Positions 1 to 62,390 of a DNA stretch of 62,390 nucleotides are shown here, piece by piece (within the stretch, counting starts at the first letter, position 1; the number at the start of each line of letters is the position of its first letter). The notes beneath the pieces are model-generated. The model was not told where the DNA came from, did no database searches, and saw nothing but the letters and a program-made list of their open reading frames with translations. This DNA comes from Candidatus Undinarchaeales archaeon. GTDB taxonomy: Archaea > SpSt-1190 > JASMDC01. The translations under genes and the position numbers were made by a program. The stretch covers positions 1-62,390 of the forward strand of contig JASMDC010000023.1 in assembly GCA_030753015.1 (NCBI GenBank), in the 5' to 3' direction.

Positions 1-94
1 AACAGATAGACAGAGGACCAAACCCCCGGCAACGGCTCCGGAGGCACAGGCCCCAAAGGCCTATTTATAAAGGGTAGGCCTTCCTTTGAGAAAT

Positions 95-105
95 GTTTAT
101 ATATT
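95..105 (+). promoter_or_regulatory. TATA box of the J-domain gene
   Basis: A TTTATATA-type box lies about 40 bases before the ATG at 141. At the usual archaeal spacing the transcript would start near 126, giving a leader of about 15 nt. The start site is inferred. Confidence 0.6.
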
Positions 106-109
106 AGTA

Positions 110-125
110 ACTACTATATAGTAGT
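110..125. promoter_or_regulatory. 16-bp perfect palindrome at the inferred transcription start
   Basis: The sequence ACTACTATATAGTAGT is a perfect palindrome lying just downstream of the TATA box and next to the inferred start site of the J-domain gene. Its position suits a repressor operator that blocks polymerase. That role is inference from symmetry and position only. Confidence 0.4.
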
Positions 126-140
126 AACTGGTGTTATATC

Positions 141-833
141 ATGGCCTATGAGTTCACGAACCTCACCGATGCCTATCAAGCCCTGGGAGTCAAGTCCGGG
201 GCAGGTGAGAAGGATGTGAAGGACGCCTATCGCTCCCTGGCCATGCAGCATCATCCCGACAGGGGCGGCGATGCCAACATATTCGACGTGATCACCAAGG
301 CCCGTGATTACATCAATGACAACGGCTACGGAGCCGGCCCTGGTGTGGAAAAGCTCATCGAGGGCGAAAAGGGCGGCAATATCGTCCCCTATCAGGCTCC
401 CACGCCATCCTACGGTGCACGCGGCGCTCATATCGACGAGCTGGAGCGGGGGCTCGCTGAACAGCGGTACGATGCTGCCGGAACCAATCCTTACGCGGAT
501 AATCCTCAGGAGACCGCTGAGCGGAGTGCGAAGCTCGGCAAGTACTGGGAGGGTGCCAAGGAGTTCGGAAAGGGTGCACTCGACCTTGGTGGTCGCGCCG
601 TCAAGGGCGCCGGGAACGCCATCGAGAGCGGCATCGGCTACGTCGGTGCCACTTACAAGAAGGACTCCGCTTCACGCGCTCATGATCTCTATGAGACCTC
701 AAAGACACTCGGAGAGGCCCGGGACGTCTACTACCAGGGCATCCTCAAGAACAAAGCGCAGATGCAGAGCACCATAAACCAGATCGAGGAGATCACACCT
801 AGTACGATGGAGCTCATGTTCGACTGGCTCTAG
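141..833 (+). CDS. J-domain (DnaJ N-terminal) protein
   Basis: This 230-residue protein has an N-terminal J domain (about residues 8-60) with the HPD motif at 38-40 that stimulates DnaK/Hsp70 ATPase. The zinc-finger and substrate-binding domains of true DnaJ are absent, so it is a specialised co-chaperone rather than DnaJ. Residues about 135-175 are rich in Gly and Ala and weakly hydrophobic (GALDLGG, GAGNAIESGIGYVGATY), so they could contact a membrane. The rest is hydrophilic and helical. It stands alone, and no DnaK gene lies nearby. The start is the ATG that follows a TATA box and a palindrome. The Hsp70 partner is unknown. Confidence 0.8.
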   Translation: MAYEFTNLTDAYQALGVKSGAGEKDVKDAYRSLAMQHHPDRGGDANIFDVITKARDYINDNGYGAGPGVEKLIEGEKGGNIVPYQAPTPSYGARGAHIDELERGLAEQRYDAAGTNPYADNPQETAERSAKLGKYWEGAKEFGKGALDLGGRAVKGAGNAIESGIGYVGATYKKDSASRAHDLYETSKTLGEARDVYYQGILKNKAQMQSTINQIEEITPSTMELMFDWL

Positions 834-840
834 GCTCTGG

Positions 841-1134
841 TCAGAACCACTGATTCAAGCCGGTCTGTCCTTTCTTCGGCGGCTCATCATCAGCAGATAC
901 AGGTTCAGGTATTGAAAGAGCATCAGGATCGCCCAGCGGAAGGGTCTCCTGTACTTGGTTCGCTGACTCCACATGCAGGCCCTTCACTATGTCGAAGAAG
1001 GTCTTCCGCTTCCCGTCCCGGTAGGACACGAAGTTGGCACAGATACCGACGCTCCTCGAGAGGGGTACAGGGTCCGAGGCAAGGAAGGTACAAGCGCCGT
1101 TGCGGGCGTGAAGGCATTCAGGACAAGTGGGCAT
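841..1134 (-). CDS. Small four-cysteine protein, function unknown
   Basis: This is a 97-residue soluble protein. Its N-terminal half carries Cys4, Cys7, Cys15 and Cys32 (CPEC...AC...GIC), a spacing suited to one zinc or Fe-S site. The C-terminal half is acidic and looks disordered. The ATG lies six bases beyond the stop of the nucleotidyltransferase gene, and a strong AGGAGGT ribosome site sits inside the end of that gene. The two are therefore co-transcribed and translationally coupled. I do not recognise the family. Confidence 0.6.
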   Translation of the reverse strand: MPTCPECLHARNGACTFLASDPVPLSRSVGICANFVSYRDGKRKTFFDIVKGLHVESANQVQETLPLGDPDALSIPEPVSADDEPPKKGQTGLNQWF

Positions 1135-1139
1135 CCGGC

Positions 1140-2210
1140 TCAGGACCTCCTTACAAAGGAGTGGTCGCCGAGCACGAACTCAACGGTGTGCGAGGACAGG
1201 TTCCCTACTCCAACAGAGGCCGCACGCCCAAGGATCGAGTTGACGAGCTTGATCGGGTAGTCGATCTTGCACTCGTCCATCATGATGCTCTCCTCAATGG
1301 ACGTGTTCTTCACGGTGACGTTGTTTCCGATGGATACGTAAGGGCCGATGATACAGTCCGGGCCGATGGTGCAGCCCTCGCCGATGGTCACGGGCCCGCG
1401 GATGATGACATCCTTGCCGATGGTCGAGCCTTTTCCGATGGCCACTACACCACGGACCACCGCTTCCTCGCTCACGGTACCACGAATGTCAGTGGTGAGC
1501 TCGTTGAGGATGAACCGGTTGCCCTCAAGAAGGTCTTCGGGCTGCCCCGTGTCCTTCCAGCTACCCTTCAGCTTGACGGCGTTGACAGGCCTCTTCCGTT
1601 TGAGGAAGGTCTCGATCGTGTCCGTCAGCTCGTACTCTCCTCTTGCTGAGGGTTTGAGCTTACCTATGATGTCCCACACCTCGGGGCCTGAGAAGAAGTA
1701 GATGCCCGCTATAGCAAGGTTGGTCTTCGGCTCCTTGGGCTTCTCGACCACGCGAAGGATAGTGCCATCGTCCACCTCGGCGACACCGAACTTCTCGGGA
1801 TCGTTGACGGGGAACAGGGCGACTGAGCATGGTGCACCGCTGGCCTCATGCTGGCCGACCATGTCCTTGATGGGCATGTTGAAGATTATATCCCCCAGGA
1901 GCACGATGAAGGAGTCGTCGCCCACCCATTCCTTGGCGATGCTTACCGCGTGAGCGAGCCCCTTGCGTTCCAGCTGGTCGCGGTAGGTGATCTTTACACC
2001 GAAACCCGAACCGTCTCCCAGAAACTCCATCAGGGGCGCCTTCATGTACCCGACGATAAGGCACAGTTCGCTAATACCCGCATCCCGGAGCTTCTCTACT
2101 ATGTACTGGATGACCGGCTTGTTAGCGAGCGGGAGCAGTTGTTTAGGTCCCGTATGGGTAATGGGTCTCATGCGTGTGCCGAACCCGGCGGCGAGGATGA
2201 CGGCCTTCAT
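1140..2210 (-). CDS. Glucose-1-phosphate thymidylyltransferase-like nucleotidyltransferase (long form)
   Basis: The 356-residue protein joins an NTP-transferase domain (about 1-235; signature AAGFGTRMRPIT and KQLLPLANKP) to a left-handed beta-helix of hexapeptide repeats (about 245-340; repeated IGxxxxIG units). This matches the long RmlA family that makes dTDP- or UDP-glucose from glucose-1-phosphate, the entry to activated deoxysugars. The exact nucleotide and sugar cannot be read from sequence. The ATG at 2210 is preferred to a GTG one codon earlier, because a TATA box at 2231-2242 predicts transcription starting at about 2210. It fits the glycan genes on its other side. Confidence 0.85.
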   Translation of the reverse strand: MKAVILAAGFGTRMRPITHTGPKQLLPLANKPVIQYIVEKLRDAGISELCLIVGYMKAPLMEFLGDGSGFGVKITYRDQLERKGLAHAVSIAKEWVGDDSFIVLLGDIIFNMPIKDMVGQHEASGAPCSVALFPVNDPEKFGVAEVDDGTILRVVEKPKEPKTNLAIAGIYFFSGPEVWDIIGKLKPSARGEYELTDTIETFLKRKRPVNAVKLKGSWKDTGQPEDLLEGNRFILNELTTDIRGTVSEEAVVRGVVAIGKGSTIGKDVIIRGPVTIGEGCTIGPDCIIGPYVSIGNNVTVKNTSIEESIMMDECKIDYPIKLVNSILGRAASVGVGNLSSHTVEFVLGDHSFVRRS

Positions 2211-2230
2211 CACATCGCTCTAGGACAGCC

Positions 2231-2242
2231 GGTTTTTTATTG
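2231..2242. promoter_or_regulatory. Shared divergent TATA box
   Basis: An AT-rich box (GTTTTTTATTG) lies between divergent genes. Going left it is about 26 bases from the ATG at 2210, consistent with a leaderless mRNA. Going right it predicts a start near 2262, 15 nt before the GTG at 2277. One box may serve both directions. Confidence 0.5.
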
Positions 2243-2276
2243 TTTGTCCGTGTGCGTGGGCCGCGAGGTCGTACGC

Positions 2277-3713
2277 GTGAACTATCCGAGTCGCCAAGGG
2301 AAGTACGCCGTGGCGGCAGCGCTCCTCGTGGCCCTCGTTTTCAGGCTGAGCATAAATGCGGCGCTGTTATCCGCCAATCCCCTGCCCGTGGGTAATGATG
2401 GCTCCTGGCACCTGGCCCGTCCGGCCAACATCGGTATCGAGGGTCGCGTCCCCGACGGGAGCGTACCGGATCCCGTGGAGAAGCGGTTCTACGAATATCC
2501 CGTCCCTTATCATCTCCTTATCCTCGTGCTCAACTGGTCCACATCGCTCGGGCGGCTCACGCTCTTCCGTCTCCTCCACTTCGTCCAGCCCCTTGTCCAC
2601 GTGCTCCTCGTGTACGCCCTCCTGCGGCCATCCCTGGGCAGACGGTACGCATCCCTGGGCGCGATCATGGCAGCGGGCACCGTGTCCACGGGCCATTACC
2701 ACGGTCTCCTCTTCGCCTATCCTTCGACGCTCGGTCTCCTCCTTCTCCTGGCATCGATGCTGCTCCTGCGTCACGGGAGGACCGGGATGGCTGTCGTCGT
2801 CCTCCTGGCCGGATTCCAGACCCATTACGCTGTGGCCACCATGGGGCCGATCATCTACCTTCTCCTTGCTATCGAGCCCATGGACCGACGCCCCGCCCTG
2901 ACCGTGCTCACCGTGGCCCTAGCGGCCTTTGTGGTACTGTGGTTAATCCCCACCTTCGCCACCACGGGCCACCTGCCCAAGGCCCAGACGGTGCGCAATG
3001 CCGCCGATATGGTCCCCGGGGCCCGTTCACTGCTCGAGCGATGGTTCCCCACACCGCCGGCAGAGGACCGTCCGGTCGAGCGGTACATCCAAGTGGAATC
3101 GGTGGCCTATCCCAAGCTGAAGAACCTCCTCCTCCTCAATCCCGTGCTCATCCTGCTCGCCCTCGCCGGTCTATCCTGGCGCGATCATCTCCGCCTGATA
3201 TGGCTTCCCGGCGCTCTCCTGTTCCTCGCAGGATTCCCCGGTTCCTACCGACTCATGCTCTTCGCAGCCCAGCTCCTGCCACTGGCCGCCGCCCCCGCCC
3301 TCGCTCAGCTGATCCGTGAGGTGAGGAACGGGTATCCCCAGGCATTACTCCTCGCACTTGTCCTCATCCCGGGCCCGCTGGTCGAGACCCATCTGGCCAT
3401 GGAGTGGAAGCAGGTGTACACACCCGTCGAGTACACCGACGCCCTGCAGGTCCACGACCAGCTCCGTGCGGGAGATGTGGCCGCGTGCGATCCTGTTGTA
3501 TACTCGGTGCTCGCTATGACGGGTGAGAATCCCGGGTACCGGATAGAGCGTCATGACTGCGATCCCCCCTCGACGTACCTCGTGCTCCACGAGCGATGCG
3601 AGTGTACCGACTGCCGGCGTGCCCAGGCGCCGTGCACGCAGGTACTGCCCGAACGTAAGGAAGTGCTGCGGGTCGGATCGTATACCGTGTACGGAAGTCG
3701 GACCGCCGGGTGA
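2277..3713 (+). CDS. Polytopic membrane protein, GT-C glycosyltransferase-like
   Basis: About 478 residues with ten or more membrane segments. After the first segment an external loop reads GNDGSWHLARPANIGIEGRV and continues to a YEYPVPYHLL stretch. This acidic, Asp/His-containing loop before a tyrosine-proline segment is typical of lipid-linked-sugar GT-C enzymes such as oligosaccharyl- and mannosyltransferases. The C-terminus has a Cys-rich tail (CDPP, RCECTDC, APC). No ATG is usable. The GTG at 2277 has a GAGGT ribosome site ten bases ahead and lies downstream of the inferred transcription start. The family assignment rests on topology and loop pattern only; substrate unknown. Confidence 0.6.
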   Translation: MNYPSRQGKYAVAAALLVALVFRLSINAALLSANPLPVGNDGSWHLARPANIGIEGRVPDGSVPDPVEKRFYEYPVPYHLLILVLNWSTSLGRLTLFRLLHFVQPLVHVLLVYALLRPSLGRRYASLGAIMAAGTVSTGHYHGLLFAYPSTLGLLLLLASMLLLRHGRTGMAVVVLLAGFQTHYAVATMGPIIYLLLAIEPMDRRPALTVLTVALAAFVVLWLIPTFATTGHLPKAQTVRNAADMVPGARSLLERWFPTPPAEDRPVERYIQVESVAYPKLKNLLLLNPVLILLALAGLSWRDHLRLIWLPGALLFLAGFPGSYRLMLFAAQLLPLAAAPALAQLIREVRNGYPQALLLALVLIPGPLVETHLAMEWKQVYTPVEYTDALQVHDQLRAGDVAACDPVVYSVLAMTGENPGYRIERHDCDPPSTYLVLHERCECTDCRRAQAPCTQVLPERKEVLRVGSYTVYGSRTAG

Positions 3714-3747
3714 ACCTTCTTAAAGGTTGGAGACGCTGACCGCCCCG

Positions 3748-4743
3748 ATGGAGCTTCTCCCGCTGGCGGCCCTCTCTTTCGGTACCGCACTGGCCTCCAG
3801 CCTCGCTCTCACACCCCGTCTGGCCGCCGCCATCAAGGACCGGGGCCATACCGTCCCGGACCGGTACAAGCTCGACCTTCCTGAAACGCCCACCCTAGGC
3901 GGAGCGTGCGTGCTCACAGGCTGCTTCCTCTCCATCATCCTCTCCATCCTCCTAATAAAGAACGTTCCCACAACACAGGGTGTCACCCTCCTGGAGAAGA
4001 TGCTCATCTACTACATCATCATGTTCTTCTTCGCCATCTTCGGCATCATGGACGACATCCTGGTGCTCAGCCGTCGCATCAAGCTCGTGGTCCCCATAAT
4101 CCTGGTCATCCCATTCGTCCGGCTGGTGGACCCCATGGTCCGGTTCCCGCTCATGGGGCAGATCGACCTGCCTCCGGTGGCCCTCTACTTCTTCCTGGCC
4201 TTCTACGTCATGGTGGTCGCTAACATGACCAACTTCCACGCCTCGTACAATGGGCTCTCCACGGGGCTGTCGGCCATTCTTATGGCGGCGATGATGCTCA
4301 AGAGCTACCTCATGAACCGGCCTGACGGTGTGCTCATCCTCGCACCTCTGTTCGGCGCGACGGTAGGATTCCTCTGGTTCAACTTCCCACCATCACGCAT
4401 CTTCCCCGGGAACTCCGGGACCTTCCTCTACGGAGGATGTATCGGGTTCTTCCTCATCCTTCAGGAGCTCAAGACCTTCGGGCTCGTAGCCCTGGCCGCC
4501 CACATAATCAACTTCCTGCTGTTCCTGTTGTACATGAAGACCAAGATCATCCCCTGGGTGCGAGGCAAATACGAATATACCAACTTCGGGAAGGTCGACG
4601 AGGACGGGTTCCTGGTGCCCCCCCATCGAGGGCTCCTGAAATTCCTGGTGGCGTCCTTCCGCCCGACAACGGAGCGCACCGCCGTGCTGACGCTCTATGC
4701 GCTCACGGCCCTGTCCTGCGCGGCGGGGCTTGTGCTGACCTAG
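3748..4743 (+). CDS. MraY/WecA-family glycosyl-1-phosphate transferase (dolichyl-P GlcNAc-1-P transferase type)
   Basis: A 331-residue membrane protein with about ten membrane helices. It has the family signatures: PTLGG near residue 53, a DD pair in FGIMDDILVL, and NMTNFHASYNGLSTG, which is the archaeal/eukaryotic form of the NxxNxxDGxxGL region. These enzymes transfer a sugar-1-phosphate from UDP-sugar to polyprenyl or dolichyl phosphate in the first membrane step of N-glycan or polysaccharide assembly. The ATG at 3748 lies about 26 bases after a TTCTTAAAGG box, which fits a leaderless message; the longer frame opening at a TTG is less likely. Confidence 0.85.
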   Translation: MELLPLAALSFGTALASSLALTPRLAAAIKDRGHTVPDRYKLDLPETPTLGGACVLTGCFLSIILSILLIKNVPTTQGVTLLEKMLIYYIIMFFFAIFGIMDDILVLSRRIKLVVPIILVIPFVRLVDPMVRFPLMGQIDLPPVALYFFLAFYVMVVANMTNFHASYNGLSTGLSAILMAAMMLKSYLMNRPDGVLILAPLFGATVGFLWFNFPPSRIFPGNSGTFLYGGCIGFFLILQELKTFGLVALAAHIINFLLFLLYMKTKIIPWVRGKYEYTNFGKVDEDGFLVPPHRGLLKFLVASFRPTTERTAVLTLYALTALSCAAGLVLT

Positions 4744-4791
4744 CGGCCGCGGCCCCAACGAATAAATACCTTCACGTGTCCCCATCCCGCG

Positions 4792-5832
4792 ATGAGGACC
4801 CTCGTGGACATCAACCACCCTGCCCATGTCCACTTCTTCCGATGCGCTGTCAAGGAGCTCCGGGACCGGGGACATGAGGTGCTCATCACCGCCCGGAACA
4901 AGGAGTGCGAATACGCGCTCTTGGACGCCTACGGTCTCGAGTACACTGACCTGGGAACCCACTACAAGGGACTTGCGGGCAAAGCCGTGGGCATGCTGGC
5001 CATCGACGCACGGCTCGCCAAGGTTGCGCGTCGCTTCCGCCCCCACGTGCTCACGGGCATCCACAACACATACGCGGCCCACGTGTCCCGCCTTACTCGG
5101 GCCAGGTCGGTCGTTTTCACCGATACAGAGCACGCACGGCTCGCCAACACCATCACCTTCCCCTTCGCGCACCGCATCGTCACCCCTGCATGCTTCCGCC
5201 TCGACCTCGGCCCCAAACACAGGCGATATCGTGGCTACCACGAGCTGGCCTACCTGCGGCCGGAACGGTTCACACCCGACCCGGTCATGATAGAGCGGAC
5301 TGGCGTTGATCCTGACGAGCCCTTCGTCGTGGTCCGGCTCGTGTCCTGGGGGGCCAGCCACGATGTGGGACATCGTGGGCTCGGACAACGCGAGAGCCTA
5401 CGCCTCGTCCGTGCCCTCGAGAAAGAGGCGCGAGTCGTGGTCACTACCGAGGAGGCCGCAGGGAGGGAGCTTGCGCGTAACGTGGTCAGTATCCCCCCGC
5501 ACGAGATGCACCACCTCCTGGCGTTCGCCTCACTCTACATCGGAGAGGGGGCGACCATGGCCTCAGAGGCCGCCGTTCTCGGGACGCCTGCGCTCTACGT
5601 GAATCCACTGGACCTGGGCTACATGGCCGAGCAGGAGGAGCGGTACGGGCTCGTCCACCGCTTCCTGGAAAAGGGGACAACGGCGGACGACCTCCTCGAG
5701 GCAGCACTCCCGCTCCTGACCGAACCGGACGCACAAAAGCGTACGGCAGCTGCACGCGAACGCCTCCTTGAGGAGACCGAGGATGTCACTGAGGTCATCT
5801 GCGAGCATCTGCTCGACACTGCTGACATGTGA
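4792..5832 (+). CDS. DUF354 family protein (GT-B/UDP-sugar epimerase-like fold)
   Basis: The 346-residue soluble protein begins RTLVDINHPAHVHFF, the hallmark of DUF354. It contains the mid-protein VVVRLVSWGASHDVGH segment and the ...GEGATMASEAAVLGTPALYV nucleotide-sugar-binding pattern typical of GT-B folds. Members sit in archaeal and bacterial polysaccharide clusters and are thought to be glycosyltransferases or 2-epimerase relatives; none is assigned here. A TATA-like AATAAATACC at 4760-4769 lies about 27 bases before the ATG, so the transcript is probably leaderless. Confidence 0.8.
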   Translation: MRTLVDINHPAHVHFFRCAVKELRDRGHEVLITARNKECEYALLDAYGLEYTDLGTHYKGLAGKAVGMLAIDARLAKVARRFRPHVLTGIHNTYAAHVSRLTRARSVVFTDTEHARLANTITFPFAHRIVTPACFRLDLGPKHRRYRGYHELAYLRPERFTPDPVMIERTGVDPDEPFVVVRLVSWGASHDVGHRGLGQRESLRLVRALEKEARVVVTTEEAAGRELARNVVSIPPHEMHHLLAFASLYIGEGATMASEAAVLGTPALYVNPLDLGYMAEQEERYGLVHRFLEKGTTADDLLEAALPLLTEPDAQKRTAAARERLLEETEDVTEVICEHLLDTADM

Positions 5833-5899
5833 GGGTGCCGTCGTCCCAAACGAGCACATTAAAGCTTTTTGGGAGGAAGCGTGAGCAGGCTGATCCACC

Positions 5900-7615
5900 A
5901 TGCACATCCTTGGTATCCATGACGGGCATAATGCCTCCGCCTGCCTCATCACCGATGGTGAGACCATCATCGCGCTCCAGGAGGAACGTTTTACCAACAC
6001 GAAGAACATCTCAGGCTTCCCTGCCAAGGCCGTCACCGAGATACTCAAACGGTCCGGGCTGTCGCCCGACGACATCGACCTTGTGGCCGTGGCAAGTACC
6101 CACACTCCCACTCCCTTCACGCGGGATAACATCCTCCAAGGATACAGGCGCGACACCAATCTCACGGCCAGGCTGAAAGAGCTCGTGAAGAAGACCCCCG
6201 TCTACACCATGTACAAGGCCAAGCGTCGCAAGGAACGTGAAAAGACGCTGATGGACGCAGGGTTCGATCTCTTACGGGTCAAATACGTCGACCACCACCT
6301 CTGCCACGCTGCCTGCGCATACTACGGTGCACCCTGGCGTGACGAGCGGGTGCTCGTGCTCACCAACGACGGCTCCGGCGACGGATTATGCGCCACGGTG
6401 TCCGTTGCTGAGGGCGGTGTCATCAAGCGTATCGCGGAGACGGAGAAAGGCCACTCGATCGGTAACATCTACTCGCGGACGACCTTCATGATGGGGCTCG
6501 TACCACTGGAGCATGAGTTCAAGATCATGGGGATGGCTCCCTACGCCTCCCCCGCCGGCGCCGAGAAAGGGTACGAGGCCTATGCTGATCTCATCGATGT
6601 CAATCCGGACGATCCCCTCACCATCAAGAGGGCCATCCCTGAGCCCACGCACCTCATCTACCAGCGCCTGCGGGAGCGCACGGAGTTCTTACGGTTCGAT
6701 TGGATCTCCGCCGGGCTCCAGCGGATCACCGAGGAGGTCATCAGCCGATGGGTCGAGGCCGCTGTGAAAAAGACCGGTATCTCCACCGTTGTGATGGCCG
6801 GTGGCGTGTTCATGAACGTGGCGGCCAATAAGCGCGTCCTCGAACTTCCGTGCGTGGATAAGCTCTTCGTGTTCCCCTCGTGCGGCGATGACACTACCGC
6901 GATCGGCGCCGCCTATCAGGTGTACGCCGACGTTTGCCGTGATGAGGGCCGCGAGATCGACATCCCGCCCATTGAGGGATTCTATCTGGGCGACGATTTC
7001 ACGGACGCGGACGTATCGATCACTGTGGACGCTGCACGAGAGCGGTTCACCTTCGACGCAGAACGTGTGAAGGACATCGACGGCGAGACCGGCGCGCTCA
7101 TGGCCGCTGGCGAGGTAGTGGCACGATGTCAGGGCAGGATGGAGTTCGGGGCCCGGGCGCTCGGGAACCGCTCGATCCTGGGCGATGCCTCGGACGCCAA
7201 CTGCGTGCGGACCATCAACATGATGATAAAGAAGCGGGACTTCTGGATGCCCTTCGCCCCCGTGATGCTCGACAGACGAGCGTCCGACTATATCATCAAT
7301 CCCAAGGAGATGCCGGCGCCATACATGATCATGCTCTTCGACACGACCAAGAACCATGAGGACCTCATCGCCGCCGTCCACCAAGCGGACCTCACGGCCA
7401 GGCCCCAGGTCATCCGCAAGGACTGGAACGGCGGGTACTACCGCGTCCTCGAGAGCTTCGAGAAGGAGACCGGTCGCGGGGTCGCCCTCAATACGTCCTT
7501 CAACCTTCACGGCTACCCAATCGTCCACGGTCCCGAGGAGGCGCTGTGGGTGTTCGAGAACTCCGGGCTCACGCATCTCGCCTTGGGGGATATGCTCCTC
7601 TCAAAGAAGGCGTAA
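5900..7615 (+). CDS. NodU/CmcH-type O-carbamoyltransferase
   Basis: At 571 residues it has the full family layout. An N-terminal HSP70/Kae1-like ATPase fold begins ILGIHDGHNASACLI and includes the metal-binding His cluster DHHLCHAACAYYG and the MAGGVFMNVAAN motif. A C-terminal domain includes RMEFGARALGNRSIL and carries the carbamoyl site. Such enzymes transfer a carbamoyl group from carbamoyl phosphate to a hydroxyl of a sugar or small molecule through carbamoyl-adenylate. Following the glycosyltransferase genes, it probably decorates the surface glycan. An ATTAAAGC box at 5859-5866 precedes it. Confidence 0.9.
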   Translation: MHILGIHDGHNASACLITDGETIIALQEERFTNTKNISGFPAKAVTEILKRSGLSPDDIDLVAVASTHTPTPFTRDNILQGYRRDTNLTARLKELVKKTPVYTMYKAKRRKEREKTLMDAGFDLLRVKYVDHHLCHAACAYYGAPWRDERVLVLTNDGSGDGLCATVSVAEGGVIKRIAETEKGHSIGNIYSRTTFMMGLVPLEHEFKIMGMAPYASPAGAEKGYEAYADLIDVNPDDPLTIKRAIPEPTHLIYQRLRERTEFLRFDWISAGLQRITEEVISRWVEAAVKKTGISTVVMAGGVFMNVAANKRVLELPCVDKLFVFPSCGDDTTAIGAAYQVYADVCRDEGREIDIPPIEGFYLGDDFTDADVSITVDAARERFTFDAERVKDIDGETGALMAAGEVVARCQGRMEFGARALGNRSILGDASDANCVRTINMMIKKRDFWMPFAPVMLDRRASDYIINPKEMPAPYMIMLFDTTKNHEDLIAAVHQADLTARPQVIRKDWNGGYYRVLESFEKETGRGVALNTSFNLHGYPIVHGPEEALWVFENSGLTHLALGDMLLSKKA

Positions 7616-7637
7616 GACCTCTCCCAGGGGAAGTCGC

Positions 7638-9353
7638 TCAGTTACCGCTGCGCCTGGAGCACCATAGAGGCTGCTCCTCCAGGCCCCATGCTCGGGTGGC
7701 GTACTCCTTCACCATGCGATGCGTGTTGAAGTAAGAGCCCAGGCCGATAGCATGCTTCATGCGTGAGATCCAGCCAGCGCGGTTGTCGTAGTAGAGCGGG
7801 AGTATCTCGCGCTCCAGCCGCTTGTAGATGTTCGCGGCCTCCACATCGTCGTTGTTCTCCTCGCATCCCTTCTCACCGGGCCGGGGCCCGAGCGGCCAGC
7901 CCGACATGGGGTCCATCTCGTACCCCTCGATCCACCATCCGTCCAGCACCGATAGATTGGGCACTCCGTTGAGGGTCGCCTTCATACCGCTTGTACCCGA
8001 CGCCTCGAGGTAACGGAGAGGATTGTTGAGCCAGATATCGACACCGCTGACCATGAGGTGCGAGAGGTCCATGTCGTAGTTCTCCAAAAAGACGACCCTC
8101 ACGCGGTACTGGTCCCAGATGTGGTCTGATACCTCGTTGATGCGTCGGATGAAGTTTTTGCCCTCGTGGTCACGGGGATGGGTTTTGCCCGCGAACACGA
8201 ACTGGACCTTGCCCTTGCAGAGCTTGCCCAGGCGATGGAAGTCACGGAACACCAGGGTGGGTCGCTTGTACCCTGTTATGCGGCGAGCGAATCCGATGGT
8301 GAGCAGCTTCTTGTCCAGAAGCACCCAGGAGTGTGACTTTGCGTAATCGTGGAGCGCGCTCTTGGCCTGCTGATGCGCCTTCCACAGGGCCTTGTCGTTG
8401 ATCTCCTCCGCATGCTTCAGCAGCTCGGGCCTGTGGCGCCAACCTGGGAAGCTGCGATCGTAGAGGTCCTGCATGGGAGGGCATACCCAGAAGCTCGGGT
8501 GCACCCCATTGGTGATCGAGTCGATCTGGTGGTCAGGGAACATCCGGGCCGCCACCTCACCGTGCTTGCGCGCTACTGCGTTGGCATAGCGGCTGAGGTT
8601 GAGGGCGAGCATGGACATGTTGAGGGCGTCCTTGCCACCGAACTGGCGGAACTCCTTGTCTTCAGGTGCCAGATCACCCATGAAGGGTGCGGCCATCTCG
8701 TAGGGGAACACGTCGTGGCCTGCTCCCACGGGCGTATGGGTCGTGAACATGCAGCTCTGCTTGGTACGATCGACATCACCCTTGTTCTCCCTCAAGAGCT
8801 CGAGGGTAAGAAGCGCAGCGTGCCCCTCGTTCATGTGGAAGGTCTCGATATCGTTGTAGCCCAGCGTCCGTAGCATCTTGACGCCGCCGACACCCAGGAT
8901 CATCTCTTGGACTAACCGCTGGTGGGGGGTGGCGTCATAGAGCACATGAGTGTAGGCCCGTTGTTCGGGGGTGTTCTGCTCGACATCGGTGTCGAGCAGG
9001 AGGATGGGTACCACGTGACCGGTCTCCCCGACAACATCGTACTTCCAGGCACCCACATGGATGGTCTGGCCGCGAACGTTGAGGGTGATGACAGCAGGGG
9101 ACTTTTCCAGCTCGGAGGCGAACTCCCATCGGATCTCCTTCTCCACCTGATTGCCGGAGGGATCTATCATCTGGTAGAAGTACCCGGCGTTGTAGCACAG
9201 GGTCACGCCCACCAGGGGGATCTCCAGGTCAGCGGCCGAGCGCACGGTATCGCCGGCGAGCACACCTAGGCCTCCGGAGTAGGTTGGGATGTCCGAGTGG
9301 AGCCCAATCTCCATGCTGAAATAGGCGATACGCCTCTTACCGTTCCGCGTCAT
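7638..9353 (-). CDS. Alpha-glucan phosphorylase (GT35, short form)
   Basis: The 571-residue protein phosphorolyses glycogen- or maltodextrin-type glucans to glucose-1-phosphate. Family landmarks are the start YFSMEIGLHSDIPTYSGGLG, the TTHTPVGAGHD segment, and the pyridoxal-phosphate lysine in EASGTSGMKATLNGVPNLS. Its length matches the compact archaeal/bacterial branch rather than the 800-residue form. It converges with the carbamoyltransferase gene. The glucose-1-phosphate formed could feed the nucleotidyltransferase at 1140-2210. A TATA-like TTTTATATTT lies at 9432-9441, giving a leader of about 60 nt. Confidence 0.92.
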   Translation of the reverse strand: MTRNGKRRIAYFSMEIGLHSDIPTYSGGLGVLAGDTVRSAADLEIPLVGVTLCYNAGYFYQMIDPSGNQVEKEIRWEFASELEKSPAVITLNVRGQTIHVGAWKYDVVGETGHVVPILLLDTDVEQNTPEQRAYTHVLYDATPHQRLVQEMILGVGGVKMLRTLGYNDIETFHMNEGHAALLTLELLRENKGDVDRTKQSCMFTTHTPVGAGHDVFPYEMAAPFMGDLAPEDKEFRQFGGKDALNMSMLALNLSRYANAVARKHGEVAARMFPDHQIDSITNGVHPSFWVCPPMQDLYDRSFPGWRHRPELLKHAEEINDKALWKAHQQAKSALHDYAKSHSWVLLDKKLLTIGFARRITGYKRPTLVFRDFHRLGKLCKGKVQFVFAGKTHPRDHEGKNFIRRINEVSDHIWDQYRVRVVFLENYDMDLSHLMVSGVDIWLNNPLRYLEASGTSGMKATLNGVPNLSVLDGWWIEGYEMDPMSGWPLGPRPGEKGCEENNDDVEAANIYKRLEREILPLYYDNRAGWISRMKHAIGLGSYFNTHRMVKEYATRAWGLEEQPLWCSRRSGN

Positions 9354-9469
9354 GCTCTCACTCTCCCTCGCGGCTCTCGCGATGATGGGACGTACCCGCC
9401 CTGCGGAGCGGTGATTAAGGTGTCAAGCGGTCATTTTATATTTCTAGCTGGTCCGGGCCCGCTCGCCAA

Positions 9470-11770
9470 TCACTTCCTCCCTTTCTTTGGAGTGTCCTCC
9501 GCTTGTTCGAAGGTGAGCTGTCCACTCTTCTCCCCGAAGGTCAGCCGGGTCGTAGAGCCCGTGCTCACGCTCGAGGCGACGATGACTCCGGCCCTCGCCT
9601 CGACCACCATCTCGGCGATGCCCTTGAGCATGGCGACCGTCTCTTCACCACAGATCGTCGAGTCAGCGGCGATGATGAGGGTTGCGTCGTACTTATCACA
9701 CATTGCCTTGATGTGGAACACGAACTTGTAGAGCATGGTGGTGGCCTCCTTGATGGCGGAGACCGGGAGCTCGACGACAACGATGATGGAACTGACAGGG
9801 AAGTCATCCAGTGCTCGCTTCAGCTCGTACGAGAGCTTGTTGAAAGTGACGCCGATGGTACGACAGCCCTTGGTAGCCTCCTTGGAGTCCTCGATATTGG
9901 GATCCATGGAGAGCAGGAGAAGACGGTCGTCCTCAAGGAGCGCGTCCACATCCACCCCCTCAGAGAGCAGGTGGCGGGTGATGCCATGTCGGGCCTGGGC
10001 CACCCAGACGGCGTTGCGGTATGCGCGCAGGTTCGCGGTGAGGAGTCCCGAGATGAACTGCTCCTTGGGGAACTCCGGCTCGTACGTCACGAGGAGCGTA
10101 TACTTGTTCGGAATCTTCCCGATGGTACGGTTCAAGGGGCCGAAACCCCATGGGTGGGAATCGGCGAAGAACGCGTTCACCATGATGTCGGATACTCCTG
10201 CAGAGCGGTAGAGAGGCTTGGATGCGACCTCTTTGACGTTCTCCATCAGGATCTCGCCCACCTTGTCACGGGACATCACGTTCTTGAACGGCTCAAGGGC
10301 CAGGCGATGTGCCCGTAGGTAGAGCCGGGATATATAGCGGACCATGTCCTTCTCTGTGGCGCCCTTGTCCTTGCAGAAGGTCAGGAAGGCATCCCCGTCG
10401 AAGGCGATGCGGCCGCCTTCGGAGCGCACGAACTCGCCGCCCCAGACACCATCGATGGCGTTTATCACCACCTTGGTGAAGCCGGCCTCCAGCGGGATGG
10501 AGCCGAGGAACTTGTTCATGACCTCCGATACAGCCTGGGCAAGGACCAATGTCTTGGGGAGGATGTAGCCCTCTACACCGGGTGGAGGACGTTCCTCGGT
10601 GGTAGCGAAGTGGATCAGGATATCTCCCTTCATGCTGTCCTCTGTGTACTCCTTGTCTATCTTCGGCGGCTCCAGCTCCTTAAGGAGGTCGATGAGCGCG
10701 AAGAACAGGTCGGACACCCCTCGCTGCACATCGGTGTCGGACAAGTCGACCTCGCTCAGGTCGAAGCTCCGCTTTTCGGGATTGAACGTAACGTCCTGCA
10801 TTGCCTTGTTCTCTCGCAGGATGCGTCCGACCGCGCTCTCGAGCTCGTTGATCTTGAGGAACTTGCCAGCAAGATAGTCCAGGATATCCGCTGAGATGTG
10901 GACTTCCTCGCTTTCCTTGCGGGGACCCTTACGCGGGCCGATCACGAAAGCCTTTGTGAAGATCATCAAAGCCCTCAGTTTGTAGATATATCCTACGACA
11001 AGGAAGAAGAGACCTGCGAAGGAGTAGAACAGGGTCTCGGGGAAGATCATCTGACGCAACTGCTCGGGATACACCCAGAATTCGTATACGAGAATGCCTA
11101 GGAACGTCGTGACGAACAACGAGTCGGCGATCATCCACTTGAAGCGTCGGAACACCGGGCTCTCACGTACGATGAGGATGCCCGAGAGCGTGAAGTAGAG
11201 GTTGGCTACCAAGAAGGCCGCGATTCCAACGATGGGAAAGATATACACTCGTTCCTCTAGCATTATATGCGGGTTGAAGAACATTGGAACCACAGTCCCC
11301 GCCCCTGCGATGATTATAGAGAACACCGCATACTTCAGGTTCGATGGATCTAGCACCGTTGGTTGTAGCTCGAATACCTTGCACCAGTCCGCTAGGAAGA
11401 GCACCAGCACGAACACCGTCATGAACAGGAGCGACATCTTCACCTGGGGGAGCACGTTTGGCACATGAACCGACGCTTCGGCCAAGAGCTGGAGGGGGAC
11501 CACGAACACCGATGCTTGAAAGAGGATGAGGCCGATAACGAAGAGCACCATACCTGATGTGAGCGTGTCCCATGCCTCGGAGCGAACGCTTGTCCGGATT
11601 GTGAACCCATAGACAAGGGTCAAGTAGATGACCGCGGCCCAGAGGATGGTACCAAGACCCAATGAGGTCTTGCTCTGGATATCGATGAAGCGGGCTTCGG
11701 AACCCAGGATCGGCTGTGCGATGAGGATAGTAACGAGCGCTGCCAGGAGGAGAAGACGTCGGACGCTCAT
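9470..11770 (-). CDS. Large membrane protein with cytosolic C-terminal region, paralogue A
   Basis: About 766 residues. A signal-like first helix ends QPILGSEA, followed by seven or eight more membrane helices to about residue 270. A soluble region of nearly 500 residues then appears to be two modules. The last (about 640-755) has alternating beta strands and helices (SSIIVVVELPVSAIKE, ATLIIAADST, AGVIVASSV), reminiscent of a KaiC/RecA-like fold without a P-loop; that reading is tentative. The protein at 14572-16803 is a full-length paralogue. The ATG overlaps the previous stop as ATGA. Probably a membrane sensor or platform for the KaiC/GTPase proteins of its operon. Confidence 0.7.
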   Translation of the reverse strand: MSVRRLLLLAALVTILIAQPILGSEARFIDIQSKTSLGLGTILWAAVIYLTLVYGFTIRTSVRSEAWDTLTSGMVLFVIGLILFQASVFVVPLQLLAEASVHVPNVLPQVKMSLLFMTVFVLVLFLADWCKVFELQPTVLDPSNLKYAVFSIIIAGAGTVVPMFFNPHIMLEERVYIFPIVGIAAFLVANLYFTLSGILIVRESPVFRRFKWMIADSLFVTTFLGILVYEFWVYPEQLRQMIFPETLFYSFAGLFFLVVGYIYKLRALMIFTKAFVIGPRKGPRKESEEVHISADILDYLAGKFLKINELESAVGRILRENKAMQDVTFNPEKRSFDLSEVDLSDTDVQRGVSDLFFALIDLLKELEPPKIDKEYTEDSMKGDILIHFATTEERPPPGVEGYILPKTLVLAQAVSEVMNKFLGSIPLEAGFTKVVINAIDGVWGGEFVRSEGGRIAFDGDAFLTFCKDKGATEKDMVRYISRLYLRAHRLALEPFKNVMSRDKVGEILMENVKEVASKPLYRSAGVSDIMVNAFFADSHPWGFGPLNRTIGKIPNKYTLLVTYEPEFPKEQFISGLLTANLRAYRNAVWVAQARHGITRHLLSEGVDVDALLEDDRLLLLSMDPNIEDSKEATKGCRTIGVTFNKLSYELKRALDDFPVSSIIVVVELPVSAIKEATTMLYKFVFHIKAMCDKYDATLIIAADSTICGEETVAMLKGIAEMVVEARAGVIVASSVSTGSTTRLTFGEKSGQLTFEQAEDTPKKGRK

Positions 11771-12261
11771 CGCCAATCGTCCCCCTCTCCCATCTTCGCT
11801 CGCGCCCTCTCATATGCATGCATGAGGGTCGCTACGGCCTTGGGCGCCCGAGTGAACCTGTACAATTCGACAAACGCCATGAGTATGAAGATCCCCTTGA
11901 ACACAGCGAAGTAGTGCTTACCGGTCTTTAGCATATAGAACACTGTGTTCTTATGTGCGTACTCCTCCACTGTCCGTTCCGAGATGGTGCAAACTGCGTC
12001 AAGTGTGATAAAAACGATCGCGAAGTAGATGAGCAGCGTCATCTTGCCGAACCTCGACTCCTTGAGGTAGGAGTAAAGGAGCCAACAAACATACACAGCA
12101 AGGATCTCGGCAGCCGTCTCGAATGTCTTGGTTACAAGTAGGATGTAGAAATCGTACTCATCCAGGAAGCGTACGGGGCGGAGCCATGAGATCAGGCCGA
12201 TGATGATGAAGAAGCCCGCGAGCGATGTGATGAACAGTACCTTAAGGTGTTTCTCTTCCAT
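11767..12261 (-). CDS. Four-helix membrane protein, function unknown
   Basis: This 164-residue protein has four predicted membrane helices (about 8-27, 40-62, 74-92 and 112-132) and a short basic C-terminal helix. Charged residues between helices 2 and 4 (KESRFGK, SERTVEEYAHK) are compatible with a small sensor module. It sits between the roadblock protein and paralogue A with overlapping or near-touching frames, so it belongs to the same complex or pathway. I do not recognise the family. Confidence 0.65.
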   Translation of the reverse strand: MEEKHLKVLFITSLAGFFIIIGLISWLRPVRFLDEYDFYILLVTKTFETAAEILAVYVCWLLYSYLKESRFGKMTLLIYFAIVFITLDAVCTISERTVEEYAHKNTVFYMLKTGKHYFAVFKGIFILMAFVELYRFTRAPKAVATLMHAYERARAKMGEGDDWR

Positions 12262-12623
12262 TAGAGGATCTCCTGTATACGGGACGCCGATCGGCCCATC
12301 TCTAAGAGCACGGTGCCCAGAGGCGCCTCGGGGCCGGTCAGCACCACCAGCACGGCGGTGGAGCCCGCTCCTATGGCGATGAGGCGACCCGTGGACGTCT
12401 CGACGATGAACCGATTAACGTGTCCCTTCCTAAGTTCGATGAGAGCGGTCTCGGCCGCGCCCATCATCGTGGCAGACATAGCGGCGAACACAGCAGGATC
12501 GGTCCCCTTGAATATGTCCGATGCAATAAGGAGGCCCTCAGTAGTGACGATTGCCGATGCATCGATGACACCACACCGCTTGAGCATGGACAAGCATGTA
12601 TCGAGCTGCTCCTTCTTGTACAT
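12261..12623 (-). CDS. Roadblock/LC7 domain protein (MglB-like)
   Basis: A 120-residue single-domain roadblock/LC7 protein. It has the alternating helix-strand pattern with ASAIVTTEGLLIAS and the strand-rich RFIVETSTGRLIAIGAG and TAVLVVLTGPEAPLG segments. In bacteria and archaea such dimers bind and regulate Ras-like GTPases (MglB acting on MglA; the Streptomyces conservons). The gene directly upstream encodes a GTPase, so it is probably that GTPase's regulator or platform. The ATG at 12623 is chosen for its GGTGTC ribosome site; a GTG three codons earlier is also possible. Confidence 0.85.
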   Translation of the reverse strand: MYKKEQLDTCLSMLKRCGVIDASAIVTTEGLLIASDIFKGTDPAVFAAMSATMMGAAETALIELRKGHVNRFIVETSTGRLIAIGAGSTAVLVVLTGPEAPLGTVLLEMGRSASRIQEIL

Positions 12624-12632
12624 ATCGGACAC

Positions 12633-13805
12633 CTATACCTGGATTATCGAGTCCACCAGCGTTTCGAACGCTAGATAGACACCTTCTCCCTCCTTCGCTG
12701 CTACTGGGATGATAGGGATTTCTTCGGGGATTGTCATTTGTTTTCGGATCTCATCCACGGAGATGGCATCGGCACGGTCCTGCTTGTTGGCCACGACAAC
12801 AAAGGGCAGGTCGTAGGTCTTGGTCGACTCGAGCATCTGCTTCGCTCGGGAAAAGCCTCCAGGATCGGTCGAATCTACCACAAGGAACACTCCCAGGGCC
12901 TGGCCTCCAAGAAGTTTCAGGATGGGATCGAACCTCTCCTGGCCAGGAGTACCGAATATATCGGCCGAGAACTCCTTATGGTCTATATGGCCGAAGTCAA
13001 GGGCAACGGTCGTTCCAAGGCGGTCCACTGACACCGATGCGTTGGAGAGGGCGTGTACGAAAGTTGATTTTCCCGCGTTGAACGGTCCGGTGACGAGAAG
13101 CTTCGGGATGTAGACCTTGACTCCGCCTGGCCGCGACACCTTGAACAACAGGGTTCGCTCGTTCTGGCTGTCCAGCCAGTCCGCTCGTAGCACTCCGTAG
13201 TACTGGCCGAACATCACCCGTTCACCCACACCCCCGACTCGGACCACGGCATTGAAGATCTTATCGCGGATCCGGGCGACGGTATCCTCCGCATAGGGCC
13301 AGGCCGTGAAGTTGGCGATTACAACACAGTCGTTGAGCCGTGCCTGCTTCAACCAGCGATGCACGAACTCCAGTGATCGCTCCTCACCGCAGAGGTCCAT
13401 GATTGTCGAGAGGGACTCGAAGAACAGTAGTGCACCAGTGGAGTCATCGATGGCCTTGGTCATCGTGGCGTCGATGCTCTCAAGGTCCTCAGGATCATCA
13501 ACCACATGTTTCGCGTCGGAAGGGGCCTTGGTCAGCCCGGAGTGAAGGTCGATTATGTTGAGCCGATCCTTGATTACGTCGAAGTCCCAACCGAAGCCCT
13601 CAACGTATTCCTGAACTTTCGATGGATGAGTGGTCGATACAACGAACACTCCTTGCATGCCATTCTCAATGTTCTTGACCGCGGTCTGGAGCCCGAACAC
13701 GCTCCCGTCGATACCGGGTTGTATAAGGTAGAGAAGGGACCGACCGCCAGGAACACCCCCGCTAAGGAGGGTGTCGAGCTTGGGGATGCATGTGGGAAGG
13801 ATCAC
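12633..13805 (-). CDS. KaiC-like domain fused to a Ras-like small GTPase
   Basis: A 390-residue two-domain protein. Residues about 1-215 are a KaiC/RAD55-like RecA fold (PKLDTLLSGGVPGGRSLLYL, GALLFFESLSTIM). The P-loop position reads IQPGIDGSVFG, without the lysine, so this domain probably does not hydrolyse ATP. Residues about 225-390 form a complete GTPase: G1 GPFNAGKST, G2 Thr in LGTTVAL, G3 DIFGTPGQE, G4 NKQD, G5 VAAKEG. The GTPase resembles the MglA/conservon D group. Its GTG overlaps the stop of the KaiC-like ATPase (GTGA), and the roadblock gene follows. Likely a nucleotide switch controlled by both partners. Confidence 0.85.
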   Translation of the reverse strand: MILPTCIPKLDTLLSGGVPGGRSLLYLIQPGIDGSVFGLQTAVKNIENGMQGVFVVSTTHPSKVQEYVEGFGWDFDVIKDRLNIIDLHSGLTKAPSDAKHVVDDPEDLESIDATMTKAIDDSTGALLFFESLSTIMDLCGEERSLEFVHRWLKQARLNDCVVIANFTAWPYAEDTVARIRDKIFNAVVRVGGVGERVMFGQYYGVLRADWLDSQNERTLLFKVSRPGGVKVYIPKLLVTGPFNAGKSTFVHALSNASVSVDRLGTTVALDFGHIDHKEFSADIFGTPGQERFDPILKLLGGQALGVFLVVDSTDPGGFSRAKQMLESTKTYDLPFVVVANKQDRADAISVDEIRKQMTIPEEIPIIPVAAKEGEGVYLAFETLVDSIIQV

Positions 13806-14515
13806 GGACCTTCCTCCAAGAACTGGATGTTGCCTTTCTGGACGTTATACTTGTACCATTCGGACGGAGTGGATTGAAGGCCCACCACGCGCATTGCCTT
13901 GGCATCGTTGTCCTTACGTACCTCAATGACTCCCTGAACTAGCTGGTTTATTGTTACCATGCTCTGCTCATCATGCATCCCTTCCTCGACTAGGAACATA
14001 CCCATGGCATCTATCTTCCTAACGGTGCTGGTGAGCACGTGCAGGAAGCGGAACACCGTGGGGAGCTTGGCGTACATGAGGATTATGGATAAGGAGTCCA
14101 CGAAGACCCAGACTTTCGAGATATTCTGCTTCCGCCACAGGGTATTGAGGAGGTCTGTGACCTCGATCGTTATGCCTGCCATATCCATTGGACCGTTGAC
14201 CTGACGGATGGATGGGTGGATAGGACCACTCAGACCGACGTTCACAGAGGCCGATACACAGTCGATGATACCGAAACGATCGCCATGAGGCTCCAGATCG
14301 AGGCCATTGCTATCGAACCAGTCGAGGAGCTTCTCACCCGTATCGTTCGTACTGATGTAGATTACACCTTCCTCACGCTCCAGCGCCCGGTGCATGAGGA
14401 TCTTTGCTACTTCGGACTTGTGGCTCATGGGGGGGCCCAGGATGACCACGTTCGAGCCACCCGGCACCTCACCCACGACAGCATCGAGCGGGCCCAAGCC
14501 CAAGGTATAGCTCAT
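13802..14515 (-). CDS. KaiC/RAD55-like RecA-family ATPase
   Basis: A 237-residue single KaiC-like domain starting LGLGPLDAVVGEVPGGSNVV. Its Walker A is unusual (GPPMSHKS), keeping the lysine and serine, and Walker B is in VWVFVDSLSIIL. Archaeal single-domain KaiC relatives often sit in signalling operons beside GTPases and membrane receptors. The ATG at 14515 is preferred to one at 14536, because the TATATAAA box at 14539-14546 puts the transcription start at 14515-14516. It is the first gene of a five-gene operon running to 9470. Confidence 0.82.
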   Translation of the reverse strand: MSYTLGLGPLDAVVGEVPGGSNVVILGPPMSHKSEVAKILMHRALEREEGVIYISTNDTGEKLLDWFDSNGLDLEPHGDRFGIIDCVSASVNVGLSGPIHPSIRQVNGPMDMAGITIEVTDLLNTLWRKQNISKVWVFVDSLSIILMYAKLPTVFRFLHVLTSTVRKIDAMGMFLVEEGMHDEQSMVTINQLVQGVIEVRKDNDAKAMRVVGLQSTPSEWYKYNVQKGNIQFLEEGP

Positions 14516-14538
14516 CGGCCCTGCCAACGAGGACATAT

Positions 14539-14546
14539 TATATAAA
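14539..14546 (-). promoter_or_regulatory. TATA box of the KaiC/GTPase operon
   Basis: A perfect TTTATATA box on the minus strand lies 26-27 bases before the ATG at 14515, predicting a leaderless mRNA. The operon therefore has its own promoter and does not depend on read-through from 14572-16803. Confidence 0.6.
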
Positions 14547-14571
14547 TATACGGCGAGGGGTCCGGCGGCCG

Positions 14572-16803
14572 TTAAAGGGTGAGGGAAACGTACGACTCCT
14601 TGGTTGTCCCCACCAGTTGAGCCTTGATTCGACCATCCCGTTTTGCCTCGATCACGACCTCGCTGAGGTCGGACAGAACGGCGAAGGACCGGTCATCGCA
14701 CAGTTCGTTGTTAACCTCAAGGATGAAGGTGACATTGTAGGTCTCGCTCAAGCTCTTGAGGGCGCTAGCGAACCGGTAGAGCGCCAGAGGATGATTCTGG
14801 AGAAGGGGTATCGGTAGCGAGAGGACAGTGCATACACCGGAAGGAGGAAAGCTCTCTAGAGCCTTCTTTACGCTCCACTCCAGATCTGCGAACCTGTCGC
14901 CTACTCTGGAGACGTTGGTACCAACATCGGTTACGCCCTCGATAGTGGCATCGATGCGCATCAGCTTTAGGGCATTCTCCTCCAGCAGGGCCTCAGCAGG
15001 GAGATAGGCGGAGATGAACTCGGTCAGCACTGCGTGCTTCGCCTGTGTCACCCATAGAGCATTACGGTAATGCTCGAGGTTCTCAGCAAGAAAGGCTGCA
15101 CAGAATCGTTCTTTGGGGAAGCCCGAATCGGCTGCCAAGAGCGTAAGATAGCCTGCATGCAGCCTTCCGATTTCTTTCTCCAGTTCCTGGAAGCCCCACC
15201 CGTGATTACGTGCGAAATAGGCGTTGAGGAGGATTTCTGAGACATCAGCGGCCCGATAGAGCGGTTTCTCGACAACCTTACGAACATGATCCTCGAGGAG
15301 AGCGTTCAGATGCTTGTGGTCGATGAGCTTTGTGACAGGTCCGAACATTACGCGGTGCGCTTTGAGATACTTCTGAATGGCAGCGTCCACAAGCTCTTCC
15401 TCATCCAGCTCCTCCTCTTCGAGCTCTTTGAAGAAACCGTCGGCATCGAAGGCAAGACCGCTGTCCACATGTTCGAAGAACTCGCCCCCCCATGCTTCAT
15501 GTGCCTTGTTGGCCACGACTTTGCTGAATCCCGCCTCAAGAGGAAGGGCGGAAAGAAGAGCATCCATGGTCTCCTGGAAAGCGGTCTTGAGCACACGAGA
15601 GCGGGGTAGAAGGTGCCCTGTGACCTTGGGAGGGAGATCCTCTATCTGGTCGTCGAAACGCTTCAGAAGGCGAGCCTTCAATGAGTCTTCAGTATAGTCC
15701 TCGTCCACAACCGGCGGGTGGAACCTGACGATGCTCTCGAACAGGGTAGTGTAGAGGTCAGTGAGCCCAACAAGGACCTGTTCGGAGGACGTGTCCAGAT
15801 CCTTGGTCTTCAGACGACGCTTGTCCCGGTCGTACTTGAGCGGTGCGAGAGCGGGCTCGTCCCGGACTGCTTTGATGAGCATGCCCTCTATCGGAGCCTC
15901 GCTGATAAAGCGACCCACCAGGAACGTGACGACCTCAATCGCGAGCTCACCCTCGACCTCGGAGACCTCCAGTTCGGTGCTCTCAGGGAGCAGGGCCTTG
16001 ACGAAGAGCTGCATAGCCTGAAGATGGAGCACGTAGCCTATGAGGAGGAGGAGGATGCCTGTAAAGAGAGGGAAGAGGATGGGCGCGTACACGTCGACAC
16101 GCATATCAGCGGGGGTTGCCACGTACTCGCCAACCATCACGATCATCAGGCAGGTGAGCAGGACCGAATAGCCAACCATCCACTTGAACCGCGAGAGAAC
16201 GCGGACACGCGTCAAGAGGAAATACCCCGTGAGGGTGAAGTAGGCGTTCAGGGCAAGGAACGCCGCGCACGCGATGATGGGGAAGGTCATGGTCCGAGGC
16301 TCGATACCGACGTTCGGGAGATCAAGGAAAGGGAACGCGAAGGCCAGGGACGCCAGCACAATGGCAACGGGGAGGAAGCCCAGGTTGCGTGTGGCCATGA
16401 TGCGGGGCGAGAGCGAGAATATACGTGACCACTCAACGAGGAAGAGGAAGCCAGATGTGACAACTGAAAAAATGAACAGGATCCTAACGGCGGTCGGGAT
16501 GGGATTGAGGGCGAGCCAGGGCTCGTATGCAGTCAGTGGTACTGACAGATAGGAGGCTTGAACAATCGTAAGCCCAACAAGGAACAGTACCTGGCCGCTG
16601 GTGGCGAGCGTCCACACACGAGCGAGAGTGGCACGGCGGATCTCGTCACACTAGACAAGCACTAGGAAGAACACCAGCACCCAGAGCACGAATACCGCCA
16701 CAGACGAGGTGGGGGGATAGATGTTGATAGCGTACTCCTCTGCCACGACGGGGCTCATTACCAAAAGGAGTACTATCATAAGGAGGAGAGCTCGCGTTCG
16801 CAT
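14572..16803 (-). pseudogene. Large membrane protein paralogue B, interrupted by an in-frame TAG
   Basis: From the ATG at 16801-16803 the frame encodes a signal-like helix (ALLLMIVLLLVMSPVVA) and a second membrane segment. It meets TAG at codon 51 (16651-16653) and continues in the same frame for 692 codons. Reading through the TAG, the protein aligns with paralogue A along its length, including TSGxVLFxxGLxxxQAS just after the interruption. Without read-through, translation would have to restart at a GTG at 16617 and lose the first membrane segment. Neighbouring genes use TAG as a normal stop, so this may be a fresh nonsense mutation, a sequencing error or a recoding event. The rest of the frame is intact. 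Confidence 0.65.
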
Positions 16804-16825
16804 CGTTCACGCCCCCCCTCCACAT

Positions 16826-16840
16826 CTTTTTATCTTTATC
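16826..16840. promoter_or_regulatory. Divergent AT-rich promoter box
   Basis: The TCTTTTTATCTTTATC segment lies between divergent genes. To the right it is about 27 bases from the ATG at 16859, and to the left about 28 bases from the ATG at 16803. Both spacings fit leaderless or nearly leaderless starts. Confidence 0.45.
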
Positions 16841-16858
16841 CCGATATGGTGGTATATC

Positions 16859-17212
16859 ATGGACTCAGAGGATACCTATCGTAAGCATCCGTTCGAGCTC
16901 GTCATCAAGACTAATGGTCTTTCGGTCAATGAGATGCTCGACGTCGCCGAGGTCATCGACTCCTTCGAGATCACCGAGGACGTAGAGGAGTATATTGTGG
17001 TGGACGTTATCGAGGCCACCTGCGAGAACATACTCGTCGTGGTCACCCCGAAAGACGCCCTCACCTATGATATGATGAAGCAGGTCATCAACAGCATCCT
17101 TAAGAAGGTGAAGAGCGTCATCGGGAATAAGTTCATCCACCTCGAAGCCATCCGCTGGCGTGTGGAGCGAACAGGCATCTCCTCGACCCTGCATTCACAA
17201 AGGTTCGCTTAG
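16859..17212 (+). CDS. Small acidic soluble protein, function unknown
   Basis: 117 residues without membrane segments, giving an alternating strand/helix pattern (VEEYIVVDVIEA, ENILVVVTPKD) and a C-terminal helix. It is read toward aroE, whose ATG follows 11 bases after this stop, so it heads the shikimate-kinase operon by position. It is also divergent from the membrane-signalling paralogue. I do not recognise the family. The ATG at 16859 is chosen because the frame upstream crosses the promoter. Confidence 0.6.
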   Translation: MDSEDTYRKHPFELVIKTNGLSVNEMLDVAEVIDSFEITEDVEEYIVVDVIEATCENILVVVTPKDALTYDMMKQVINSILKKVKSVIGNKFIHLEAIRWRVERTGISSTLHSQRFA

Positions 17213-17223
17213 GATTGGCCGGG

Positions 17224-18060
17224 ATGACCGGCTACGTGTTCATCATCGGCGATCCCGTGGAGCACTCGCTCTCACCGGACATGCACAACGCGGCCTTCGC
17301 CCATCTAGGGCTGGACCTGCGATACTTGCGGTTCCGGGTACCCCGCGAACGTCTTGAGAACGCCGTGCGCGGCCTGAGGGGTTTGGGTATCGTCGGAGCC
17401 AATGTCACAACCCCGCTCAAGCGAGATATCATCAAACATCTCGACAGGTTGGCACCATCGTCAGCTGAGACCGGTGCAGTAAATACGGTCGTCGCTGAGG
17501 AAGGGGAGCTCGTTGGTCACAACACCGATGGCGAGGGCGCTATCTCCGCCCTCGAGGAGGCCACCACTCTTGACGGTCGCTACGTGGTCGTGCTCGGTGC
17601 CGGCGGCACGGCGGCTGCCGTGTGCTATGCCTTGGCGTCCAGGGACGTGTCCCTTCTTATCCTGAACCGCACACCGTCGCATGCAGAGGAGCTCGCTGCC
17701 TCCTTGAATCCCGCCCGCGGTGTCGAGACCGGATCCTTGTTGGACAGGGACGCAGTACGGCGTGTGCACGCCAGTGATGTTGTTGTGAACGCCACCACGG
17801 TTGGTATGGGAGAGGACCGGTCACCCCTTCCCTCCGATGCCTTCCATCCAGGGATGACGGTACTCGACTGTGTGTACCATCCACTCCACACTCGGTTACT
17901 GCGTGAGGCCGAGGGTGCGGGAGCTGTCACTATCCCGGGCACTCGCATGCTTATTCACCAAGGGGCCGCATCGTTCAGGCTATGGACCGGGAAACCCGCT
18001 CCGCTCGATGTGATAGAGGGCGGGCTCGTGAGGGCTCTTGGAAGGAGAGGTCAACTGTGA
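17224..18060 (+). CDS. aroE: Shikimate dehydrogenase
   Basis: This 278-residue enzyme reduces 3-dehydroshikimate to shikimate with NADPH. Visible features are the substrate-binding start GDPVEHSLSPDMHN, the catalytic lysine region NVTTPLK, the NTDG motif, the Rossmann loop GAGGTAAA and the NADP-specificity NRT segment. The ATG at 17224 gives the usual start; a TTG three codons earlier is less likely. Its stop overlaps the start of the shikimate kinase gene, so consecutive pathway steps are translationally coupled. Confidence 0.95.
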   Translation: MTGYVFIIGDPVEHSLSPDMHNAAFAHLGLDLRYLRFRVPRERLENAVRGLRGLGIVGANVTTPLKRDIIKHLDRLAPSSAETGAVNTVVAEEGELVGHNTDGEGAISALEEATTLDGRYVVVLGAGGTAAAVCYALASRDVSLLILNRTPSHAEELAASLNPARGVETGSLLDRDAVRRVHASDVVVNATTVGMGEDRSPLPSDAFHPGMTVLDCVYHPLHTRLLREAEGAGAVTIPGTRMLIHQGAASFRLWTGKPAPLDVIEGGLVRALGRRGQL

Positions 18061-18920
18061 AGGTCAAGGCGATCACTCATGGCTCGGCGACCCTAGTGAA
18101 CGCTATCCCTTGTGGCCGCGGTGCGGCATTCTCCCTCGACCTTCCTGTGGCGGTGACCGTGGAGCTCACGGACATCGACGCTCCAATAGAAGTCACATGC
18201 GAAGCGGACCCGGGCCTTGTCCGTCGGTGCGTGTCCGAAACGTTCGCGCGGGCGGGGTGCCTGTCGGGTGCGAGGGTGGAGGTGACCTCTTCGGTCCCCG
18301 TGGCCCGCGGGCTGTCCTCTAGCTCGGCCGTCTCAAACGCCGCGGTACTGGCGGCTACTGTGGCGGCCGAAGCGGATCCCGATGATTCTGCTGTGCTTGA
18401 TGCTGCGATCGATATCTCGATCGCGATGGGAGTATCGGTGACCGGAGCCCTGGACGACGCTCATGCCTCGTACTTCGGAGGCGCTGTGGCCACGGACAAT
18501 CTGCAGCGTAAGATAGTGATGGCGCTAAATATCCCTTCCGATGCTGTGGCCGTCGTGCTCATCCCCCCCGAGCCGAGCCCAACGGCAGCAACTGACGTGG
18601 AGGCTCTTCGCCGTTTGGCATCCCGGGCACGGACCGCTTGGGACACCACGCTCACGGAACCCGCTCGTGGTATGATCCTCAACGGCCGCCTTGTGTGCGA
18701 GGCCCTGAACATCGATCCGGCACCCATGGAGGAAGCTTTGAACGCAGGAGCCCTCGGTGCAAGCCTGAGCGGAACGGGTTCGGCCTTTGTCGCACTGGCA
18801 CGGGAGGAGGGGACCCACAAGGTATTTGAGGCGTTCCGTGCGTATGAGGGTGAGGCCAGGGTGGTAGCAATCAACTACAAGAAAGCCAGAATTGCGGCCC
18901 CGTCATCGAAACTTTTTTAA
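18057..18920 (+). CDS. aroK: Archaeal (GHMP-type) shikimate kinase
   Basis: A 287-residue GHMP-superfamily kinase that phosphorylates shikimate at O3. It is unrelated to the bacterial P-loop AroK. The phosphate-binding motif is VARGLSSSSAVSNA, with the third GHMP motif in LSGTGSAFVAL. The GTG start overlaps the aroE stop as GTGA and is preceded by a GGAGAGG ribosome site. The next gene is ribosomal S13, which has its own TATA-like TTTTTTAAAC at 18911-18920 in the end of this gene. Confidence 0.93.
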   Translation: MKVKAITHGSATLVNAIPCGRGAAFSLDLPVAVTVELTDIDAPIEVTCEADPGLVRRCVSETFARAGCLSGARVEVTSSVPVARGLSSSSAVSNAAVLAATVAAEADPDDSAVLDAAIDISIAMGVSVTGALDDAHASYFGGAVATDNLQRKIVMALNIPSDAVAVVLIPPEPSPTAATDVEALRRLASRARTAWDTTLTEPARGMILNGRLVCEALNIDPAPMEEALNAGALGASLSGTGSAFVALAREEGTHKVFEAFRAYEGEARVVAINYKKARIAAPSSKLF

Positions 18921-18961
18921 ACTCGCCGCATCTAGGCTCCAAAACCGTTACGGTGTCAACA

Positions 18962-19429
18962 ATGGCTACCGAGTTCAGACATATAATCAGGATCGTCAGC
19001 GTGGATGTCGCAGGGGACCGTAAGCTCATTCCCGCCCTCATGGGCATCAAGGGGATTGGCCACGGGTACGCTACTGCGGTCGTCCATGTCTCTAAGCTCG
19101 ACAAGGATATCAAGGTCGGTGACCTCTCCAACGAGCAGATCGAGAAGATCGAGGAAATTATCAAGAACCCCACCAAGTATGGCATCCCGGATTGGATCCT
19201 TAATCGGAACCGGGACTTCGCCACGGGCGACAATATGCACTTGGTGACCTCCGATCTCGATCTCAGGAAGAGAGAGGACATCAACCGTCTCCAGCGCATC
19301 CGTTCTTACCGCGGGAGCAGGCACCGCTTCGGCCTCCCATGCCGGGGCCAGCGGACCAAGGCCTCCTTCCGCAAGGGTAAGGCCATCGGAGTCGTCCGGC
19401 GCAAGCAACAGCCGGGCGTGAAGAAGTAG
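18962..19429 (+). CDS. rps13: 30S ribosomal protein S13
   Basis: 155 residues in the archaeal/eukaryotic S13 (uS13) form. It starts FRHIIRIVSVDVAG, has the GIKGIGHGYA helix-turn segment, and ends with the basic GQRTKASFRKGK tail that contacts 16S rRNA in the small-subunit head. The ATG at 18962 is preferred to a GTG three codons upstream by match to family length. It opens the S13-S4-S11-RpoD operon, an order conserved in archaea. Confidence 0.96.
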   Translation: MATEFRHIIRIVSVDVAGDRKLIPALMGIKGIGHGYATAVVHVSKLDKDIKVGDLSNEQIEKIEEIIKNPTKYGIPDWILNRNRDFATGDNMHLVTSDLDLRKREDINRLQRIRSYRGSRHRFGLPCRGQRTKASFRKGKAIGVVRRKQQPGVKK

Positions 19430-19439
19430 GTGACAGACC

Positions 19440-20000
19440 ATGGGCGATCCCAAGAAGACAAGGAAGATGTACGAGACCCCTCAGCACCCTTGGAAGAAGG
19501 GAAGGCTCGAGGAGGAAGCCCAGATCAAGCGCACTTACGGGCTCAAGAACAAGCGCGAGGTCTGGCGTGTGCAGACCATGGTTCGACGCCTGAGAGCGCG
19601 AGCACGTAACCTCATTTCCGCCCGTGGTGAGAACGCCAAGCGCCTGGAGAAGGAGCTGTTGGGCACCGTCCTCAAGCTCGGCCTCGTGGGCGATGAAGCC
19701 ACGACAGACGATATCCTTGCTCTCACAGCAGAGAGCGTCATGGACCGCCGTCTCCAGACAGTCGTTTACAAAAAAGGGCTTGCACGCAGCATGAAGCAAG
19801 CGCGCCAGTTCATCAATCACGGCCATATCACTCTTTACGGTCGACGCATCACCAGCCCCGGTTATCTCGTGCAACGTGATGAGGTGGCCAAGATTGGTTT
19901 CTACCACACGTCCGCGATGGCCGACCCTAACCACGTCGAGCGTGTCGTCCAAGCCGTGTCCAAGCCTGAGAGCGAGGCACCCGAGGAGGTGAGGGACTGA
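19440..20000 (+). CDS. rps4: 30S ribosomal protein S4
   Basis: 186 residues of the archaeal S4 (uS4/S9e) type. It starts [17 protein letters not shown] and has an S4 RNA-binding domain around residues 105-165 ([20 protein letters not shown], with [11 protein letters not shown]). It is a primary 16S rRNA binder near the mRNA entry channel. Its stop overlaps the start of the S11 gene (TGATG). Confidence 0.96.
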
Positions 20001-20395
20001 TGGCGGGCGAGAAGGAGCGCTGGGCTGTCGCCCACATATTCGCTTCGTTCAACAACACCATCATCACCATCACCGATCTCTCAGGTGCCGAGTCCCTTGC
20101 GAAGGCCTCGGGAGGCATGGAGGTCAAGGCCGACCGGCTCGAATCCTCGCCTCATGCTGCCATGATGGCTGCTCGCCGTGCCGCTCTTGCGGCCAAGGAG
20201 AAGGGTGTCACTGGCGTCCATGTCAAGGTTCGAGCTCCCGGAGGCCACCGGTCAAAGAATCCCGGTCCCGGAGCTCAACCAGCGATTCGGGCCCTTGCCC
20301 GCGCGGGCCTGAAGATCGGTAAGATCGAGGACGTCACTCCCATCCCCCATGACGGAACAACGAAGCCCGGGGGCCGACGGGGGAGGCGGGTCTGA
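20000..20395 (+). CDS. rps11: 30S ribosomal protein S11
   Basis: 131 residues, archaeal uS11. Family landmarks are [19 protein letters not shown], the [17 protein letters not shown] loop and the basic GGRRGRRV terminus. It forms part of the small-subunit platform. It overlaps the S4 stop and is followed one base after its own stop by the RpoD ATG. Confidence 0.97.
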
Positions 20396-20396
20396 G

Positions 20397-21200
20397 ATGA
20401 AGATCGAGATCGTCTCCAAGGACGAGCGCAAGCTCGTCTTCATCCTCAGGGACAGCGACCCCGTGTTCGCGAACACCCTCCGACGCATCATGAAGTCCGA
20501 GGTCCCCACGATGGCCATCGAGGAGGTCAACTACCTACAGAACTCCTCCGCCCTCTACGATGAGGTTCTTGCTCTACGCCTGGGTCTCATCCCGCTCAAG
20601 ACGGACCTCGCGGCCTACGTACCACCGGATGAATGCCAGTGCGGCGGCGAGGGCTGCCCGAACTGCTCGGCCTTCCTCACGCTGAAGTCCAAGGGCGAGG
20701 CCGAGGCCAAGATGGTCTATTCGGGCGACCTCGTCCCCACGGACCCCACCGTGGCTCCGAGCACGGCCACCATCCCCCTCATCCCTCTCCTGAACGACCA
20801 GGAGCTCGAGCTCGAGGCGGTTGCTCGCCTCGGGAGGGGCCGGAACCATGTAAAGTGGCAACCTGGCCTCATCGGGTACAAATACCTCCCGACCATCGAG
20901 GTCGACGCAAAGAAATGCGATGGGAAGGTCGAGACCATTATCGACGCCTGCCCCCGCAACATCCTCGTGGCCAAGAAGCGTCTGCCTGCCTTCAAGAACG
21001 AGGCGGATTGCTCCCTGTGCAAGGCGTGCGAGGAGGTCTCCGAGGGAGGAGTTACGATCAAGGGCGATCCGACGGCTTTCGTGTTCACCGTGGAGTCTTT
21101 CGGACAGCTCCCTCCCGAGAGCATCGTTCTCGAAGCGGCACGCATCCTAGAGAAGAAGGCTCTGGAATTCGAAGACGGGATCAAGGCGCTGGAGGAGTAA
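20397..21200 (+). CDS. rpoD: DNA-directed RNA polymerase subunit D
   Basis: 267 residues. The polymerase-assembly subunit (bacterial alpha N-domain homologue) starts KIEIVSKDERKLVFIL and has the dimerisation segment ANTLRRIMKSEVPTMAIEEV. Residues about 180-230 carry a ferredoxin-like insert with CDGK, ACPRN and DCSLCKAC, enough cysteines for one 4Fe-4S cluster; some archaea have kept such clusters and others lost them. An extra CQCGGEGCPNC loop around residue 80 holds four cysteines that may bind zinc. The usual downstream partners L18e, L13 and S9 do not follow. Confidence 0.96.
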   Translation: MKIEIVSKDERKLVFILRDSDPVFANTLRRIMKSEVPTMAIEEVNYLQNSSALYDEVLALRLGLIPLKTDLAAYVPPDECQCGGEGCPNCSAFLTLKSKGEAEAKMVYSGDLVPTDPTVAPSTATIPLIPLLNDQELELEAVARLGRGRNHVKWQPGLIGYKYLPTIEVDAKKCDGKVETIIDACPRNILVAKKRLPAFKNEADCSLCKACEEVSEGGVTIKGDPTAFVFTVESFGQLPPESIVLEAARILEKKALEFEDGIKALEE

Positions 21201-21232
21201 TAGAACCAACAAGGTAGCAACAATCACCCTGT

Positions 21233-21317
21233 GCGGGGGTACCCCAGCTGGCCAAAGGGGCAGGGTTGAGGGCCCTGTGGCTTAGTGCCTGCGCGGGTTC
21301 GAATCCCGTCCCCCGCA
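21233..21317 (+). tRNA. tRNA-Leu (anticodon GAG)
   Basis: The 85-nt sequence folds with acceptor stem GCGGGGG/CCCCCGC, anticodon stem CAGGG/CCCTG around loop TTGAGGG (anticodon GAG), a long variable arm, and T arm GCGGGTTCGAATCCCGT. The long arm and anticodon identify leucine (CUC codons). CCA is not encoded, so the CCA enzyme at 41559-42959 must add it. No intron is seen. A T-rich CTCTTTTCTG follows. Confidence 0.95.
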
Positions 21318-21362
21318 CTACTCTTTTCTGATTAGAATGAGTGCTCGGCGACCAAGTCCCAA

Positions 21363-21372
21363 GGTTTAAATT
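21363..21372 (+). promoter_or_regulatory. TATA box of the proline-repeat gene
   Basis: GGTTTAAATT lies about 27 bases before the ATG at 21395. This favours that start over two upstream methionine codons and implies a leaderless mRNA. Confidence 0.5.
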
Positions 21373-21394
21373 GATGAACCCGGTCGAAGGTTTC

Positions 21395-22072
21395 ATGGTA
21401 CTCGACTGGTTGGCCTCCAAGAAGGAAGCGGAGGAAAAGGAGAAAGGATCGGAGCCCCTCAAGGTGCCCGAGCCACCTAAAGCGCCGGAGACACCGAAGC
21501 CAAAGCCCATCGCGGTCCCAAGACCACCCTCGCCACCGGAAGTGCCGAAGCCAAGACCTATCGCGATCCCAAAACCACCCTCGCCACCGGAGACACCGAA
21601 GCCAAGGCCTATCGCGATCCCTAAACCACCCTCGCCACCGGAGGTGCCGCGAATCCCCAAGCCGCCCATCCCTGACGAAGAGCCAAAGAAGGGGACGGAC
21701 GCTCCGAAGGAGGAAGAGCTTCGCAAGAAAGAGGAACCGTCCAAGAAACCTGAAGAGGCAGAGAAGGAGGAGGGCGAGCCTATCGGGGCGCTCAGCAAGC
21801 TTGTGAGCAGCGTCAAGGAGGAGATTAGCGACATCCGAAGCCGTGTCAAGGATCTCGAGGATGAGGTTGACGCGAAGAAGACAAAGATCGCAGAGCTTGA
21901 GGACGCACTCAAGAAGAAGGAGGAAGGGGACGCTAAGCGCATCAAGAACCTCGAGGACGACCTCAAGAAGAAGGAGGATGACGCTAAGAAGCGCGAGAAC
22001 TCCTTCGAAGCGACCATCAGAGAACTCAAGGAAGCCCTTGACGCCATCGAAAAGGACCTTAAGGGCGCCTAG
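21395..22072 (+). CDS. Proline-repeat and coiled-coil protein, function unknown
   Basis: 225 residues in three zones. The N-terminus (VLDWLASKKEAEEKEKG) is a short amphipathic helix. Residues about 30-100 hold three 17-residue repeats of the form PKPRPIAIPKPPSPPExP, a likely extended polyproline stalk. The C-terminal 120 residues are a highly charged coiled coil (EEISDIRSRVKDLEDEVDAKKTKIA and onward) rich in Lys and Glu. There is no signal peptide. Coiled coil plus polyproline rod suggests a scaffold, tether or cytoskeletal linker, but no family is recognised. Confidence 0.7.
   Translation: MVLDWLASKKEAEEKEKGSEPLKVPEPPKAPETPKPKPIAVPRPPSPPEVPKPRPIAIPKPPSPPETPKPRPIAIPKPPSPPEVPRIPKPPIPDEEPKKGTDAPKEEELRKKEEPSKKPEEAEKEEGEPIGALSKLVSSVKEEISDIRSRVKDLEDEVDAKKTKIAELEDALKKKEEGDAKRIKNLEDDLKKKEDDAKKRENSFEATIRELKEALDAIEKDLKGA
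21494..21646 (+). repeat. Three tandem 51-bp repeats
   Basis: Copies at 21494-21544, 21545-21595 and 21596-21646 differ at only a few positions and encode the 17-residue proline-rich units. Differences are mostly at third codon positions, so the protein repeat is being conserved. Confidence 0.85.
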
Positions 22073-22595
22073 TCGCAGAACCGTGCAAGACCTGGGGCGG
22101 AGTCTTTGCTCCGCTCCCGGTCACGCGTGTCATTCTCGTTTCATTGATGCCCCTGTCAGTAGGGCCGAGAGTGAACAGCACAAGAAAAAGCGAGGAATCA
22201 GATGCTCTTTGGGCTAGTCATCAACTTCCTCAGGCTGATGACCATGATGAGCGCCAGTGACGGTAGCACAGGATCCATCAGGAGGCTTCGCGTACCAACA
22301 TTATATATAAATCTACCGAATAAGCGCTATTTGACGTTAATAAATATTATTAGTGAATATTCGCACTCAATTCATAGAATCACATACAATCCAGTCGTTT
22401 CTCGGGGAATAACTAAAAATTCTTTGTTTAATAAGTACTTTGAGAAAGGAATATCTTCTAAACAAAAAAATGACACTCGGGCCCAGAGATTAGGGAAAAC
22501 GAAGGATTATTAGATCCAACATCCTTCCCTACAAGCACAGCCCAGTTCCAAAGCGGGCCTGAGGATCATAATCCAAAGAACGTGGTGAGCGACAG
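22073..22595. other. Intergenic region with a hairpin and an AT-rich tract
   Basis: About 520 bases without a convincing gene. At 22094-22117 GGGGCGGAG and CTCCGCTCC can pair around a TCTTTG loop, possibly ending the preceding transcript, though no U-run follows. From about 22295 to 22510 the sequence turns strongly AT-rich, beginning with ACATTATATATAAATC and including TAATAAATATTATTAGTG. A 103-codon frame across it has atypical composition and is not called. A control region, an origin-like element or a decayed insertion are all possible. Confidence 0.4.
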
Positions 22596-23033
22596 ATGAC
22601 GACATCCTCGGACCCTGTTATCGAGGAGGCGGTTTTCGAGCACGAGAGCGGTGCTGTCCGGACAATCCTTATCATCGTCGGTACAATTGCCGTGATCGTC
22701 GGCGTAGTTGGCATATTCCTCCCTCTGCTCCCAACTACGCCGTTCCTCCTGCTCGCGGCCGCCTGTTATGCCCGTAGCTCACGCAGATTCTATACTTGGC
22801 TTCTGACCAATCCGTGGCTCGGAGCGTACATTAGCGACTACCGGGCCGGACGCGGAGTGCCTATGAAGGTGAAGGCCTCGATCCTCGCTCTTCTCTGGGC
22901 CACAATCCTTGTCTCTGCGGGGTTCTTCGTTGAGAGCCTCATTATCAGAGCAATGCTCCTCATTATCGCGCTCGCGGTCACCATGCATGTCCTTTCCATC
23001 AAGACACGCGTCGAGGAGGTATCCGAGAAATGA
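22596..23033 (+). CDS. DUF454 (YbaN-like) membrane protein
   Basis: 145 residues with three or four membrane helices. The family signature IFLPLLPTTPFLLLAAACYARSS is present, followed by FYTWLLTNPWLGAYISDYRAGRG, which defines DUF454. The function of the family is not established. Its stop overlaps the next start (ATGA), so the two membrane proteins are coupled. The start is the first ATG after the AT-rich region. Confidence 0.85.
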   Translation: MTTSSDPVIEEAVFEHESGAVRTILIIVGTIAVIVGVVGIFLPLLPTTPFLLLAAACYARSSRRFYTWLLTNPWLGAYISDYRAGRGVPMKVKASILALLWATILVSAGFFVESLIIRAMLLIIALAVTMHVLSIKTRVEEVSEK

Positions 23034-23524
23034 GCGGACCGGGAGCCCTATATGAAGAGGAGGTGTCCTCCTACTGGATATCGGGCATCCTGGGTGCTGT
23101 CGCTCTACTTTTCCTAGCTCTCGAGGTCCAGCGCTCGATGATGGTCCCTCTATCCCCGCCAGCAGGACTGTTCCCAGGGATGTTCTTGCTTTTCCTGGCG
23201 CTTGCCCTGGTATTCCGCCGACTCACGATCAGTATCACGAACGAGGGGGTGAGCGTCACCTACACCCTGTTCAGGTACGATGTCGCCTGGGATGATATCG
23301 TTGACCTGGCCGTGGACGAAAGGTCAGCGTTCTGGTATCGTGGGTACGGTGTACGCATCGCCCGTGGTGGTGATGGGTGGGTGCTGGTCTTCAGTACCAT
23401 CGGCCCCGCACGGGTAACGCTCGTGCTTAAAGAAAGGTGGTTCAGCCACTTCGTATTCTCCACACGTCGACCGGACGAGGTAGTGAAGCTGGTGCGTGAG
23501 CGGATGAGCAAGGAGAGCGAATAA
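23030..23524 (+). CDS. Membrane protein with a PH-like cytosolic domain
   Basis: 164 residues. Two membrane helices (about 15-33 and 41-60) form a hairpin. A beta-rich region then runs to the end (LTISITNEGVSVTYTLFRYDVAWDDI...), with the strand pattern and conserved Trp of bacterial PH-like (YdbT/DUF304-type) domains. The overlap with the DUF454 gene suggests a joint role in the membrane. The family assignment is by pattern only. Confidence 0.6.
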   Translation: MSGPGALYEEEVSSYWISGILGAVALLFLALEVQRSMMVPLSPPAGLFPGMFLLFLALALVFRRLTISITNEGVSVTYTLFRYDVAWDDIVDLAVDERSAFWYRGYGVRIARGGDGWVLVFSTIGPARVTLVLKERWFSHFVFSTRRPDEVVKLVRERMSKESE

Positions 23525-23591
23525 ACCGATTCCTTCGGTCAACCCAGCGGCCACCAGACGGTGTCGTTCTTATTCCTTAAGGTTGCGTGAT

Positions 23592-24395
23592 ATGTACATG
23601 AAGGGTGTCATCTGCTATTATTCAAGCGCCGGTAACACGCGTCTAGCATGCAAGTACATTGAGCGTAAGGTCTCAAGCTGCTCGTTCGACCTCTTCAACA
23701 TCCACAAGGACGGTGCTCCCGGTCTGGACGCCTATGATGTCGTGGGATTCGCCACCTTCACGGACTTCATGACTCCCGCGCTCCGCATGCGGCAGTTCAT
23801 CCTGGATCTCAAGACGCAGGATGGGAAACCCGCGTTCGTGTTCAACACCTTCGGCTCAAACGCCTCAGGCGGGACGCTGTGGCACATGAGGCAGCTCGTT
23901 GGAGGAAAAGGATTCACGGTGATTGCCGGTCATACCCTTCCTTGCCCCGAGAGCTTCCCCCCGCTCATCGCCGAAGGGAAGGGGTTCGAGGAGCATCCCC
24001 TGCCCGACGAGGTGGCAGCATTCGACAGGTTCATTGAGGATCTCGACCAGAAGCTTGCTAGAATCACCGAAGGGTGTGAGCCCGAAGAGGATGACTTGGG
24101 AATCGGCGTCCTCACTCGCCTCATGTCAGCCCCACCGCGGTTCTTTGCTCGCCGGATGATGGGTCAGAACAAGGTCGACGCTGAGCGGTGCACATCGTGC
24201 GGTACGTGCGAGCGCAGCTGCCCCTACGGTGCGATCACGGTGGAAGGTGTGCCCTCGTTCGATGAGGGTAAATGCCAAAGTTGTTGGGCGTGCTACAACC
24301 ACTGTCCGACCAAAGCGATCTTCACATCGAAGTTAAAGGATGCTGGCCACTACCCGCGGCCGAACGATCACATGAAGCACGTTCTCGGGGAGTGA
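23592..24395 (+). CDS. EFR1-type flavodoxin with two 4Fe-4S ferredoxin motifs
   Basis: 267 residues. The N-terminal flavodoxin fold has the FMN phosphate loop YYSSAGNTR and the strand FVFNTFGSNASGG. The C-terminal domain binds two 4Fe-4S clusters: CTSCGTCERSC followed by P, and CQSCWACYNHC followed by P. It is a soluble electron carrier or flavin/ferredoxin shuttle whose partner is not shown by the neighbours. A TTATTCCTTAAGG box at 23569-23581 precedes it; the ATG at 23598 is an alternative start. Confidence 0.88.
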   Translation: MYMKGVICYYSSAGNTRLACKYIERKVSSCSFDLFNIHKDGAPGLDAYDVVGFATFTDFMTPALRMRQFILDLKTQDGKPAFVFNTFGSNASGGTLWHMRQLVGGKGFTVIAGHTLPCPESFPPLIAEGKGFEEHPLPDEVAAFDRFIEDLDQKLARITEGCEPEEDDLGIGVLTRLMSAPPRFFARRMMGQNKVDAERCTSCGTCERSCPYGAITVEGVPSFDEGKCQSCWACYNHCPTKAIFTSKLKDAGHYPRPNDHMKHVLGE

Positions 24396-24467
24396 GGCCC
24401 CAAAGCATCGATTTAAAAACCGGGTACTATGCCGGGCCCAATCCGACTGGAAGGACGGGCACTGACA

Positions 24468-25439
24468 ATGGACCTTGAGTACTCACATGAGTGGTTCGAG
24501 TTCACGCGGGAAATGAACGCGCTGGACCGTCGTCTCTATAAGGAGAAGATGGACCACGATACCGAGGAGACCGTTCGCTCTGAGTACAGGACCTGCTTGT
24601 ATAAACGCTACGAGCACCGCAGCGAGTTCATCGGGGAGCGAAAGAAGGAGCTCGTGGAGGACATGGAGGAACTGACCGGGACGCATCTGGAGTTCCATCT
24701 CCAGTACCAGCCCACCCAATATGTGACCGTCAGGTGCCCCAAGGACAAGCTAGCCTTCGATGTCGTCGACGAGGTTAGAGTGTCCTCCGCCGCAAAGCGC
24801 CATTTTGAGTCTCAAGGCTACGACGTGGCCATCCTAGCAAAGAGCTCGAGCTCACGTGGGATGGTCCGCATCGCCGACATATACGGAGAGTTACGGGGCG
24901 CTGATGCCGAGGGCCACGAGGCGACTCATCTCATTTTGGATGGGACTCCCCTTCAGAACGCTTACCATCAGGATGAAGCACGGATCATCTGCGACACCGC
25001 TTGTGACATCGTGGGCGCCGAGCGGTTGCAGTACTACGTGGAGAAGCACTATTCCAGTGACGAAAAGATGGTCGAAAGAATGGACCACCTACTCCACTTC
25101 AAGGAGAATTCAGTCAAGCTCATCGGAGAGGCACGGGACGAGATCCTGCCCTTCATCGAGGCGGGCGACAAGAAGGGTGCCGATGCCGTGGTGGAGAAAT
25201 ATTCAGCTCTCAGCGACGAGGTCCTCGGGCAGCATCTGGAGATCAACCGCTGCATCATGGCCGTCGCCCATATCTACTCAGGGAATAAAGAGGTCAAGGG
25301 TGCTCTGGAGACGCTCAAGGACGAGCGAGGTGTGGCTGGCATGCTCGAAGCTGTTAAAGAAATCACCACGATCGACGAGCTCCTCGATGAAGCGTACGAT
25401 GATCCGGGCATCGCGAAACGTGAGGAGCCTGAGTCATGA
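24468..25439 (+). CDS. Uncharacterised soluble protein
   Basis: 323 residues, acidic, no membrane segments. The first 80 residues look helical and charged. The middle (about 80-160) is a mixed fold (YVTVRCPKDKLAFDVVDEVRV, THLILDGTPLQNAYHQDEARI). The last 130 residues are all helical. The ATG at 24468 is chosen because the GATTTAAAAAC box at 24409-24419 implies transcription from about 24440, beyond the earlier in-frame ATG. It overlaps the acetyltransferase start (ATGA). No family recognised. Confidence 0.65.
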   Translation: MDLEYSHEWFEFTREMNALDRRLYKEKMDHDTEETVRSEYRTCLYKRYEHRSEFIGERKKELVEDMEELTGTHLEFHLQYQPTQYVTVRCPKDKLAFDVVDEVRVSSAAKRHFESQGYDVAILAKSSSSRGMVRIADIYGELRGADAEGHEATHLILDGTPLQNAYHQDEARIICDTACDIVGAERLQYYVEKHYSSDEKMVERMDHLLHFKENSVKLIGEARDEILPFIEAGDKKGADAVVEKYSALSDEVLGQHLEINRCIMAVAHIYSGNKEVKGALETLKDERGVAGMLEAVKEITTIDELLDEAYDDPGIAKREEPES

Positions 25440-25942
25440 GCCTTGCGGTCAGGAAGGTCCGTTCCGAGGACGCAGCTGCGATCGTTGATATCCTCAATCC
25501 CATCATCAGTGACGGCAATCTGAGCGTGCTCGACACACCCTTATCCGTCGAGGACGAGCAAGAGTATATCGAGCGGTTCCCCGCTCTCGGCGTGTTCCTC
25601 GTCGCCGAGGACCGGGAGGGAACCATTGTAGGTTTCCAGAGCGTTGAACCGTTCGCCACCTACACACATGCTTTCGACCATGTGGGCACCATAGGTACGT
25701 TCGTCGGGCTGCCCTACCGACGCAAAGGCGTCGGGACTGTGCTCGCAAAAGCCACTTTCGCATCGGCGAGGGCCGTTGGTTTCGAGAAGCTCTTCACCTA
25801 TATCCTGGCCACTAATGATGCTTCGCTGGTCTTCCACCAGCGGCTCGGATTCACTGTAGTTGGTACTGCTCGGCGGCAAGCGCGTCTCGGCGGCCGGTAC
25901 GTGGACGAGGTGCTCATCGAACGGTTCCTCGACGATATGTGA
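25436..25942 (+). CDS. GNAT-family N-acetyltransferase
   Basis: 168 residues of the phosphinothricin/amino-acid N-acetyltransferase type. The start VRKVRSEDAAAIVDILNPII and the acetyl-CoA-binding motif GTFVGLPYRRKGVGTVLAK (R-x-x-G-x-G) are clear, followed by YILATNDASLVFHQRLGF, the conserved Asn and aromatic end of the fold. The substrate is probably a small amino compound. The gene is coupled to the uncharacterised gene upstream and converges with the endonuclease Q gene. Confidence 0.88.
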   Translation: MSLAVRKVRSEDAAAIVDILNPIISDGNLSVLDTPLSVEDEQEYIERFPALGVFLVAEDREGTIVGFQSVEPFATYTHAFDHVGTIGTFVGLPYRRKGVGTVLAKATFASARAVGFEKLFTYILATNDASLVFHQRLGFTVVGTARRQARLGGRYVDEVLIERFLDDM

Positions 25943-25960
25943 AGGTCCGGTCCCACGCCA

Positions 25961-27130
25961 TCATCCAAGCTCGAAGGTCCCGTAACGCCCACCGCCCCCT
26001 GGGAGAACGGTGAGCGCCCCCTTCCGGAAGGCCAGGACCCATAGGGCGACTTTCTCACCAGCGACGCGGGCGATGTCCTCCACCGACAGGTCCACAAGCA
26101 CTGCGATCTCACTCTCACCGGCGGCTACCAGCTGTCGCCATACGCGCACAACACGCTTCGAGGTCACCCCTTTCACGCCAAGGGAGAACGCGATGAGTTC
26201 TGCCAGTGGCATGATGCGGAGGTAGGGCGGGCGCCCTGTAGGGTGACGACCTTCAGGCAGGTCAGCGAGCCGGGCCACCCGCTCGCTCACACCGAACCGC
26301 ACAGCACCACCGCAGGAGCAGCGCCGGTCATCAGGGATCGCGCTCGGGGCGAAGAGACGATCACACGAGTTGCATGAGGATAGGTGGTACTTACCAAGCC
26401 GAGGGTCCAGGCCTACGTTCAGCTCCACATCGCTTCGTTCGATAGCGTGGCGTAGGGCGGGGAACGAGAGCTCGTCCATCCGTAGCCTCACGAACTCCCG
26501 ACCGATACGATGGGGCTGGGGCCCATGAGCGTCAGAGCACGAGAGGAAGGTTAGCTGGTGGAGCGACGAGATCGTGTCCGCCATGTCGGTGTCCGCAGAG
26601 AGCCCCAGTTCCAGGAAGCGGACGTCTGCGACACGGTCCCGGTAACAGGCTTCTACCGAGGTGAAGGCGCCCTCCCGAAGGAGGCTGCGGTGGGGAGTGA
26701 ACGCATGGGCGGGGCCGATGATGCCGCCCACATCCCGTACTATCTCCGCGATCCCTGCACCGTCCATCCGCAGGTGTGGGCGAGCGTTCGAGGTGACGTT
26801 AGCTCCCGTTGCAGCGATGCGTTCGCCAAGGTCCTCGGCAGCGTCGAGGGAGGGCAAGATGACGAGGTGGTGCACCATGTCCTTGTCCTCCAACTCCGTC
26901 TGTGCCACGAAGAGGGTGCCGTTCGCTGCGCGATAAAGGCCATCCTCCTCCTCAATGAGATGCTCGCGCAGATGGGCGATCCATCCCGGGTGCTGTGCAT
27001 CCCCGGTCCCCATGAGCGTAAGTCCCTTCTCTGCAGCGTGATGCGCTAGGGTGGGAATGTCCATGTAGCGGGATACGCCTATTGCGTGGCGTGAGTGGAG
27101 ATGGAGATCGGCGTCCAGCACCGTCGACAT
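25961..27130 (-). CDS. Endonuclease Q-like PHP-domain DNA repair nuclease
   Basis: 389 residues. A PHP metal-dependent phosphoesterase domain starts ADLHLHSRHA, with the metal ligands in TGDAQHPGW and the later SDAHGPQ. A zinc-finger segment (CNSCDRLF...RRCSCGG) and a C-terminal helical helix-hairpin-like region follow. This layout matches EndoQ, which cuts DNA 5' of deaminated bases (uracil, hypoxanthine) and abasic sites. The gene starts 3 bases after the stop of the beta-CASP-like gene, so the pair forms one transcript. Confidence 0.88.
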   Translation of the reverse strand: MSTVLDADLHLHSRHAIGVSRYMDIPTLAHHAAEKGLTLMGTGDAQHPGWIAHLREHLIEEEDGLYRAANGTLFVAQTELEDKDMVHHLVILPSLDAAEDLGERIAATGANVTSNARPHLRMDGAGIAEIVRDVGGIIGPAHAFTPHRSLLREGAFTSVEACYRDRVADVRFLELGLSADTDMADTISSLHQLTFLSCSDAHGPQPHRIGREFVRLRMDELSFPALRHAIERSDVELNVGLDPRLGKYHLSSCNSCDRLFAPSAIPDDRRCSCGGAVRFGVSERVARLADLPEGRHPTGRPPYLRIMPLAELIAFSLGVKGVTSKRVVRVWRQLVAAGESEIAVLVDLSVEDIARVAGEKVALWVLAFRKGALTVLPGGGGRYGTFELG

Positions 27131-27133
27131 GGT

Positions 27134-28093
27134 CTATCGCCCCAAGGGTGTTGTCTCGATACCGAACCGGTCCGCAACCGCCTTGGCAAGTCGTTTGTTG
27201 GAGCCGTGGACGGTGTACACATGACGGGGCGATGTGGCGGCGACCAGGTTCATGAGCCCTTGGAAGTCAGCGTGATTGCTGAGGGGGAAGCAACGGTGAC
27301 GGCGACTTCCCCAACCCGTGACCAGGGCTGTGACCACGGGACGGTGTGTGAGCCTGGCATAGGCCGCCCGGGCGGCATCCAGTGTCCGGGGTGGTGTCAC
27401 CAGGACGAACGTGTCCATGGCCGCCTCCTGACCCTCGGGAGAGCTTGCCGAGACTGCGTCGCCAACGGATACACCATGACGCTCGCACAAGGCATTGAGC
27501 TGGGCGATGTCCTCATGTACCAGTACGGGGACGCCCGTCTCCTCCGTCAGGATACGCACGAGCTCCTGGGCCTTACCGAAGGTGTATGCTCCAAACACCA
27601 CCGAGCCGTGCATCTCTCTGGTGACCCGCTTGACCCACCGCACGATATCAGCACGCACATCCTCCCTGCGAGGGAAGCGATGTCGAGGATCGCCATAGGT
27701 CGAGTCCATGACAAGGACATCGCATGCCACATGCTCGGGCGAAACACCGAAGGCGTTCTCCTGGTCGCAGTAGTCGCCAGTGAATGTCAGCGCAAGACCG
27801 TCCCCCTCCACATGGAGCATCGTCGCGCCCGGTGCGTGACTGGATGAAAGGAAGCGGCATGTGTAGGGGCCGAACCGGGTCCGTTCCGCGGGGACGTGGT
27901 CACGACCGGTACGAGCGCGCATCACATCGAAGGTGAGCGGCGAGGCCAGCACTGGGGCCGAACGCCGTCGTGGCACATGGTCCATATGTGCATGGGAGAC
28001 GAACGTGACGTCCGCCCGGGGCGTGGAGCGATCAAGGGAGAGCACCTCCCCGTCGAGCTCGAGCTCCAGATCAGATATGGAGGAGAGCGGCAT
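27134..28093 (-). CDS. Metallo-beta-lactamase / beta-CASP-like exonuclease family protein
   Basis: 319 residues, the usual length for the COG1236 exonuclease-like family. Metal-binding motifs are VSHAHMDH, SSSHAPGA, LTFTGDY and the late LSNHADFQGL. Such enzymes process RNA or DNA ends. The upstream frame crosses the divergent promoter, so the ATG at 28093 is taken as the start; a TATA box at 28142-28149 predicts transcription about 25 bases upstream of it. Sharing a transcript with endonuclease Q suggests a role in DNA repair end-processing. That role is inference. Confidence 0.82.
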   Translation of the reverse strand: MPLSSISDLELELDGEVLSLDRSTPRADVTFVSHAHMDHVPRRRSAPVLASPLTFDVMRARTGRDHVPAERTRFGPYTCRFLSSSHAPGATMLHVEGDGLALTFTGDYCDQENAFGVSPEHVACDVLVMDSTYGDPRHRFPRREDVRADIVRWVKRVTREMHGSVVFGAYTFGKAQELVRILTEETGVPVLVHEDIAQLNALCERHGVSVGDAVSASSPEGQEAAMDTFVLVTPPRTLDAARAAYARLTHRPVVTALVTGWGSRRHRCFPLSNHADFQGLMNLVAATSPRHVYTVHGSNKRLAKAVADRFGIETTPLGR

Positions 28094-28139
28094 GGATCGG
28101 TGGACACCCCTTCGGTCCCGTATGTGGCTCTGGCCGGTA

Positions 28140-28151
28140 TTTTTATATATG
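28140..28151. promoter_or_regulatory. Bidirectional TATA box
   Basis: TTTTTATATATG carries TTTATATA on the plus strand and TATATAAA read backward. It lies about 34 bases before the ATG at 28180 and 52 bases before the one at 28093. One element probably drives both divergent operons. Confidence 0.55.
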
Positions 28152-28179
28152 TGCATCGCCCCCATCCCGAGGGAGTAGT

Positions 28180-29136
28180 ATGGGGTTTCTTGATTGGGTG
28201 CGTCTCTACACGTCGGCACTCATGTATCGACGCGACTCCTCCCGTCTCATGCAGATGAGCCTTGCTGTGTCGACCCTTTGGCTCACGCTCTTGCTCCTCC
28301 CGTACATCCCAAATGCGGCCACGCTACCCCGAATAGGACCCCTCTACCGTTTCGCCACATTGCCCATCCCCGTTATCGGGACCACGGTGGGCACGGTCAT
28401 CCTCCTCCTCGTCCCTCCGCTGATGGGGATCGTCGTGGTCTCGCTCTCTTTGTTCCAGGAACAGCACGGCTACATGCCGCGTACCCCTACCGAGAGCGCC
28501 GAAGCGTTCGGGACCTTCAGGGGGTTCCTGGACGACGCGTCCGCAATCGACGTCGGCCTCGTGGTGTTCAGGGGGCTGGCGGCCATGTTCCATTGGCTAG
28601 GTGTGAGCATTCTGCTAATATTCTCCACTGTCGTAGGCGCGCTCCGCTCTGTCATGGGCGCAGAGGTAGAGGACGTGTTCTACATCCCTGCTCGCCCCAT
28701 GACCCTTGACGGTCTCACTGATGCTCTCGCCGATGGTATGCGTGCTACCGGCACACCTCCGCTCTTCATTGTGGCCAGCGAGCGCTCTAAGGAAGCACCG
28801 TCGACCGTCATGCGAGTGGTGGTGGCCTTCCTGGGGAGAGCCCTGGGGCCCATTGTGCTCATCAGTGCCGAGCGCCTCCGCATCCTCGTGACAGGTGGCG
28901 ATATCACGGCCCTGGGCGGGATGCAGGCTGTTCGCCAGCTCTATCTCCAAGCCTCGCCCCGGATCGGCCCCCACATTATCGCATCCGAGCACCCACTGGC
29001 ACGGAAGCTGGAAGCGTCCCTGAACGATGGCCAAATGACATCCTGGAATGAGCTCAATGACCTCCTCTCTCAAGAGGGAGTTACACTGCGTGAGGTGGCG
29101 TTGCTGGCCGACAAAGCCGGTCAATCCCGCTCGTGA
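28180..29136 (+). CDS. Membrane protein, function unknown
   Basis: 318 residues with two membrane helices near the N-terminus (about 28-42 and 60-86), a third near 140-155, and a possible fourth around 205-225. The connecting segments are soluble. No catalytic motif is evident. It is followed after 26 bases by the gene for the giant cysteine-rich surface protein, so the two are probably co-transcribed from the bidirectional TATA box. No family recognised. Confidence 0.65.
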   Translation: MGFLDWVRLYTSALMYRRDSSRLMQMSLAVSTLWLTLLLLPYIPNAATLPRIGPLYRFATLPIPVIGTTVGTVILLLVPPLMGIVVVSLSLFQEQHGYMPRTPTESAEAFGTFRGFLDDASAIDVGLVVFRGLAAMFHWLGVSILLIFSTVVGALRSVMGAEVEDVFYIPARPMTLDGLTDALADGMRATGTPPLFIVASERSKEAPSTVMRVVVAFLGRALGPIVLISAERLRILVTGGDITALGGMQAVRQLYLQASPRIGPHIIASEHPLARKLEASLNDGQMTSWNELNDLLSQEGVTLREVALLADKAGQSRS

Positions 29137-29162
29137 GGTGATATGTAGTGGGGGATGATCTC

Positions 29163-32100
29163 ATGGCCGCTGTGGTGCTCGTGCTCGTGCTCACCTCGGC
29201 GACAGCGATCCCTGAGCTCGATGAGCTTGAACGCGCTGTCGTTCAACTGAGTGCCGGAGGTGCTGCCAGCGATTTCAGGGGTTGCGGCATGGGCGGTGAC
29301 GGAAAGGCGGACCTCGGTGACGATTGGGTGTGCACCGGCATCGAGGAGACACAGCTCCCCATGTTCAATGGGTACATGGACGCCTGCGAGACGCTGGGCA
29401 GCGCAGCGTATTGCTCCGCCGCTAAGCTTCTACTGGAGGCCGGGTCCACCGAGCGGGAAGGATGCAGTAGCTGCGGATGTGGCCCAGCTGAGCCTTTGTG
29501 CACGTATCTCGATACACAGACCGGCCTGGTACTGGCCGCGGCCCGGGCCTGCCGCGCCTTTGGTGGTGAGTACTGCAACACTACGCTCCTGTACGCATCA
29601 ACCCTCATAGTGAAGTGTGAGCAGTACGATGAGTGCTCCCGCAATGCGACCGTGGGTGCTGTCATGTCCGCTCTTGGTGAGGCATGCACAGCCACTGAGA
29701 ACAAGGAGGTGTGCAGCAACCTCTTCAAAGTAGTGGACGACCATATCGCCAGCACATCAGGTGCGGGCTTCCCCTCCATCGATCACCACTCCGCCCTCAT
29801 ACAGGGCCTTGCCCAGGCATGTGACCGGGGTTCCGTGGACGCTTGCGGGGTTCTCAAGGCGGCCGCCGCTGAGCCCCAGGACACCAACGATCCCCGCGAG
29901 CTTGTTTCCCTTCTGGATGCGTACACGGATGCATGTAACGTGCTCGATGGGAACGACACAGCCGGCGAGCACTGCCAACGTCTTTTCGACCTGATCACTC
30001 TTACAAAGCCCGTGTGTGGCCTAGAGGCGTGTGCGCAGGGCGATGTGGCCGGTCAGCTCATGCGAGCGCTTTTCCCCCTCTGTAGCGCGTTCGGCAAGGG
30101 GTGTGAAGAAGCGGAGTATATCGCCCGCCTCAAGGACACTCCGTGCGGCATCGGCCCGAACGGTAAAGCATCTCGCCACGACGACATATGGAACTGTGGT
30201 TCGGACAAGATCAGGGATGCTGGTTTTCTCATGCAGGGTTACGCTGCAGGCTGCCGCGCTAAGCCTGAGGAGCAATTCTGCCTAGCGCTCTCCCTGATGG
30301 CGGACACCGGGGCCGGGAGCGAGTCGGGCAGATGTGGCATGGAGGACGGCACCTCGGATGACGACGATGATTGGGACTGTGGCGGCGCCTGGGAGCAGGC
30401 TTCCTCCGCCATCGCCATGGTCAAGGCCTGCGAAGTGCTCGATCCCATGGTGAGGGATCCCTCATGCGAGGCGTCCAAGCGCCTCCTGCACGGCTACTCA
30501 ACGGTCTATGGCTGTACGGACTGCGGGTGCGGTATGCGGGATGACACTTCAGAGGGGTTGGACGATTGGGAGTGCGACACTGATTTCGCTCAGGGCACTA
30601 TGATGGTGATGTATGGGCAAGCCTGCCGAATATTTGGTTCCGAGTCGGAATATTGTACCGCGCTCAAGTACATGGCAGAGCGAGCAGCGGCCTTGTTCGT
30701 ACCTGATGAAAGCCCGGAAACGCATGCCATGCTCGCTCTTGGTTTTGCCGAGGCCTGTGAGCTCCTGGACAGTGGGCGCAGGGACGGCGCATTCTGCACG
30801 CATCTTTCCACGGTGCTCAAAGCAAACGATACGCTCGACTGTTGGCGCACACAGATAGGGCTCTGGTGCCGCGACGAAGTCGCTCAGGGCCTGCTCATGC
30901 TTTCATATGCACGAGGGTGCGATCTCCTTGAACTCCCCCGTGTCACGGGACCTTTCTGCACCCAGCTCCGCGACCTTGGATTGGGTGGGATTGACGAGAT
31001 CGTGACCAGTCAATTGGAACGTGAGGTCGTTTCAGTCATCGGGCTCTCAGACGTCTTCACATCCTCGGAGTTCGTGCTCACACTTGCATATGCCCGTGCA
31101 TGCGAGCTCACAGAAGTGCCATCTGAGGGGCCGTTCTGTCAGGAGTTCCTTATCCGGGGCGCAAAAGGCTCTGTGGACCGTATTAATCCGCTGTTCGGAT
31201 GCGGCCCTGCTTCAGCCGAGCGTATTGAGGGCGACTGGGATTGCGATCAGCCAGCCGCGCAGGGGGAGGCCATGATGGCCTATGCAAAGGCCCTCGAGCT
31301 GTGCTCTAGGGAGTTCACCATCCCCTGGGAGCTCTGCGAGATGCCGTTTCGACGATACCTACTCAGTCTTACGGAATCGTCATCGTGTGGACTTGGGGGG
31401 GCATCGGGAAAGGGTGCTTGGAACTGTGAGAACGGTGGATCACAAGGCATGGCCATTCTTGGCTATCTTGCCGCGTATGACGTGATCGATGACCTCCTGT
31501 TCACCTCCCCTTATCCCCTCTTCGGGCCGGTGCCCGATGCAAGCGAGCGGGAGAACCCTCTCTGCGATGATGGTAACAACTGCACGCAGGAGCGATGGAG
31601 CGGGACCGCATGTGTAACTGAGTTCCTGGAGTGCGGTCATGCTTGCGGCAAGGGGGGCGTATGCGATGGCGAGGGTAGATGCGAGGTGCTCGGACAGGTG
31701 AACGCCTCGTGCATATGCCCTGAAATGTGTGCATCAGGGCTGATATGCGCAGAGGGAACGTGCGCGTCCTCAATATGTGGTGATGGACTATGCGAGGACG
31801 AATGCACTAGCTGCCCGGAGGACTGCGTTCCCGATGACTGTCTGGGGGACGGTAATTGTGAACCGCCGATGGGAGAGACATGCGCCGTTACCGCAGAGGA
31901 TTGCCTATGCTTGCGAGGATTCATCTGCAAGCCCAAGCGAAAGCACTCAAGTGCGTCAGGATGCTATGAGATCAAATGCGGGGACAATTTCTGTGACAGC
32001 CCTGATGAGAGTTCAGTGACCTGTTGTGAGGACTGCCGATGCCCCCCCGATTACCAATGCAACACGGCGACCCACTCATGCACGCTCTCATGTGGTGATG

Positions 32101-32759
32101 GTACGTGCAATTCTGAAGAATGCGGAAAATGCCCCAAGGACTGTGCTCCCGGCGACTGCGAGAATGGTGTGTGCGAGACGGATATAGGCGAGAGCTGCCA
32201 GAACACTCGTGATTGCATTTGTCGTACCCATATTGATGCGAAGCCTGAGGAGATCTCCAAGGAAGGGGATCCCCTTCGTGTGTCATTCCTCATCGAGAAC
32301 CAAGGGAACATGAAAGAAACCTATGATATCAAGCTCAGGTCCTCGATCAACGGTGAAGATAAGGACAGGACCATCGAGCTATCCCCGGGACTCAACTACG
32401 AGATCGATACATCGGTCACCATGGCACCTGCGGGAGAGTACAGGGTCACCCTGATGGTGTCCCCCAGGAGCGTCAAACGCCCCCTCACCGAGACGACGCT
32501 CGTTATAGTGAGCGCTAAGAGCTTCCTTTCACGCGTTCTTGAAGACAGCCCTCTGCGGGTGCTCCTCGACCTCAAGGACACCATTGAGATCATGCTGTTA
32601 CTAGGGATGGCAATGTTATTCATCAATAGGGCGGTGAAACGGCATCGGCGGCCACGCTATCCGCAGGACTCTTACTTCCTCTACAACTACTATCCCCCTC
32701 AATGGTACACCCGGGAAGGCTATTACCAGTACCAACAACAGGGCGGACACGGTAGATAG
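29163..32759 (+). CDS. Giant cysteine-rich repeat surface protein with C-terminal membrane anchor
   Basis: About 1198 residues. A short signal peptide ends TSATA. Residues about 40-760 contain at least six units of the form CG...(D)DW.C followed by a helix QG..M..YA.AC and another Cys, perhaps a helical toroid or solenoid tied by disulfides. Residues about 800-1010 hold CGDGxC...CPxDC knots, resembling calcium-binding loops. A beta-sandwich like CARDB (LRVSFLIENQGNMKETYDIK) precedes one membrane helix (IEIMLLLGMAMLFI) and a cytosolic tail rich in Tyr. The ATG at 29163 follows GGGGGATG; a GTG at 29148 is possible. Probably an exported adhesin or envelope protein. Confidence 0.75.
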   Translation: MAAVVLVLVLTSATAIPELDELERAVVQLSAGGAASDFRGCGMGGDGKADLGDDWVCTGIEETQLPMFNGYMDACETLGSAAYCSAAKLLLEAGSTEREGCSSCGCGPAEPLCTYLDTQTGLVLAAARACRAFGGEYCNTTLLYASTLIVKCEQYDECSRNATVGAVMSALGEACTATENKEVCSNLFKVVDDHIASTSGAGFPSIDHHSALIQGLAQACDRGSVDACGVLKAAAAEPQDTNDPRELVSLLDAYTDACNVLDGNDTAGEHCQRLFDLITLTKPVCGLEACAQGDVAGQLMRALFPLCSAFGKGCEEAEYIARLKDTPCGIGPNGKASRHDDIWNCGSDKIRDAGFLMQGYAAGCRAKPEEQFCLALSLMADTGAGSESGRCGMEDGTSDDDDDWDCGGAWEQASSAIAMVKACEVLDPMVRDPSCEASKRLLHGYSTVYGCTDCGCGMRDDTSEGLDDWECDTDFAQGTMMVMYGQACRIFGSESEYCTALKYMAERAAALFVPDESPETHAMLALGFAEACELLDSGRRDGAFCTHLSTVLKANDTLDCWRTQIGLWCRDEVAQGLLMLSYARGCDLLELPRVTGPFCTQLRDLGLGGIDEIVTSQLEREVVSVIGLSDVFTSSEFVLTLAYARACELTEVPSEGPFCQEFLIRGAKGSVDRINPLFGCGPASAERIEGDWDCDQPAAQGEAMMAYAKALELCSREFTIPWELCEMPFRRYLLSLTESSSCGLGGASGKGAWNCENGGSQGMAILGYLAAYDVIDDLLFTSPYPLFGPVPDASERENPLCDDGNNCTQERWSGTACVTEFLECGHACGKGGVCDGEGRCEVLGQVNASCICPEMCASGLICAEGTCASSICGDGLCEDECTSCPEDCVPDDCLGDGNCEPPMGETCAVTAEDCLCLRGFICKPKRKHSSASGCYEIKCGDNFCDSPDESSVTCCEDCRCPPDYQCNTATHSCTLSCGDGTCNSEECGKCPKDCAPGDCENGVCETDIGESCQNTRDCICRTHIDAKPEEISKEGDPLRVSFLIENQGNMKETYDIKLRSSINGEDKDRTIELSPGLNYEIDTSVTMAPAGEYRVTLMVSPRSVKRPLTETTLVIVSAKSFLSRVLEDSPLRVLLDLKDTIEIMLLLGMAMLFINRAVKRHRRPRYPQDSYFLYNYYPPQWYTREGYYQYQQQGGHGR

Positions 32760-32797
32760 AGATATCCAGCATAGAAAAAGTACTGCCGGGATACTAG

Positions 32798-32838
32798 GAA
32801 AATAAAACAAAATACGGGCCCCCTGAGAGGGGGACCCG
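32798..32838 (-). terminator. Hairpin terminator of the leftward membrane cassette
   Basis: On the minus strand CGGGUCCCCC pairs with GGGGGCCCG around a short loop and is followed by UAUUUUGUUUUAUUUU. The one mismatch on the plus strand becomes a U-G pair on the minus strand, so the element is oriented leftward. Confidence 0.7.
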
Positions 32839-32864
32839 TTGTTAGTACCCCGGATCGTGTCGTC

Positions 32865-33041
32865 CTACGAGTGGTCTTCCATGATGTAGATCACGGCCAC
32901 GCCCATGACCAGCAACATGACCATTGCCTCGATGCTTCCTGTCCCGAAGGGAATGATCTGATCAGCGCCCGGGCTCGTCATGAACAGTATCATGACGATA
33001 ACGATGGCGATGATTCCCGTAATCTTGTTCGACATTGACAT
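32865..33041 (-). CDS. 58-residue two-helix membrane peptide
   Basis: A short gene reading MSMSNKITGIIAIVIVMILF, then a short external loop (MTSPGADQIIPFGTGS), and a second helix (EAMVMLLVMGVAVIYIM) ending EDHS. It starts two bases after the stop of the 104-residue gene and ends about 25 bases before the terminator. It is thus the last gene of the leftward cassette. The second ATG, two codons in, is an equal candidate start. A hairpin of two helices of this size could be a pore or pilin-like subunit; function unknown. Confidence 0.6.
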   Translation of the reverse strand: MSMSNKITGIIAIVIVMILFMTSPGADQIIPFGTGSIEAMVMLLVMGVAVIYIMEDHS

Positions 33042-33043
33042 CT

Positions 33044-33358
33044 CTAGTCACCACCCATTCCTGTGGCCATGCTCGCCACAAGGTACATGGACACGATCGC
33101 GAACAGCACGATGCCCAGGCGTGGCATGAAGCTGCCCAAGAGCGCCGCCAAGTCCAGGTAGTTGGCCGCATAGTACATGGTGTAGAACGCCGCCACTACC
33201 GCGATGATCGCACCCAACGCGTCCGTCTTCTCACCGAACACACGGGACTTCACGAATGATCCGTAGTACACGGCGAAAATTAAGAGATAGGACAGGAAGA
33301 AGTTGAAGAACCCTACCTCCTGAAGTTTTTCTACCATGTATCCAAAGCTTGCTACCAT
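33044..33358 (-). CDS. Small polytopic membrane protein (related to 33362-33886)
   Basis: 104 residues with three membrane helices. Its start, VEKLQEVGFFNFFLSYLLIF followed by AVYYGSFVKSRVFGE, matches the neighbouring protein's LEQFGFFQYVLPFILMFAVF followed by YGVLRKAQVFDR. The two are shared-origin paralogues, this one lacking the C-terminal helices. Membrane proteins of this pattern occur in many archaea, including DPANN lineages, without assigned function. The frames are separated by only a few bases from both neighbours. Confidence 0.7.
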   Translation of the reverse strand: MVASFGYMVEKLQEVGFFNFFLSYLLIFAVYYGSFVKSRVFGEKTDALGAIIAVVAAFYTMYYAANYLDLAALLGSFMPRLGIVLFAIVSMYLVASMATGMGGD

Positions 33359-33361
33359 AAT

Positions 33362-33886
33362 CTATACCCCCTGTCCTCCAGCACTCGGACCCTCGCCGGC
33401 CAGCCACGATACCCCGTATATCACCATGATGACGATGAAGAGGCTCGTAACGGTATCCTCATCGAGACCAGCACTATTAGGGAGTATTGCTTCCATCATA
33501 CCTGACTCCGCAGCGATCTTATGTATGAACATGAAAATCGCCATGAACATCAGTATGCGGAGGAGTTTACCCTCGATCTTCAGGCTGTCCATGATGTTGA
33601 ACAGGAAGGTCGAGACCATCCCCGCCAACAGGATGAACAGCAGGACAAGTCCTACGTTCGCAATGAAGGTCGCGAGCAGGTCCTGTAGCATCTCCATCTG
33701 GTAAGCGTAGTACAGGGTGAACGAGGCGGCAACGAAGGCGATAGTACCATTGATATTATCACGGTCAAACACCTGCGCCTTCCGCAGAACGCCGTAGAAG
33801 ACGGCGAACATCAGGATAAAAGGCAGGACATACTGGAAGAAACCGAATTGTTCCAGTATTCCGACCGCTTTGTCTATTTCCGGCAT
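33362..33886 (-). CDS. Polytopic membrane protein of the FGFFQYVLPFILMFAVFYG type
   Basis: 174 residues with four or five membrane helices. The N-terminal amphipathic segment and the signature described for its shorter paralogue (33044-33358) are followed by helices at about 48-62, 75-95 and 107-125. A last helix near 150-165 ends in a Gly-rich tail. The cassette around it contains only membrane or coiled-coil proteins, which suggests a multi-subunit membrane assembly. Function unknown. Confidence 0.7.
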   Translation of the reverse strand: MPEIDKAVGILEQFGFFQYVLPFILMFAVFYGVLRKAQVFDRDNINGTIAFVAASFTLYYAYQMEMLQDLLATFIANVGLVLLFILLAGMVSTFLFNIMDSLKIEGKLLRILMFMAIFMFIHKIAAESGMMEAILPNSAGLDEDTVTSLFIVIMVIYGVSWLAGEGPSAGGQGV

Positions 33887-33943
33887 CTTTCACATCCTCC
33901 TTGTTGCCGAGAAGGTACAGGGAGAGGGGAGGAGGGGTCGGAT

Positions 33944-34447
33944 CTATCTCTTCCGGCCCCTCTTCTTATCCTTGTCCTCCTCTCTTTCCAAGAGCTTGCG
34001 CTCTATGGATTCGATCTTTTCGAGCTCTTTCTCCTCTCTCTCAAGAAGCTCCTCTTTGTGCTTCTCGATCTTCTCAATCTTCTCGAGCTCTTTTTCCTCA
34101 CGTTTCTCAATCTCTTCGATCCGCTTGAGCTCCGTAAGCATACTCTCCAGCTCGAACCCGATATGGATTCCCTCCATATAGATCCGAATGAGCCAGAGCT
34201 CACGGGCGATCAGCAGGAGGGCAAGGGCGCCCGCCCACGGGATCACGTACTCGGCCGTCGTCTTGCTGATATTCGTGATCGGATTATCCGCTACCGAATC
34301 CCCGACCATGAGCAGATATGCTACATTGATCGCGATGAGCCCTGTGAACAACATTGACAGGACTATGAGCAGGTCTTGGACTGCCCGCTCTCCCATCTCG
34401 ATCCTCGATACCGCCTCATTGGCCCGGGTCGATCGTATCTCAGACAT
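33944..34447 (-). CDS. Two-helix membrane protein with long charged coiled coil
   Basis: 167 residues. Two membrane helices (about 24-46 and 64-84) are followed by ELWLIRIYMEGIHIG and a coiled coil of some 75 residues made almost wholly of Glu, Lys, Arg, Ile and Leu (repeated EKIEKIEKH, EREEKELEKI). It ends in the basic DKKRGRKR. The two-helix part and the RELWLIR motif match the shorter protein at 36399-36737 (KELWIARKRLE) in the rightward cassette. It has its own TATA box at 34483-34490. The coiled coil is cytosolic and could tether partners or nucleic acid. Confidence 0.72.
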   Translation of the reverse strand: MSEIRSTRANEAVSRIEMGERAVQDLLIVLSMLFTGLIAINVAYLLMVGDSVADNPITNISKTTAEYVIPWAGALALLLIARELWLIRIYMEGIHIGFELESMLTELKRIEEIEKREEKELEKIEKIEKHKEELLEREEKELEKIESIERKLLEREEDKDKKRGRKR

Positions 34448-34482
34448 ATTCGTTACCTCTACCGACGGCCTATTGTTACTGC

Positions 34483-34490
34483 TTTATATA
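34483..34490 (-). promoter_or_regulatory. TATA box inside the leftward cassette
   Basis: A perfect minus-strand TATATAAA lies between the genes at 34514-35122 and 33944-34447, predicting a start near 34460 and a 13-nt leader. The cassette can be transcribed as two units. Confidence 0.55.
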
Positions 34491-34513
34491 TACTATCTCA
34501 AGCGAGCGAGCAC

Positions 34514-35122
34514 CTACTGCCCGCGCCCCTCTATGGTACGCCCGACCTCTGAGAGGTACTGGATGGCGTTCTTGCTGTGCAGGATCTGCCTGTTCAGGTT
34601 GAATCCGTACAGGATGTGCCCGAGAGTCCACCAGAAGATCATCATGGTGAACAGCAGACTGATCATGGCGACCAGCGTGTCGTTGAACAGCGACGTCAGC
34701 TCAACCGCAAGGTTGAAGTACGCACCTGTCCGCGCGGCGAAGATCGCCAGACAGAACGCAATGACCTGAGCCGTCCACTTCCGCATGAAGCCCATGAAGA
34801 GCAACATGTCATACAGGATGGCGAACATCAGGATGGCCGGGATCAGGAAGAAGAACAGCATCAGGGGGAAGTCCCTGCACGAGCCGTTCATTATGTAGCC
34901 CGACCTTTCCAGAGCGTTGCACTCATACCTGGCCTGGATAAAGGTCTCTTCGCCAAAGACAGCCTCGGCGAACTCTTCGAACACGTCCGCGATCTTCTCG
35001 AACGCGTTGTTTCCGCCGCCGCGATTCCTACTGGCGTAACTGGTCCCTCGGACCGCTGCGGTTCCGAGGGTGTTCATTAGCAGCAATGCGATTAGCACCA
35101 CTGCCGCTATATTTTTCGTCAT
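34514..35122 (-). CDS. Signal-peptide polytopic membrane protein, cassette paralogue 1
   Basis: 202 residues. A signal-like helix (IAAVVLIALLLMNTLGTAAV) and an exported loop with two cysteines (YECNALERSGYIMNGSC) lead to four membrane helices. The sequence ILYDMLLFMGFMRKWTAQVI...FWWTLGHILYGFN...NAIQYLSEV aligns with the protein at 35612-36355 (YIFKDMMLLFTFL...KAIQYQMYEV). A GGAGGTGG ribosome site precedes the ATG, and the TATA box at 35178-35185 predicts a 33-nt leader. First gene of the leftward cassette. Function unknown. Confidence 0.72.
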   Translation of the reverse strand: MTKNIAAVVLIALLLMNTLGTAAVRGTSYASRNRGGGNNAFEKIADVFEEFAEAVFGEETFIQARYECNALERSGYIMNGSCRDFPLMLFFFLIPAILMFAILYDMLLFMGFMRKWTAQVIAFCLAIFAARTGAYFNLAVELTSLFNDTLVAMISLLFTMMIFWWTLGHILYGFNLNRQILHSKNAIQYLSEVGRTIEGRGQ

Positions 35123-35611
35123 GGTGCATCCACCTCCTATAGACTATTCCGTCTGTAGGCATTAATGGCGAACGTGTTATATAAAGTTTGCCGGGTAAAT
35201 CAAGGAAGTACCGTTCATTACCGAGGATTTTATCCGTAAATTTTAGTCATTTCGGTTCAAAACGGTTCAATCGTCAAATTTAGGGTTAATAGAGGATCCA
35301 TTAACCACTTAAGATCACATGCGAGACGAGTGTCTGTTCAACCGTTGAACGGAGGATGTGAGCGAAGGTCACTTCTCTATACCATTTCCTAACAGAATTC
35401 CCCCCCTTAGCCACCCCTCTCACCGCCCCATCATCTTTTCTGGTCGCTCAAGGATCGAATAAAGGACCTCTTTGGACGCTAATAGAGAAGAATATTGCTA
35501 GAGAGGCCCACTAGGGGTGGACATCATCCTGTCGTCACACCGCCAACAACCACCGTATAGGTGGCAAGGTTTATATAACGGGTCCGGCACTAGAAACAAA
35601 GGGAGAGGACC
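35123..35611. promoter_or_regulatory. Shared control region between divergent membrane cassettes
   Basis: About 490 bases without a gene. A leftward TATA box lies at 35178-35185 and a rightward one (TTTATATA) at 35570-35577, with a GGGAGAGG ribosome site at 35601-35608. Between them are two direct copies of CGGTTCAA at 35253 and 35263, a 7-bp inverted repeat GGTTAAT/ATTAACC at 35284-35306, and the palindrome GTTCAACCGTTGAAC at 35336-35350. The middle is AT-rich, and a C-rich patch lies near 35400-35440. The repeats look like binding sites for one regulator acting on both cassettes. Confidence 0.5.
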
Positions 35612-36355
35612 ATGGACCGAAAAGCCATCATCGTCATCGTACTGATATCCCTGTTGCTTCTGGTGCCTGCGCAGGCACCGCCATTGGCGGATAAGCTCGC
35701 CAAGGACGGGGGCGTATCCAATCGAGCAACAGACCTATTGGGCAAGATAACACGGTCGCTCTTCGGCTCGGGGAACGAGTACATGGATCAGGGGGACTGC
35801 GAAGGATGGTTCGGGATTCAATCGGCCGACAGCGAGCGGTCCACCTATATCAATCTCGTGTGCGGCCAGATCATTTGCCCGCAGCAGGCGCACAACACCA
35901 TCAAGGGGGAGACCGACATCGCCAGCGTACCGAGGGTCAGTTGCAGCGGCGCGTCCTCGAAGGAGTCGAGGCTCAAGTTCTACTTCCTCTACGGTTTCAT
36001 GCCCTTTATCGTGCTGATGTATATCTTCAAGGACATGATGCTCCTATTCACGTTCCTTACCCCAAGGACATCGAACATAATCTCGCTCTGCCTTGCAGCG
36101 TACGCGGTGTTCCTGTCCCACGGTATCTTCTCGGTGGTTATGGGGCTGATGAACTTCCTGGGCGGGCCCGGGAGCAGCTTCGACTTCACGCAGATCTTCT
36201 TCAGCGTGCTGTTCTTCAGCCTGATATTCGGGTTCTTCTTCGACTCGATCTTCAGGTTCTTCATCGAGACGAGCCGCGTGTCCAAGGCAATCCAGTACCA
36301 GATGTACGAGGTCGCTGCCGAGACCCAGCTCGGTAAGTGGAGGGCAGGATACTAG
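35612..36355 (+). CDS. Signal-peptide polytopic membrane protein, cassette paralogue 2
   Basis: 247 residues. A signal peptide (IIVIVLISLLLLVPAQA) leads to an exported loop of about 90 residues with four or five cysteines (GDCEGWFG, VCGQIICP, VSCSG). Four membrane helices follow with a tail KAIQYQMYEVAAETQLGKW. The membrane part parallels the protein at 34514-35122. The larger exported loop suggests disulfide-bonded contact outside the cell. First gene of the rightward cassette, with a TATA box at 35570-35577. Function unknown. Confidence 0.72.
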   Translation: MDRKAIIVIVLISLLLLVPAQAPPLADKLAKDGGVSNRATDLLGKITRSLFGSGNEYMDQGDCEGWFGIQSADSERSTYINLVCGQIICPQQAHNTIKGETDIASVPRVSCSGASSKESRLKFYFLYGFMPFIVLMYIFKDMMLLFTFLTPRTSNIISLCLAAYAVFLSHGIFSVVMGLMNFLGGPGSSFDFTQIFFSVLFFSLIFGFFFDSIFRFFIETSRVSKAIQYQMYEVAAETQLGKWRAGY

Positions 36356-36398
36356 GGTCCCCCACGCCCGGCCGGGAGGACATGCAGAGGTAGAGATA

Positions 36399-36737
36399 AT
36401 GGATGATGAAACGCTCAAACACTTCTCGAAGGCCGAGGAGGTCGTACTGGTCCTTCTGGCCTTTGTAATCGTGTTGGTAGCCTTTATCGGGACGATGGTG
36501 CTCATCATCACCGCCCTTGCTGTGCTCAACGGCATCGAGATAACTACCATGGAACAAGCCCATCTCGGCCTGATACGCGAGTCCTACGTGACGGCCTTCG
36601 CCTTCATCCTGCTCCTGGGACTACTTATCCTTCAGAAGGAGCTCTGGATTGCGCGCAAGCGCCTGGAGGTCGCCTCCCGGACCCACGATATAGGTAGGCT
36701 CCTGGATGCGGTCAAAGGGGGCGACGGGGTGCGATGA
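36399..36737 (+). CDS. Two-helix membrane protein, cassette paralogue
   Basis: 112 residues. Two membrane helices (about 13-42 and 61-83), then KELWIARKRLEVASRTHDIG, a short amphipathic helix. It matches the two-helix half of the coiled-coil protein at 33944-34447 but lacks the long coiled coil. Its stop overlaps the start of the next gene (ATGA). It occupies the same position after the first gene as its paralogue does in the leftward cassette, so the gene order is mirrored. Confidence 0.7.
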   Translation: MDDETLKHFSKAEEVVLVLLAFVIVLVAFIGTMVLIITALAVLNGIEITTMEQAHLGLIRESYVTAFAFILLLGLLILQKELWIARKRLEVASRTHDIGRLLDAVKGGDGVR

Positions 36738-37516
36738 GATATACCGTTCTCATCGCGATTGTCATCATCTTTCTCCTGACACCTGCTACTGCGCCGACGG
36801 GTGCAGACGTCCTCCAGACACTCTACCGCAACAACATGTACCGCGGTCTGGTCACGGCATGGTCCACGATCATCAATCCCTTCGGCGTCAACATCATGGA
36901 GACAGACGAGACAGCCTACACGTACCTTCTGGCCCTCATCATCATGTTCTTCTTGATTTCGGAGACCTTCGGTCATAGCGATGCCATCAAGATCAACGCC
37001 ACGCCGGGATCGTTCTCCCTCCTCAAGCCCCTCACCTCGGGAGCGTCTATCAGTATCCTGATGGTCTCGAACTGGATTCTTGGATTCATCATCAAATACC
37101 TCGGATGGTTCCCCAACGAGACGTTCATCATGAACTACATGTTGCCTTTCGGCCTCATCTATTTCATGCTCTTCGACCTTATCTCATTTGTCAAGCCGGC
37201 CTTCATCAAGGTGCGGACCCGTAAGGCCATCGTCTTCCTCACCTCCCTCTATGCCGCCGATCTGGGGCTTCTGACGCCTGTGATGGACTCGATCAAGGAC
37301 ATCATGATGGCAGAAGGTGCTAATTGGTACGGTGGCACGACGTGGGTGATGTACGCCATGGCCGTATGCTTCATGATGCTCGCGAAGTTCCTCCAGCGTG
37401 CTCAGGCCTCGTTCATGACCTCACAGCGCGACTACATCCAGGCCCAGGTGGCCGAGGCGCGCTACCAGATGTACAAAACCCTTGCCGACCAATCCTTCGG
37501 TGGGGGAGGTTCATGA
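36734..37516 (+). CDS. Polytopic membrane protein, third member of the cassette family
   Basis: 260 residues. A signal-like helix (TVLIAIVIIFLLTPATA) and an exported segment are followed by five or six membrane helices. The end (FLQRAQASFMTSQRDYIQAQ, then VAEARYQMYKTL) is a cytosolic helix like the KAIQYQMYEV tail of the protein at 35612-36355. The segment YFMLFDLISFVKPAF resembles the LYDMLLFMGFM part of paralogue 1. It overlaps both neighbours. A diverged member of the same membrane family; function unknown. Confidence 0.68.
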   Translation: MRYTVLIAIVIIFLLTPATAPTGADVLQTLYRNNMYRGLVTAWSTIINPFGVNIMETDETAYTYLLALIIMFFLISETFGHSDAIKINATPGSFSLLKPLTSGASISILMVSNWILGFIIKYLGWFPNETFIMNYMLPFGLIYFMLFDLISFVKPAFIKVRTRKAIVFLTSLYAADLGLLTPVMDSIKDIMMAEGANWYGGTTWVMYAMAVCFMMLAKFLQRAQASFMTSQRDYIQAQVAEARYQMYKTLADQSFGGGGS

Positions 37517-37989
37517 CCATTCTAGCCTACCTGCTCGACAGGCTCTTCGATACACTGCTCATGCGGTACGCTCACGATCTGCATCATGAGGTCGCGGAGG
37601 AAGAGGAGGTCATCGATCCTGTGCTCGGCACGGCAGTGAACCAGTTCTCCCGCTCCTTCATGGGGACCGAGGTGGACGTGACCGGTGTCCAGGGGCCCTC
37701 CGAGGATTTAGCGCGGGATGGGGACATCAAGGAGGCCGAGGTCGTGTACGAGAGCGCCCAAGTACTCGAGCAGTCCCTGCGTAACGCATACGAGGCCCGG
37801 ATCGCCCTCCCAGGGATATCCCATCCGTCCCAGGTCGAGGTGCGCGAGCTCCCCCACTCACTCGAGGTGAAGGCACACCTCCCTGACGAACGAACCGGGT
37901 ACTTCGCCATCGTACGGAAGCCCGCCCGGTTCTCGAGCAGCCCCTCCTCCCATGTCGAGGAAGGCTCCCTCGTCCTGCGGTGGGAGTAG
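37513..37989 (+). CDS. Soluble protein ending the rightward cassette
   Basis: 158 residues. A helical N-terminus (ILAYLLDRLFDTLLMRYAHD) is followed by an acidic stretch and a C-terminal beta-rich part (VEVRELPHSLEVKAHLPD...GYFAIVRK). The beta part is faintly like an Hsp20/alpha-crystallin strand pattern. It overlaps the upstream stop as ATGA and is the only non-membrane product of the rightward cassette, so it may be a cytosolic partner or chaperone of it. No family recognised. Confidence 0.6.
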   Translation: MTILAYLLDRLFDTLLMRYAHDLHHEVAEEEEVIDPVLGTAVNQFSRSFMGTEVDVTGVQGPSEDLARDGDIKEAEVVYESAQVLEQSLRNAYEARIALPGISHPSQVEVRELPHSLEVKAHLPDERTGYFAIVRKPARFSSSPSSHVEEGSLVLRWE

Positions 37990-38056
37990 AGGGCCCGGAG
38001 CGAAAGTATTTAATCTGCTCTACTAAGAGATTCATATCCCCCGGGAAGGGTCCACT

Positions 38057-38560
38057 ATGCTCCTCACAAAAGTGCCTGTGCTGGACCTCATCGCAGATTG
38101 GGGTGGCATCCGCGCGATCGAGATAGTCAGATGTCTGGATGGGTCGAACGAGATCGCCGAGACTGAGCTGGCGACACGGCTCAACATGGACATGCATGTG
38201 GTCCGCGGCACGCTACAACGCTTGTACGAGAGCAGGCTCGTTAGGTACCGTAAGGAGAGGGGCCAGGATGGATGGTGGATCTACTTCTGGTCTTTGGACC
38301 CCCTACGTCTGGTCGAGCTGGTGGACAGGGACCGTCTACGCACCATATCTCTTCTGAAGCGGAAGCTGATCTTCGAGCGTGAGAACCACTTCTTCCGTTG
38401 CACGAGAGGATGCATCAGGGAGGCGTTCGACCTGGCCTTCGAGCACGATTTCTTGTGCCCCCGTTGTGGGATGCCCTTGGTCCAGGTGGACAACGCGTTC
38501 CACGTCGAGGAAATTCATTCATATATAAATACGTTAGAGTCGCTGCCCATCTCATGCTAG
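38057..38560 (+). CDS. tfe: Transcription factor E (TFE alpha)
   Basis: 167 residues. The N-terminal winged helix (IAETELATRLNMDMHVVRGT, LYESRLVRYRKER) and a C-terminal zinc ribbon (FRCTRGC...FLCPRCGMPL) match archaeal TFE. TFE binds the polymerase clamp and stalk and helps open promoters. Its winged helix contacts the TBP-TFB-polymerase complex. A GTATTTAATC box at 38025-38034 lies about 27 bases before the ATG, so the mRNA is probably leaderless. The next gene's promoter lies inside its 3' end. Confidence 0.9.
   Translation: MLLTKVPVLDLIADWGGIRAIEIVRCLDGSNEIAETELATRLNMDMHVVRGTLQRLYESRLVRYRKERGQDGWWIYFWSLDPLRLVELVDRDRLRTISLLKRKLIFERENHFFRCTRGCIREAFDLAFEHDFLCPRCGMPLVQVDNAFHVEEIHSYINTLESLPISC
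38521..38530 (+). promoter_or_regulatory. TATA box within the 3' end of tfe
   Basis: ATATATAAAT lies in the last codons of tfe and predicts a transcription start near 38552-38554, at the ATG of the AI-2E-type gene. That gene can be expressed independently of tfe. Confidence 0.5.
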
Positions 38561-39579
38561 CATCGAGCGACGGGGAGCCAGGAATGCAGCTGAAGAGCGT
38601 CCTATCCATCCTCGCGATTCTATTCATCCTCTACGTCCTCAAGCCCCTTGTGGACGTCGTGGTGGCCGGTGCTGTGCTCGCCTACGTGCTCCGCCCCATG
38701 GACGAAGCGATCAGGCGCAAGGTCCATTCCGAGACCCTTGCCGCCGCAATCACCACCTTGTTGCTCGCCGCACCCCTCATCTTCCTTGGTCTCTACGCAG
38801 CCTACTCCATTGTGGTCGACGTAGGCGAGATGATGACTGAGATTGGATCATCCTCGGCCAGTGAGGTTGTGATGCGCCGGTTCCTCCCCCTTAAAGTGGT
38901 GGCGGGCCTTACACCCATTCTAGGTACTATCGAAGAGAGCGTCCAGAGCATCTCTCTGAGCCTTCCTCTCGCGCTCATTCAGCTGTTGATGATGTTCGCT
39001 ACGATGTTCTACTACTTTATCTCGGGACGCGAGGCTGAGCGCTATGCGTGCTCCCTCATCCCCCCCCACTTGATGCCGTGGCTTGAGACCATCTGGGTGC
39101 CGGTCGGGAACGTGCTCCGGGGGATGCTTTACGGACATCTTATCACATCGATATTCATCGGTGTATTGGCCGGTATCGGATACGCCATCCTGGGTCTATC
39201 CCATGCAGCACTTCTCGGTGCGATGACCCTGGTTGCTTCCCTCCTCCCCATCGTCGGGCCCTACGCCGTGTTCGCACCAGTGGCCATCGTGGAGTTCATG
39301 ACCGGGAGCGCCCTCAAGGCCGTAGCCGTGTTCGTATACGGGTTCGTTGTGCTCACCGGGTACGCCAACCTCTATCTCTACCCTAAGATAGGGGGCAGCT
39401 ACGCTGGGATCCACCCTCTGCTCGTGCTTGTTGCTTTCATCGCCGGACCGCTGACGATGGGACCTGTAGGGCTCATCTATGGACCGCTCGCCATGGGCAT
39501 TGGACTTGGATTGGCCGAGAGCGTGCGTCACGGGCGCTGTCAAGAGGGCAATCAGAAGGTGGAGATGGACGATGCGTAG
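38554..39579 (+). CDS. AI-2E/PerM family membrane transporter
   Basis: About 341 residues with seven or eight membrane helices. The family pattern is present: an N-terminal helical pair (LVDVVVAGAVLAYVLRPMDE), a central periplasmic-like domain, and the C-terminal GIGYAILGLSHAALLGAMTL ... LPIVGPYAVFAPVA and KIGGSYAGIHPLLVLVAFIAG segments. Members export small molecules or act as Na+(Li+)/H+ antiporters; the substrate here is unknown. The ATG at 38554 fits a leaderless message; an ATG at 38584 has a GGAG site and is an alternative. It overlaps the next gene. Confidence 0.85.
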   Translation: MLASSDGEPGMQLKSVLSILAILFILYVLKPLVDVVVAGAVLAYVLRPMDEAIRRKVHSETLAAAITTLLLAAPLIFLGLYAAYSIVVDVGEMMTEIGSSSASEVVMRRFLPLKVVAGLTPILGTIEESVQSISLSLPLALIQLLMMFATMFYYFISGREAERYACSLIPPHLMPWLETIWVPVGNVLRGMLYGHLITSIFIGVLAGIGYAILGLSHAALLGAMTLVASLLPIVGPYAVFAPVAIVEFMTGSALKAVAVFVYGFVVLTGYANLYLYPKIGGSYAGIHPLLVLVAFIAGPLTMGPVGLIYGPLAMGIGLGLAESVRHGRCQEGNQKVEMDDA

Positions 39580-41602
39580 GGCAACGCTCCCCCTTGTCCT
39601 CTTCCTGCTCCTGGCAGTCCCGGGATTGAGCGAGGACGGAAATAGCACCACTAACACAACTACCCCCGCACCCGCGTTCACTACGGACTTCGACGCAGAG
39701 CTCGAGATAACCGCAGCGAGTATGAGCGATGCCAAGTCCCTCGTGCTCTATATCAACGAGACCGTCAATCGCCTCAACGAAACGATAAACCGTACCGATG
39801 CATGGGCATCGCTCAGCGAGGCGATGAGTGAGCTCGATACGGCCCGATCCTATCTCACAAAATCCGCCGATTATCGCGAGGTATCCGACGATGTGTTCAT
39901 GGGATATCATACACTCGCCCGTTCCCATGTTCAAGAGGCACGCGCCTTGGCCCAGGATGCGAACGACACGGCCATGTCCCTACAGCGGTCCTTCCAGGAC
40001 CGGGAACGGCTGGGCGAACAGGTCGGCGACCTTCTGCTCTCTGCGACCATACTACACCAGACCGTGGAAGGGATGATAAGCCTCTCTCGGGACCGGGTCC
40101 AGGAGGCACGCGACATCGGCCTGGACATGACGATCGCCGATGGCGAGCTCCTCCTCGCCCAAGGAAAGGTGGATGCCGGTGTCACGGTGCTCGAATCCGC
40201 AGAGACCGCTGCGAGCTCAGACGACCCCATCTTGGCCCTCTCTCACCTCAGCGAGGCAGAGAGCAAGTTCCTGGACGCTCAAGGCCATGCCGATGCCGCA
40301 CAGAACATCGCTCTTGAGGCCATGGGGCGAAGTCAAGAGCGTACCGCGGGGCTCCGCACTCAGGTAGAAGCCGTCGGGAACCTCACCACAGAGACCGCTG
40401 CTCAGCTCACCACTACCGAGGCCATAATCACCTACTTGTCGGAGAAGGGACTGACGACACAAAAGTACAACGACCTGCTCTCTCGGGCACGAACCCATCG
40501 CGAGCAAGCCGCAACGGCCCTCACGAGTGCCCTCAACCGGCTGGATGCCGGCTTGGCGGACGAGACCCAGGATTTCACGCTCACAGCGCTGGACAACGCG
40601 CAGCAGGCTCGACGCAGCACCACGCTGGCCGCTGAGGAGGCACGTGCCGACATAGACACGATGGTATCCTCTGCGTACACCTCCGCCTCCCTCATTCTTA
40701 ACAGGACCCTGGAACTGAAGAGCTCGATGGCCGTCTCCCTGAACGTCACAGCCGCTGTGGAGGTTGAGAAGGGCATTCTTGATGTGCGCTCGCAGTTGGG
40801 GATTGCCGAAGGATTCCTAGACCGGCTCAAGGCATCACAAGTGCTGCCTGAGCGGTCACGGGTGGAGGCGGCACTGGATGCTTGTTCCGTGGCAAGCGAG
40901 CTCGCTACCACGCTCAGGAAGAACCTGGAAGCCATCAAGGACGATCATGATTCAGCACAGGCCTCCCTCGTTACAGCGTCCCGTATGCTGAACACGGCCA
41001 TGCCCACGTTCATCGGAGCCGAAAACGCCGTCCAAAAGCGATACCATGGTGAATACACGCGGCTCACGGAGGAGTACGTGAGCTTGGAAACACGGTTCAA
41101 CGGCTCGTCATATGGTAGTGTGGTCGATCCCGCACGCGAGCTTGCGATACAGGGCGCCGTACTGGAGACGCGTATCAAGGGTTATACTGATTGCCTGACC
41201 GCTATAGCATCGGCCGACGTGGCACTGGAGGAGCTTCGGAACGCTGCCAATCAAAGCCTCTCCGGTGTCGGGGCAGAGAAGGTCCGGGAACTGGAGGAGC
41301 TACTCGATACCGCACGAACTAACGCCCGCTCAGAGGCATTCAACGTCTCCCTAGAAGCTGCCGTGTCCACTAAGGAGCATGCCCTCGACCTTGCCCTCAC
41401 TGCGGAGCGTAACCGTGATGACCGGATACGAGTGGGAGTGCTCGCAGGCTTCACGTTGTTCCTCTTCCTCATTGGTAGCGTCGTTGACAGGCGAATAGCA
41501 GGCACTGGGCGTGGGGATATATCCACGGATGAGAATGGTGAAGGGCTAGATGGCGCGGTCAGCCCCACTCCCAACGTCGACGATGAGAAAGCCAGCCATT
41601 GA
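39572..41602 (+). CDS. Secreted coiled-coil protein with C-terminal membrane anchor
   Basis: 676 residues. A signal peptide (LPLVLFLLLAVPGLSE) and an Asn/Thr-rich linker (NSTTNTTTPAP) lead to about 550 residues of helical, Ala-rich coiled coil (LDTARSYLTKSADYREVSDD and onward). One membrane helix (VGVLAGFTLFLFLIGSVV) and an acidic cytosolic tail complete it. Several N-x-S/T sequons (NET, NRT, NDT, NVT) mark it as a likely N-glycosylated surface stalk. The ATG overlaps the end of the AI-2E-type gene. Its last 44 bases overlap the end of the CCA-enzyme gene on the other strand. Confidence 0.75.
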   Translation: MRRATLPLVLFLLLAVPGLSEDGNSTTNTTTPAPAFTTDFDAELEITAASMSDAKSLVLYINETVNRLNETINRTDAWASLSEAMSELDTARSYLTKSADYREVSDDVFMGYHTLARSHVQEARALAQDANDTAMSLQRSFQDRERLGEQVGDLLLSATILHQTVEGMISLSRDRVQEARDIGLDMTIADGELLLAQGKVDAGVTVLESAETAASSDDPILALSHLSEAESKFLDAQGHADAAQNIALEAMGRSQERTAGLRTQVEAVGNLTTETAAQLTTTEAIITYLSEKGLTTQKYNDLLSRARTHREQAATALTSALNRLDAGLADETQDFTLTALDNAQQARRSTTLAAEEARADIDTMVSSAYTSASLILNRTLELKSSMAVSLNVTAAVEVEKGILDVRSQLGIAEGFLDRLKASQVLPERSRVEAALDACSVASELATTLRKNLEAIKDDHDSAQASLVTASRMLNTAMPTFIGAENAVQKRYHGEYTRLTEEYVSLETRFNGSSYGSVVDPARELAIQGAVLETRIKGYTDCLTAIASADVALEELRNAANQSLSGVGAEKVRELEELLDTARTNARSEAFNVSLEAAVSTKEHALDLALTAERNRDDRIRVGVLAGFTLFLFLIGSVVDRRIAGTGRGDISTDENGEGLDGAVSPTPNVDDEKASH

Positions 41603-42959
41603 GGAAACGTCGGAGCCCGTCGTTCCCGGTGAAGGTCTCCTCCAATGCCCCCTCCGTGACCATGCTACCGCTCGTCGCTACTGTTGAAGCGAGACCGCGG
41701 GGACAGCCAGCGCGTACCAATCCTCGCTCGTCCGTGATGACCGCTCCCTCGATGAACGTGTCCACGAGTGTGTGTTCGCGGGGGAGCACGACCTCCCACC
41801 GGCGGTTGTGGATCCGTGGGGAGAAGGCCCGGTGTTTCTCTAGAAATGCCTTCTGGTGGTGCTCAGGAGCATCCAGCAAGGGGCCATGATGTACCCGTGT
41901 CGGTGCCAATCGATAGGTGGACACCCTTAGCGCCACAACCGCCAGTTTGTCTTCATCGGACCACACCTCTTGCGCCCTGACGACGAATCCCTCACGCTCG
42001 GCCTGTGTCAGCAGGGAGCGGGCGAACCGACGTAGCTGTGGCCAGAGCTGGTCAGGGACCACGTCGGGGGGCTCGAAGGTCACCAGTACTAGTCGATCAC
42101 CGGACAGCTTGCCGGGGAGATCTTCCCATGTCATATCTGGGATCGGGGACGGGAAGAAGAATTGTCGGTTGGGCTTCCCCAGGAAGTCGCGTGCTGCTAA
42201 GGAGAAGATGTGGAGGTTCTCTGATGAGAGGGCAGCAGCGACGTTCCGGCGGGGATCTACGGGATCGATGACCAAAACCGGCTCTGAGAACCGTATCCCT
42301 TCGTCACGGTGGTCCTCGATATCGATGATGACCGGTGGCTCCCAAACGGCCACAGCCTCTAGCACATCTATGAATGAGCCATAATGGAGCACGAGCAGCT
42401 CGCACAGATACCCCGAGAGCCCCTGCGTCCTCGTGTCTGCACCGTAGAGGTCACAGCCGGTGCAGAAACGCTTGAGAAGGCGCACCTCGCCCCGCTGTGA
42501 CTCGCTGATGCGCCCACACACGAATTTCGTGTGGAAAGGAGTGCGCCCCACACTGGACACCTTCTTCGTAGCAGCGTCCACCTGATAAGCGGGTACCAGG
42601 TCGACAGCGAAACCGTCCACTTCCCCCTTCACATAGGGATGTTCAGCATAGGCCACGGTGGCGGTCCCACCCAAGGCTCCCACAACCGCTTGGCCAAGGG
42701 CAAGTCCATGTTCACGCAACGCCTCGCGGGAGAGCTCTTGTGGGAAGAGGAGGAACACGTCCACGTCACGGGCGCCTGGAAGCCAAGTACCCTTCGCGAC
42801 CGAGCCCACCAGCACGGGGCGGGCAGACATCCCCAACTGGCTCGCCTGATCGATTCCGGTGGCCAGCACACGCTTCGCAAGGGACCGTATACGCTCGGCC
42901 TCTAGAGGCTCTGGTACCAGTTCGCTCCGTATCTCAGCTACGAGCTCGTCCACGTCCAC
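41559..42959 (-). CDS. cca: CCA-adding enzyme (class I, archaeal)
   Basis: About 466 residues. It adds or repairs the 3'-CCA of tRNAs using CTP and ATP. The nucleotidyltransferase signature is VGSVAKGTWLPGARDVDVFL, with the metal-binding DVD pair. A GYLCELLVLHYGSF segment and tail domain follow, as in archaeal class I enzymes. No tRNA in this window encodes CCA, so the enzyme is needed. The GTG at 42959 is the first good start after the enolase stop. The enolase gene lies immediately upstream on the same strand. Confidence 0.92.
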   Translation of the reverse strand: MDVDELVAEIRSELVPEPLEAERIRSLAKRVLATGIDQASQLGMSARPVLVGSVAKGTWLPGARDVDVFLLFPQELSREALREHGLALGQAVVGALGGTATVAYAEHPYVKGEVDGFAVDLVPAYQVDAATKKVSSVGRTPFHTKFVCGRISESQRGEVRLLKRFCTGCDLYGADTRTQGLSGYLCELLVLHYGSFIDVLEAVAVWEPPVIIDIEDHRDEGIRFSEPVLVIDPVDPRRNVAAALSSENLHIFSLAARDFLGKPNRQFFFPSPIPDMTWEDLPGKLSGDRLVLVTFEPPDVVPDQLWPQLRRFARSLLTQAEREGFVVRAQEVWSDEDKLAVVALRVSTYRLAPTRVHHGPLLDAPEHHQKAFLEKHRAFSPRIHNRRWEVVLPREHTLVDTFIEGAVITDERGLVRAGCPRGLASTVATSGSMVTEGALEETFTGNDGLRRFLNGWLSHRRRWEWG

Positions 42960-42975
42960 AGTACCTCGGACGGTC

Positions 42976-44253
42976 CTAGGCGCGGAAGTCCCTGCCCGGG
43001 AACACGGCCGCGTCGCCCAGCTCCTCCTCGATGCGCAGCAACTGGTTGTACTTGGCGTTCCGCTCGCTGCGACAGGGGGCGCCGGTCTTGATCTGGCCGC
43101 AGGCCAGGGCCACGGCAATGTCGGCAATAGTCGTGTCCTCCGTCTCACCGGAGCGGTGCGAGACCACCACGCCGTACCCGTTCCGGAAGGAGAGGGTAGC
43201 AGCAGCAAAGGACTCGGTGAGGCTCCCGATCTGGTTGACCTTGAGCAGAAGGGCATTGGCTGCGCCGAGGTCAATACCACGCTGAATCCGCTCCACGTTG
43301 GTAACGAATAGATCGTCGCCCACGACCTGGATATCGAGCTCCCGGGTCATGCGAGCATAGGCCTCGTAATCCTCCTGGTCGAAGGGATCCTCGATGGAGA
43401 CGATGGGATAGCGGGAGCAGATGTCCGCGTAGAGGGCGAGGAGCTTATCGCTGGAGATGGGCTTGCCGCCGACGATGTAAGCCTTCTTCTTGGTGTCATA
43501 GAACTCAGCAGCGGCGCAGTCCATAGCTATGACGATGTCCTCGCCGGGAACGTAGCCGGCGTTCTTCACAGCGGCCATCAGAGCATCAAGACCCTCATCC
43601 ACGGTCTTGCAGGGCGGGGCGAAGCCACCCTCGTCACCCACGTTCACAGCGTCCCCGCCGTACGCCTTCTTCAGGTACGCTTTGAGCGAGTGGTAGCACT
43701 CCGCACCCATGCGCAGGCCCTCGGCGAAGTTACTGGCACCAACAGGCATGAGCATGAACTCCTGGAATTCGATGGCGTTACCGGCATGGACACCACCGTT
43801 CAGGACGTTCATCATAGGAACCGGGAGGACGTTTGCCGATGTCCCACCGAGATAGCGGTAAAGGGGGAGATCCACAGAGTCCGCAGCGGCGTGGGCGCAC
43901 GCCAGGGACACACCGAGGATGGCGTTGGCCCCGAGCTTGCTTTTATTCTTCGTCCCGTCCAGTTCGAGCATGAACCGATCGATGGCTACCTGATCACGGA
44001 CATCCATCCCGATGAGCTCGGAAGCGATGACCTCGTTGACGTTTGTGACGGCCTTGAGCACACCCTTGCCGAGCCACCCCTTGCCCTTGTCGCGGAGTTC
44101 AAGGGCCTCATGGGTCCCCGTTGATGCGCCGGAGGGGACAGCGGCCCTTCCGAAACCGATGCCGGCCGCAACGTCCACCTCGATGGTGGGGTTACCGCGA
44201 GAGTCGATAATCTGACGCGCAGTTATTTCGGTGATCTCAAAGGTATCGCACAT
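42976..44253 (-). CDS. eno: Enolase (2-phosphoglycerate dehydratase)
   Basis: 425 residues, the usual length. It interconverts 2-phosphoglycerate and phosphoenolpyruvate. Landmarks are the start [35 protein letters not shown], the metal ligands in [24 protein letters not shown] and GDDLFVTN, and the catalytic Lys in [12 protein letters not shown] plus [11 protein letters not shown]. The ATG at 44253 is chosen because a TTTTTATGTC box at 44282-44291 implies a start near 44261; a longer frame crosses that promoter. Confidence 0.96.
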
Positions 44254-44316
44254 TATCTTCGCCGGTGGCCGTGTGGAGGGATAAGACATAAAAACGTAGC
44301 TGCGGGGCTTGTGCGC

Positions 44317-45813
44317 TCACAGGTAACCCAAGCGTTCCATACCCTCTTGGAGCCGGACGGCCGGATCTTCCCCAGAGGCGGCCAGGTTGATGGCCAAACT
44401 TACTAGCTCTCGCTTCTTCTCCAGGGTCACGGTAAAAGCCCCCGAACGCTCACGTGCGATGAAACGGGCGAATACCTTCAATGTCGGGCGCGGGTCCCAC
44501 TCGGCCTCCAGCAGCTCGGTCGCCAAATCACCGTACCACACGACGTCGTCGGCCCCGGAACCGTCGTCAGCAAGTATGGGGAGGATGAAGCGTGTAAGGA
44601 AGGAACCTATCTTAAGCGGTTCCTCGGGTTCGGTCCCGTTGTAGCTCTTCATTGCCGCCGAGCTCTTCACCATGCTCGAAACCACGGCCCGTGCCTGCTG
44701 CATAGGGATGATGTTCAGCGCGCCTTCCAGCCGTTCGAACGCCGTGGGTTCGAAAACCTTCTTTGCCCGGTCAAGGAACCGTGTGACGGTCTGGTCGTAG
44801 GTGCCCCGGACGCTACCATACTGGAGTCGGGTTGGGGACGCAACGGTGACCTTCGCACTCGGGGGGGTATCCTCTTTCGGGAGCGGTGATTCGTCATCGA
44901 GGATTGATTCAGGGGCTGTAATCTCCTCCGATGGGAGCTCCTCCTCAGCGGGTCCTTCGATCCCATCAGACTCCTCCTCCTCAGGAATCCCCCGTAGCTT
45001 TCGGATGTAGCCGGTGATGCGGTTACCGTAGCTCCTATTCCTATCATTCTTCGCATCACTCTCGCTTTGCACGATGCCCGGCGTATAACGCGTGTCCACA
45101 CTCTCCTTCTTGCCGCCGAGGAGCTCGCGGGGGTCGTACCGAGTGATCCATAACCGGTAATCCCGTCGCTGATGCCCGTCAGGACGGGGGATATTGCCGT
45201 ATCCTCCAATCCGAGCCGTGTAGGAGCCCCCTCGATCCTCCTTGCGGGAGCCCAGCATATTGTGGATGTTTTTGTAAACGGTCTCAGCGACCGATGAACC
45301 GATCCATCCACCCAGGCTTCCACCAACAAGAAAGATGGGGATGATGAAAGCCTTGGGGAACGTTTCTGGAACGAAGAGGACTATGCCGCCGAGGGTGAGT
45401 GCTCCGCCGACAAAAGTCCCTGCTGCCATTTCTCGCACTTTGTTGCGTTTAGCATTCGCCGTGACGTACTTGAACAGATAGACGGTCCATAGGACGACTA
45501 CGATGGCATGTCGTGCCATGAGCGGAAGTTCCTGTGCGCTCTCCACGCCCACGGTCAAGGAAAGGAGAATGAGAAGAACTGCGATCTCGGCCTCCCATCC
45601 CTTGGTATTGAAGAACTGCGTGTTCTTGAGCACCTGGCCCATGATGATTGCTGACAGTCCCATGGCTACAACTGCGACGGGATTGGAGATCACTTCAAGG
45701 AACGTCTCCCCTATCGGTTCGGACATGCGCGCAAGGAGGTCCAGGTCCTGTGGACCAAGAGAAGGTCTGAGTGACGGGATTGCGGTCGCGGCAAGGGTGG
45801 CGTTGTCTGCCAT
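44317..45813 (-). CDS. Membrane protein with long acidic cytosolic region, function unknown
   Basis: 498 residues. Five membrane helices lie in the first 180 residues (for example VVAMGLSAIIMGQVL, AVLLILLSLTVGV, FIIPIFLVGGSLGGWIG). A charged region (180-310) rich in Arg, then Glu, Asp and Ser, follows. The C-terminal 170 residues are a helical domain (AFERLEGALNIIPMQQARAV, ARERSGAFTVTLEKKRELV). The helical end could be a protein-interaction module. It follows the PDCD5 gene at 22 bases and may share its transcript. No family recognised. Confidence 0.65.
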   Translation of the reverse strand: MADNATLAATAIPSLRPSLGPQDLDLLARMSEPIGETFLEVISNPVAVVAMGLSAIIMGQVLKNTQFFNTKGWEAEIAVLLILLSLTVGVESAQELPLMARHAIVVVLWTVYLFKYVTANAKRNKVREMAAGTFVGGALTLGGIVLFVPETFPKAFIIPIFLVGGSLGGWIGSSVAETVYKNIHNMLGSRKEDRGGSYTARIGGYGNIPRPDGHQRRDYRLWITRYDPRELLGGKKESVDTRYTPGIVQSESDAKNDRNRSYGNRITGYIRKLRGIPEEEESDGIEGPAEEELPSEEITAPESILDDESPLPKEDTPPSAKVTVASPTRLQYGSVRGTYDQTVTRFLDRAKKVFEPTAFERLEGALNIIPMQQARAVVSSMVKSSAAMKSYNGTEPEEPLKIGSFLTRFILPILADDGSGADDVVWYGDLATELLEAEWDPRPTLKVFARFIARERSGAFTVTLEKKRELVSLAINLAASGEDPAVRLQEGMERLGYL

Positions 45814-45835
45814 TTTTTCGTACTCTCCGCGGTCG

Positions 45836-46210
45836 TCACTCGTTATTGCCCAAGGTCAAGGGATCCTCACCCCGGCGGGCAATGGTAATGGAGGGTTCCT
45901 TACGCTCGATTCGCCTCTCGAGCACTTTAATAGCGAGTTCGTCCACTTTCCCCATCAGTCGCCCTCTGGACACGATGAGAATGAGTGTGTCCTCTATTGT
46001 CCTTGCCAGTTCAGGCTTGGACGTACGTATCCTTCCAAGGTACTTTTTTCCCGAGGGCGCGAGTATCTCCTTGAGTAGCTGATTGCGGCGCGCACCGATC
46101 AGAGCCTCATACTGCTCTTCCTCCTGTTTCTGCGCCTTATCCTGCTCGATGCGTTGTTTCATTTCTGCAAGCTTCCGCGCTTTAATACGCGAGAGCTCAT
46201 CGTCGTCCAT
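45836..46210 (-). CDS. PDCD5/TFAR19-family DNA-binding protein
   Basis: 124 residues. The N-terminal charged helix (DELSRIKARKLAEMKQRIEQ) and the three-helix core (LKEILAPSGKKYLGRIRTSK, PELARTIEDTLILIVSRGRL) match the archaeal relatives of human PDCD5. Archaeal members bind DNA in vitro, but their cell role is unclear. A TTTTAAGAAAC segment lies in the short gap upstream. Its neighbour is a membrane protein of unknown function. Confidence 0.9.
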   Translation of the reverse strand: MDDDELSRIKARKLAEMKQRIEQDKAQKQEEEQYEALIGARRNQLLKEILAPSGKKYLGRIRTSKPELARTIEDTLILIVSRGRLMGKVDELAIKVLERRIERKEPSITIARRGEDPLTLGNNE

Positions 46211-46257
46211 TGGAACAACAATGTGTTTCTTGTTTTAAGAAACTATCCCGACCCTCT

Positions 46258-47157
46258 TTACCAATGAGGAACGGGGAGCGTACAGCATCCCGTGGCCTTG
46301 ATGACCTCAATCCCCAGACGGCGTGCAGCTGAGTGCACCTCAAGCGAGGGCATGGCCATTCGTTCAAAACCGTGCTCCAGTGCCAACCGCTCGATAACCC
46401 TGCCCTCAGGACCCCGGGGTCGCATGCAGCCAAGGGCAAGCTCGGTCTCTGGTAAAAGCTCGCGTGCGGATGCGAATACCTCGGTCACGGCCTCCGACGA
46501 TGGAGGTTCGACATCGGCCATTCGAGTTCCCGGAGTGGGGAGTAGCACAAGGAACACGACCAGGGGTGCGTCCATGGACGCCGCCATCTCGAGAGCAGTC
46601 CGTTCTCCCCGGACCATACCGAAGTGGAGGCCGATGGTGATGTGCGGTACTACGGGAATGCCTACAGAGATCAGGCTCCGGTAGCTACCAAGATAGTCCT
46701 CCGGGCCACGGTCGAGCCCGTACACCTCCCGGGCGGTCGAGCGGTCACCGATAAGGTCCAGGGAAACCACGTCGACATCGGTCGTTGCTAGGATCCGGGC
46801 GTCCTCTGCGTTCACCAGGCCACAATGGACGTTGAGCTGCAGCCCAGTGGTCCGCTTAGCCTCTGCTAGTACTGGTAAGAAGGGGCGAAGTGGGACGCGC
46901 CCATCACGATCACATCCTCCAGACACAAGACAACCTGCGCCGCCCCGGGCCCAGAGTTCGTCAAGAAACGAGGATAAGCTCTCCGGCGTCGTAGCTGCAT
47001 GCATGTGACGGAGGAAGGTCCGACCGCAATGAGCACAGTCAAGGGAGCAGCCTGCACCGGTCACCGAAACCGATGGAAAAGAGGAGCGGGTAAGGGCATT
47101 GCAGCAATAGTCGTAGACGGTGAGTGTCCCGCTCTTCGTCCCGGCCCCTTGTGACAT
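46258..47157 (-). CDS. Radical SAM protein
   Basis: 299 residues. The radical SAM cluster motif is GCSLDCAHCGR (C-x3-C-x2-C), followed by a partial TIM barrel with GGAGCLVSGGCDRDG, VDVVSLDLIGD and VPHITIGLHFG. Later cysteines (ALGCMRPRG, KATGCCTLPVP) could be auxiliary cluster ligands. The overall pattern recalls the uncharacterised radical SAM group that includes archaeal lipoyl-synthase LipS-type proteins, but I cannot assign the reaction. It is divergent from the surface protein at 47220. Confidence 0.82.
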   Translation of the reverse strand: MSQGAGTKSGTLTVYDYCCNALTRSSFPSVSVTGAGCSLDCAHCGRTFLRHMHAATTPESLSSFLDELWARGGAGCLVSGGCDRDGRVPLRPFLPVLAEAKRTTGLQLNVHCGLVNAEDARILATTDVDVVSLDLIGDRSTAREVYGLDRGPEDYLGSYRSLISVGIPVVPHITIGLHFGMVRGERTALEMAASMDAPLVVFLVLLPTPGTRMADVEPPSSEAVTEVFASARELLPETELALGCMRPRGPEGRVIERLALEHGFERMAMPSLEVHSAARRLGIEVIKATGCCTLPVPHW

Positions 47158-47185
47158 CGTATTCGCACCGCGCGGCCGCTACAAA

Positions 47186-47195
47186 CAATATAAGC
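47186..47195. promoter_or_regulatory. Divergent TATA box
   Basis: CAATATAAGC reads as TATATTG on the other strand. It is about 27 bases from the ATG at 47220 on the right and about 31 from the ATG at 47157 on the left. Both messages would be leaderless or nearly so. Confidence 0.5.
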
Positions 47196-47219
47196 TTTTA
47201 GCAGGAAGGATGGCAGGTG

Positions 47220-49241
47220 ATGTCCCACCGCGGTGCCGCCATTCTTGCGCTCCTCCTCGTTCTTTCGGGCCTGGCCGAGGACGATTTGGCCATCCAGCTT
47301 TACGATCCGGCCATTCAACACATGGTCGTGTCATCGGCGGAGCTTCCCGTCAACATCACCAACGGTCCCTTTGCCTTCCTCAACCTCGGCTCTCCCCAGA
47401 ACGTCACGCTCCTTCCCTCCGGGGACCTGGTCAATGTCACGAACATCACCGAAGTATCCATACGCTCCAAGAGCTCCGTAAAGCGAATGTCTTGGTTCGA
47501 GAACACCACGTTGCTTCTGGATCGCGATCGGGAGCTGCGGATCGAGCGAATGAGCTTCAACATCACGGACCCGGGGCTATGGGAGGGTGGTATCTCCATC
47601 CACTACTCCAACCGTTCATTCACCTTCCCCATCCGGATCCGTGTGGAGGAGCAGCGTTACATAGCTTATATGGCTACCAGTATCCGGCACACTGCAGACC
47701 TTCTGGAGGACGAGCCCCGGACAATGCGTGATGCGGCCTACTCCTATATCGAAGCCGCTAAATATTACAGACTGCTGCTAAACGTGGCCAACGAGGATTA
47801 CTGCAGGCGGAAAGCGACAGGGATCCTCGACCGGGTGGTTGCCCAGGATTCGGCTAACAAGACCCGCTGGAACGACCTCAGGACCCTTGCCGAGCAGTAC
47901 CAGCTCCTTGACGACACTGAAGAGCTGTCCTCCATCCAGAACGAACTTATCCCCTGGTACTCGGACAAACTCTCTGCGGACCTCACCTATTACGCACCTC
48001 TGGCCCAGGCCTTCACCGACATCGGTGCCATTGACAAAGCGGAGCGTACCCTTCAGCTCTACGCCCAGCGTCTTGACGAAGTGGCCAACGCTACGGAGGG
48101 GATGCGACGTGCTGAGGACCTTGAAGCCGCCGCTCGCGTGTACGAACGCCTGTGCGATCGCAAGCGAGTGCAGGAGCGATACCTCGCTGCCGCTGAGGCC
48201 TACAGGAAGGCAATCCCTACAAGCGGTAATGTGCCCGACAATACTTTGGCCTTATGGTCCTTCGACATCGCTGAGCTTTACAAGAAGGCCGGAGAGCCCG
48301 TGAGGGCAGATCAGTACTACCTCTCGAGTCTGGACATCATTCTCAACATCATCAGGACGCGAGAGCTCCAGCACATCCCCCTTACCTTCAAGGCCGTCCG
48401 TATCTATGGTCGGCTTGAGAACGACCGGGCCGGTGAGCTCCTCGATCTCCTCGCCAGCCCCTATGTATCGGCCAACCAGACCTGGGAGAAAGATTTCCAA
48501 GTGCTCATGGGGCTGGAGAGCGTGTATCGATGGGCGTGGGAGTCCAATCACACAATGCTCGTGAACAAGACCTGTTCTCTGGGCACCACCCTCTCGACGA
48601 CCCTTGGTGACCAATACCACCTGAGCATGTACACTGCATGCCATCCTCCCGTTCCGGACGAGGTATGCATCAACCTCCTCCCTCTCGCTCTGGAAGTATG
48701 GATCGACACGGACGTCCAGCGTTTGATTACCAGTCTCTCAGAGACCTCCAAGACCCGTGAGCTCGCAGATGCTCTCGATGGGGGGGAAATGGTGCTAACA
48801 ACGGACATAATCGCAAATGCATCGGTCACAGACCGTCTCGTACTCGAGGCAATCAGGGATGTATGCCGGCAGCGTATGTCCCCCATGCTCCCCGGACCCT
48901 TCAATGCGAGCCTGACCACTATCAATGGATCTCTAGTGTGTTTCACACAGCTTGCAGAGACGTCGGTCAATGGGACTCGAGTCGCATCGCCGACTCCCGG
49001 TAACGTCACAACTACGGCCCGCCCCGATCCGACGGGGAAGGTGCTCAAGAGCCTCCTAATCATGGTCCTTGTCATCGCGGTCGTGATCGTGCTCCTAACG
49101 TACCATAGCCCGCCGCAGGAACCCGAACCAGCACCACGACAACCCAGCCCGGAGAAAACCGAGATACCGCCTCCCGAGCCCCCTGACGAGGATGAGGAGC
49201 TCGAGGACGACGACGATCTTAATCACGAGCATGAGCATTGA
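47220..49241 (+). CDS. Secreted helical-repeat (TPR-like) surface protein with membrane anchor
   Basis: About 673 residues. A signal peptide (GAAILALLLVLSGLAEDD) leads to a beta-rich domain of about 125 residues with many N-x-S/T sequons (NVTNITE, FENTTLL). About 400 residues of helical repeats of TPR character follow (AAYSYIEAAKYYRLLLNVAN, ARVYERLCDRKRVQERYLAA). One membrane helix (LKSLLIMVLVIAVVIVLL) and a Pro/Glu/Asp-rich cytosolic tail end it. The same plan, signal-repeat-anchor-acidic tail, recurs in 39572-41602. Probably an envelope assembly or binding protein. Confidence 0.75.
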   Translation: MSHRGAAILALLLVLSGLAEDDLAIQLYDPAIQHMVVSSAELPVNITNGPFAFLNLGSPQNVTLLPSGDLVNVTNITEVSIRSKSSVKRMSWFENTTLLLDRDRELRIERMSFNITDPGLWEGGISIHYSNRSFTFPIRIRVEEQRYIAYMATSIRHTADLLEDEPRTMRDAAYSYIEAAKYYRLLLNVANEDYCRRKATGILDRVVAQDSANKTRWNDLRTLAEQYQLLDDTEELSSIQNELIPWYSDKLSADLTYYAPLAQAFTDIGAIDKAERTLQLYAQRLDEVANATEGMRRAEDLEAAARVYERLCDRKRVQERYLAAAEAYRKAIPTSGNVPDNTLALWSFDIAELYKKAGEPVRADQYYLSSLDIILNIIRTRELQHIPLTFKAVRIYGRLENDRAGELLDLLASPYVSANQTWEKDFQVLMGLESVYRWAWESNHTMLVNKTCSLGTTLSTTLGDQYHLSMYTACHPPVPDEVCINLLPLALEVWIDTDVQRLITSLSETSKTRELADALDGGEMVLTTDIIANASVTDRLVLEAIRDVCRQRMSPMLPGPFNASLTTINGSLVCFTQLAETSVNGTRVASPTPGNVTTTARPDPTGKVLKSLLIMVLVIAVVIVLLTYHSPPQEPEPAPRQPSPEKTEIPPPEPPDEDEELEDDDDLNHEHEH

Positions 49242-49334
49242 GGGCCGGGGCGCTCTTTTCTTCCAAAAGGTTTAAAACGATTGGGAGAAGACGTGCCGCC
49301 ACCATCAGTGGCTGATGTTCTTCAGGTGAACAAG

Positions 49335-49883
49335 ATGAGCATGTACAAGCACATGGCACTCGCATGGCGCAAGACCAAGACGTCCCCATTCAAGGACGCC
49401 CAAAGGGAGCGCTATATTAAATGGCGATCGGAGGGTTCCTTGGTCCGCGTCGACCGCCCGACCCGCCTCGATAAGGCACGATCCCTTGGCTACAAGGCCA
49501 AGCAAGGCATCCTCGTGGTACGCTCCCGCGTCAAGAAGGGTGGTCGCAAGCGCACTCGCCCGGTCCATGGTCGCCGCCCGAAACGAGCTGGTGCGATTAA
49601 GTTCTCACCTGGAAAGAACCTTCAGACCATCGCTGAGGTGCACGCTTCGCGGAAGTATGCCAATCTTGAGGTCCTCAACTCCTACATCGTGGGGAACGAC
49701 GGCGTCTCTGCTTGGTACGAGGTCATCATGATTGACCCGAACCATCCCGTGATCAAGTCTGACCGACAACTTTCCTGGATTACTGAGGGATCTCATCGTG
49801 GTCGTGCATTCCGTGGTCTTACCACAGCAGGCAAGCGTGGTCGGGGTCTGGCTAACAAGGGATGGGGCACAGAAAAGGTTTGA
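49335..49883 (+). CDS. rpl15e: 50S ribosomal protein L15e
   Basis: 182 residues of the archaeal/eukaryotic L15e family: start MSMYKHMALAWRKTKTSPFK, the basic VRSRVKKGGRKRTRPVHGRR and ending GRAFRGLTTAGKRGRGLANKG. It binds 23S rRNA. The ATG at 49335 gives the conserved family start; the longer frame would add 18 unconserved residues. A GGTTTAAAACG box at 49268-49278 precedes it. It overlaps the next gene by 22 bases. Confidence 0.95.
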   Translation: MSMYKHMALAWRKTKTSPFKDAQRERYIKWRSEGSLVRVDRPTRLDKARSLGYKAKQGILVVRSRVKKGGRKRTRPVHGRRPKRAGAIKFSPGKNLQTIAEVHASRKYANLEVLNSYIVGNDGVSAWYEVIMIDPNHPVIKSDRQLSWITEGSHRGRAFRGLTTAGKRGRGLANKGWGTEKV

Positions 49884-50314
49884 GGTTCTCCTCCCTCTCG
49901 GCTAGAGCATTCTGCCAGGCAACTGAGTCGGTGGAGAAGGTACGGGCGGCACTCCGCACGTTCATTCCCGATGATACCGGACTGAGCTTACGCTCCGCTT
50001 CCGGTCACTTCGGCAATCCCATTACTATCATAGAGGGGCGTATCGAGAGCGCCCGGGCCATCCGGGAGGTCCTTTCACGCGTCCCGGTAGAAGTCCCCGC
50101 TGTTCCTACCTCTCGCGGATCTGCTTTCGTGCTCCGCTTCGACAAGGCTTCAGCACTCACGGGTGCCCTTGTTTCCGGAACAGACGATCCTATTCTCGTC
50201 AGAATCGCAGTAAACATGTGGGGATGCTCCTTAGAGTGGGATGAAGTCATTTCCGAAGTAAGAAAAAAGGGCACGGGAAGCCATTCTTCACCAGAAGTGG
50301 ATTCATCTGAATAA
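49862..50314 (+). CDS. RNA-binding protein, COG1325 family
   Basis: 150 residues. The sequence FSSLSARAFCQATESVEKVRAALRTF and GHFGNPITIIEGRI match the COG1325 (DUF54) family, whose gene follows L15e in many archaea and which is linked to RNA processing and the exosome. The 22-base overlap with rpl15e implies translational coupling. The last 20 residues are Ser/Lys-rich and probably disordered. Confidence 0.85.
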   Translation: MGHRKGLRFSSLSARAFCQATESVEKVRAALRTFIPDDTGLSLRSASGHFGNPITIIEGRIESARAIREVLSRVPVEVPAVPTSRGSAFVLRFDKASALTGALVSGTDDPILVRIAVNMWGCSLEWDEVISEVRKKGTGSHSSPEVDSSE

Positions 50315-50553
50315 TCTATAAAATAAGAAAGAAGAGAGAAAGGAAGGGAGACAAGTGCAATATAGAGAAGTCGCTCACGCTTTATTAATCCTTCTGCTAA
50401 CGGCAGTTAATGGTTAGTCTAAATCGGAAGAATTGGCCGTTATATTTGGTTTTAATATTCATTTATGTTCATCTATGTTAATAGCGCGATAATTTCGGTT
50501 TAAACACGCAAATAGGAAAGATATATATGGTAAAAAAGATAATGAATGATTAG
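50315..50553. promoter_or_regulatory. AT-rich control region of the membrane-anchored regulator
   Basis: About 240 AT-rich bases. Near 50397-50417 CTAAC and GTTAG flank a GGCAGTTAATG core as an imperfect inverted repeat. A direct repeat TTATGTTCATCTATGTTAAT lies at 50464-50483. A GATATATATGG TATA box at 50519-50529 is about 27 bases before the ATG at 50554, so the mRNA is probably leaderless. The repeats may be sites for the product of the gene itself. Confidence 0.45.
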
Positions 50554-51489
50554 ATGGGATTTCGCACGAATGCCCTTATCGTGTTCATCCTACTCGCTCT
50601 CGCTAGCGGACGCATCATAGAGGAGCAAGTCGTCACCGTCTCCGTTGGTGACAACCTCGCTTGCCACTTCCAAATCGCACTGAACAAGACCATCGAGCAG
50701 GGAGAACCGTATCGCCTCATCGGCATCAACCATGTGCTCCCCAAGGGGGTCCAGCAGGTGAGAGTGTACGATACCGGAGGGCCGGTGGAGTATAGCCAGA
50801 CTGCTCGTGAGTCCGATACGCTTTTCCATATCCCGTATCGAGAACCATTAGTCGAGCGGGACTCAAAGATCATTTATATCGAGTACGATCAGTCAGATTG
50901 CGTTCGCCAAGCTGATGACTCGTATGAACTATCCACCCGGTTCTCTCTGCTCTCCGACACAGCCCTCTTCCGGCTCACGTTGATCCTTCCTGAGGGTTAT
51001 GTCCTTCCAGTAGAACTGGACAAAGAACCTTCACAGCTGCGTCCTGTAATCAGCCCCAACGCCATTATCCGCACGGACGGTAGGAAGCTTGAGTTCGAGT
51101 GGGAGCGACGCGACCTAGCCAGCGAAGAGAGCCTGTGGTACTTCGTCCGTTTCAATCCAATAGCACGAAACAGCACGCCGTATTGGGCCGTAGCAGCGGT
51201 CATCGCCGTAGCGGCAGCCTTCCGCATTGGGCAGTCATTCCCGCGCACGGTCCGTAAGCCCCGGACCTTCGGATTCGTGCTCAGGGACGATGAGAGAAAG
51301 GTGGTTGATGCCCTTCTTGAATCCGGAGGTGAACTGAAGCAGAGCGATCTTGCGAGGGTCGTGGGGTACTCAAAGGCGAAGGTTTCCTACATGGTCCGGG
51401 ACCTGGAGAAGCGAGGCATTCTGAAGAAAAGCCCGTTGGGGCGCACCAACCGCATCACGTTGCTGGTCGAGCGCGAGGACCTGGAGTAA
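50554..51489 (+). CDS. Membrane-anchored winged-helix transcription regulator
   Basis: 311 residues. A signal or anchor helix (ALIVFILLALASG) leads to an extracytoplasmic beta-rich domain (about 25-205). A membrane helix (YWAVAAVIAVAAAFRIG) and a cytosolic winged helix (about 245-310; VVDALLESGGELKQSDLARVVGYSKAKVSYMVRDLEKRGI) follow. This one-component layout puts the sensor outside and the DNA reader inside. The helix-turn-helix is of the MarR/ArsR-like archaeal type often fused to membrane domains. The target is unknown; the AT-rich repeats just upstream are the first candidates. Confidence 0.82.
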   Translation: MGFRTNALIVFILLALASGRIIEEQVVTVSVGDNLACHFQIALNKTIEQGEPYRLIGINHVLPKGVQQVRVYDTGGPVEYSQTARESDTLFHIPYREPLVERDSKIIYIEYDQSDCVRQADDSYELSTRFSLLSDTALFRLTLILPEGYVLPVELDKEPSQLRPVISPNAIIRTDGRKLEFEWERRDLASEESLWYFVRFNPIARNSTPYWAVAAVIAVAAAFRIGQSFPRTVRKPRTFGFVLRDDERKVVDALLESGGELKQSDLARVVGYSKAKVSYMVRDLEKRGILKKSPLGRTNRITLLVEREDLE

Positions 51490-51516
51490 GGAGGGAGGGG
51501 CACGAAGCCCCCCCCA

Positions 51517-51591
51517 TGGGCCCGGCAGGATTCGAACCCGCGACCTTCTGGTCCGAAGCCAGACGTCATATCCAGGCTAGACCACGAGCCC
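51517..51591 (-). tRNA. tRNA-Arg (anticodon TCG)
   Basis: 75 nt with acceptor GGGCTCG/CGGGCCC, anticodon stem TCTGG/CCAGA around CTTCGGA (anticodon TCG, codon CGA) and T arm GCGGGTTCGAATCCTGC. CCA is not encoded and no intron is seen. A minus-strand TATA-like GCTTTATAGG at 51617-51626 suits a start near 51596. Confidence 0.95.
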
Positions 51592-51650
51592 GCAAGTTCG
51601 TACGGCTGCTGTAAACCTATAAAGCTTGTGGGGACGGCCCGGCTCCGACC

Positions 51651-52484
51651 TCACTCATCATAGATGAAGACCGGTTCAGGATAGTGACGTATCTTTTGGA
51701 GCTTCCAGCGGTTCCGGGTCTCCTCGCACAGGATCCGGTCCATCTGTTCCGCGGTAAGGTCCGAACGAAGGATGCTAAGTGGGATGTCGAGCCGGAGTGG
51801 CCGGCCCGGGATGACGTGACGTGTGGACTTGGGAGGGAATAGCTTGTCCGCCAGTGCTCGCTCCACCACCTCCTGCTTGCTGTATACGGGGCGAAGGAGA
51901 AGGAGAACACACAGAGGATCTGCAGCAAGAATCTTCTCGCAGGGCTCGTCACCCACAAGGCGATACGTGATCCCGTGCTCCTGAATCTCCTTGAGGACCG
52001 CTTGGTCCATGTTGATGAACCGTTCAAGATCGAAGCCGTCTTTAGGCGTATACACGTGCACGTTGCCTTCACCCCGTGCAAGTACGCCGAACGATGCGGT
52101 GCGCTCAGCCATCTTTTTCTGGGCCTCAGCCACGGGAAGTTCCTGTCGCTCGAGATGGGGTGCCGTCCGTTCTATGATTGCGCATAGCTCGTCCGAGCTT
52201 AAGTTGTCAAGGGACAAGTACCAGCCCTTGAGCTCGATGCTATCGTCGAAGTAATCAACTATACAGGCCACGATCCCTCTGCAATTAAGGCGTTTGAGGG
52301 CTGCGAACCGGTGCATACCGTCGATGACGATGTACTCCCCATCCACTTCAGTAGCGATAATGGGATTACGCTGGAGGCCCGAGTGAGCGATTAGGTCTGC
52401 GATACGGCGCGCTGGCTTATCGAGAGTGAGTTCGTGGATGTGAGTCTGGGATAGGGGGATGATCCTAAGGTTTGGCAGTTCCAC
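51651..52484 (-). CDS. ParB/sulfiredoxin-fold protein (SerK/SbnI-like)
   Basis: 277 residues. The ParB-type core has GEYIVIDGMHRFAALKRL, the catalytic DGxHR signature of the ParB/Srx fold, near residues 48-65. Its length and helical C-terminus resemble the ADP- or ATP-dependent free-serine kinases SerK (Thermococcus) and SbnI (Staphylococcus) rather than chromosome-partition ParB. It overlaps the iorB stop by 20 bases in one transcript. A serine kinase beside an aromatic 2-oxoacid enzyme would link amino-acid metabolism, but that link is inference. Confidence 0.72.
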   Translation of the reverse strand: MELPNLRIIPLSQTHIHELTLDKPARRIADLIAHSGLQRNPIIATEVDGEYIVIDGMHRFAALKRLNCRGIVACIVDYFDDSIELKGWYLSLDNLSSDELCAIIERTAPHLERQELPVAEAQKKMAERTASFGVLARGEGNVHVYTPKDGFDLERFINMDQAVLKEIQEHGITYRLVGDEPCEKILAADPLCVLLLLRPVYSKQEVVERALADKLFPPKSTRHVIPGRPLRLDIPLSILRSDLTAEQMDRILCEETRNRWKLQKIRHYPEPVFIYDE

Positions 52485-53055
52485 GACGTATCTCCATCCC
52501 TGCCTCGAAGGCTACGATGTTAGTAGCGGCGAACCGCTCGGGCGAGCCTTCAGTTATGCTCTTTTTAATGCTTTTCGTCTCCACGGGGATTCCGTCCGCG
52601 AGGTATCCCAAGGCCACGACGTTGGCGAGGATCGACCCGCCCAACGGGATAGCGGCTGCGGTAAGGTCCACTACTTCCAGACGTTTAGTATAACGTCCCA
52701 GGCACTCGAGAATGTCCTTCCGAGAAGGGTACTCGGCAAGTCCGAGCGTTACGGGCAATGGAACTATCCGAAGATCGTTCACAACCACCCTGCTCTCATT
52801 AGAAAGGAGTGCCGTCTGCCGCATGGGTTCGAGGAGCTCAAAAGAAACCATGAGGTCGCAGGCCCTGTCGGGCACGAGAGGTGCGATCGCATCCTCGTCC
52901 GTTCGAAGGTGCGTCAGGAGGAAACCCCCGCGCTGGGACATACCGTGGGTCTCTGCGCAAAGGACAGGTCTATCCTCCAGAAGGAAAGCGCCTGCCAAGG
53001 TCTTTGAGGCGAAGAGCACACCCTGGCCACCGACACCACAGATGTTGATGTTCAC
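52465..53055 (-). CDS. iorB: Indolepyruvate ferredoxin oxidoreductase, beta subunit
   Basis: 196 residues. The gamma-type domain of 2-oxoacid oxidoreductases starts INICGVGGQGVLFASKTLA and has the AETHGMSQRGGFLLTHLR segment. With IorA it converts aryl pyruvates such as indolepyruvate to aryl-acetyl-CoA and reduces ferredoxin. The GTG at 53055 touches the iorA stop, so the order iorA-iorB is coupled. Confidence 0.93.
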   Translation of the reverse strand: MNINICGVGGQGVLFASKTLAGAFLLEDRPVLCAETHGMSQRGGFLLTHLRTDEDAIAPLVPDRACDLMVSFELLEPMRQTALLSNESRVVVNDLRIVPLPVTLGLAEYPSRKDILECLGRYTKRLEVVDLTAAAIPLGGSILANVVALGYLADGIPVETKSIKKSITEGSPERFAATNIVAFEAGMEIRRGTAKP

Positions 53056-54836
53056 GCGTCCCCACCTCCCGGGAGTACGAACGCTCCATGTGGACATATC
53101 TGTACGCATACGCCGCAGGACGTGCACAATGCCTCGTCGATGGCGACTCCACCTTCGATCCGGACGATGGCGGGGCATCCGAATGTGTTGATACAGACCT
53201 GGCAATCATTGCACCCGTCCACGACCGGGACGAGCTTCTTACGCTTGGCTTTGAACACACAGGGGCTACGGAGGATGACCACGGACACGCCGTCGTGAGC
53301 ATTGGCCTCTTTGAAGACCGCAATGGCGGCCGAAATGTCCTGAGGGTCCGTGATCTGCACGAACTCGACACCACAGGCACGCACCAAGGCCTCCATGTCG
53401 ACTGCGGGCGCGGGTTCGCCGGTGACGAGCCGTCCCGTGCCGGGATTTTCCTGGTGACCGGTCATCGCGGTGATGCGGTTATCGAGGATGACGACCGTGA
53501 TACGGGCCTTGTTGTACACGGCATTGATGAGGCCTGTGATACCTGAGTGAAAGAACGTTGAATCACCTATGACCGCGGAGGGGCGTTCATCAAGACCGGC
53601 AAAGTCCATACCGGACGCTTTTCCTATACTGGCACCCATGTCGAGGCAGGTGTCGATCCCCTTGAGAGGTGGAGCGAGCCCCAGCGTATAGCAGCCGATA
53701 TCGCCCGCTACAACTCGGCACTTGGCCCTTTTCATGGCATAGTAAGCTGAGCGATGGGAGCAACCCGGGCACAGTACGGGGGGGCGTGGAGGGACGGTCT
53801 CCGCGACAGGGGCGGTCTGCTCCCGTCCCAGGGCGGTCATCGCTCGATCAACGGTCATCTCCCCGTCATGTTGTACATGACCAGAGACCTTCCCGCGCAC
53901 CTCATGAGTGCATACGCGCAGGGCGTCCTCTTCCAGGAAGGGATCTCCATCCTCGAACACATAGATACGCTCCACTCTGCTGTCGAGCTCCTTGATGAGC
54001 GCTAGCGGGGGCGGGTAGGTGGCCACAGTGAGAAGGACCGCTTTCAGCCCGACCCTGGCCACTGCCTCTTTTGCGTATCTAGCTGCGGGGCCGGTGGCGA
54101 TGACGCCGATATCGCCCTCACCCTCTAGACGGTTATGGGGGAATGCGTCGATAGCCGCCATTATGTCAGGCTGCCGGTCCAAGAGCTGGCGATAACGCCT
54201 GCGAGCGTTGGCTGGAATCATGATGAACCGCCCCGGGTCCTTTGTGAACGAGCCCTTACGCTCTGGGCGAGTGTCCGGTCCGAAGGTCACCGGACCACGG
54301 GTATGGCACACCCGCGTGGTGAGGCGGAGGATGACGGGGATCTCGAACCGCTCAGACAGCTCGAAACCGGCCACGACGAAGTCCTTGGCCTCCTGCGGAT
54401 CTGCGGGTACGAGGGTGAGGGTCTTGGCACCCTTCACGTACATTCGTGAGTCCTGCTCGTTCTGCGAGGAATGCATCCCCGGATCATCGCCTACGGCAAC
54501 CACAAGGCCGCCCACTGTGCCTGTGTTGGTCAGAGACATGAAGGGATCCGCTGCGACGTTGAGCCCAACGTGTTTCATAGTGACAAGTGCTCTAGCGCCG
54601 GCGTAGGAAGCACCGGCTGCGACCTCGAGCGCCACCTTCTCATTGATGGACCATTCCACGTGGATGTCACGGGCCGTGGCCACAGGGGCCAGTGTCTCGA
54701 TAATCTCACTGGACGGGGTACCCGGGTATCCCGAGGCAACGGTCACTCCGGCCTCAAGCGCACCACGGGCAACCGCCTCGTTCCCCATGAGGAGGACCTT
54801 TGCACCCTCAGTCGCCTCGATCCTGACCTTGCTCAT
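53052..54836 (-). CDS. iorA: Indolepyruvate ferredoxin oxidoreductase, alpha subunit
   Basis: 594 residues. The pyrimidine-binding domain (ASGYPGTPSSEIIETLAPVA), a TPP-binding domain (CPGCSHRSAYYAM, GDIGCYTLGLAPPL, VIGDSTFFHSGITGLINAVY) and a C-terminal ferredoxin module follow in the usual order. The ferredoxin module has two 4Fe-4S motifs: CNDCQVCINTFGC followed by P, and CTSCGVCVQIC followed by P. The enzyme is anaerobic and oxygen-sensitive, and it serves aromatic amino-acid breakdown. The ATG at 54836 is about 26 bases after a GTTTTTAAGC box at 54856-54865, fitting a leaderless message. Confidence 0.95.
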   Translation of the reverse strand: MSKVRIEATEGAKVLLMGNEAVARGALEAGVTVASGYPGTPSSEIIETLAPVATARDIHVEWSINEKVALEVAAGASYAGARALVTMKHVGLNVAADPFMSLTNTGTVGGLVVAVGDDPGMHSSQNEQDSRMYVKGAKTLTLVPADPQEAKDFVVAGFELSERFEIPVILRLTTRVCHTRGPVTFGPDTRPERKGSFTKDPGRFIMIPANARRRYRQLLDRQPDIMAAIDAFPHNRLEGEGDIGVIATGPAARYAKEAVARVGLKAVLLTVATYPPPLALIKELDSRVERIYVFEDGDPFLEEDALRVCTHEVRGKVSGHVQHDGEMTVDRAMTALGREQTAPVAETVPPRPPVLCPGCSHRSAYYAMKRAKCRVVAGDIGCYTLGLAPPLKGIDTCLDMGASIGKASGMDFAGLDERPSAVIGDSTFFHSGITGLINAVYNKARITVVILDNRITAMTGHQENPGTGRLVTGEPAPAVDMEALVRACGVEFVQITDPQDISAAIAVFKEANAHDGVSVVILRSPCVFKAKRKKLVPVVDGCNDCQVCINTFGCPAIVRIEGGVAIDEALCTSCGVCVQICPHGAFVLPGGGDA

Positions 54837-54946
54837 GGGAGCGGAGGTAGGAAAGCGGCTTAAAAACCTTGGGGAAGAACCGCGGGTGTCACTGTCAAGC
54901 ATTCCCCGAAAACTTATAAAACCGGCCTCGCGTCCGTCCATCCGCT

Positions 54947-57016
54947 ATGGGGCACACCCTTATCATCGCGGAGAAACCTCGGGCCGCCGCCCGAATTGCT
55001 GCGGCCTTGGCCGACGGTGAGGTGATCAAGAAAGGAAGTAAGGGCGTCTCATCGTATTCGCTCACTCGAAAAGGCCAGAAGATTGTCGTTGCTGCCGCCG
55101 TTGGCCACATCTACTCCCTCCGTCAGAATGATAAGAAGGGCTGGGTGTACCCGGTGTTCGACGTGGACTGGGCCCCTGCGCACGAGGTTCGCAAGGATGG
55201 GGCATACACGAAGAAGTACCTCACTGCCCTCAAGGCGGCGGCCAAGGGTGCCGAGCGCTTCGTAGTGGCCTGCGACTTCGACATCGAGGGTAGCGTTATC
55301 GGGTTCAACGTACTGAGGTTCGCCTGTAAGAAGAAGGACGGCGCCCGGATGCACTTCTCCACCCTCACCAAGCACGAGCTTGAAGAGGCTTTCGAGAAGG
55401 CTAATCCTTCTCTCGATTGGGGTATGGTGGAAGCGGGGCTCACCCGCCATGTAGCCGACTGGTTCTTCGGTATCAACCTCTCACGGGCTCTTACACTGGC
55501 CATCAAGAACGCTGTCGGGATGTTTAAGGTCATGAGCACAGGCCGCGTCCAAGGCCCCACGCTCGCCATCCTGTGCGAGCGCGAGCTCGAGATCAAGGCT
55601 TTCGAGCCCACGCCGTTCTGGCAGCTCGAGCTCCATGCCTTGGTGGACGGGGCTGAGATCGTGGCGCTCCACGCTGCCGACAAGTTCTGGAAGGAGAATG
55701 AGGCCACGACCGCCCACTCACGCTCCCAGGCCGATCCCGGTATCGTTCAAGACGTTTCCCGGAAGAAGTTCGAGCAGGCCGTACCGCCGCCCTTCGACCT
55801 CACTTCGCTCCAATCCGAGGCATACAAACAGTTCAGCTTCGCCCCCACACGCACTCAGGAGCTTGCTCAGACACTCTATGAGTCGGGGCTCATCTCGTAC
55901 CCCCGTACATCGAGCCAGAAGCTCCCCGAACGCATCGGATTCAAAGAGATCCTCAAGGGACTTGCCTCCCTCTTTCCCAAGGAGGTCGAGCTCCTCTTGG
56001 GCATGAAGAAGCTCGTCCCCAAGGAGGGGAAGAAAGAGGATTCTGCCCACCCCGCCATCTACCCCACTGGCGAGAAGCCCAAGATGCTCACCGATCAGGA
56101 GCGAAAGCTCTTCGATCTTATCGCCCGCCGTTTCCTTGCGGTCTTTGGAGAACCCGCCGTTCGGGAGAGCCTGAAGGTCACCATCCGCGTGGGCGAGGAA
56201 GACTTCATCGCAGAGGGGAAGCGCACGGTGGAACCGAACTGGCACACACTCTATGGACCCTTTGCTAAGTTCGAGGAGGTGCTCCTCCCGAACATGGACA
56301 AAGGGCAGGAGGTCAGTGTACAGAGCATCGACCTTCTTTCGAAGGAGACGCAGCCCCCCCGGCGCTTCTCGCCCGCGTCACTTGTCAAGCGGATGGAGAA
56401 AGAGAACATCGGCACCAAGGCAACGAGAGCATCCACGGTGGACACCCTTTCATCGCGAGGGTACGTGACCGGGGATATTATCGAGGTCACTGAACTAGGT
56501 CTTCAAGTCTACTCCATCCTCACCAAGTACAGCCCGCGTATCCTCGATGTCGAGCTAACACGCCAGTTCGAGGATGACATGATCCGCATCCAGGAGCGAA
56601 AGACCGACCGGAAAGAGGTGCTCGAGCGACTGCGTTCCAAGCTCGAGGACATCCTAACGGAGTTCAAGTCCAACGAGGACAAGATCGGAAAAGAACTTGC
56701 TGATGCTATCAGAGCCACCAACCGTGCAGCCCTGGTCATAGGCCCCTGTCCGGTATGCGGGAAGGGCGACGTTCGCATCATCCGTAGCAAGAAGAGCGGT
56801 AAGCGCTTCGCGGGATGTTCGAACTACCCCGAGTGCTCCAACTCTTACCCCCTACCCCAGCGCGGGAACATCATCGGTAGTAAGAAACCATGCCCGACAT
56901 GCAATCACCCCAGGATTACGGTGAAGGGCGGCGGCAGGCGACCTTGGAGGATGTGCCTGAATATGGAATGCCCGAGTCGGGAACGGAAAGAAGAAAACGG
57001 AGGGAATAATCCGTGA
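54947..57016 (+). CDS. topA: DNA topoisomerase I (type IA)
   Basis: 689 residues. A Toprim domain ([30 protein letters not shown] with the metal-binding acids) is followed by the type IA core with the active tyrosine in [13 protein letters not shown]. Two C-terminal zinc fingers (CPVCGKG...CSNYPEC and CPTCNHP...CLNMEC) bind DNA. It relaxes negative supercoils. It starts at an ATG preceded by ACTTATAAAAC at 54910-54920. The stop overlaps the start of leuS (GTGA). Confidence 0.94.
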
Positions 57017-59793
57017 GCGGTTATGACCACGCTCGGATCGAGCAGACATGGCAGAAGCGTTGGGAGGAGGCCGGTATCTTCAAGGTCTCCGAGGATCCCG
57101 CTAAAAAGAAGTTCTACTGCCTCGAGATGTATCCCTATCCATCGGCGACCCTCCACGCCGGTCACCTGCGTAACTACGCCCTTGGCGACACCCTCACCCG
57201 CTTCAAACGCATGCGGGGATACAATGTGCTCTACCCCATGGGCTACGATGCGTTCGGCCTACCCGCGGAGAACGCTGCCATCAAGCATAGCACCGATCCT
57301 GAGACGTGGACCTGGGACAACATCAACGCCATCAAGGTCCAGCAGAAGCGCATGGGACTAAGTTACGACTGGGACCGTCAGATCCAGAGCTGTACTGAGG
57401 ACTATTACCGCTGGAACCAATGGATCTTCCTCAAGCTCATGGAGAAGGGTCTGGTGGACCGACGCGGAGCCATCGTTAACTGGTGCCCGTCGTGCGCCAC
57501 CGTGCTGGCCAACGAGCAGAACATCAACGGCAAGTGCTGGCGCTGCTCCTCCACCGTGGAGTATAAGGACCTCACCCAGTGGTACTTCAAGATCACCGAG
57601 TATGCCGAAGAGCTGCTGTCCGGTCTAGAGGGCCTTGACTGGCCAGAGCGTGTCAAGATCATGCAGCGCAACTGGATCGGGCGCAGCGAGGGCACCATCA
57701 TCGAGTTCGAGGTCAAGGATACCGGTGAGACCGTGCCCATCTTCACAACCCGCGCCGACACCCTCTACGGCGTCACCTTCATGGTGTTCGCTCCCGAGCA
57801 TCCTTGGGTGCACACATGGGTGAAAGGCACCGAGTACGAGGAGGAGTTCAACGCCTTCCTTGCCGAAGTGCAACTGGAGGACAAGTTCGAGCGAACCGAC
57901 GCGGAGCATGAGAAGAAGGGTATGTTCATCGGGAAGCACGCAATACACCCCATCCTCGGGACGGAGATCCCGATCTACGTGGGTAATTTCGTTATCTACG
58001 AGTACGGTGCCGGGGCCGTTATGGCAGTTCCTGCTCACGACCAGCGCGACTTCGAGTTCGCTAAGAAATTCGACATCCCGATCATCGTGGTCATCCAGGC
58101 CCGTGGCTACAAGCTGGAAGCGGATAAGATGCACCGCGCATACATCGAGGACGGCGACCTGGTCAACTCGGCCGAGTTCGACGACTGGGAGAACCGCGAC
58201 GCGATCGACGCAATCGGGAAGAGGCTCAAGGAGATGGGTAAGGGAGGCCCCACGGTGAACTACCGACTCCGTGACTGGCTGATCTCACGTCAGCGCTACT
58301 GGGGCACACCGATCCCCATTATCTATTGCGACAAGTGCGGTATCGTCCCCGTGTCAGAGGACCAGCTGCCCGTTTTGCTTCCCAAGGACGTCACGTTCAG
58401 CGGGGGTGGGAATCCCCTGGAGACCTCCAAGGGATTCGTGAACACTACCTGCCCCACATGCGGCAAGCCGGCTCGACGCGAGACGGACACAATGGACACC
58501 TTCGTGGACTCGTCCTGGTACTTCCTGCGGTACTGCTCCCCTCAAGAGAACGCTGCTCCTTTCGCTCGGGACGCGGCCCAGTACTGGATGGCTGTGGACC
58601 AGTACATCGGTGGTATCGAGCATGCGGTGTTGCACCTGTTGTATGCTCGCTTCTTCACAAAGGCACTCCGGGACATGGAGCTCCACAGTATCGACGAGCC
58701 CTTCTCGGCCCTCCTGTGCCAAGGCATGGTGAACAAGGAGGCACCGTTCTGTGAGACGTGCGATATCCACCTCCAACCAGGCAGGCACGAGAATAGGAAA
58801 TGCGTCGAGTGCGGGAATCCCTATGTCATGCGCACGGCCAAGATGTCCAAGAGCCTGGGGAACACCGTCAACGTCATGGAGCTCATCGAGCGGGCGGGCG
58901 CCGACGCCTCGCGCTTGTTCATCCTCTTCGGCTCGAATCCCGAGAAGGAGTTCGAGTGGGCAGACCAGGGGCTGGAGAACGCGAGCAAATTCCTCCATAG
59001 GCTCTACCATACACTTAGTGAGCATCCCTCCGACGTGCGCGAGGACATCATCTCAACAGACGATCATATGCTCTTCCTGCTCCACCGCACCATCCGCAAT
59101 GCTACCCGCAACTACGAACAGTTATTGTTCCGTTGGGCAATCCATGAAGTGATGGCATTCACCAAAGAGCTCAGCCGATACAAGCTAGGGAGCGTCAACC
59201 GCAAGGTGTACGAGGAATGTGTCCGTAACCTCGCACTGCTCGTGGCCCCCATCACACCACACCTTGCTGAGGACGTGTGGGAGCACCACGGGAGGGGGGG
59301 ATTCATCTCGCTGGCATCGTGGCCCGAGCATGATCCGAAAGTGCTCACGCCCGAGTCAGAGTACCAGTGGGGCCTCTACAGCGCAATCTGCGACGATGTG
59401 GTAGAGATCCAGGGCATCCTGGGCAGCAACAAGCACGAAGCGATCACGCTCATCGGAGCTGCCGACTGGAAGTTCGACTTCATGCGGCGGTACTCGGAGG
59501 TCTCTGGCGACGAGCGCGATCAGGGCACGCTCATGAAGGCCGTCATGGAGGTGGACACCCTCCGCCGGTACGGGAAGCAGGTCTCACAGCTCATCCCACG
59601 TCTCCTGAAGAATCCCTCGTGGGTACCGTCACTCGTGCTGTCTGAGGATGACGATGCGCAGGCTCTGGAGCTAGTTGCCCCCATGGTGTCCAAACGTTTC
59701 GGATGCGCGGTGGAGGTCGTCCGCGAGACCCTCTCGAAGGACGCGAAGGCCACCCGGGCATTGCCGGGGAAGCCCGCGATCGTGGTACAATAG
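57013..59793 (+). CDS. leuS: Leucyl-tRNA synthetase, bacterial type
   Basis: 926 residues. Class I motifs are [13 protein letters not shown] (HIGH) and KMSKSLGN. The sequence follows the bacterial/mitochondrial LeuRS pattern ([53 protein letters not shown], editing domain with [13 protein letters not shown]). Archaeal LeuRS is a distinct type, so this gene is probably a bacterial acquisition, now embedded in an operon with topA through a GTGA overlap. The product charges tRNA-Leu, one of which lies at 21233-21317. Confidence 0.94.
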
Positions 59794-59794
59794 C

Positions 59795-60472
59795 TCACTC
59801 GACCGGTCGACAGGGAGCCCCCCCCGGGAGCCCCATCCTCAGTCGCACGTTATCCAAGTCTGCGAGCTCTTCAGCTGTGAGCGCCACCTCTCCACCGAGC
59901 CGTCGGGCCCTGTACACCGTCTCTGCAAGATGCTCCACCTCCTCCAGGCGGTGATAAGCCTCCTCGAGGTCGCCACCGAAGGTCACGACACCGTGATTTG
60001 CCAGGAGCACCGCGTTGGCATCAGCAAGGAACGGTGCCACCGATTCCGGGACCTCCCACGTCGAGAGGGTCGCATAGGATGCCAAGGGTACGGCGCCCAC
60101 GGTGAGCACGCTCTCGGGTAGAACGGCGCGGTCCAAGGGGATGCGTGCCGTAGCGAAGGCCGTGCAGAATGGAGGGTGTGCATGGACCACCGCCGCCACA
60201 TCAGGTCGTACGGTGTACGCAGCCAGATGGAGCCTGAACTCGGAAGATTGCCTGTAGAGGCAATCCTGGCGAACGAGCTTGCCGGCACCGTCCACAAGCA
60301 CTATCTGTTCAGGTGACATCTCACCCTTGCACACCCCGGAAGGTGTTGTGAGGAACAGGTCATCCCCGCATCTGGCGGATATATTTCCCGACGTCGCCAC
60401 GACGTAGCGGTGATCGTACATCCGTCGACCTATGTCGCAGATACGCTGTCGCAACCAGTCGGGATTGGCCAT
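59795..60472 (-). CDS. Class II aldolase (L-fuculose-1-phosphate aldolase type)
   Basis: 225 residues. The zinc site is formed by AHPP with its preceding His (VVHAHPPF) and a later His (LLANHGVV), and SSEFRLHLAAY supplies the catalytic glutamate. The ATSGNISAR segment binds phosphate. Members split sugar-1-phosphates such as fuculose- or rhamnulose-1-phosphate into dihydroxyacetone phosphate and lactaldehyde. Class II aldolases of this type occur in fucose/rhamnose microcompartment loci. It lies 6 bases after the DeoC-fusion gene in the same transcript. Its own encapsulation peptide is not obvious. Confidence 0.85.
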   Translation of the reverse strand: MANPDWLRQRICDIGRRMYDHRYVVATSGNISARCGDDLFLTTPSGVCKGEMSPEQIVLVDGAGKLVRQDCLYRQSSEFRLHLAAYTVRPDVAAVVHAHPPFCTAFATARIPLDRAVLPESVLTVGAVPLASYATLSTWEVPESVAPFLADANAVLLANHGVVTFGGDLEEAYHRLEEVEHLAETVYRARRLGGEVALTAEELADLDNVRLRMGLPGGAPCRPVE

Positions 60473-60478
60473 TGGAAG

Positions 60479-61891
60479 CTAGTTACCTTCACCGCTCTCG
60501 GCGCCTTTAGTGATGGCGACGGAAGCGGAGGCTCCGATACGGGTCGCTCCCGCAGCGATCATGGCCTTGGCGGTCTCGGTATCACGGATCCCACCTGATG
60601 CCTTTATTCCCATGTCGGGGCCGACGGTGGTCCGCATGAGCGCGATGTCCTCCACAGTGGCACCCGAGGGCCCGAATCCTGTTGAGGTCTTGACGAAGTC
60701 GGCGCCGGCCATCTTGGCCAATAGGCAGCCGCGCACCTTCTCATCCTTGCTCAGGAGCGCGGTCTCAAGGATTACCTTGACGATCGCTTGGCCTTGAGCC
60801 GCTTCGACCACGGCCTCTATATCGCGACGGACGAGATCGTCGTCCCCGGACTTGAGCGCACCTACGTTGATGACCATGTCTATCTCGTTGGCGCCATTTG
60901 CGATGGCATCACGGGTTTCAATACCCTTGGTCGTGGGTGTTGTGGCACCCAGTGGGAATCCGATGACAGTAGTGACCTTCACATTGGATCCCTTCACCAG
61001 GTCGGCGGCTTGCTTGACGTTTGTGGGATTGATGCACACCGAGGCGAAGCCGTACTGGACGGCCTCCTCGCATAGCTTGCGGATCTGCTCGGTGGTGGCG
61101 TCGGGTTTGAGCAGAGTGTGGTCGATCGTCTTGGCGATCTCCTTGTCCTCGATCCGCGTTCCCGCCGCTGCGCCGATGCGGTCGGCACCAGCAGCGAGTA
61201 TGCCACGGACACTATCGGCGTTGTTGATCACGCAAAGCCCGCATGCCAGGCACTCCTCACCCTTGCCCTGTGCGCACACGAGGGATACCTTCTTCCCTCC
61301 GGCGATATCGGCCAGGTCGACCAGTGTGAGCCCGAGCTCCTCCAAGCCATCGAGCATGCCCTCCAAGCGTTTACGGGCCCCATCAGGTACCTGCTCCAGG
61401 GGGATACATGCGGAGGGGATACCGTCACGTGCCGCTACGACGGTCTTTCCCTGAAGAGCTGCGAACACCGCGAGCTTGACAGGTAGTGTGTCTGTTACGG
61501 TGTCAGCTATCTTCGATGCCGACGCAAGGTCCAGAAGAGGGATGAATACCACAGATGCACCTTTGAGAAGGTTGAGTACATCAGGGCCATCGCTCTCGGT
61601 GAGAATAGTAGCTCCGGGCGCTGCCACGGAGAGCCTCGAACTCGGGAAGAGCGCCTCTGCCCCGTTCGCGAGCACGATGGTGGCGTCGGATGCCTCGGCA
61701 CAGATGCACCGCACCTGGTCGAGCACGGCATCCACATCGCCGCGGTCCCCTGCGAGCACAACGAGCACTCCTCCTGGGGGAGTCGAGGGAGCAAAGGATT
61801 CGGGACACGCTTTCTCAGGCGCTTCCATTCGCTTCATGACCTGCTCCGTGACCTTCTTAACAAGCGATTCGATGTCGGTGTCCTGAACCAT
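60479..61891 (-). CDS. deoC: Deoxyribose-phosphate aldolase fused to an N-terminal microcompartment-type domain
   Basis: 470 residues. Residues 6-22 ([17 protein letters not shown]) form an amphipathic helix followed by a Pro/Ala linker, exactly the form of an encapsulation peptide. Residues about 41-200 are a Rossmann-like or flavoprotein-like domain ([33 protein letters not shown]). A C214-x2-C217-x2-C220 motif follows. Residues 250-470 are class I Deo[27 protein letters not shown], the Schiff-base lysine in [10 protein letters not shown], and IKASGGIRD. It splits 2-deoxyribose-5-phosphate into acetaldehyde and glyceraldehyde-3-phosphate. The ATG at 61891 follows an AGAGG site; EutN is directly upstream. 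Confidence 0.88.
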
Positions 61892-61896
61892 TGTAA

Positions 61897-62187
61897 TCAA
61901 CCTCTGACCAGTGCTGGGTCGGGTATGTTCACTCCCTCTACATGGCCAATTATTGCTAGGTCCACGGGGAGAAAGTGGCCCTCGAATGGGTGGGTGGCCT
62001 CCTTCTTTGTGGCAAGATATACCAGTTCACCAGGCCCGGTCGTGCCTAGTGCGTCGACCGCGACCTCATGACGGCCAATTACCTCTCCGGCCTCATTGAC
62101 GCGCTGCACAACAAGGAGCTTGATGCCCGTGAGATGGGGGTCCTTTTGTGTACATACGACATTGCCCACCACCTGCGCGAGGAGCAT
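61897..62187 (-). CDS. eutN: EutN/CcmL-type microcompartment vertex (pentamer) protein
   Basis: 96 residues, standard for the family: start [20 protein letters not shown], then [20 protein letters not shown] and AIIGHVEGV near the end. Such proteins form the pentamers that cap shell vertices of bacterial microcompartments. The ATG at 62187 is preferred over one 13 codons earlier: a TTTAAA-type TATA box at 62211-62218 implies transcription from that ATG, and family members start here. It is the first gene of the eutN-deoC-aldolase operon. Confidence 0.92.
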
Positions 62188-62210
62188 GGCGGGAAGGGAG
62201 CGCTGCAGCT

Positions 62211-62220
62211 TTAAATAGGT
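62211..62220 (-). promoter_or_regulatory. TATA box of the microcompartment operon
   Basis: Minus-strand ACCTATTTAA lies about 27 bases before the ATG of eutN. Together with the terminator just upstream it shows that eutN-deoC-aldolase is a separate unit from the gene cut by the right edge. Confidence 0.6.
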
Positions 62221-62235
62221 TGTCACAGGGTTTAG

Positions 62236-62273
62236 AATAAGAAGATGGGGGCCCCGGCCATGGCCGGAACCCC
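62236..62273 (-). terminator. Hairpin terminator of the gene at the right edge
   Basis: The minus strand forms GGGGUUCCGGCC/GGCCGGGGCCCC, a 12-bp stem whose two non-Watson-Crick positions are U-G pairs on that strand. It is followed by AUCUUCUUAUUCU. The core CCGGCCATGGCCGG at 62254-62267 is a perfect palindrome. Confidence 0.65.
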
Positions 62274-62311
62274 TCCAGCCCGTTCTCTATCTGTTTGCGA
62301 TCTCTGTAAGG

Positions 62312-62390
62312 TTACACGACCTGGTGCGATACCTTGAATCCGCTGGGCAGGTTCAGACCAATGATGATGCGCTGGTCCTTCACATCCCCG
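62312..62390 (-). CDS. C-terminal end of a gene cut by the window edge
   Basis: The minus frame ending at TAA (62312-62314) reads GDVKDQRIIIGLNLPSGFKV then SHQVV. The frame is open to the edge, a terminator follows, and it points the same way as the microcompartment genes. It may be another member of that locus, but 25 residues do not let me recognise the family. Confidence 0.55.
   Translation of the reverse strand, partial: GDVKDQRIIIGLNLPSGFKVSHQVV

What the first reader, a model, noticed from the sequence alone, without database searches (positions are those of the whole stretch)
59795..62390. Microcompartment locus in an archaeon
Seen: a EutN/CcmL pentamer gene, a DeoC with an encapsulation-peptide-like N-terminus, and a class II aldolase in one transcript with its own TATA box, all beside archaeal housekeeping genes. 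Known: DeoC- or class II aldolase-containing shell loci confine an aldehyde and recycle its cofactors. Such loci are overwhelmingly bacterial. Inference: this archaeon may build a compartment that metabolises deoxyribose-5-phosphate or fuculose-type phosphates. The two aldolases yield acetaldehyde and lactaldehyde, so one shell could serve both.
Basis: partly seen in the sequence, partly recalled or inferred. Interest (0 to 1): 0.85.

Follow-up and report, generated by a model that had tools for sequence, protein, structure and literature searches.

The report
Sugar-phosphate microcompartment in an archaeon
This archaeal genome carries a near-complete set of genes for a protein-shelled organelle of a kind so far described only in bacteria, predicted to break down (deoxy)ribose phosphates from nucleic acids, and a set of Asgard archaea carries a closely related gene cluster.

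Summary
The contig ends in an EutN/CcmL–DeoC–class II aldolase operon beside archaeal ribosomal and RNA polymerase genes. The two contigs break in an archaeal-pilin repeat, and Myxococcota contigs carry the same genes contiguously in the same order. This is an SPU (sugar-phosphate-utilising) microcompartment, a type catalogued only in bacteria. Seven Asgard genomes carry a conserved sister locus with PduL and, in six, acetate kinase. Own plus Asgard loci form a supported clade, next to Myxococcota. New details: the DeoC extension is an encapsulation-peptide-like helix plus a flavoprotein-like (UbiX/HFCD) domain, homologous to the locus's PduM-like protein. The genome lacks PduL, Pta, acetate kinase and a canonical ADP-forming acetyl-CoA synthetase, so acetyl-CoA must leave by another route. 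Fuculose/lactaldehyde chemistry is possible but not specifically supported. All evidence is genomic (MAG, 5% contamination); no shell has been seen.

The parts
61897..62187 (-). BMC-P vertex protein (EutN/CcmL family), third of three in the genome
   Evidence: PF03319 78.6 bits; CcmL/EutN/H. ochraceum BMC-P in PDB; same position as EutN3 in Myxococcota and Asgard loci
60479..61891 (-). Flavoprotein-like domain fused to deoxyribose-5-phosphate aldolase (DeoC), with N-terminal encapsulation-peptide-like helix
61826..61891 (-). Encapsulation-peptide-like helix [22 protein letters not shown]
   Evidence: motif shared with ALDH and PduM-like proteins of the locus, 1 of 111 other genes; conserved in Myxococcota and Asgard DeoCs before a variable linker; helix in model
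61271..61780 (-). UbiX/HFCD-type flavoprotein-like domain of the DeoC fusion
   Evidence: AlphaFold model (pLDDT mostly 82-92 in this part); Foldseek E 7e-8 and VIA-align Z about 17 to FMN Cys-decarboxylases and DmrB
61232..61276 (-). Cysteine cluster C-x7-C-x2-C-x2-C between the two DeoC-fusion domains (possible metal or Fe-S site)
   Evidence: conserved in Myxococcota homologues, absent in Heimdallarchaeota L019
60509..61138 (-). DeoC catalytic domain with Schiff-base Lys (FVKTSTG), DMVIN and IKASGG motifs
   Evidence: TIGR00126 285 bits; motifs
59795..60472 (-). Class II (FucA/AraD-type) aldolase with zinc histidines HAHPP...ANHG and catalytic-Glu motif SSE
   Evidence: PF00596; L-fuculose-phosphate aldolase relatives in PDB; motifs
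62210..62217 (-). TATA box (TATTTAAA) of the EutN-DeoC-aldolase operon
62248..62273 (-). Terminator-like hairpin of the upstream pilin gene
62312..62390 (-). 3' end of an archaeal type IV pilin-like gene; contig breaks here in a repeat shared with C84, where contig C51 (main shell operon) most likely joins

Best explanation
The operon is one end of an SPU-type (sugar-phosphate-utilising) microcompartment locus in an archaeon, split in the assembly and probably in the genome by archaeal pilin genes. The main operon is on contig C51: CcmP-like BMC-T, BMC-H, PduM-like flavoprotein, BMC-P, ALDH, PduS, BMC-T, BMC-H, BMC-P, TPI, RpiB. Shown: the genes, their order, intact catalytic motifs, and archaeal neighbours. 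Inferred: a polyhedral shell forms; DeoC, ALDH, the PduM-like protein and TPI are recruited by N-terminal helices. Inside, DeoC splits deoxyribose-5-phosphate to acetaldehyde and glyceraldehyde-3-phosphate; the class II aldolase splits a ketose-1-phosphate (ribulose-1-P, 5-deoxyribulose-1-P or fuculose-1-P) to an aldehyde and DHAP; TPI joins the two triose phosphates; ALDH oxidises the trapped aldehyde to acyl-CoA; PduS and the flavoprotein domains carry the electrons. No phosphotransacylase or acetate kinase was found in the genome, so acyl-CoA probably leaves for central metabolism.
For: Shell and enzyme genes in the same bin on C51; eL33 2.4 kb upstream and archaeal-type pilins downstream. 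Ends of C51 and C28 share 77 bp, and ends of C33 and C84 share 77 bp, the mark of an unresolved repeat. In Deltaproteobacteria/Myxococcota contigs the same genes run contiguously in the same order TPI-RpiB-EutN3-BMC-H-DeoC fusion-aldolase, which singles out the C51-C33 join. Tetranucleotide usage of the C51 shell operon matches C33 (0.70) far better than the delta homologue at equal GC (0.36). Signature enzymes match the published SPU definition (PMC8217296, PMC4207490). Catalytic motifs intact. Seven Asgard genomes, one in a 4.94-Mb contig, carry a conserved sister locus, so archaeal BMCs are not one bad bin. An AMP phosphorylase is present that could feed sugar phosphates.
Against: MAG with 5.01% estimated contamination. 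The C51-C33 junction is inferred. No PduL, Pta, AckA or equivalog-level ADP-forming acetyl-CoA synthetase was found, so the canonical CoA-recycling core is missing. No expression or microscopy. RpiB has Asp at the position of the catalytic Cys of E. coli RpiB, so its activity is not certain; this holds for all SPU RpiBs examined. The encapsulation-peptide motif was defined post hoc, and TPI's helix misses it narrowly.
Confidence: 0.85

Rival explanations
1. Binning artefact: the shell contig, or part of it, is bacterial and was binned with an archaeon.
For: 5.01% estimated contamination; gene order matches Myxococcota; nine same-class relatives and 384 other archaea lack a convincing BMC domain.
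Against: C51 carries archaeal eL33 2.4 kb from the shell genes and archaeal-type pilins after them; C33 carries archaeal r-protein/RNAP genes and the EutN-DeoC-aldolase operon directly next to LeuRS; composition matches the genome; closest relatives by tree are Asgard, not Myxococcota.
Confidence: 0.05
2. Real archaeal genes but no organelle: a scavenged nucleoside/pentose pathway whose shell genes are decaying or used as sheets or scaffolds.
For: PduL and acetate kinase, present in most sister loci, were not found; pilins probably split the locus; no imaging.
Against: All shell classes (BMC-H, BMC-T, BMC-P) are intact open frames with domain matches over cut-off; no stops; catalytic motifs kept; encapsulation-like helices kept.
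Confidence: 0.08
3. A fucose/rhamnose-type compartment (lactaldehyde, fuculose-1-phosphate) rather than a ribose-type one.
For: Class II aldolase is closest in PDB to L-fuculose-phosphate aldolases with the Glu/His motif.
Against: No glycyl-radical propanediol dehydratase in the locus; DeoC, RpiB and TPI point to pentose phosphates; all listed NCBIfam substrate-specific aldolase models score below their cut-offs. Other ketose-1-phosphate substrates fit equally.
Confidence: 0.1

Closest known systems
SPU (sugar phosphate utilisation) bacterial microcompartments (Axen et al. 2014 PMC4207490; Sutter et al. 2021 PMC8217296)
   Same: DeoC pfam01791 + RpiB pfam02502, acylating ALDH, PduS, TPI, BMC-H/T/P including a CcmP-like BMC-T(dp); three BMC-P
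   Different: Host is an archaeon; DeoC fused to a flavoprotein-like domain (shared with Myxococcota and Asgard loci); no PduL or acetate kinase found anywhere in the genome; locus apparently split by archaeal pilin genes; archaeal-type promoters
SPU locus of Heimdallarchaeota (L019, CP070760) and six further genomes of the same GTDB phylum (L146-L151), found here
   Same: Sister in the tree (99/96); same core enzymes and DeoC fusion
   Different: They have citrate synthase-PduL at the head and, in six of seven, AckA at the tail, and lack TPI and the class II aldolase
SPU loci of Myxococcota/Deltaproteobacteria MAGs (L013, L014, L023)
   Same: Same gene order, TPI, DeoC fusion, class II aldolase
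   Different: Bacterial; PduL present at the head of the locus and elsewhere in the genome; the L013 aldolase has an extra C-terminal peptide resembling an encapsulation peptide
Haliangium ochraceum (HO) BMC
   Same: BMC-T(dp) closest solved structure is HO-5816 (5v74); triplet of BMC-P; some HO genomes have a DeoC-type enzyme with an EP (PMC8217296)
   Different: HO function is not established; this locus carries the full SPU set

Membership tests
Bacterial microcompartment (any type) | BMC-H/BMC-T (PF00936) hexagonal shell proteins | tested here: met
   five PF00936 domains in four proteins, all over cut-off
Bacterial microcompartment (any type) | BMC-P (PF03319) vertex protein | tested here: met
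   three, all over cut-off
Bacterial microcompartment (any type) | closed polyhedral shell enclosing enzymes | not testable with these tools
   needs microscopy or reconstitution
SPU BMC | DeoC-type pfam01791 aldolase and RpiB pfam02502 | tested here: met
SPU BMC | CoA-acylating aldehyde dehydrogenase | tested here: met
   PRK15398 642 bits, cut-off 403; NNVLC motif
SPU BMC | signature enzymes encoded together with shell genes in one locus | tested here: inconclusive
   RpiB, TPI and ALDH are with the shell genes; DeoC and the third BMC-P are on C33, joined by inference
Complete metabolosome core | phosphotransacylase (PduL or Pta) | tested here: not met
   no PF06130 or PF01515 match in the genome; SPU loci without PduL are known (Marinimicrobia, PMC4207490)
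Complete metabolosome core | alcohol dehydrogenase for NAD+ regeneration | not tested
   none in the locus; genome not searched
Fucose/rhamnose (GRM5-type) BMC | glycyl-radical propanediol dehydratase with class II aldolase in the locus | tested here: not met
   aldolase present, no glycyl-radical enzyme among the genes of the locus; whole genome not searched
HFCD/UbiX flavoprotein (DeoC N-domain) | fold | tested here: met
   VIA-align Z about 17, rmsd 2.2-3.2 A over 145-159 residues; predicted model only
HFCD/UbiX flavoprotein (DeoC N-domain) | FMN binding | not testable with these tools
   sequence models below cut-off
Archaeal host | shell contig carries archaeal core genes | tested here: met
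   eL33 model above cut-off on C51; uS13, uS4, uS11 and RpoD on C33; pilin N-terminus only a weak PF07790 match

The most novel reading that the evidence does not exclude
Archaea of at least two distant lineages share one SPU lineage of microcompartment, and in this one the organelle has been rewired: no phosphotransacylase or acetate kinase, lumenal redox run by encapsulated UbiX-fold flavoproteins (one fused to DeoC) plus PduS, and acyl-CoA handed to archaeal central metabolism, making it a metabolosome that does not recycle CoA internally by PduL.
Probability: 0.35. Interest if true: 0.9.

Novelty: new variant of a known kind. Interest (0 to 1): 0.82.

Why it matters
Microcompartments have been catalogued in 45 phyla, all bacterial (PMC8217296), and a 2017 analysis states none in archaea (PMC5683377). 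A near-complete locus in an archaeal genome, and a conserved sister locus in Asgard genomes including one 4.94-Mb contig, would extend protein-shelled organelles of this kind to a second domain of life and make a concrete target for cryo-ET in Asgard enrichments. The DeoC-flavoprotein fusion, its homology to the PduM-like protein, and the absence of PduL raise testable questions about how metabolosomes handle electrons and CoA.

Tried and rejected
Naming the organism: own records are left out of the named scan; relatives are unnamed, so the lineage is not named. Direct BLAST of the DeoC fusion against the PduM-like protein found nothing; only profile comparison did. The end overlap C51-C33 is not direct (0 bp exact overlap): both ends border a missing repeat, so the join rests on synteny. 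Four other archaeal genomes with a PF00936 match are weak (best 26.4 bits, three below cut-off) and were not followed. A PduA-like prediction in Methanobrevibacter smithii (PMC10939349) is a single protein, not a locus. Literature searches for archaeal or Asgard microcompartments found no report, but only open-licence PMC papers were searchable. ADP-forming acetyl-CoA synthetase: weak, partial hits only, far below cut-off.

Full report
The observation. On the minus strand at the end of the window, EutN/CcmL (61897-62187), DeoC (60479-61891) and a class II aldolase (59795-60472) form an operon with 5- and 6-bp gaps. TATTTAAA lies 22 bp before the EutN start, and a terminator-like hairpin separates it from the gene upstream. 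The aldolase ends 1 bp from the convergent leucyl-tRNA synthetase. The same contig has uS13-uS4-uS11-RNA polymerase subunit D, all matching archaeal models above cut-off.

The rest of the locus. The window is the whole of contig C33 in a 3.85-Mb bin (98.92% complete, 5.01% contaminated). Contig C51 of the bin holds, in one direction, a CcmP-like BMC-T (C51:145649-146296), BMC-H, a PduM-like protein, BMC-P, acylating ALDH, PduS, tandem BMC-T, BMC-H, BMC-P, N-terminally extended TPI and RpiB (to about 153262), then pilin-like genes to the contig end. Archaeal eL33 lies 2.4 kb before the operon. The operon also has an A+T box, TATTAAATA, shortly before its first gene.

The join. C51 ends inside a pilin-like gene; C33 begins, read on its minus strand, with the last 25 codons of one. 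C51 and C28 end in the same 77 bp, and C33 and C84 in another shared 77 bp, which is how an assembler leaves an unresolved repeat. C51 could therefore continue into C33 or C84. Bacterial contigs L013, L014 and L023 carry PduM-EutN-ALDH-PduS-BMC-T-(BMC-H)-EutN-TPI-RpiB-EutN-BMC-H-DeoC fusion-aldolase without a break, so C33 is much the better choice. This remains an inference.

Not a contaminant. The shell operon matches C33 in tetranucleotide usage (0.70), as other C51 stretches do (0.73-0.76), while the delta-proteobacterial locus at the same GC scores 0.36. One bacterial stretch scored 0.54, and the short C33 operon itself only 0.51, so this is supporting evidence only.

Other archaea. Among 394 archaeal genomes only this one has strong BMC domains. 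One named hit of the genome scan was Heimdallarchaeota CP070760 (L019). A search of 227 genomes of its phylum found eight with BMC domains. Seven have the same order: citrate synthase-PduL-BMC-H-PduM-like-EutN-ALDH-PduS-BMC-H-BMC-T-RpiB-EutN-EutN-DeoC fusion, and six of them then AckA (the PduM-like gene was not matched in L148 and AckA not in L146). The eighth (L152) shows only citrate synthase-PduL-BMC-H in the stretch read. In a five-protein tree the own locus is sister to the Asgard loci (99/96), this group to Myxococcota (99/98), and own-plus-Myxococcota is rejected at p-AU 0.025 (a first quick tree agreed at 90). Transfer between domains is implied; direction is not resolved.

The DeoC fusion. 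Residues before the catalytic domain comprise an encapsulation-peptide-like helix, a linker, a domain predicted with good confidence and a cysteine cluster. The domain has the UbiX/HFCD fold (Foldseek 7e-8; Z about 17). The separate PduM-like protein is homologous to it by profile comparison (probability 98.5%, E 1.9e-15; shallow alignments), and its bacterial relative is predicted with the same fold (Z about 16). Flavin binding is not shown. Axen et al. noted frequent flavin-binding families in BMC loci (PMC4207490).

Function. Catalytic motifs of DeoC, TPI, ALDH and the class II aldolase are intact. DeoC gives acetaldehyde and glyceraldehyde-3-phosphate (established for the family). Class II aldolases of this group give an aldehyde and DHAP (established for the family); the substrate here is not decided, as every listed substrate-specific model scores below cut-off. 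TPI links the two triose phosphates. The ALDH is of the acetaldehyde-type acylating subfamily. An AMP phosphorylase is encoded elsewhere. PduL, Pta, acetate kinase and a canonical ADP-forming acetyl-CoA synthetase were not found, unlike PduL in the Asgard and Myxococcota relatives. Use of acetyl-CoA in central metabolism is therefore inferred. About 1% of the genome may be missing.

Comparison. The locus meets the published SPU definition. SPU was described in 26 bacterial phyla, and BMCs in 45, none archaeal in the text read; a 2017 paper states none in archaea. No paper on archaeal BMC loci was found, within the limits of the library. I rate it a new variant of a known kind: known organelle type, new domain of life, altered core.

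Noticed in passing
L146:14435-16279 (-): In one Asgard genome citrate synthase and PduL are fused in a single 614-aa ORF at the head of the BMC locus, and the pair is adjacent in seven others: citrate synthase may be a CoA-recycling microcompartment enzyme.
   Followed up: partly
L009:18781-19263 and SPU loci among L013-L092, L146-L151: All SPU-associated RpiB proteins aligned have Asp where E. coli RpiB (sequence supplied from memory) has its catalytic Cys, suggesting a changed mechanism or substrate.
   Followed up: partly
window 57013-59793 (+): Leucyl-tRNA synthetase matches the bacterial LeuRS model over residues 4-779 well above cut-off, although the host is archaeal, and the archaeal model best in its C-terminal part: a likely bacterial-type LeuRS acquisition.
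   Followed up: no
L009:12796-13524 and window 61271-61780: The BMC-associated PduM-like/TIGR02536-like protein and the DeoC N-domain are homologues with a predicted UbiX/HFCD flavoprotein fold; this may bear on the unknown function of PduM.
   Followed up: partly
L107-L111: In the Myxococcota genomes one PduL lies in an open frame of about 580-800 aa, suggesting PduL fusions.
   Followed up: no
L102:4058-15826 (-): A 3,922-aa cysteine-rich repeat protein is encoded on C51.
   Followed up: no
G001-G009: The only same-class relatives held are small genomes (0.6-1.1 Mb) with no BMC domain, while this genome is 3.85 Mb.
   Followed up: no
L100 about 12.75 kb: Contig C28, which shares a repeat end with C51, has a short run of N (read as X) inside a long ORF.
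   Followed up: no
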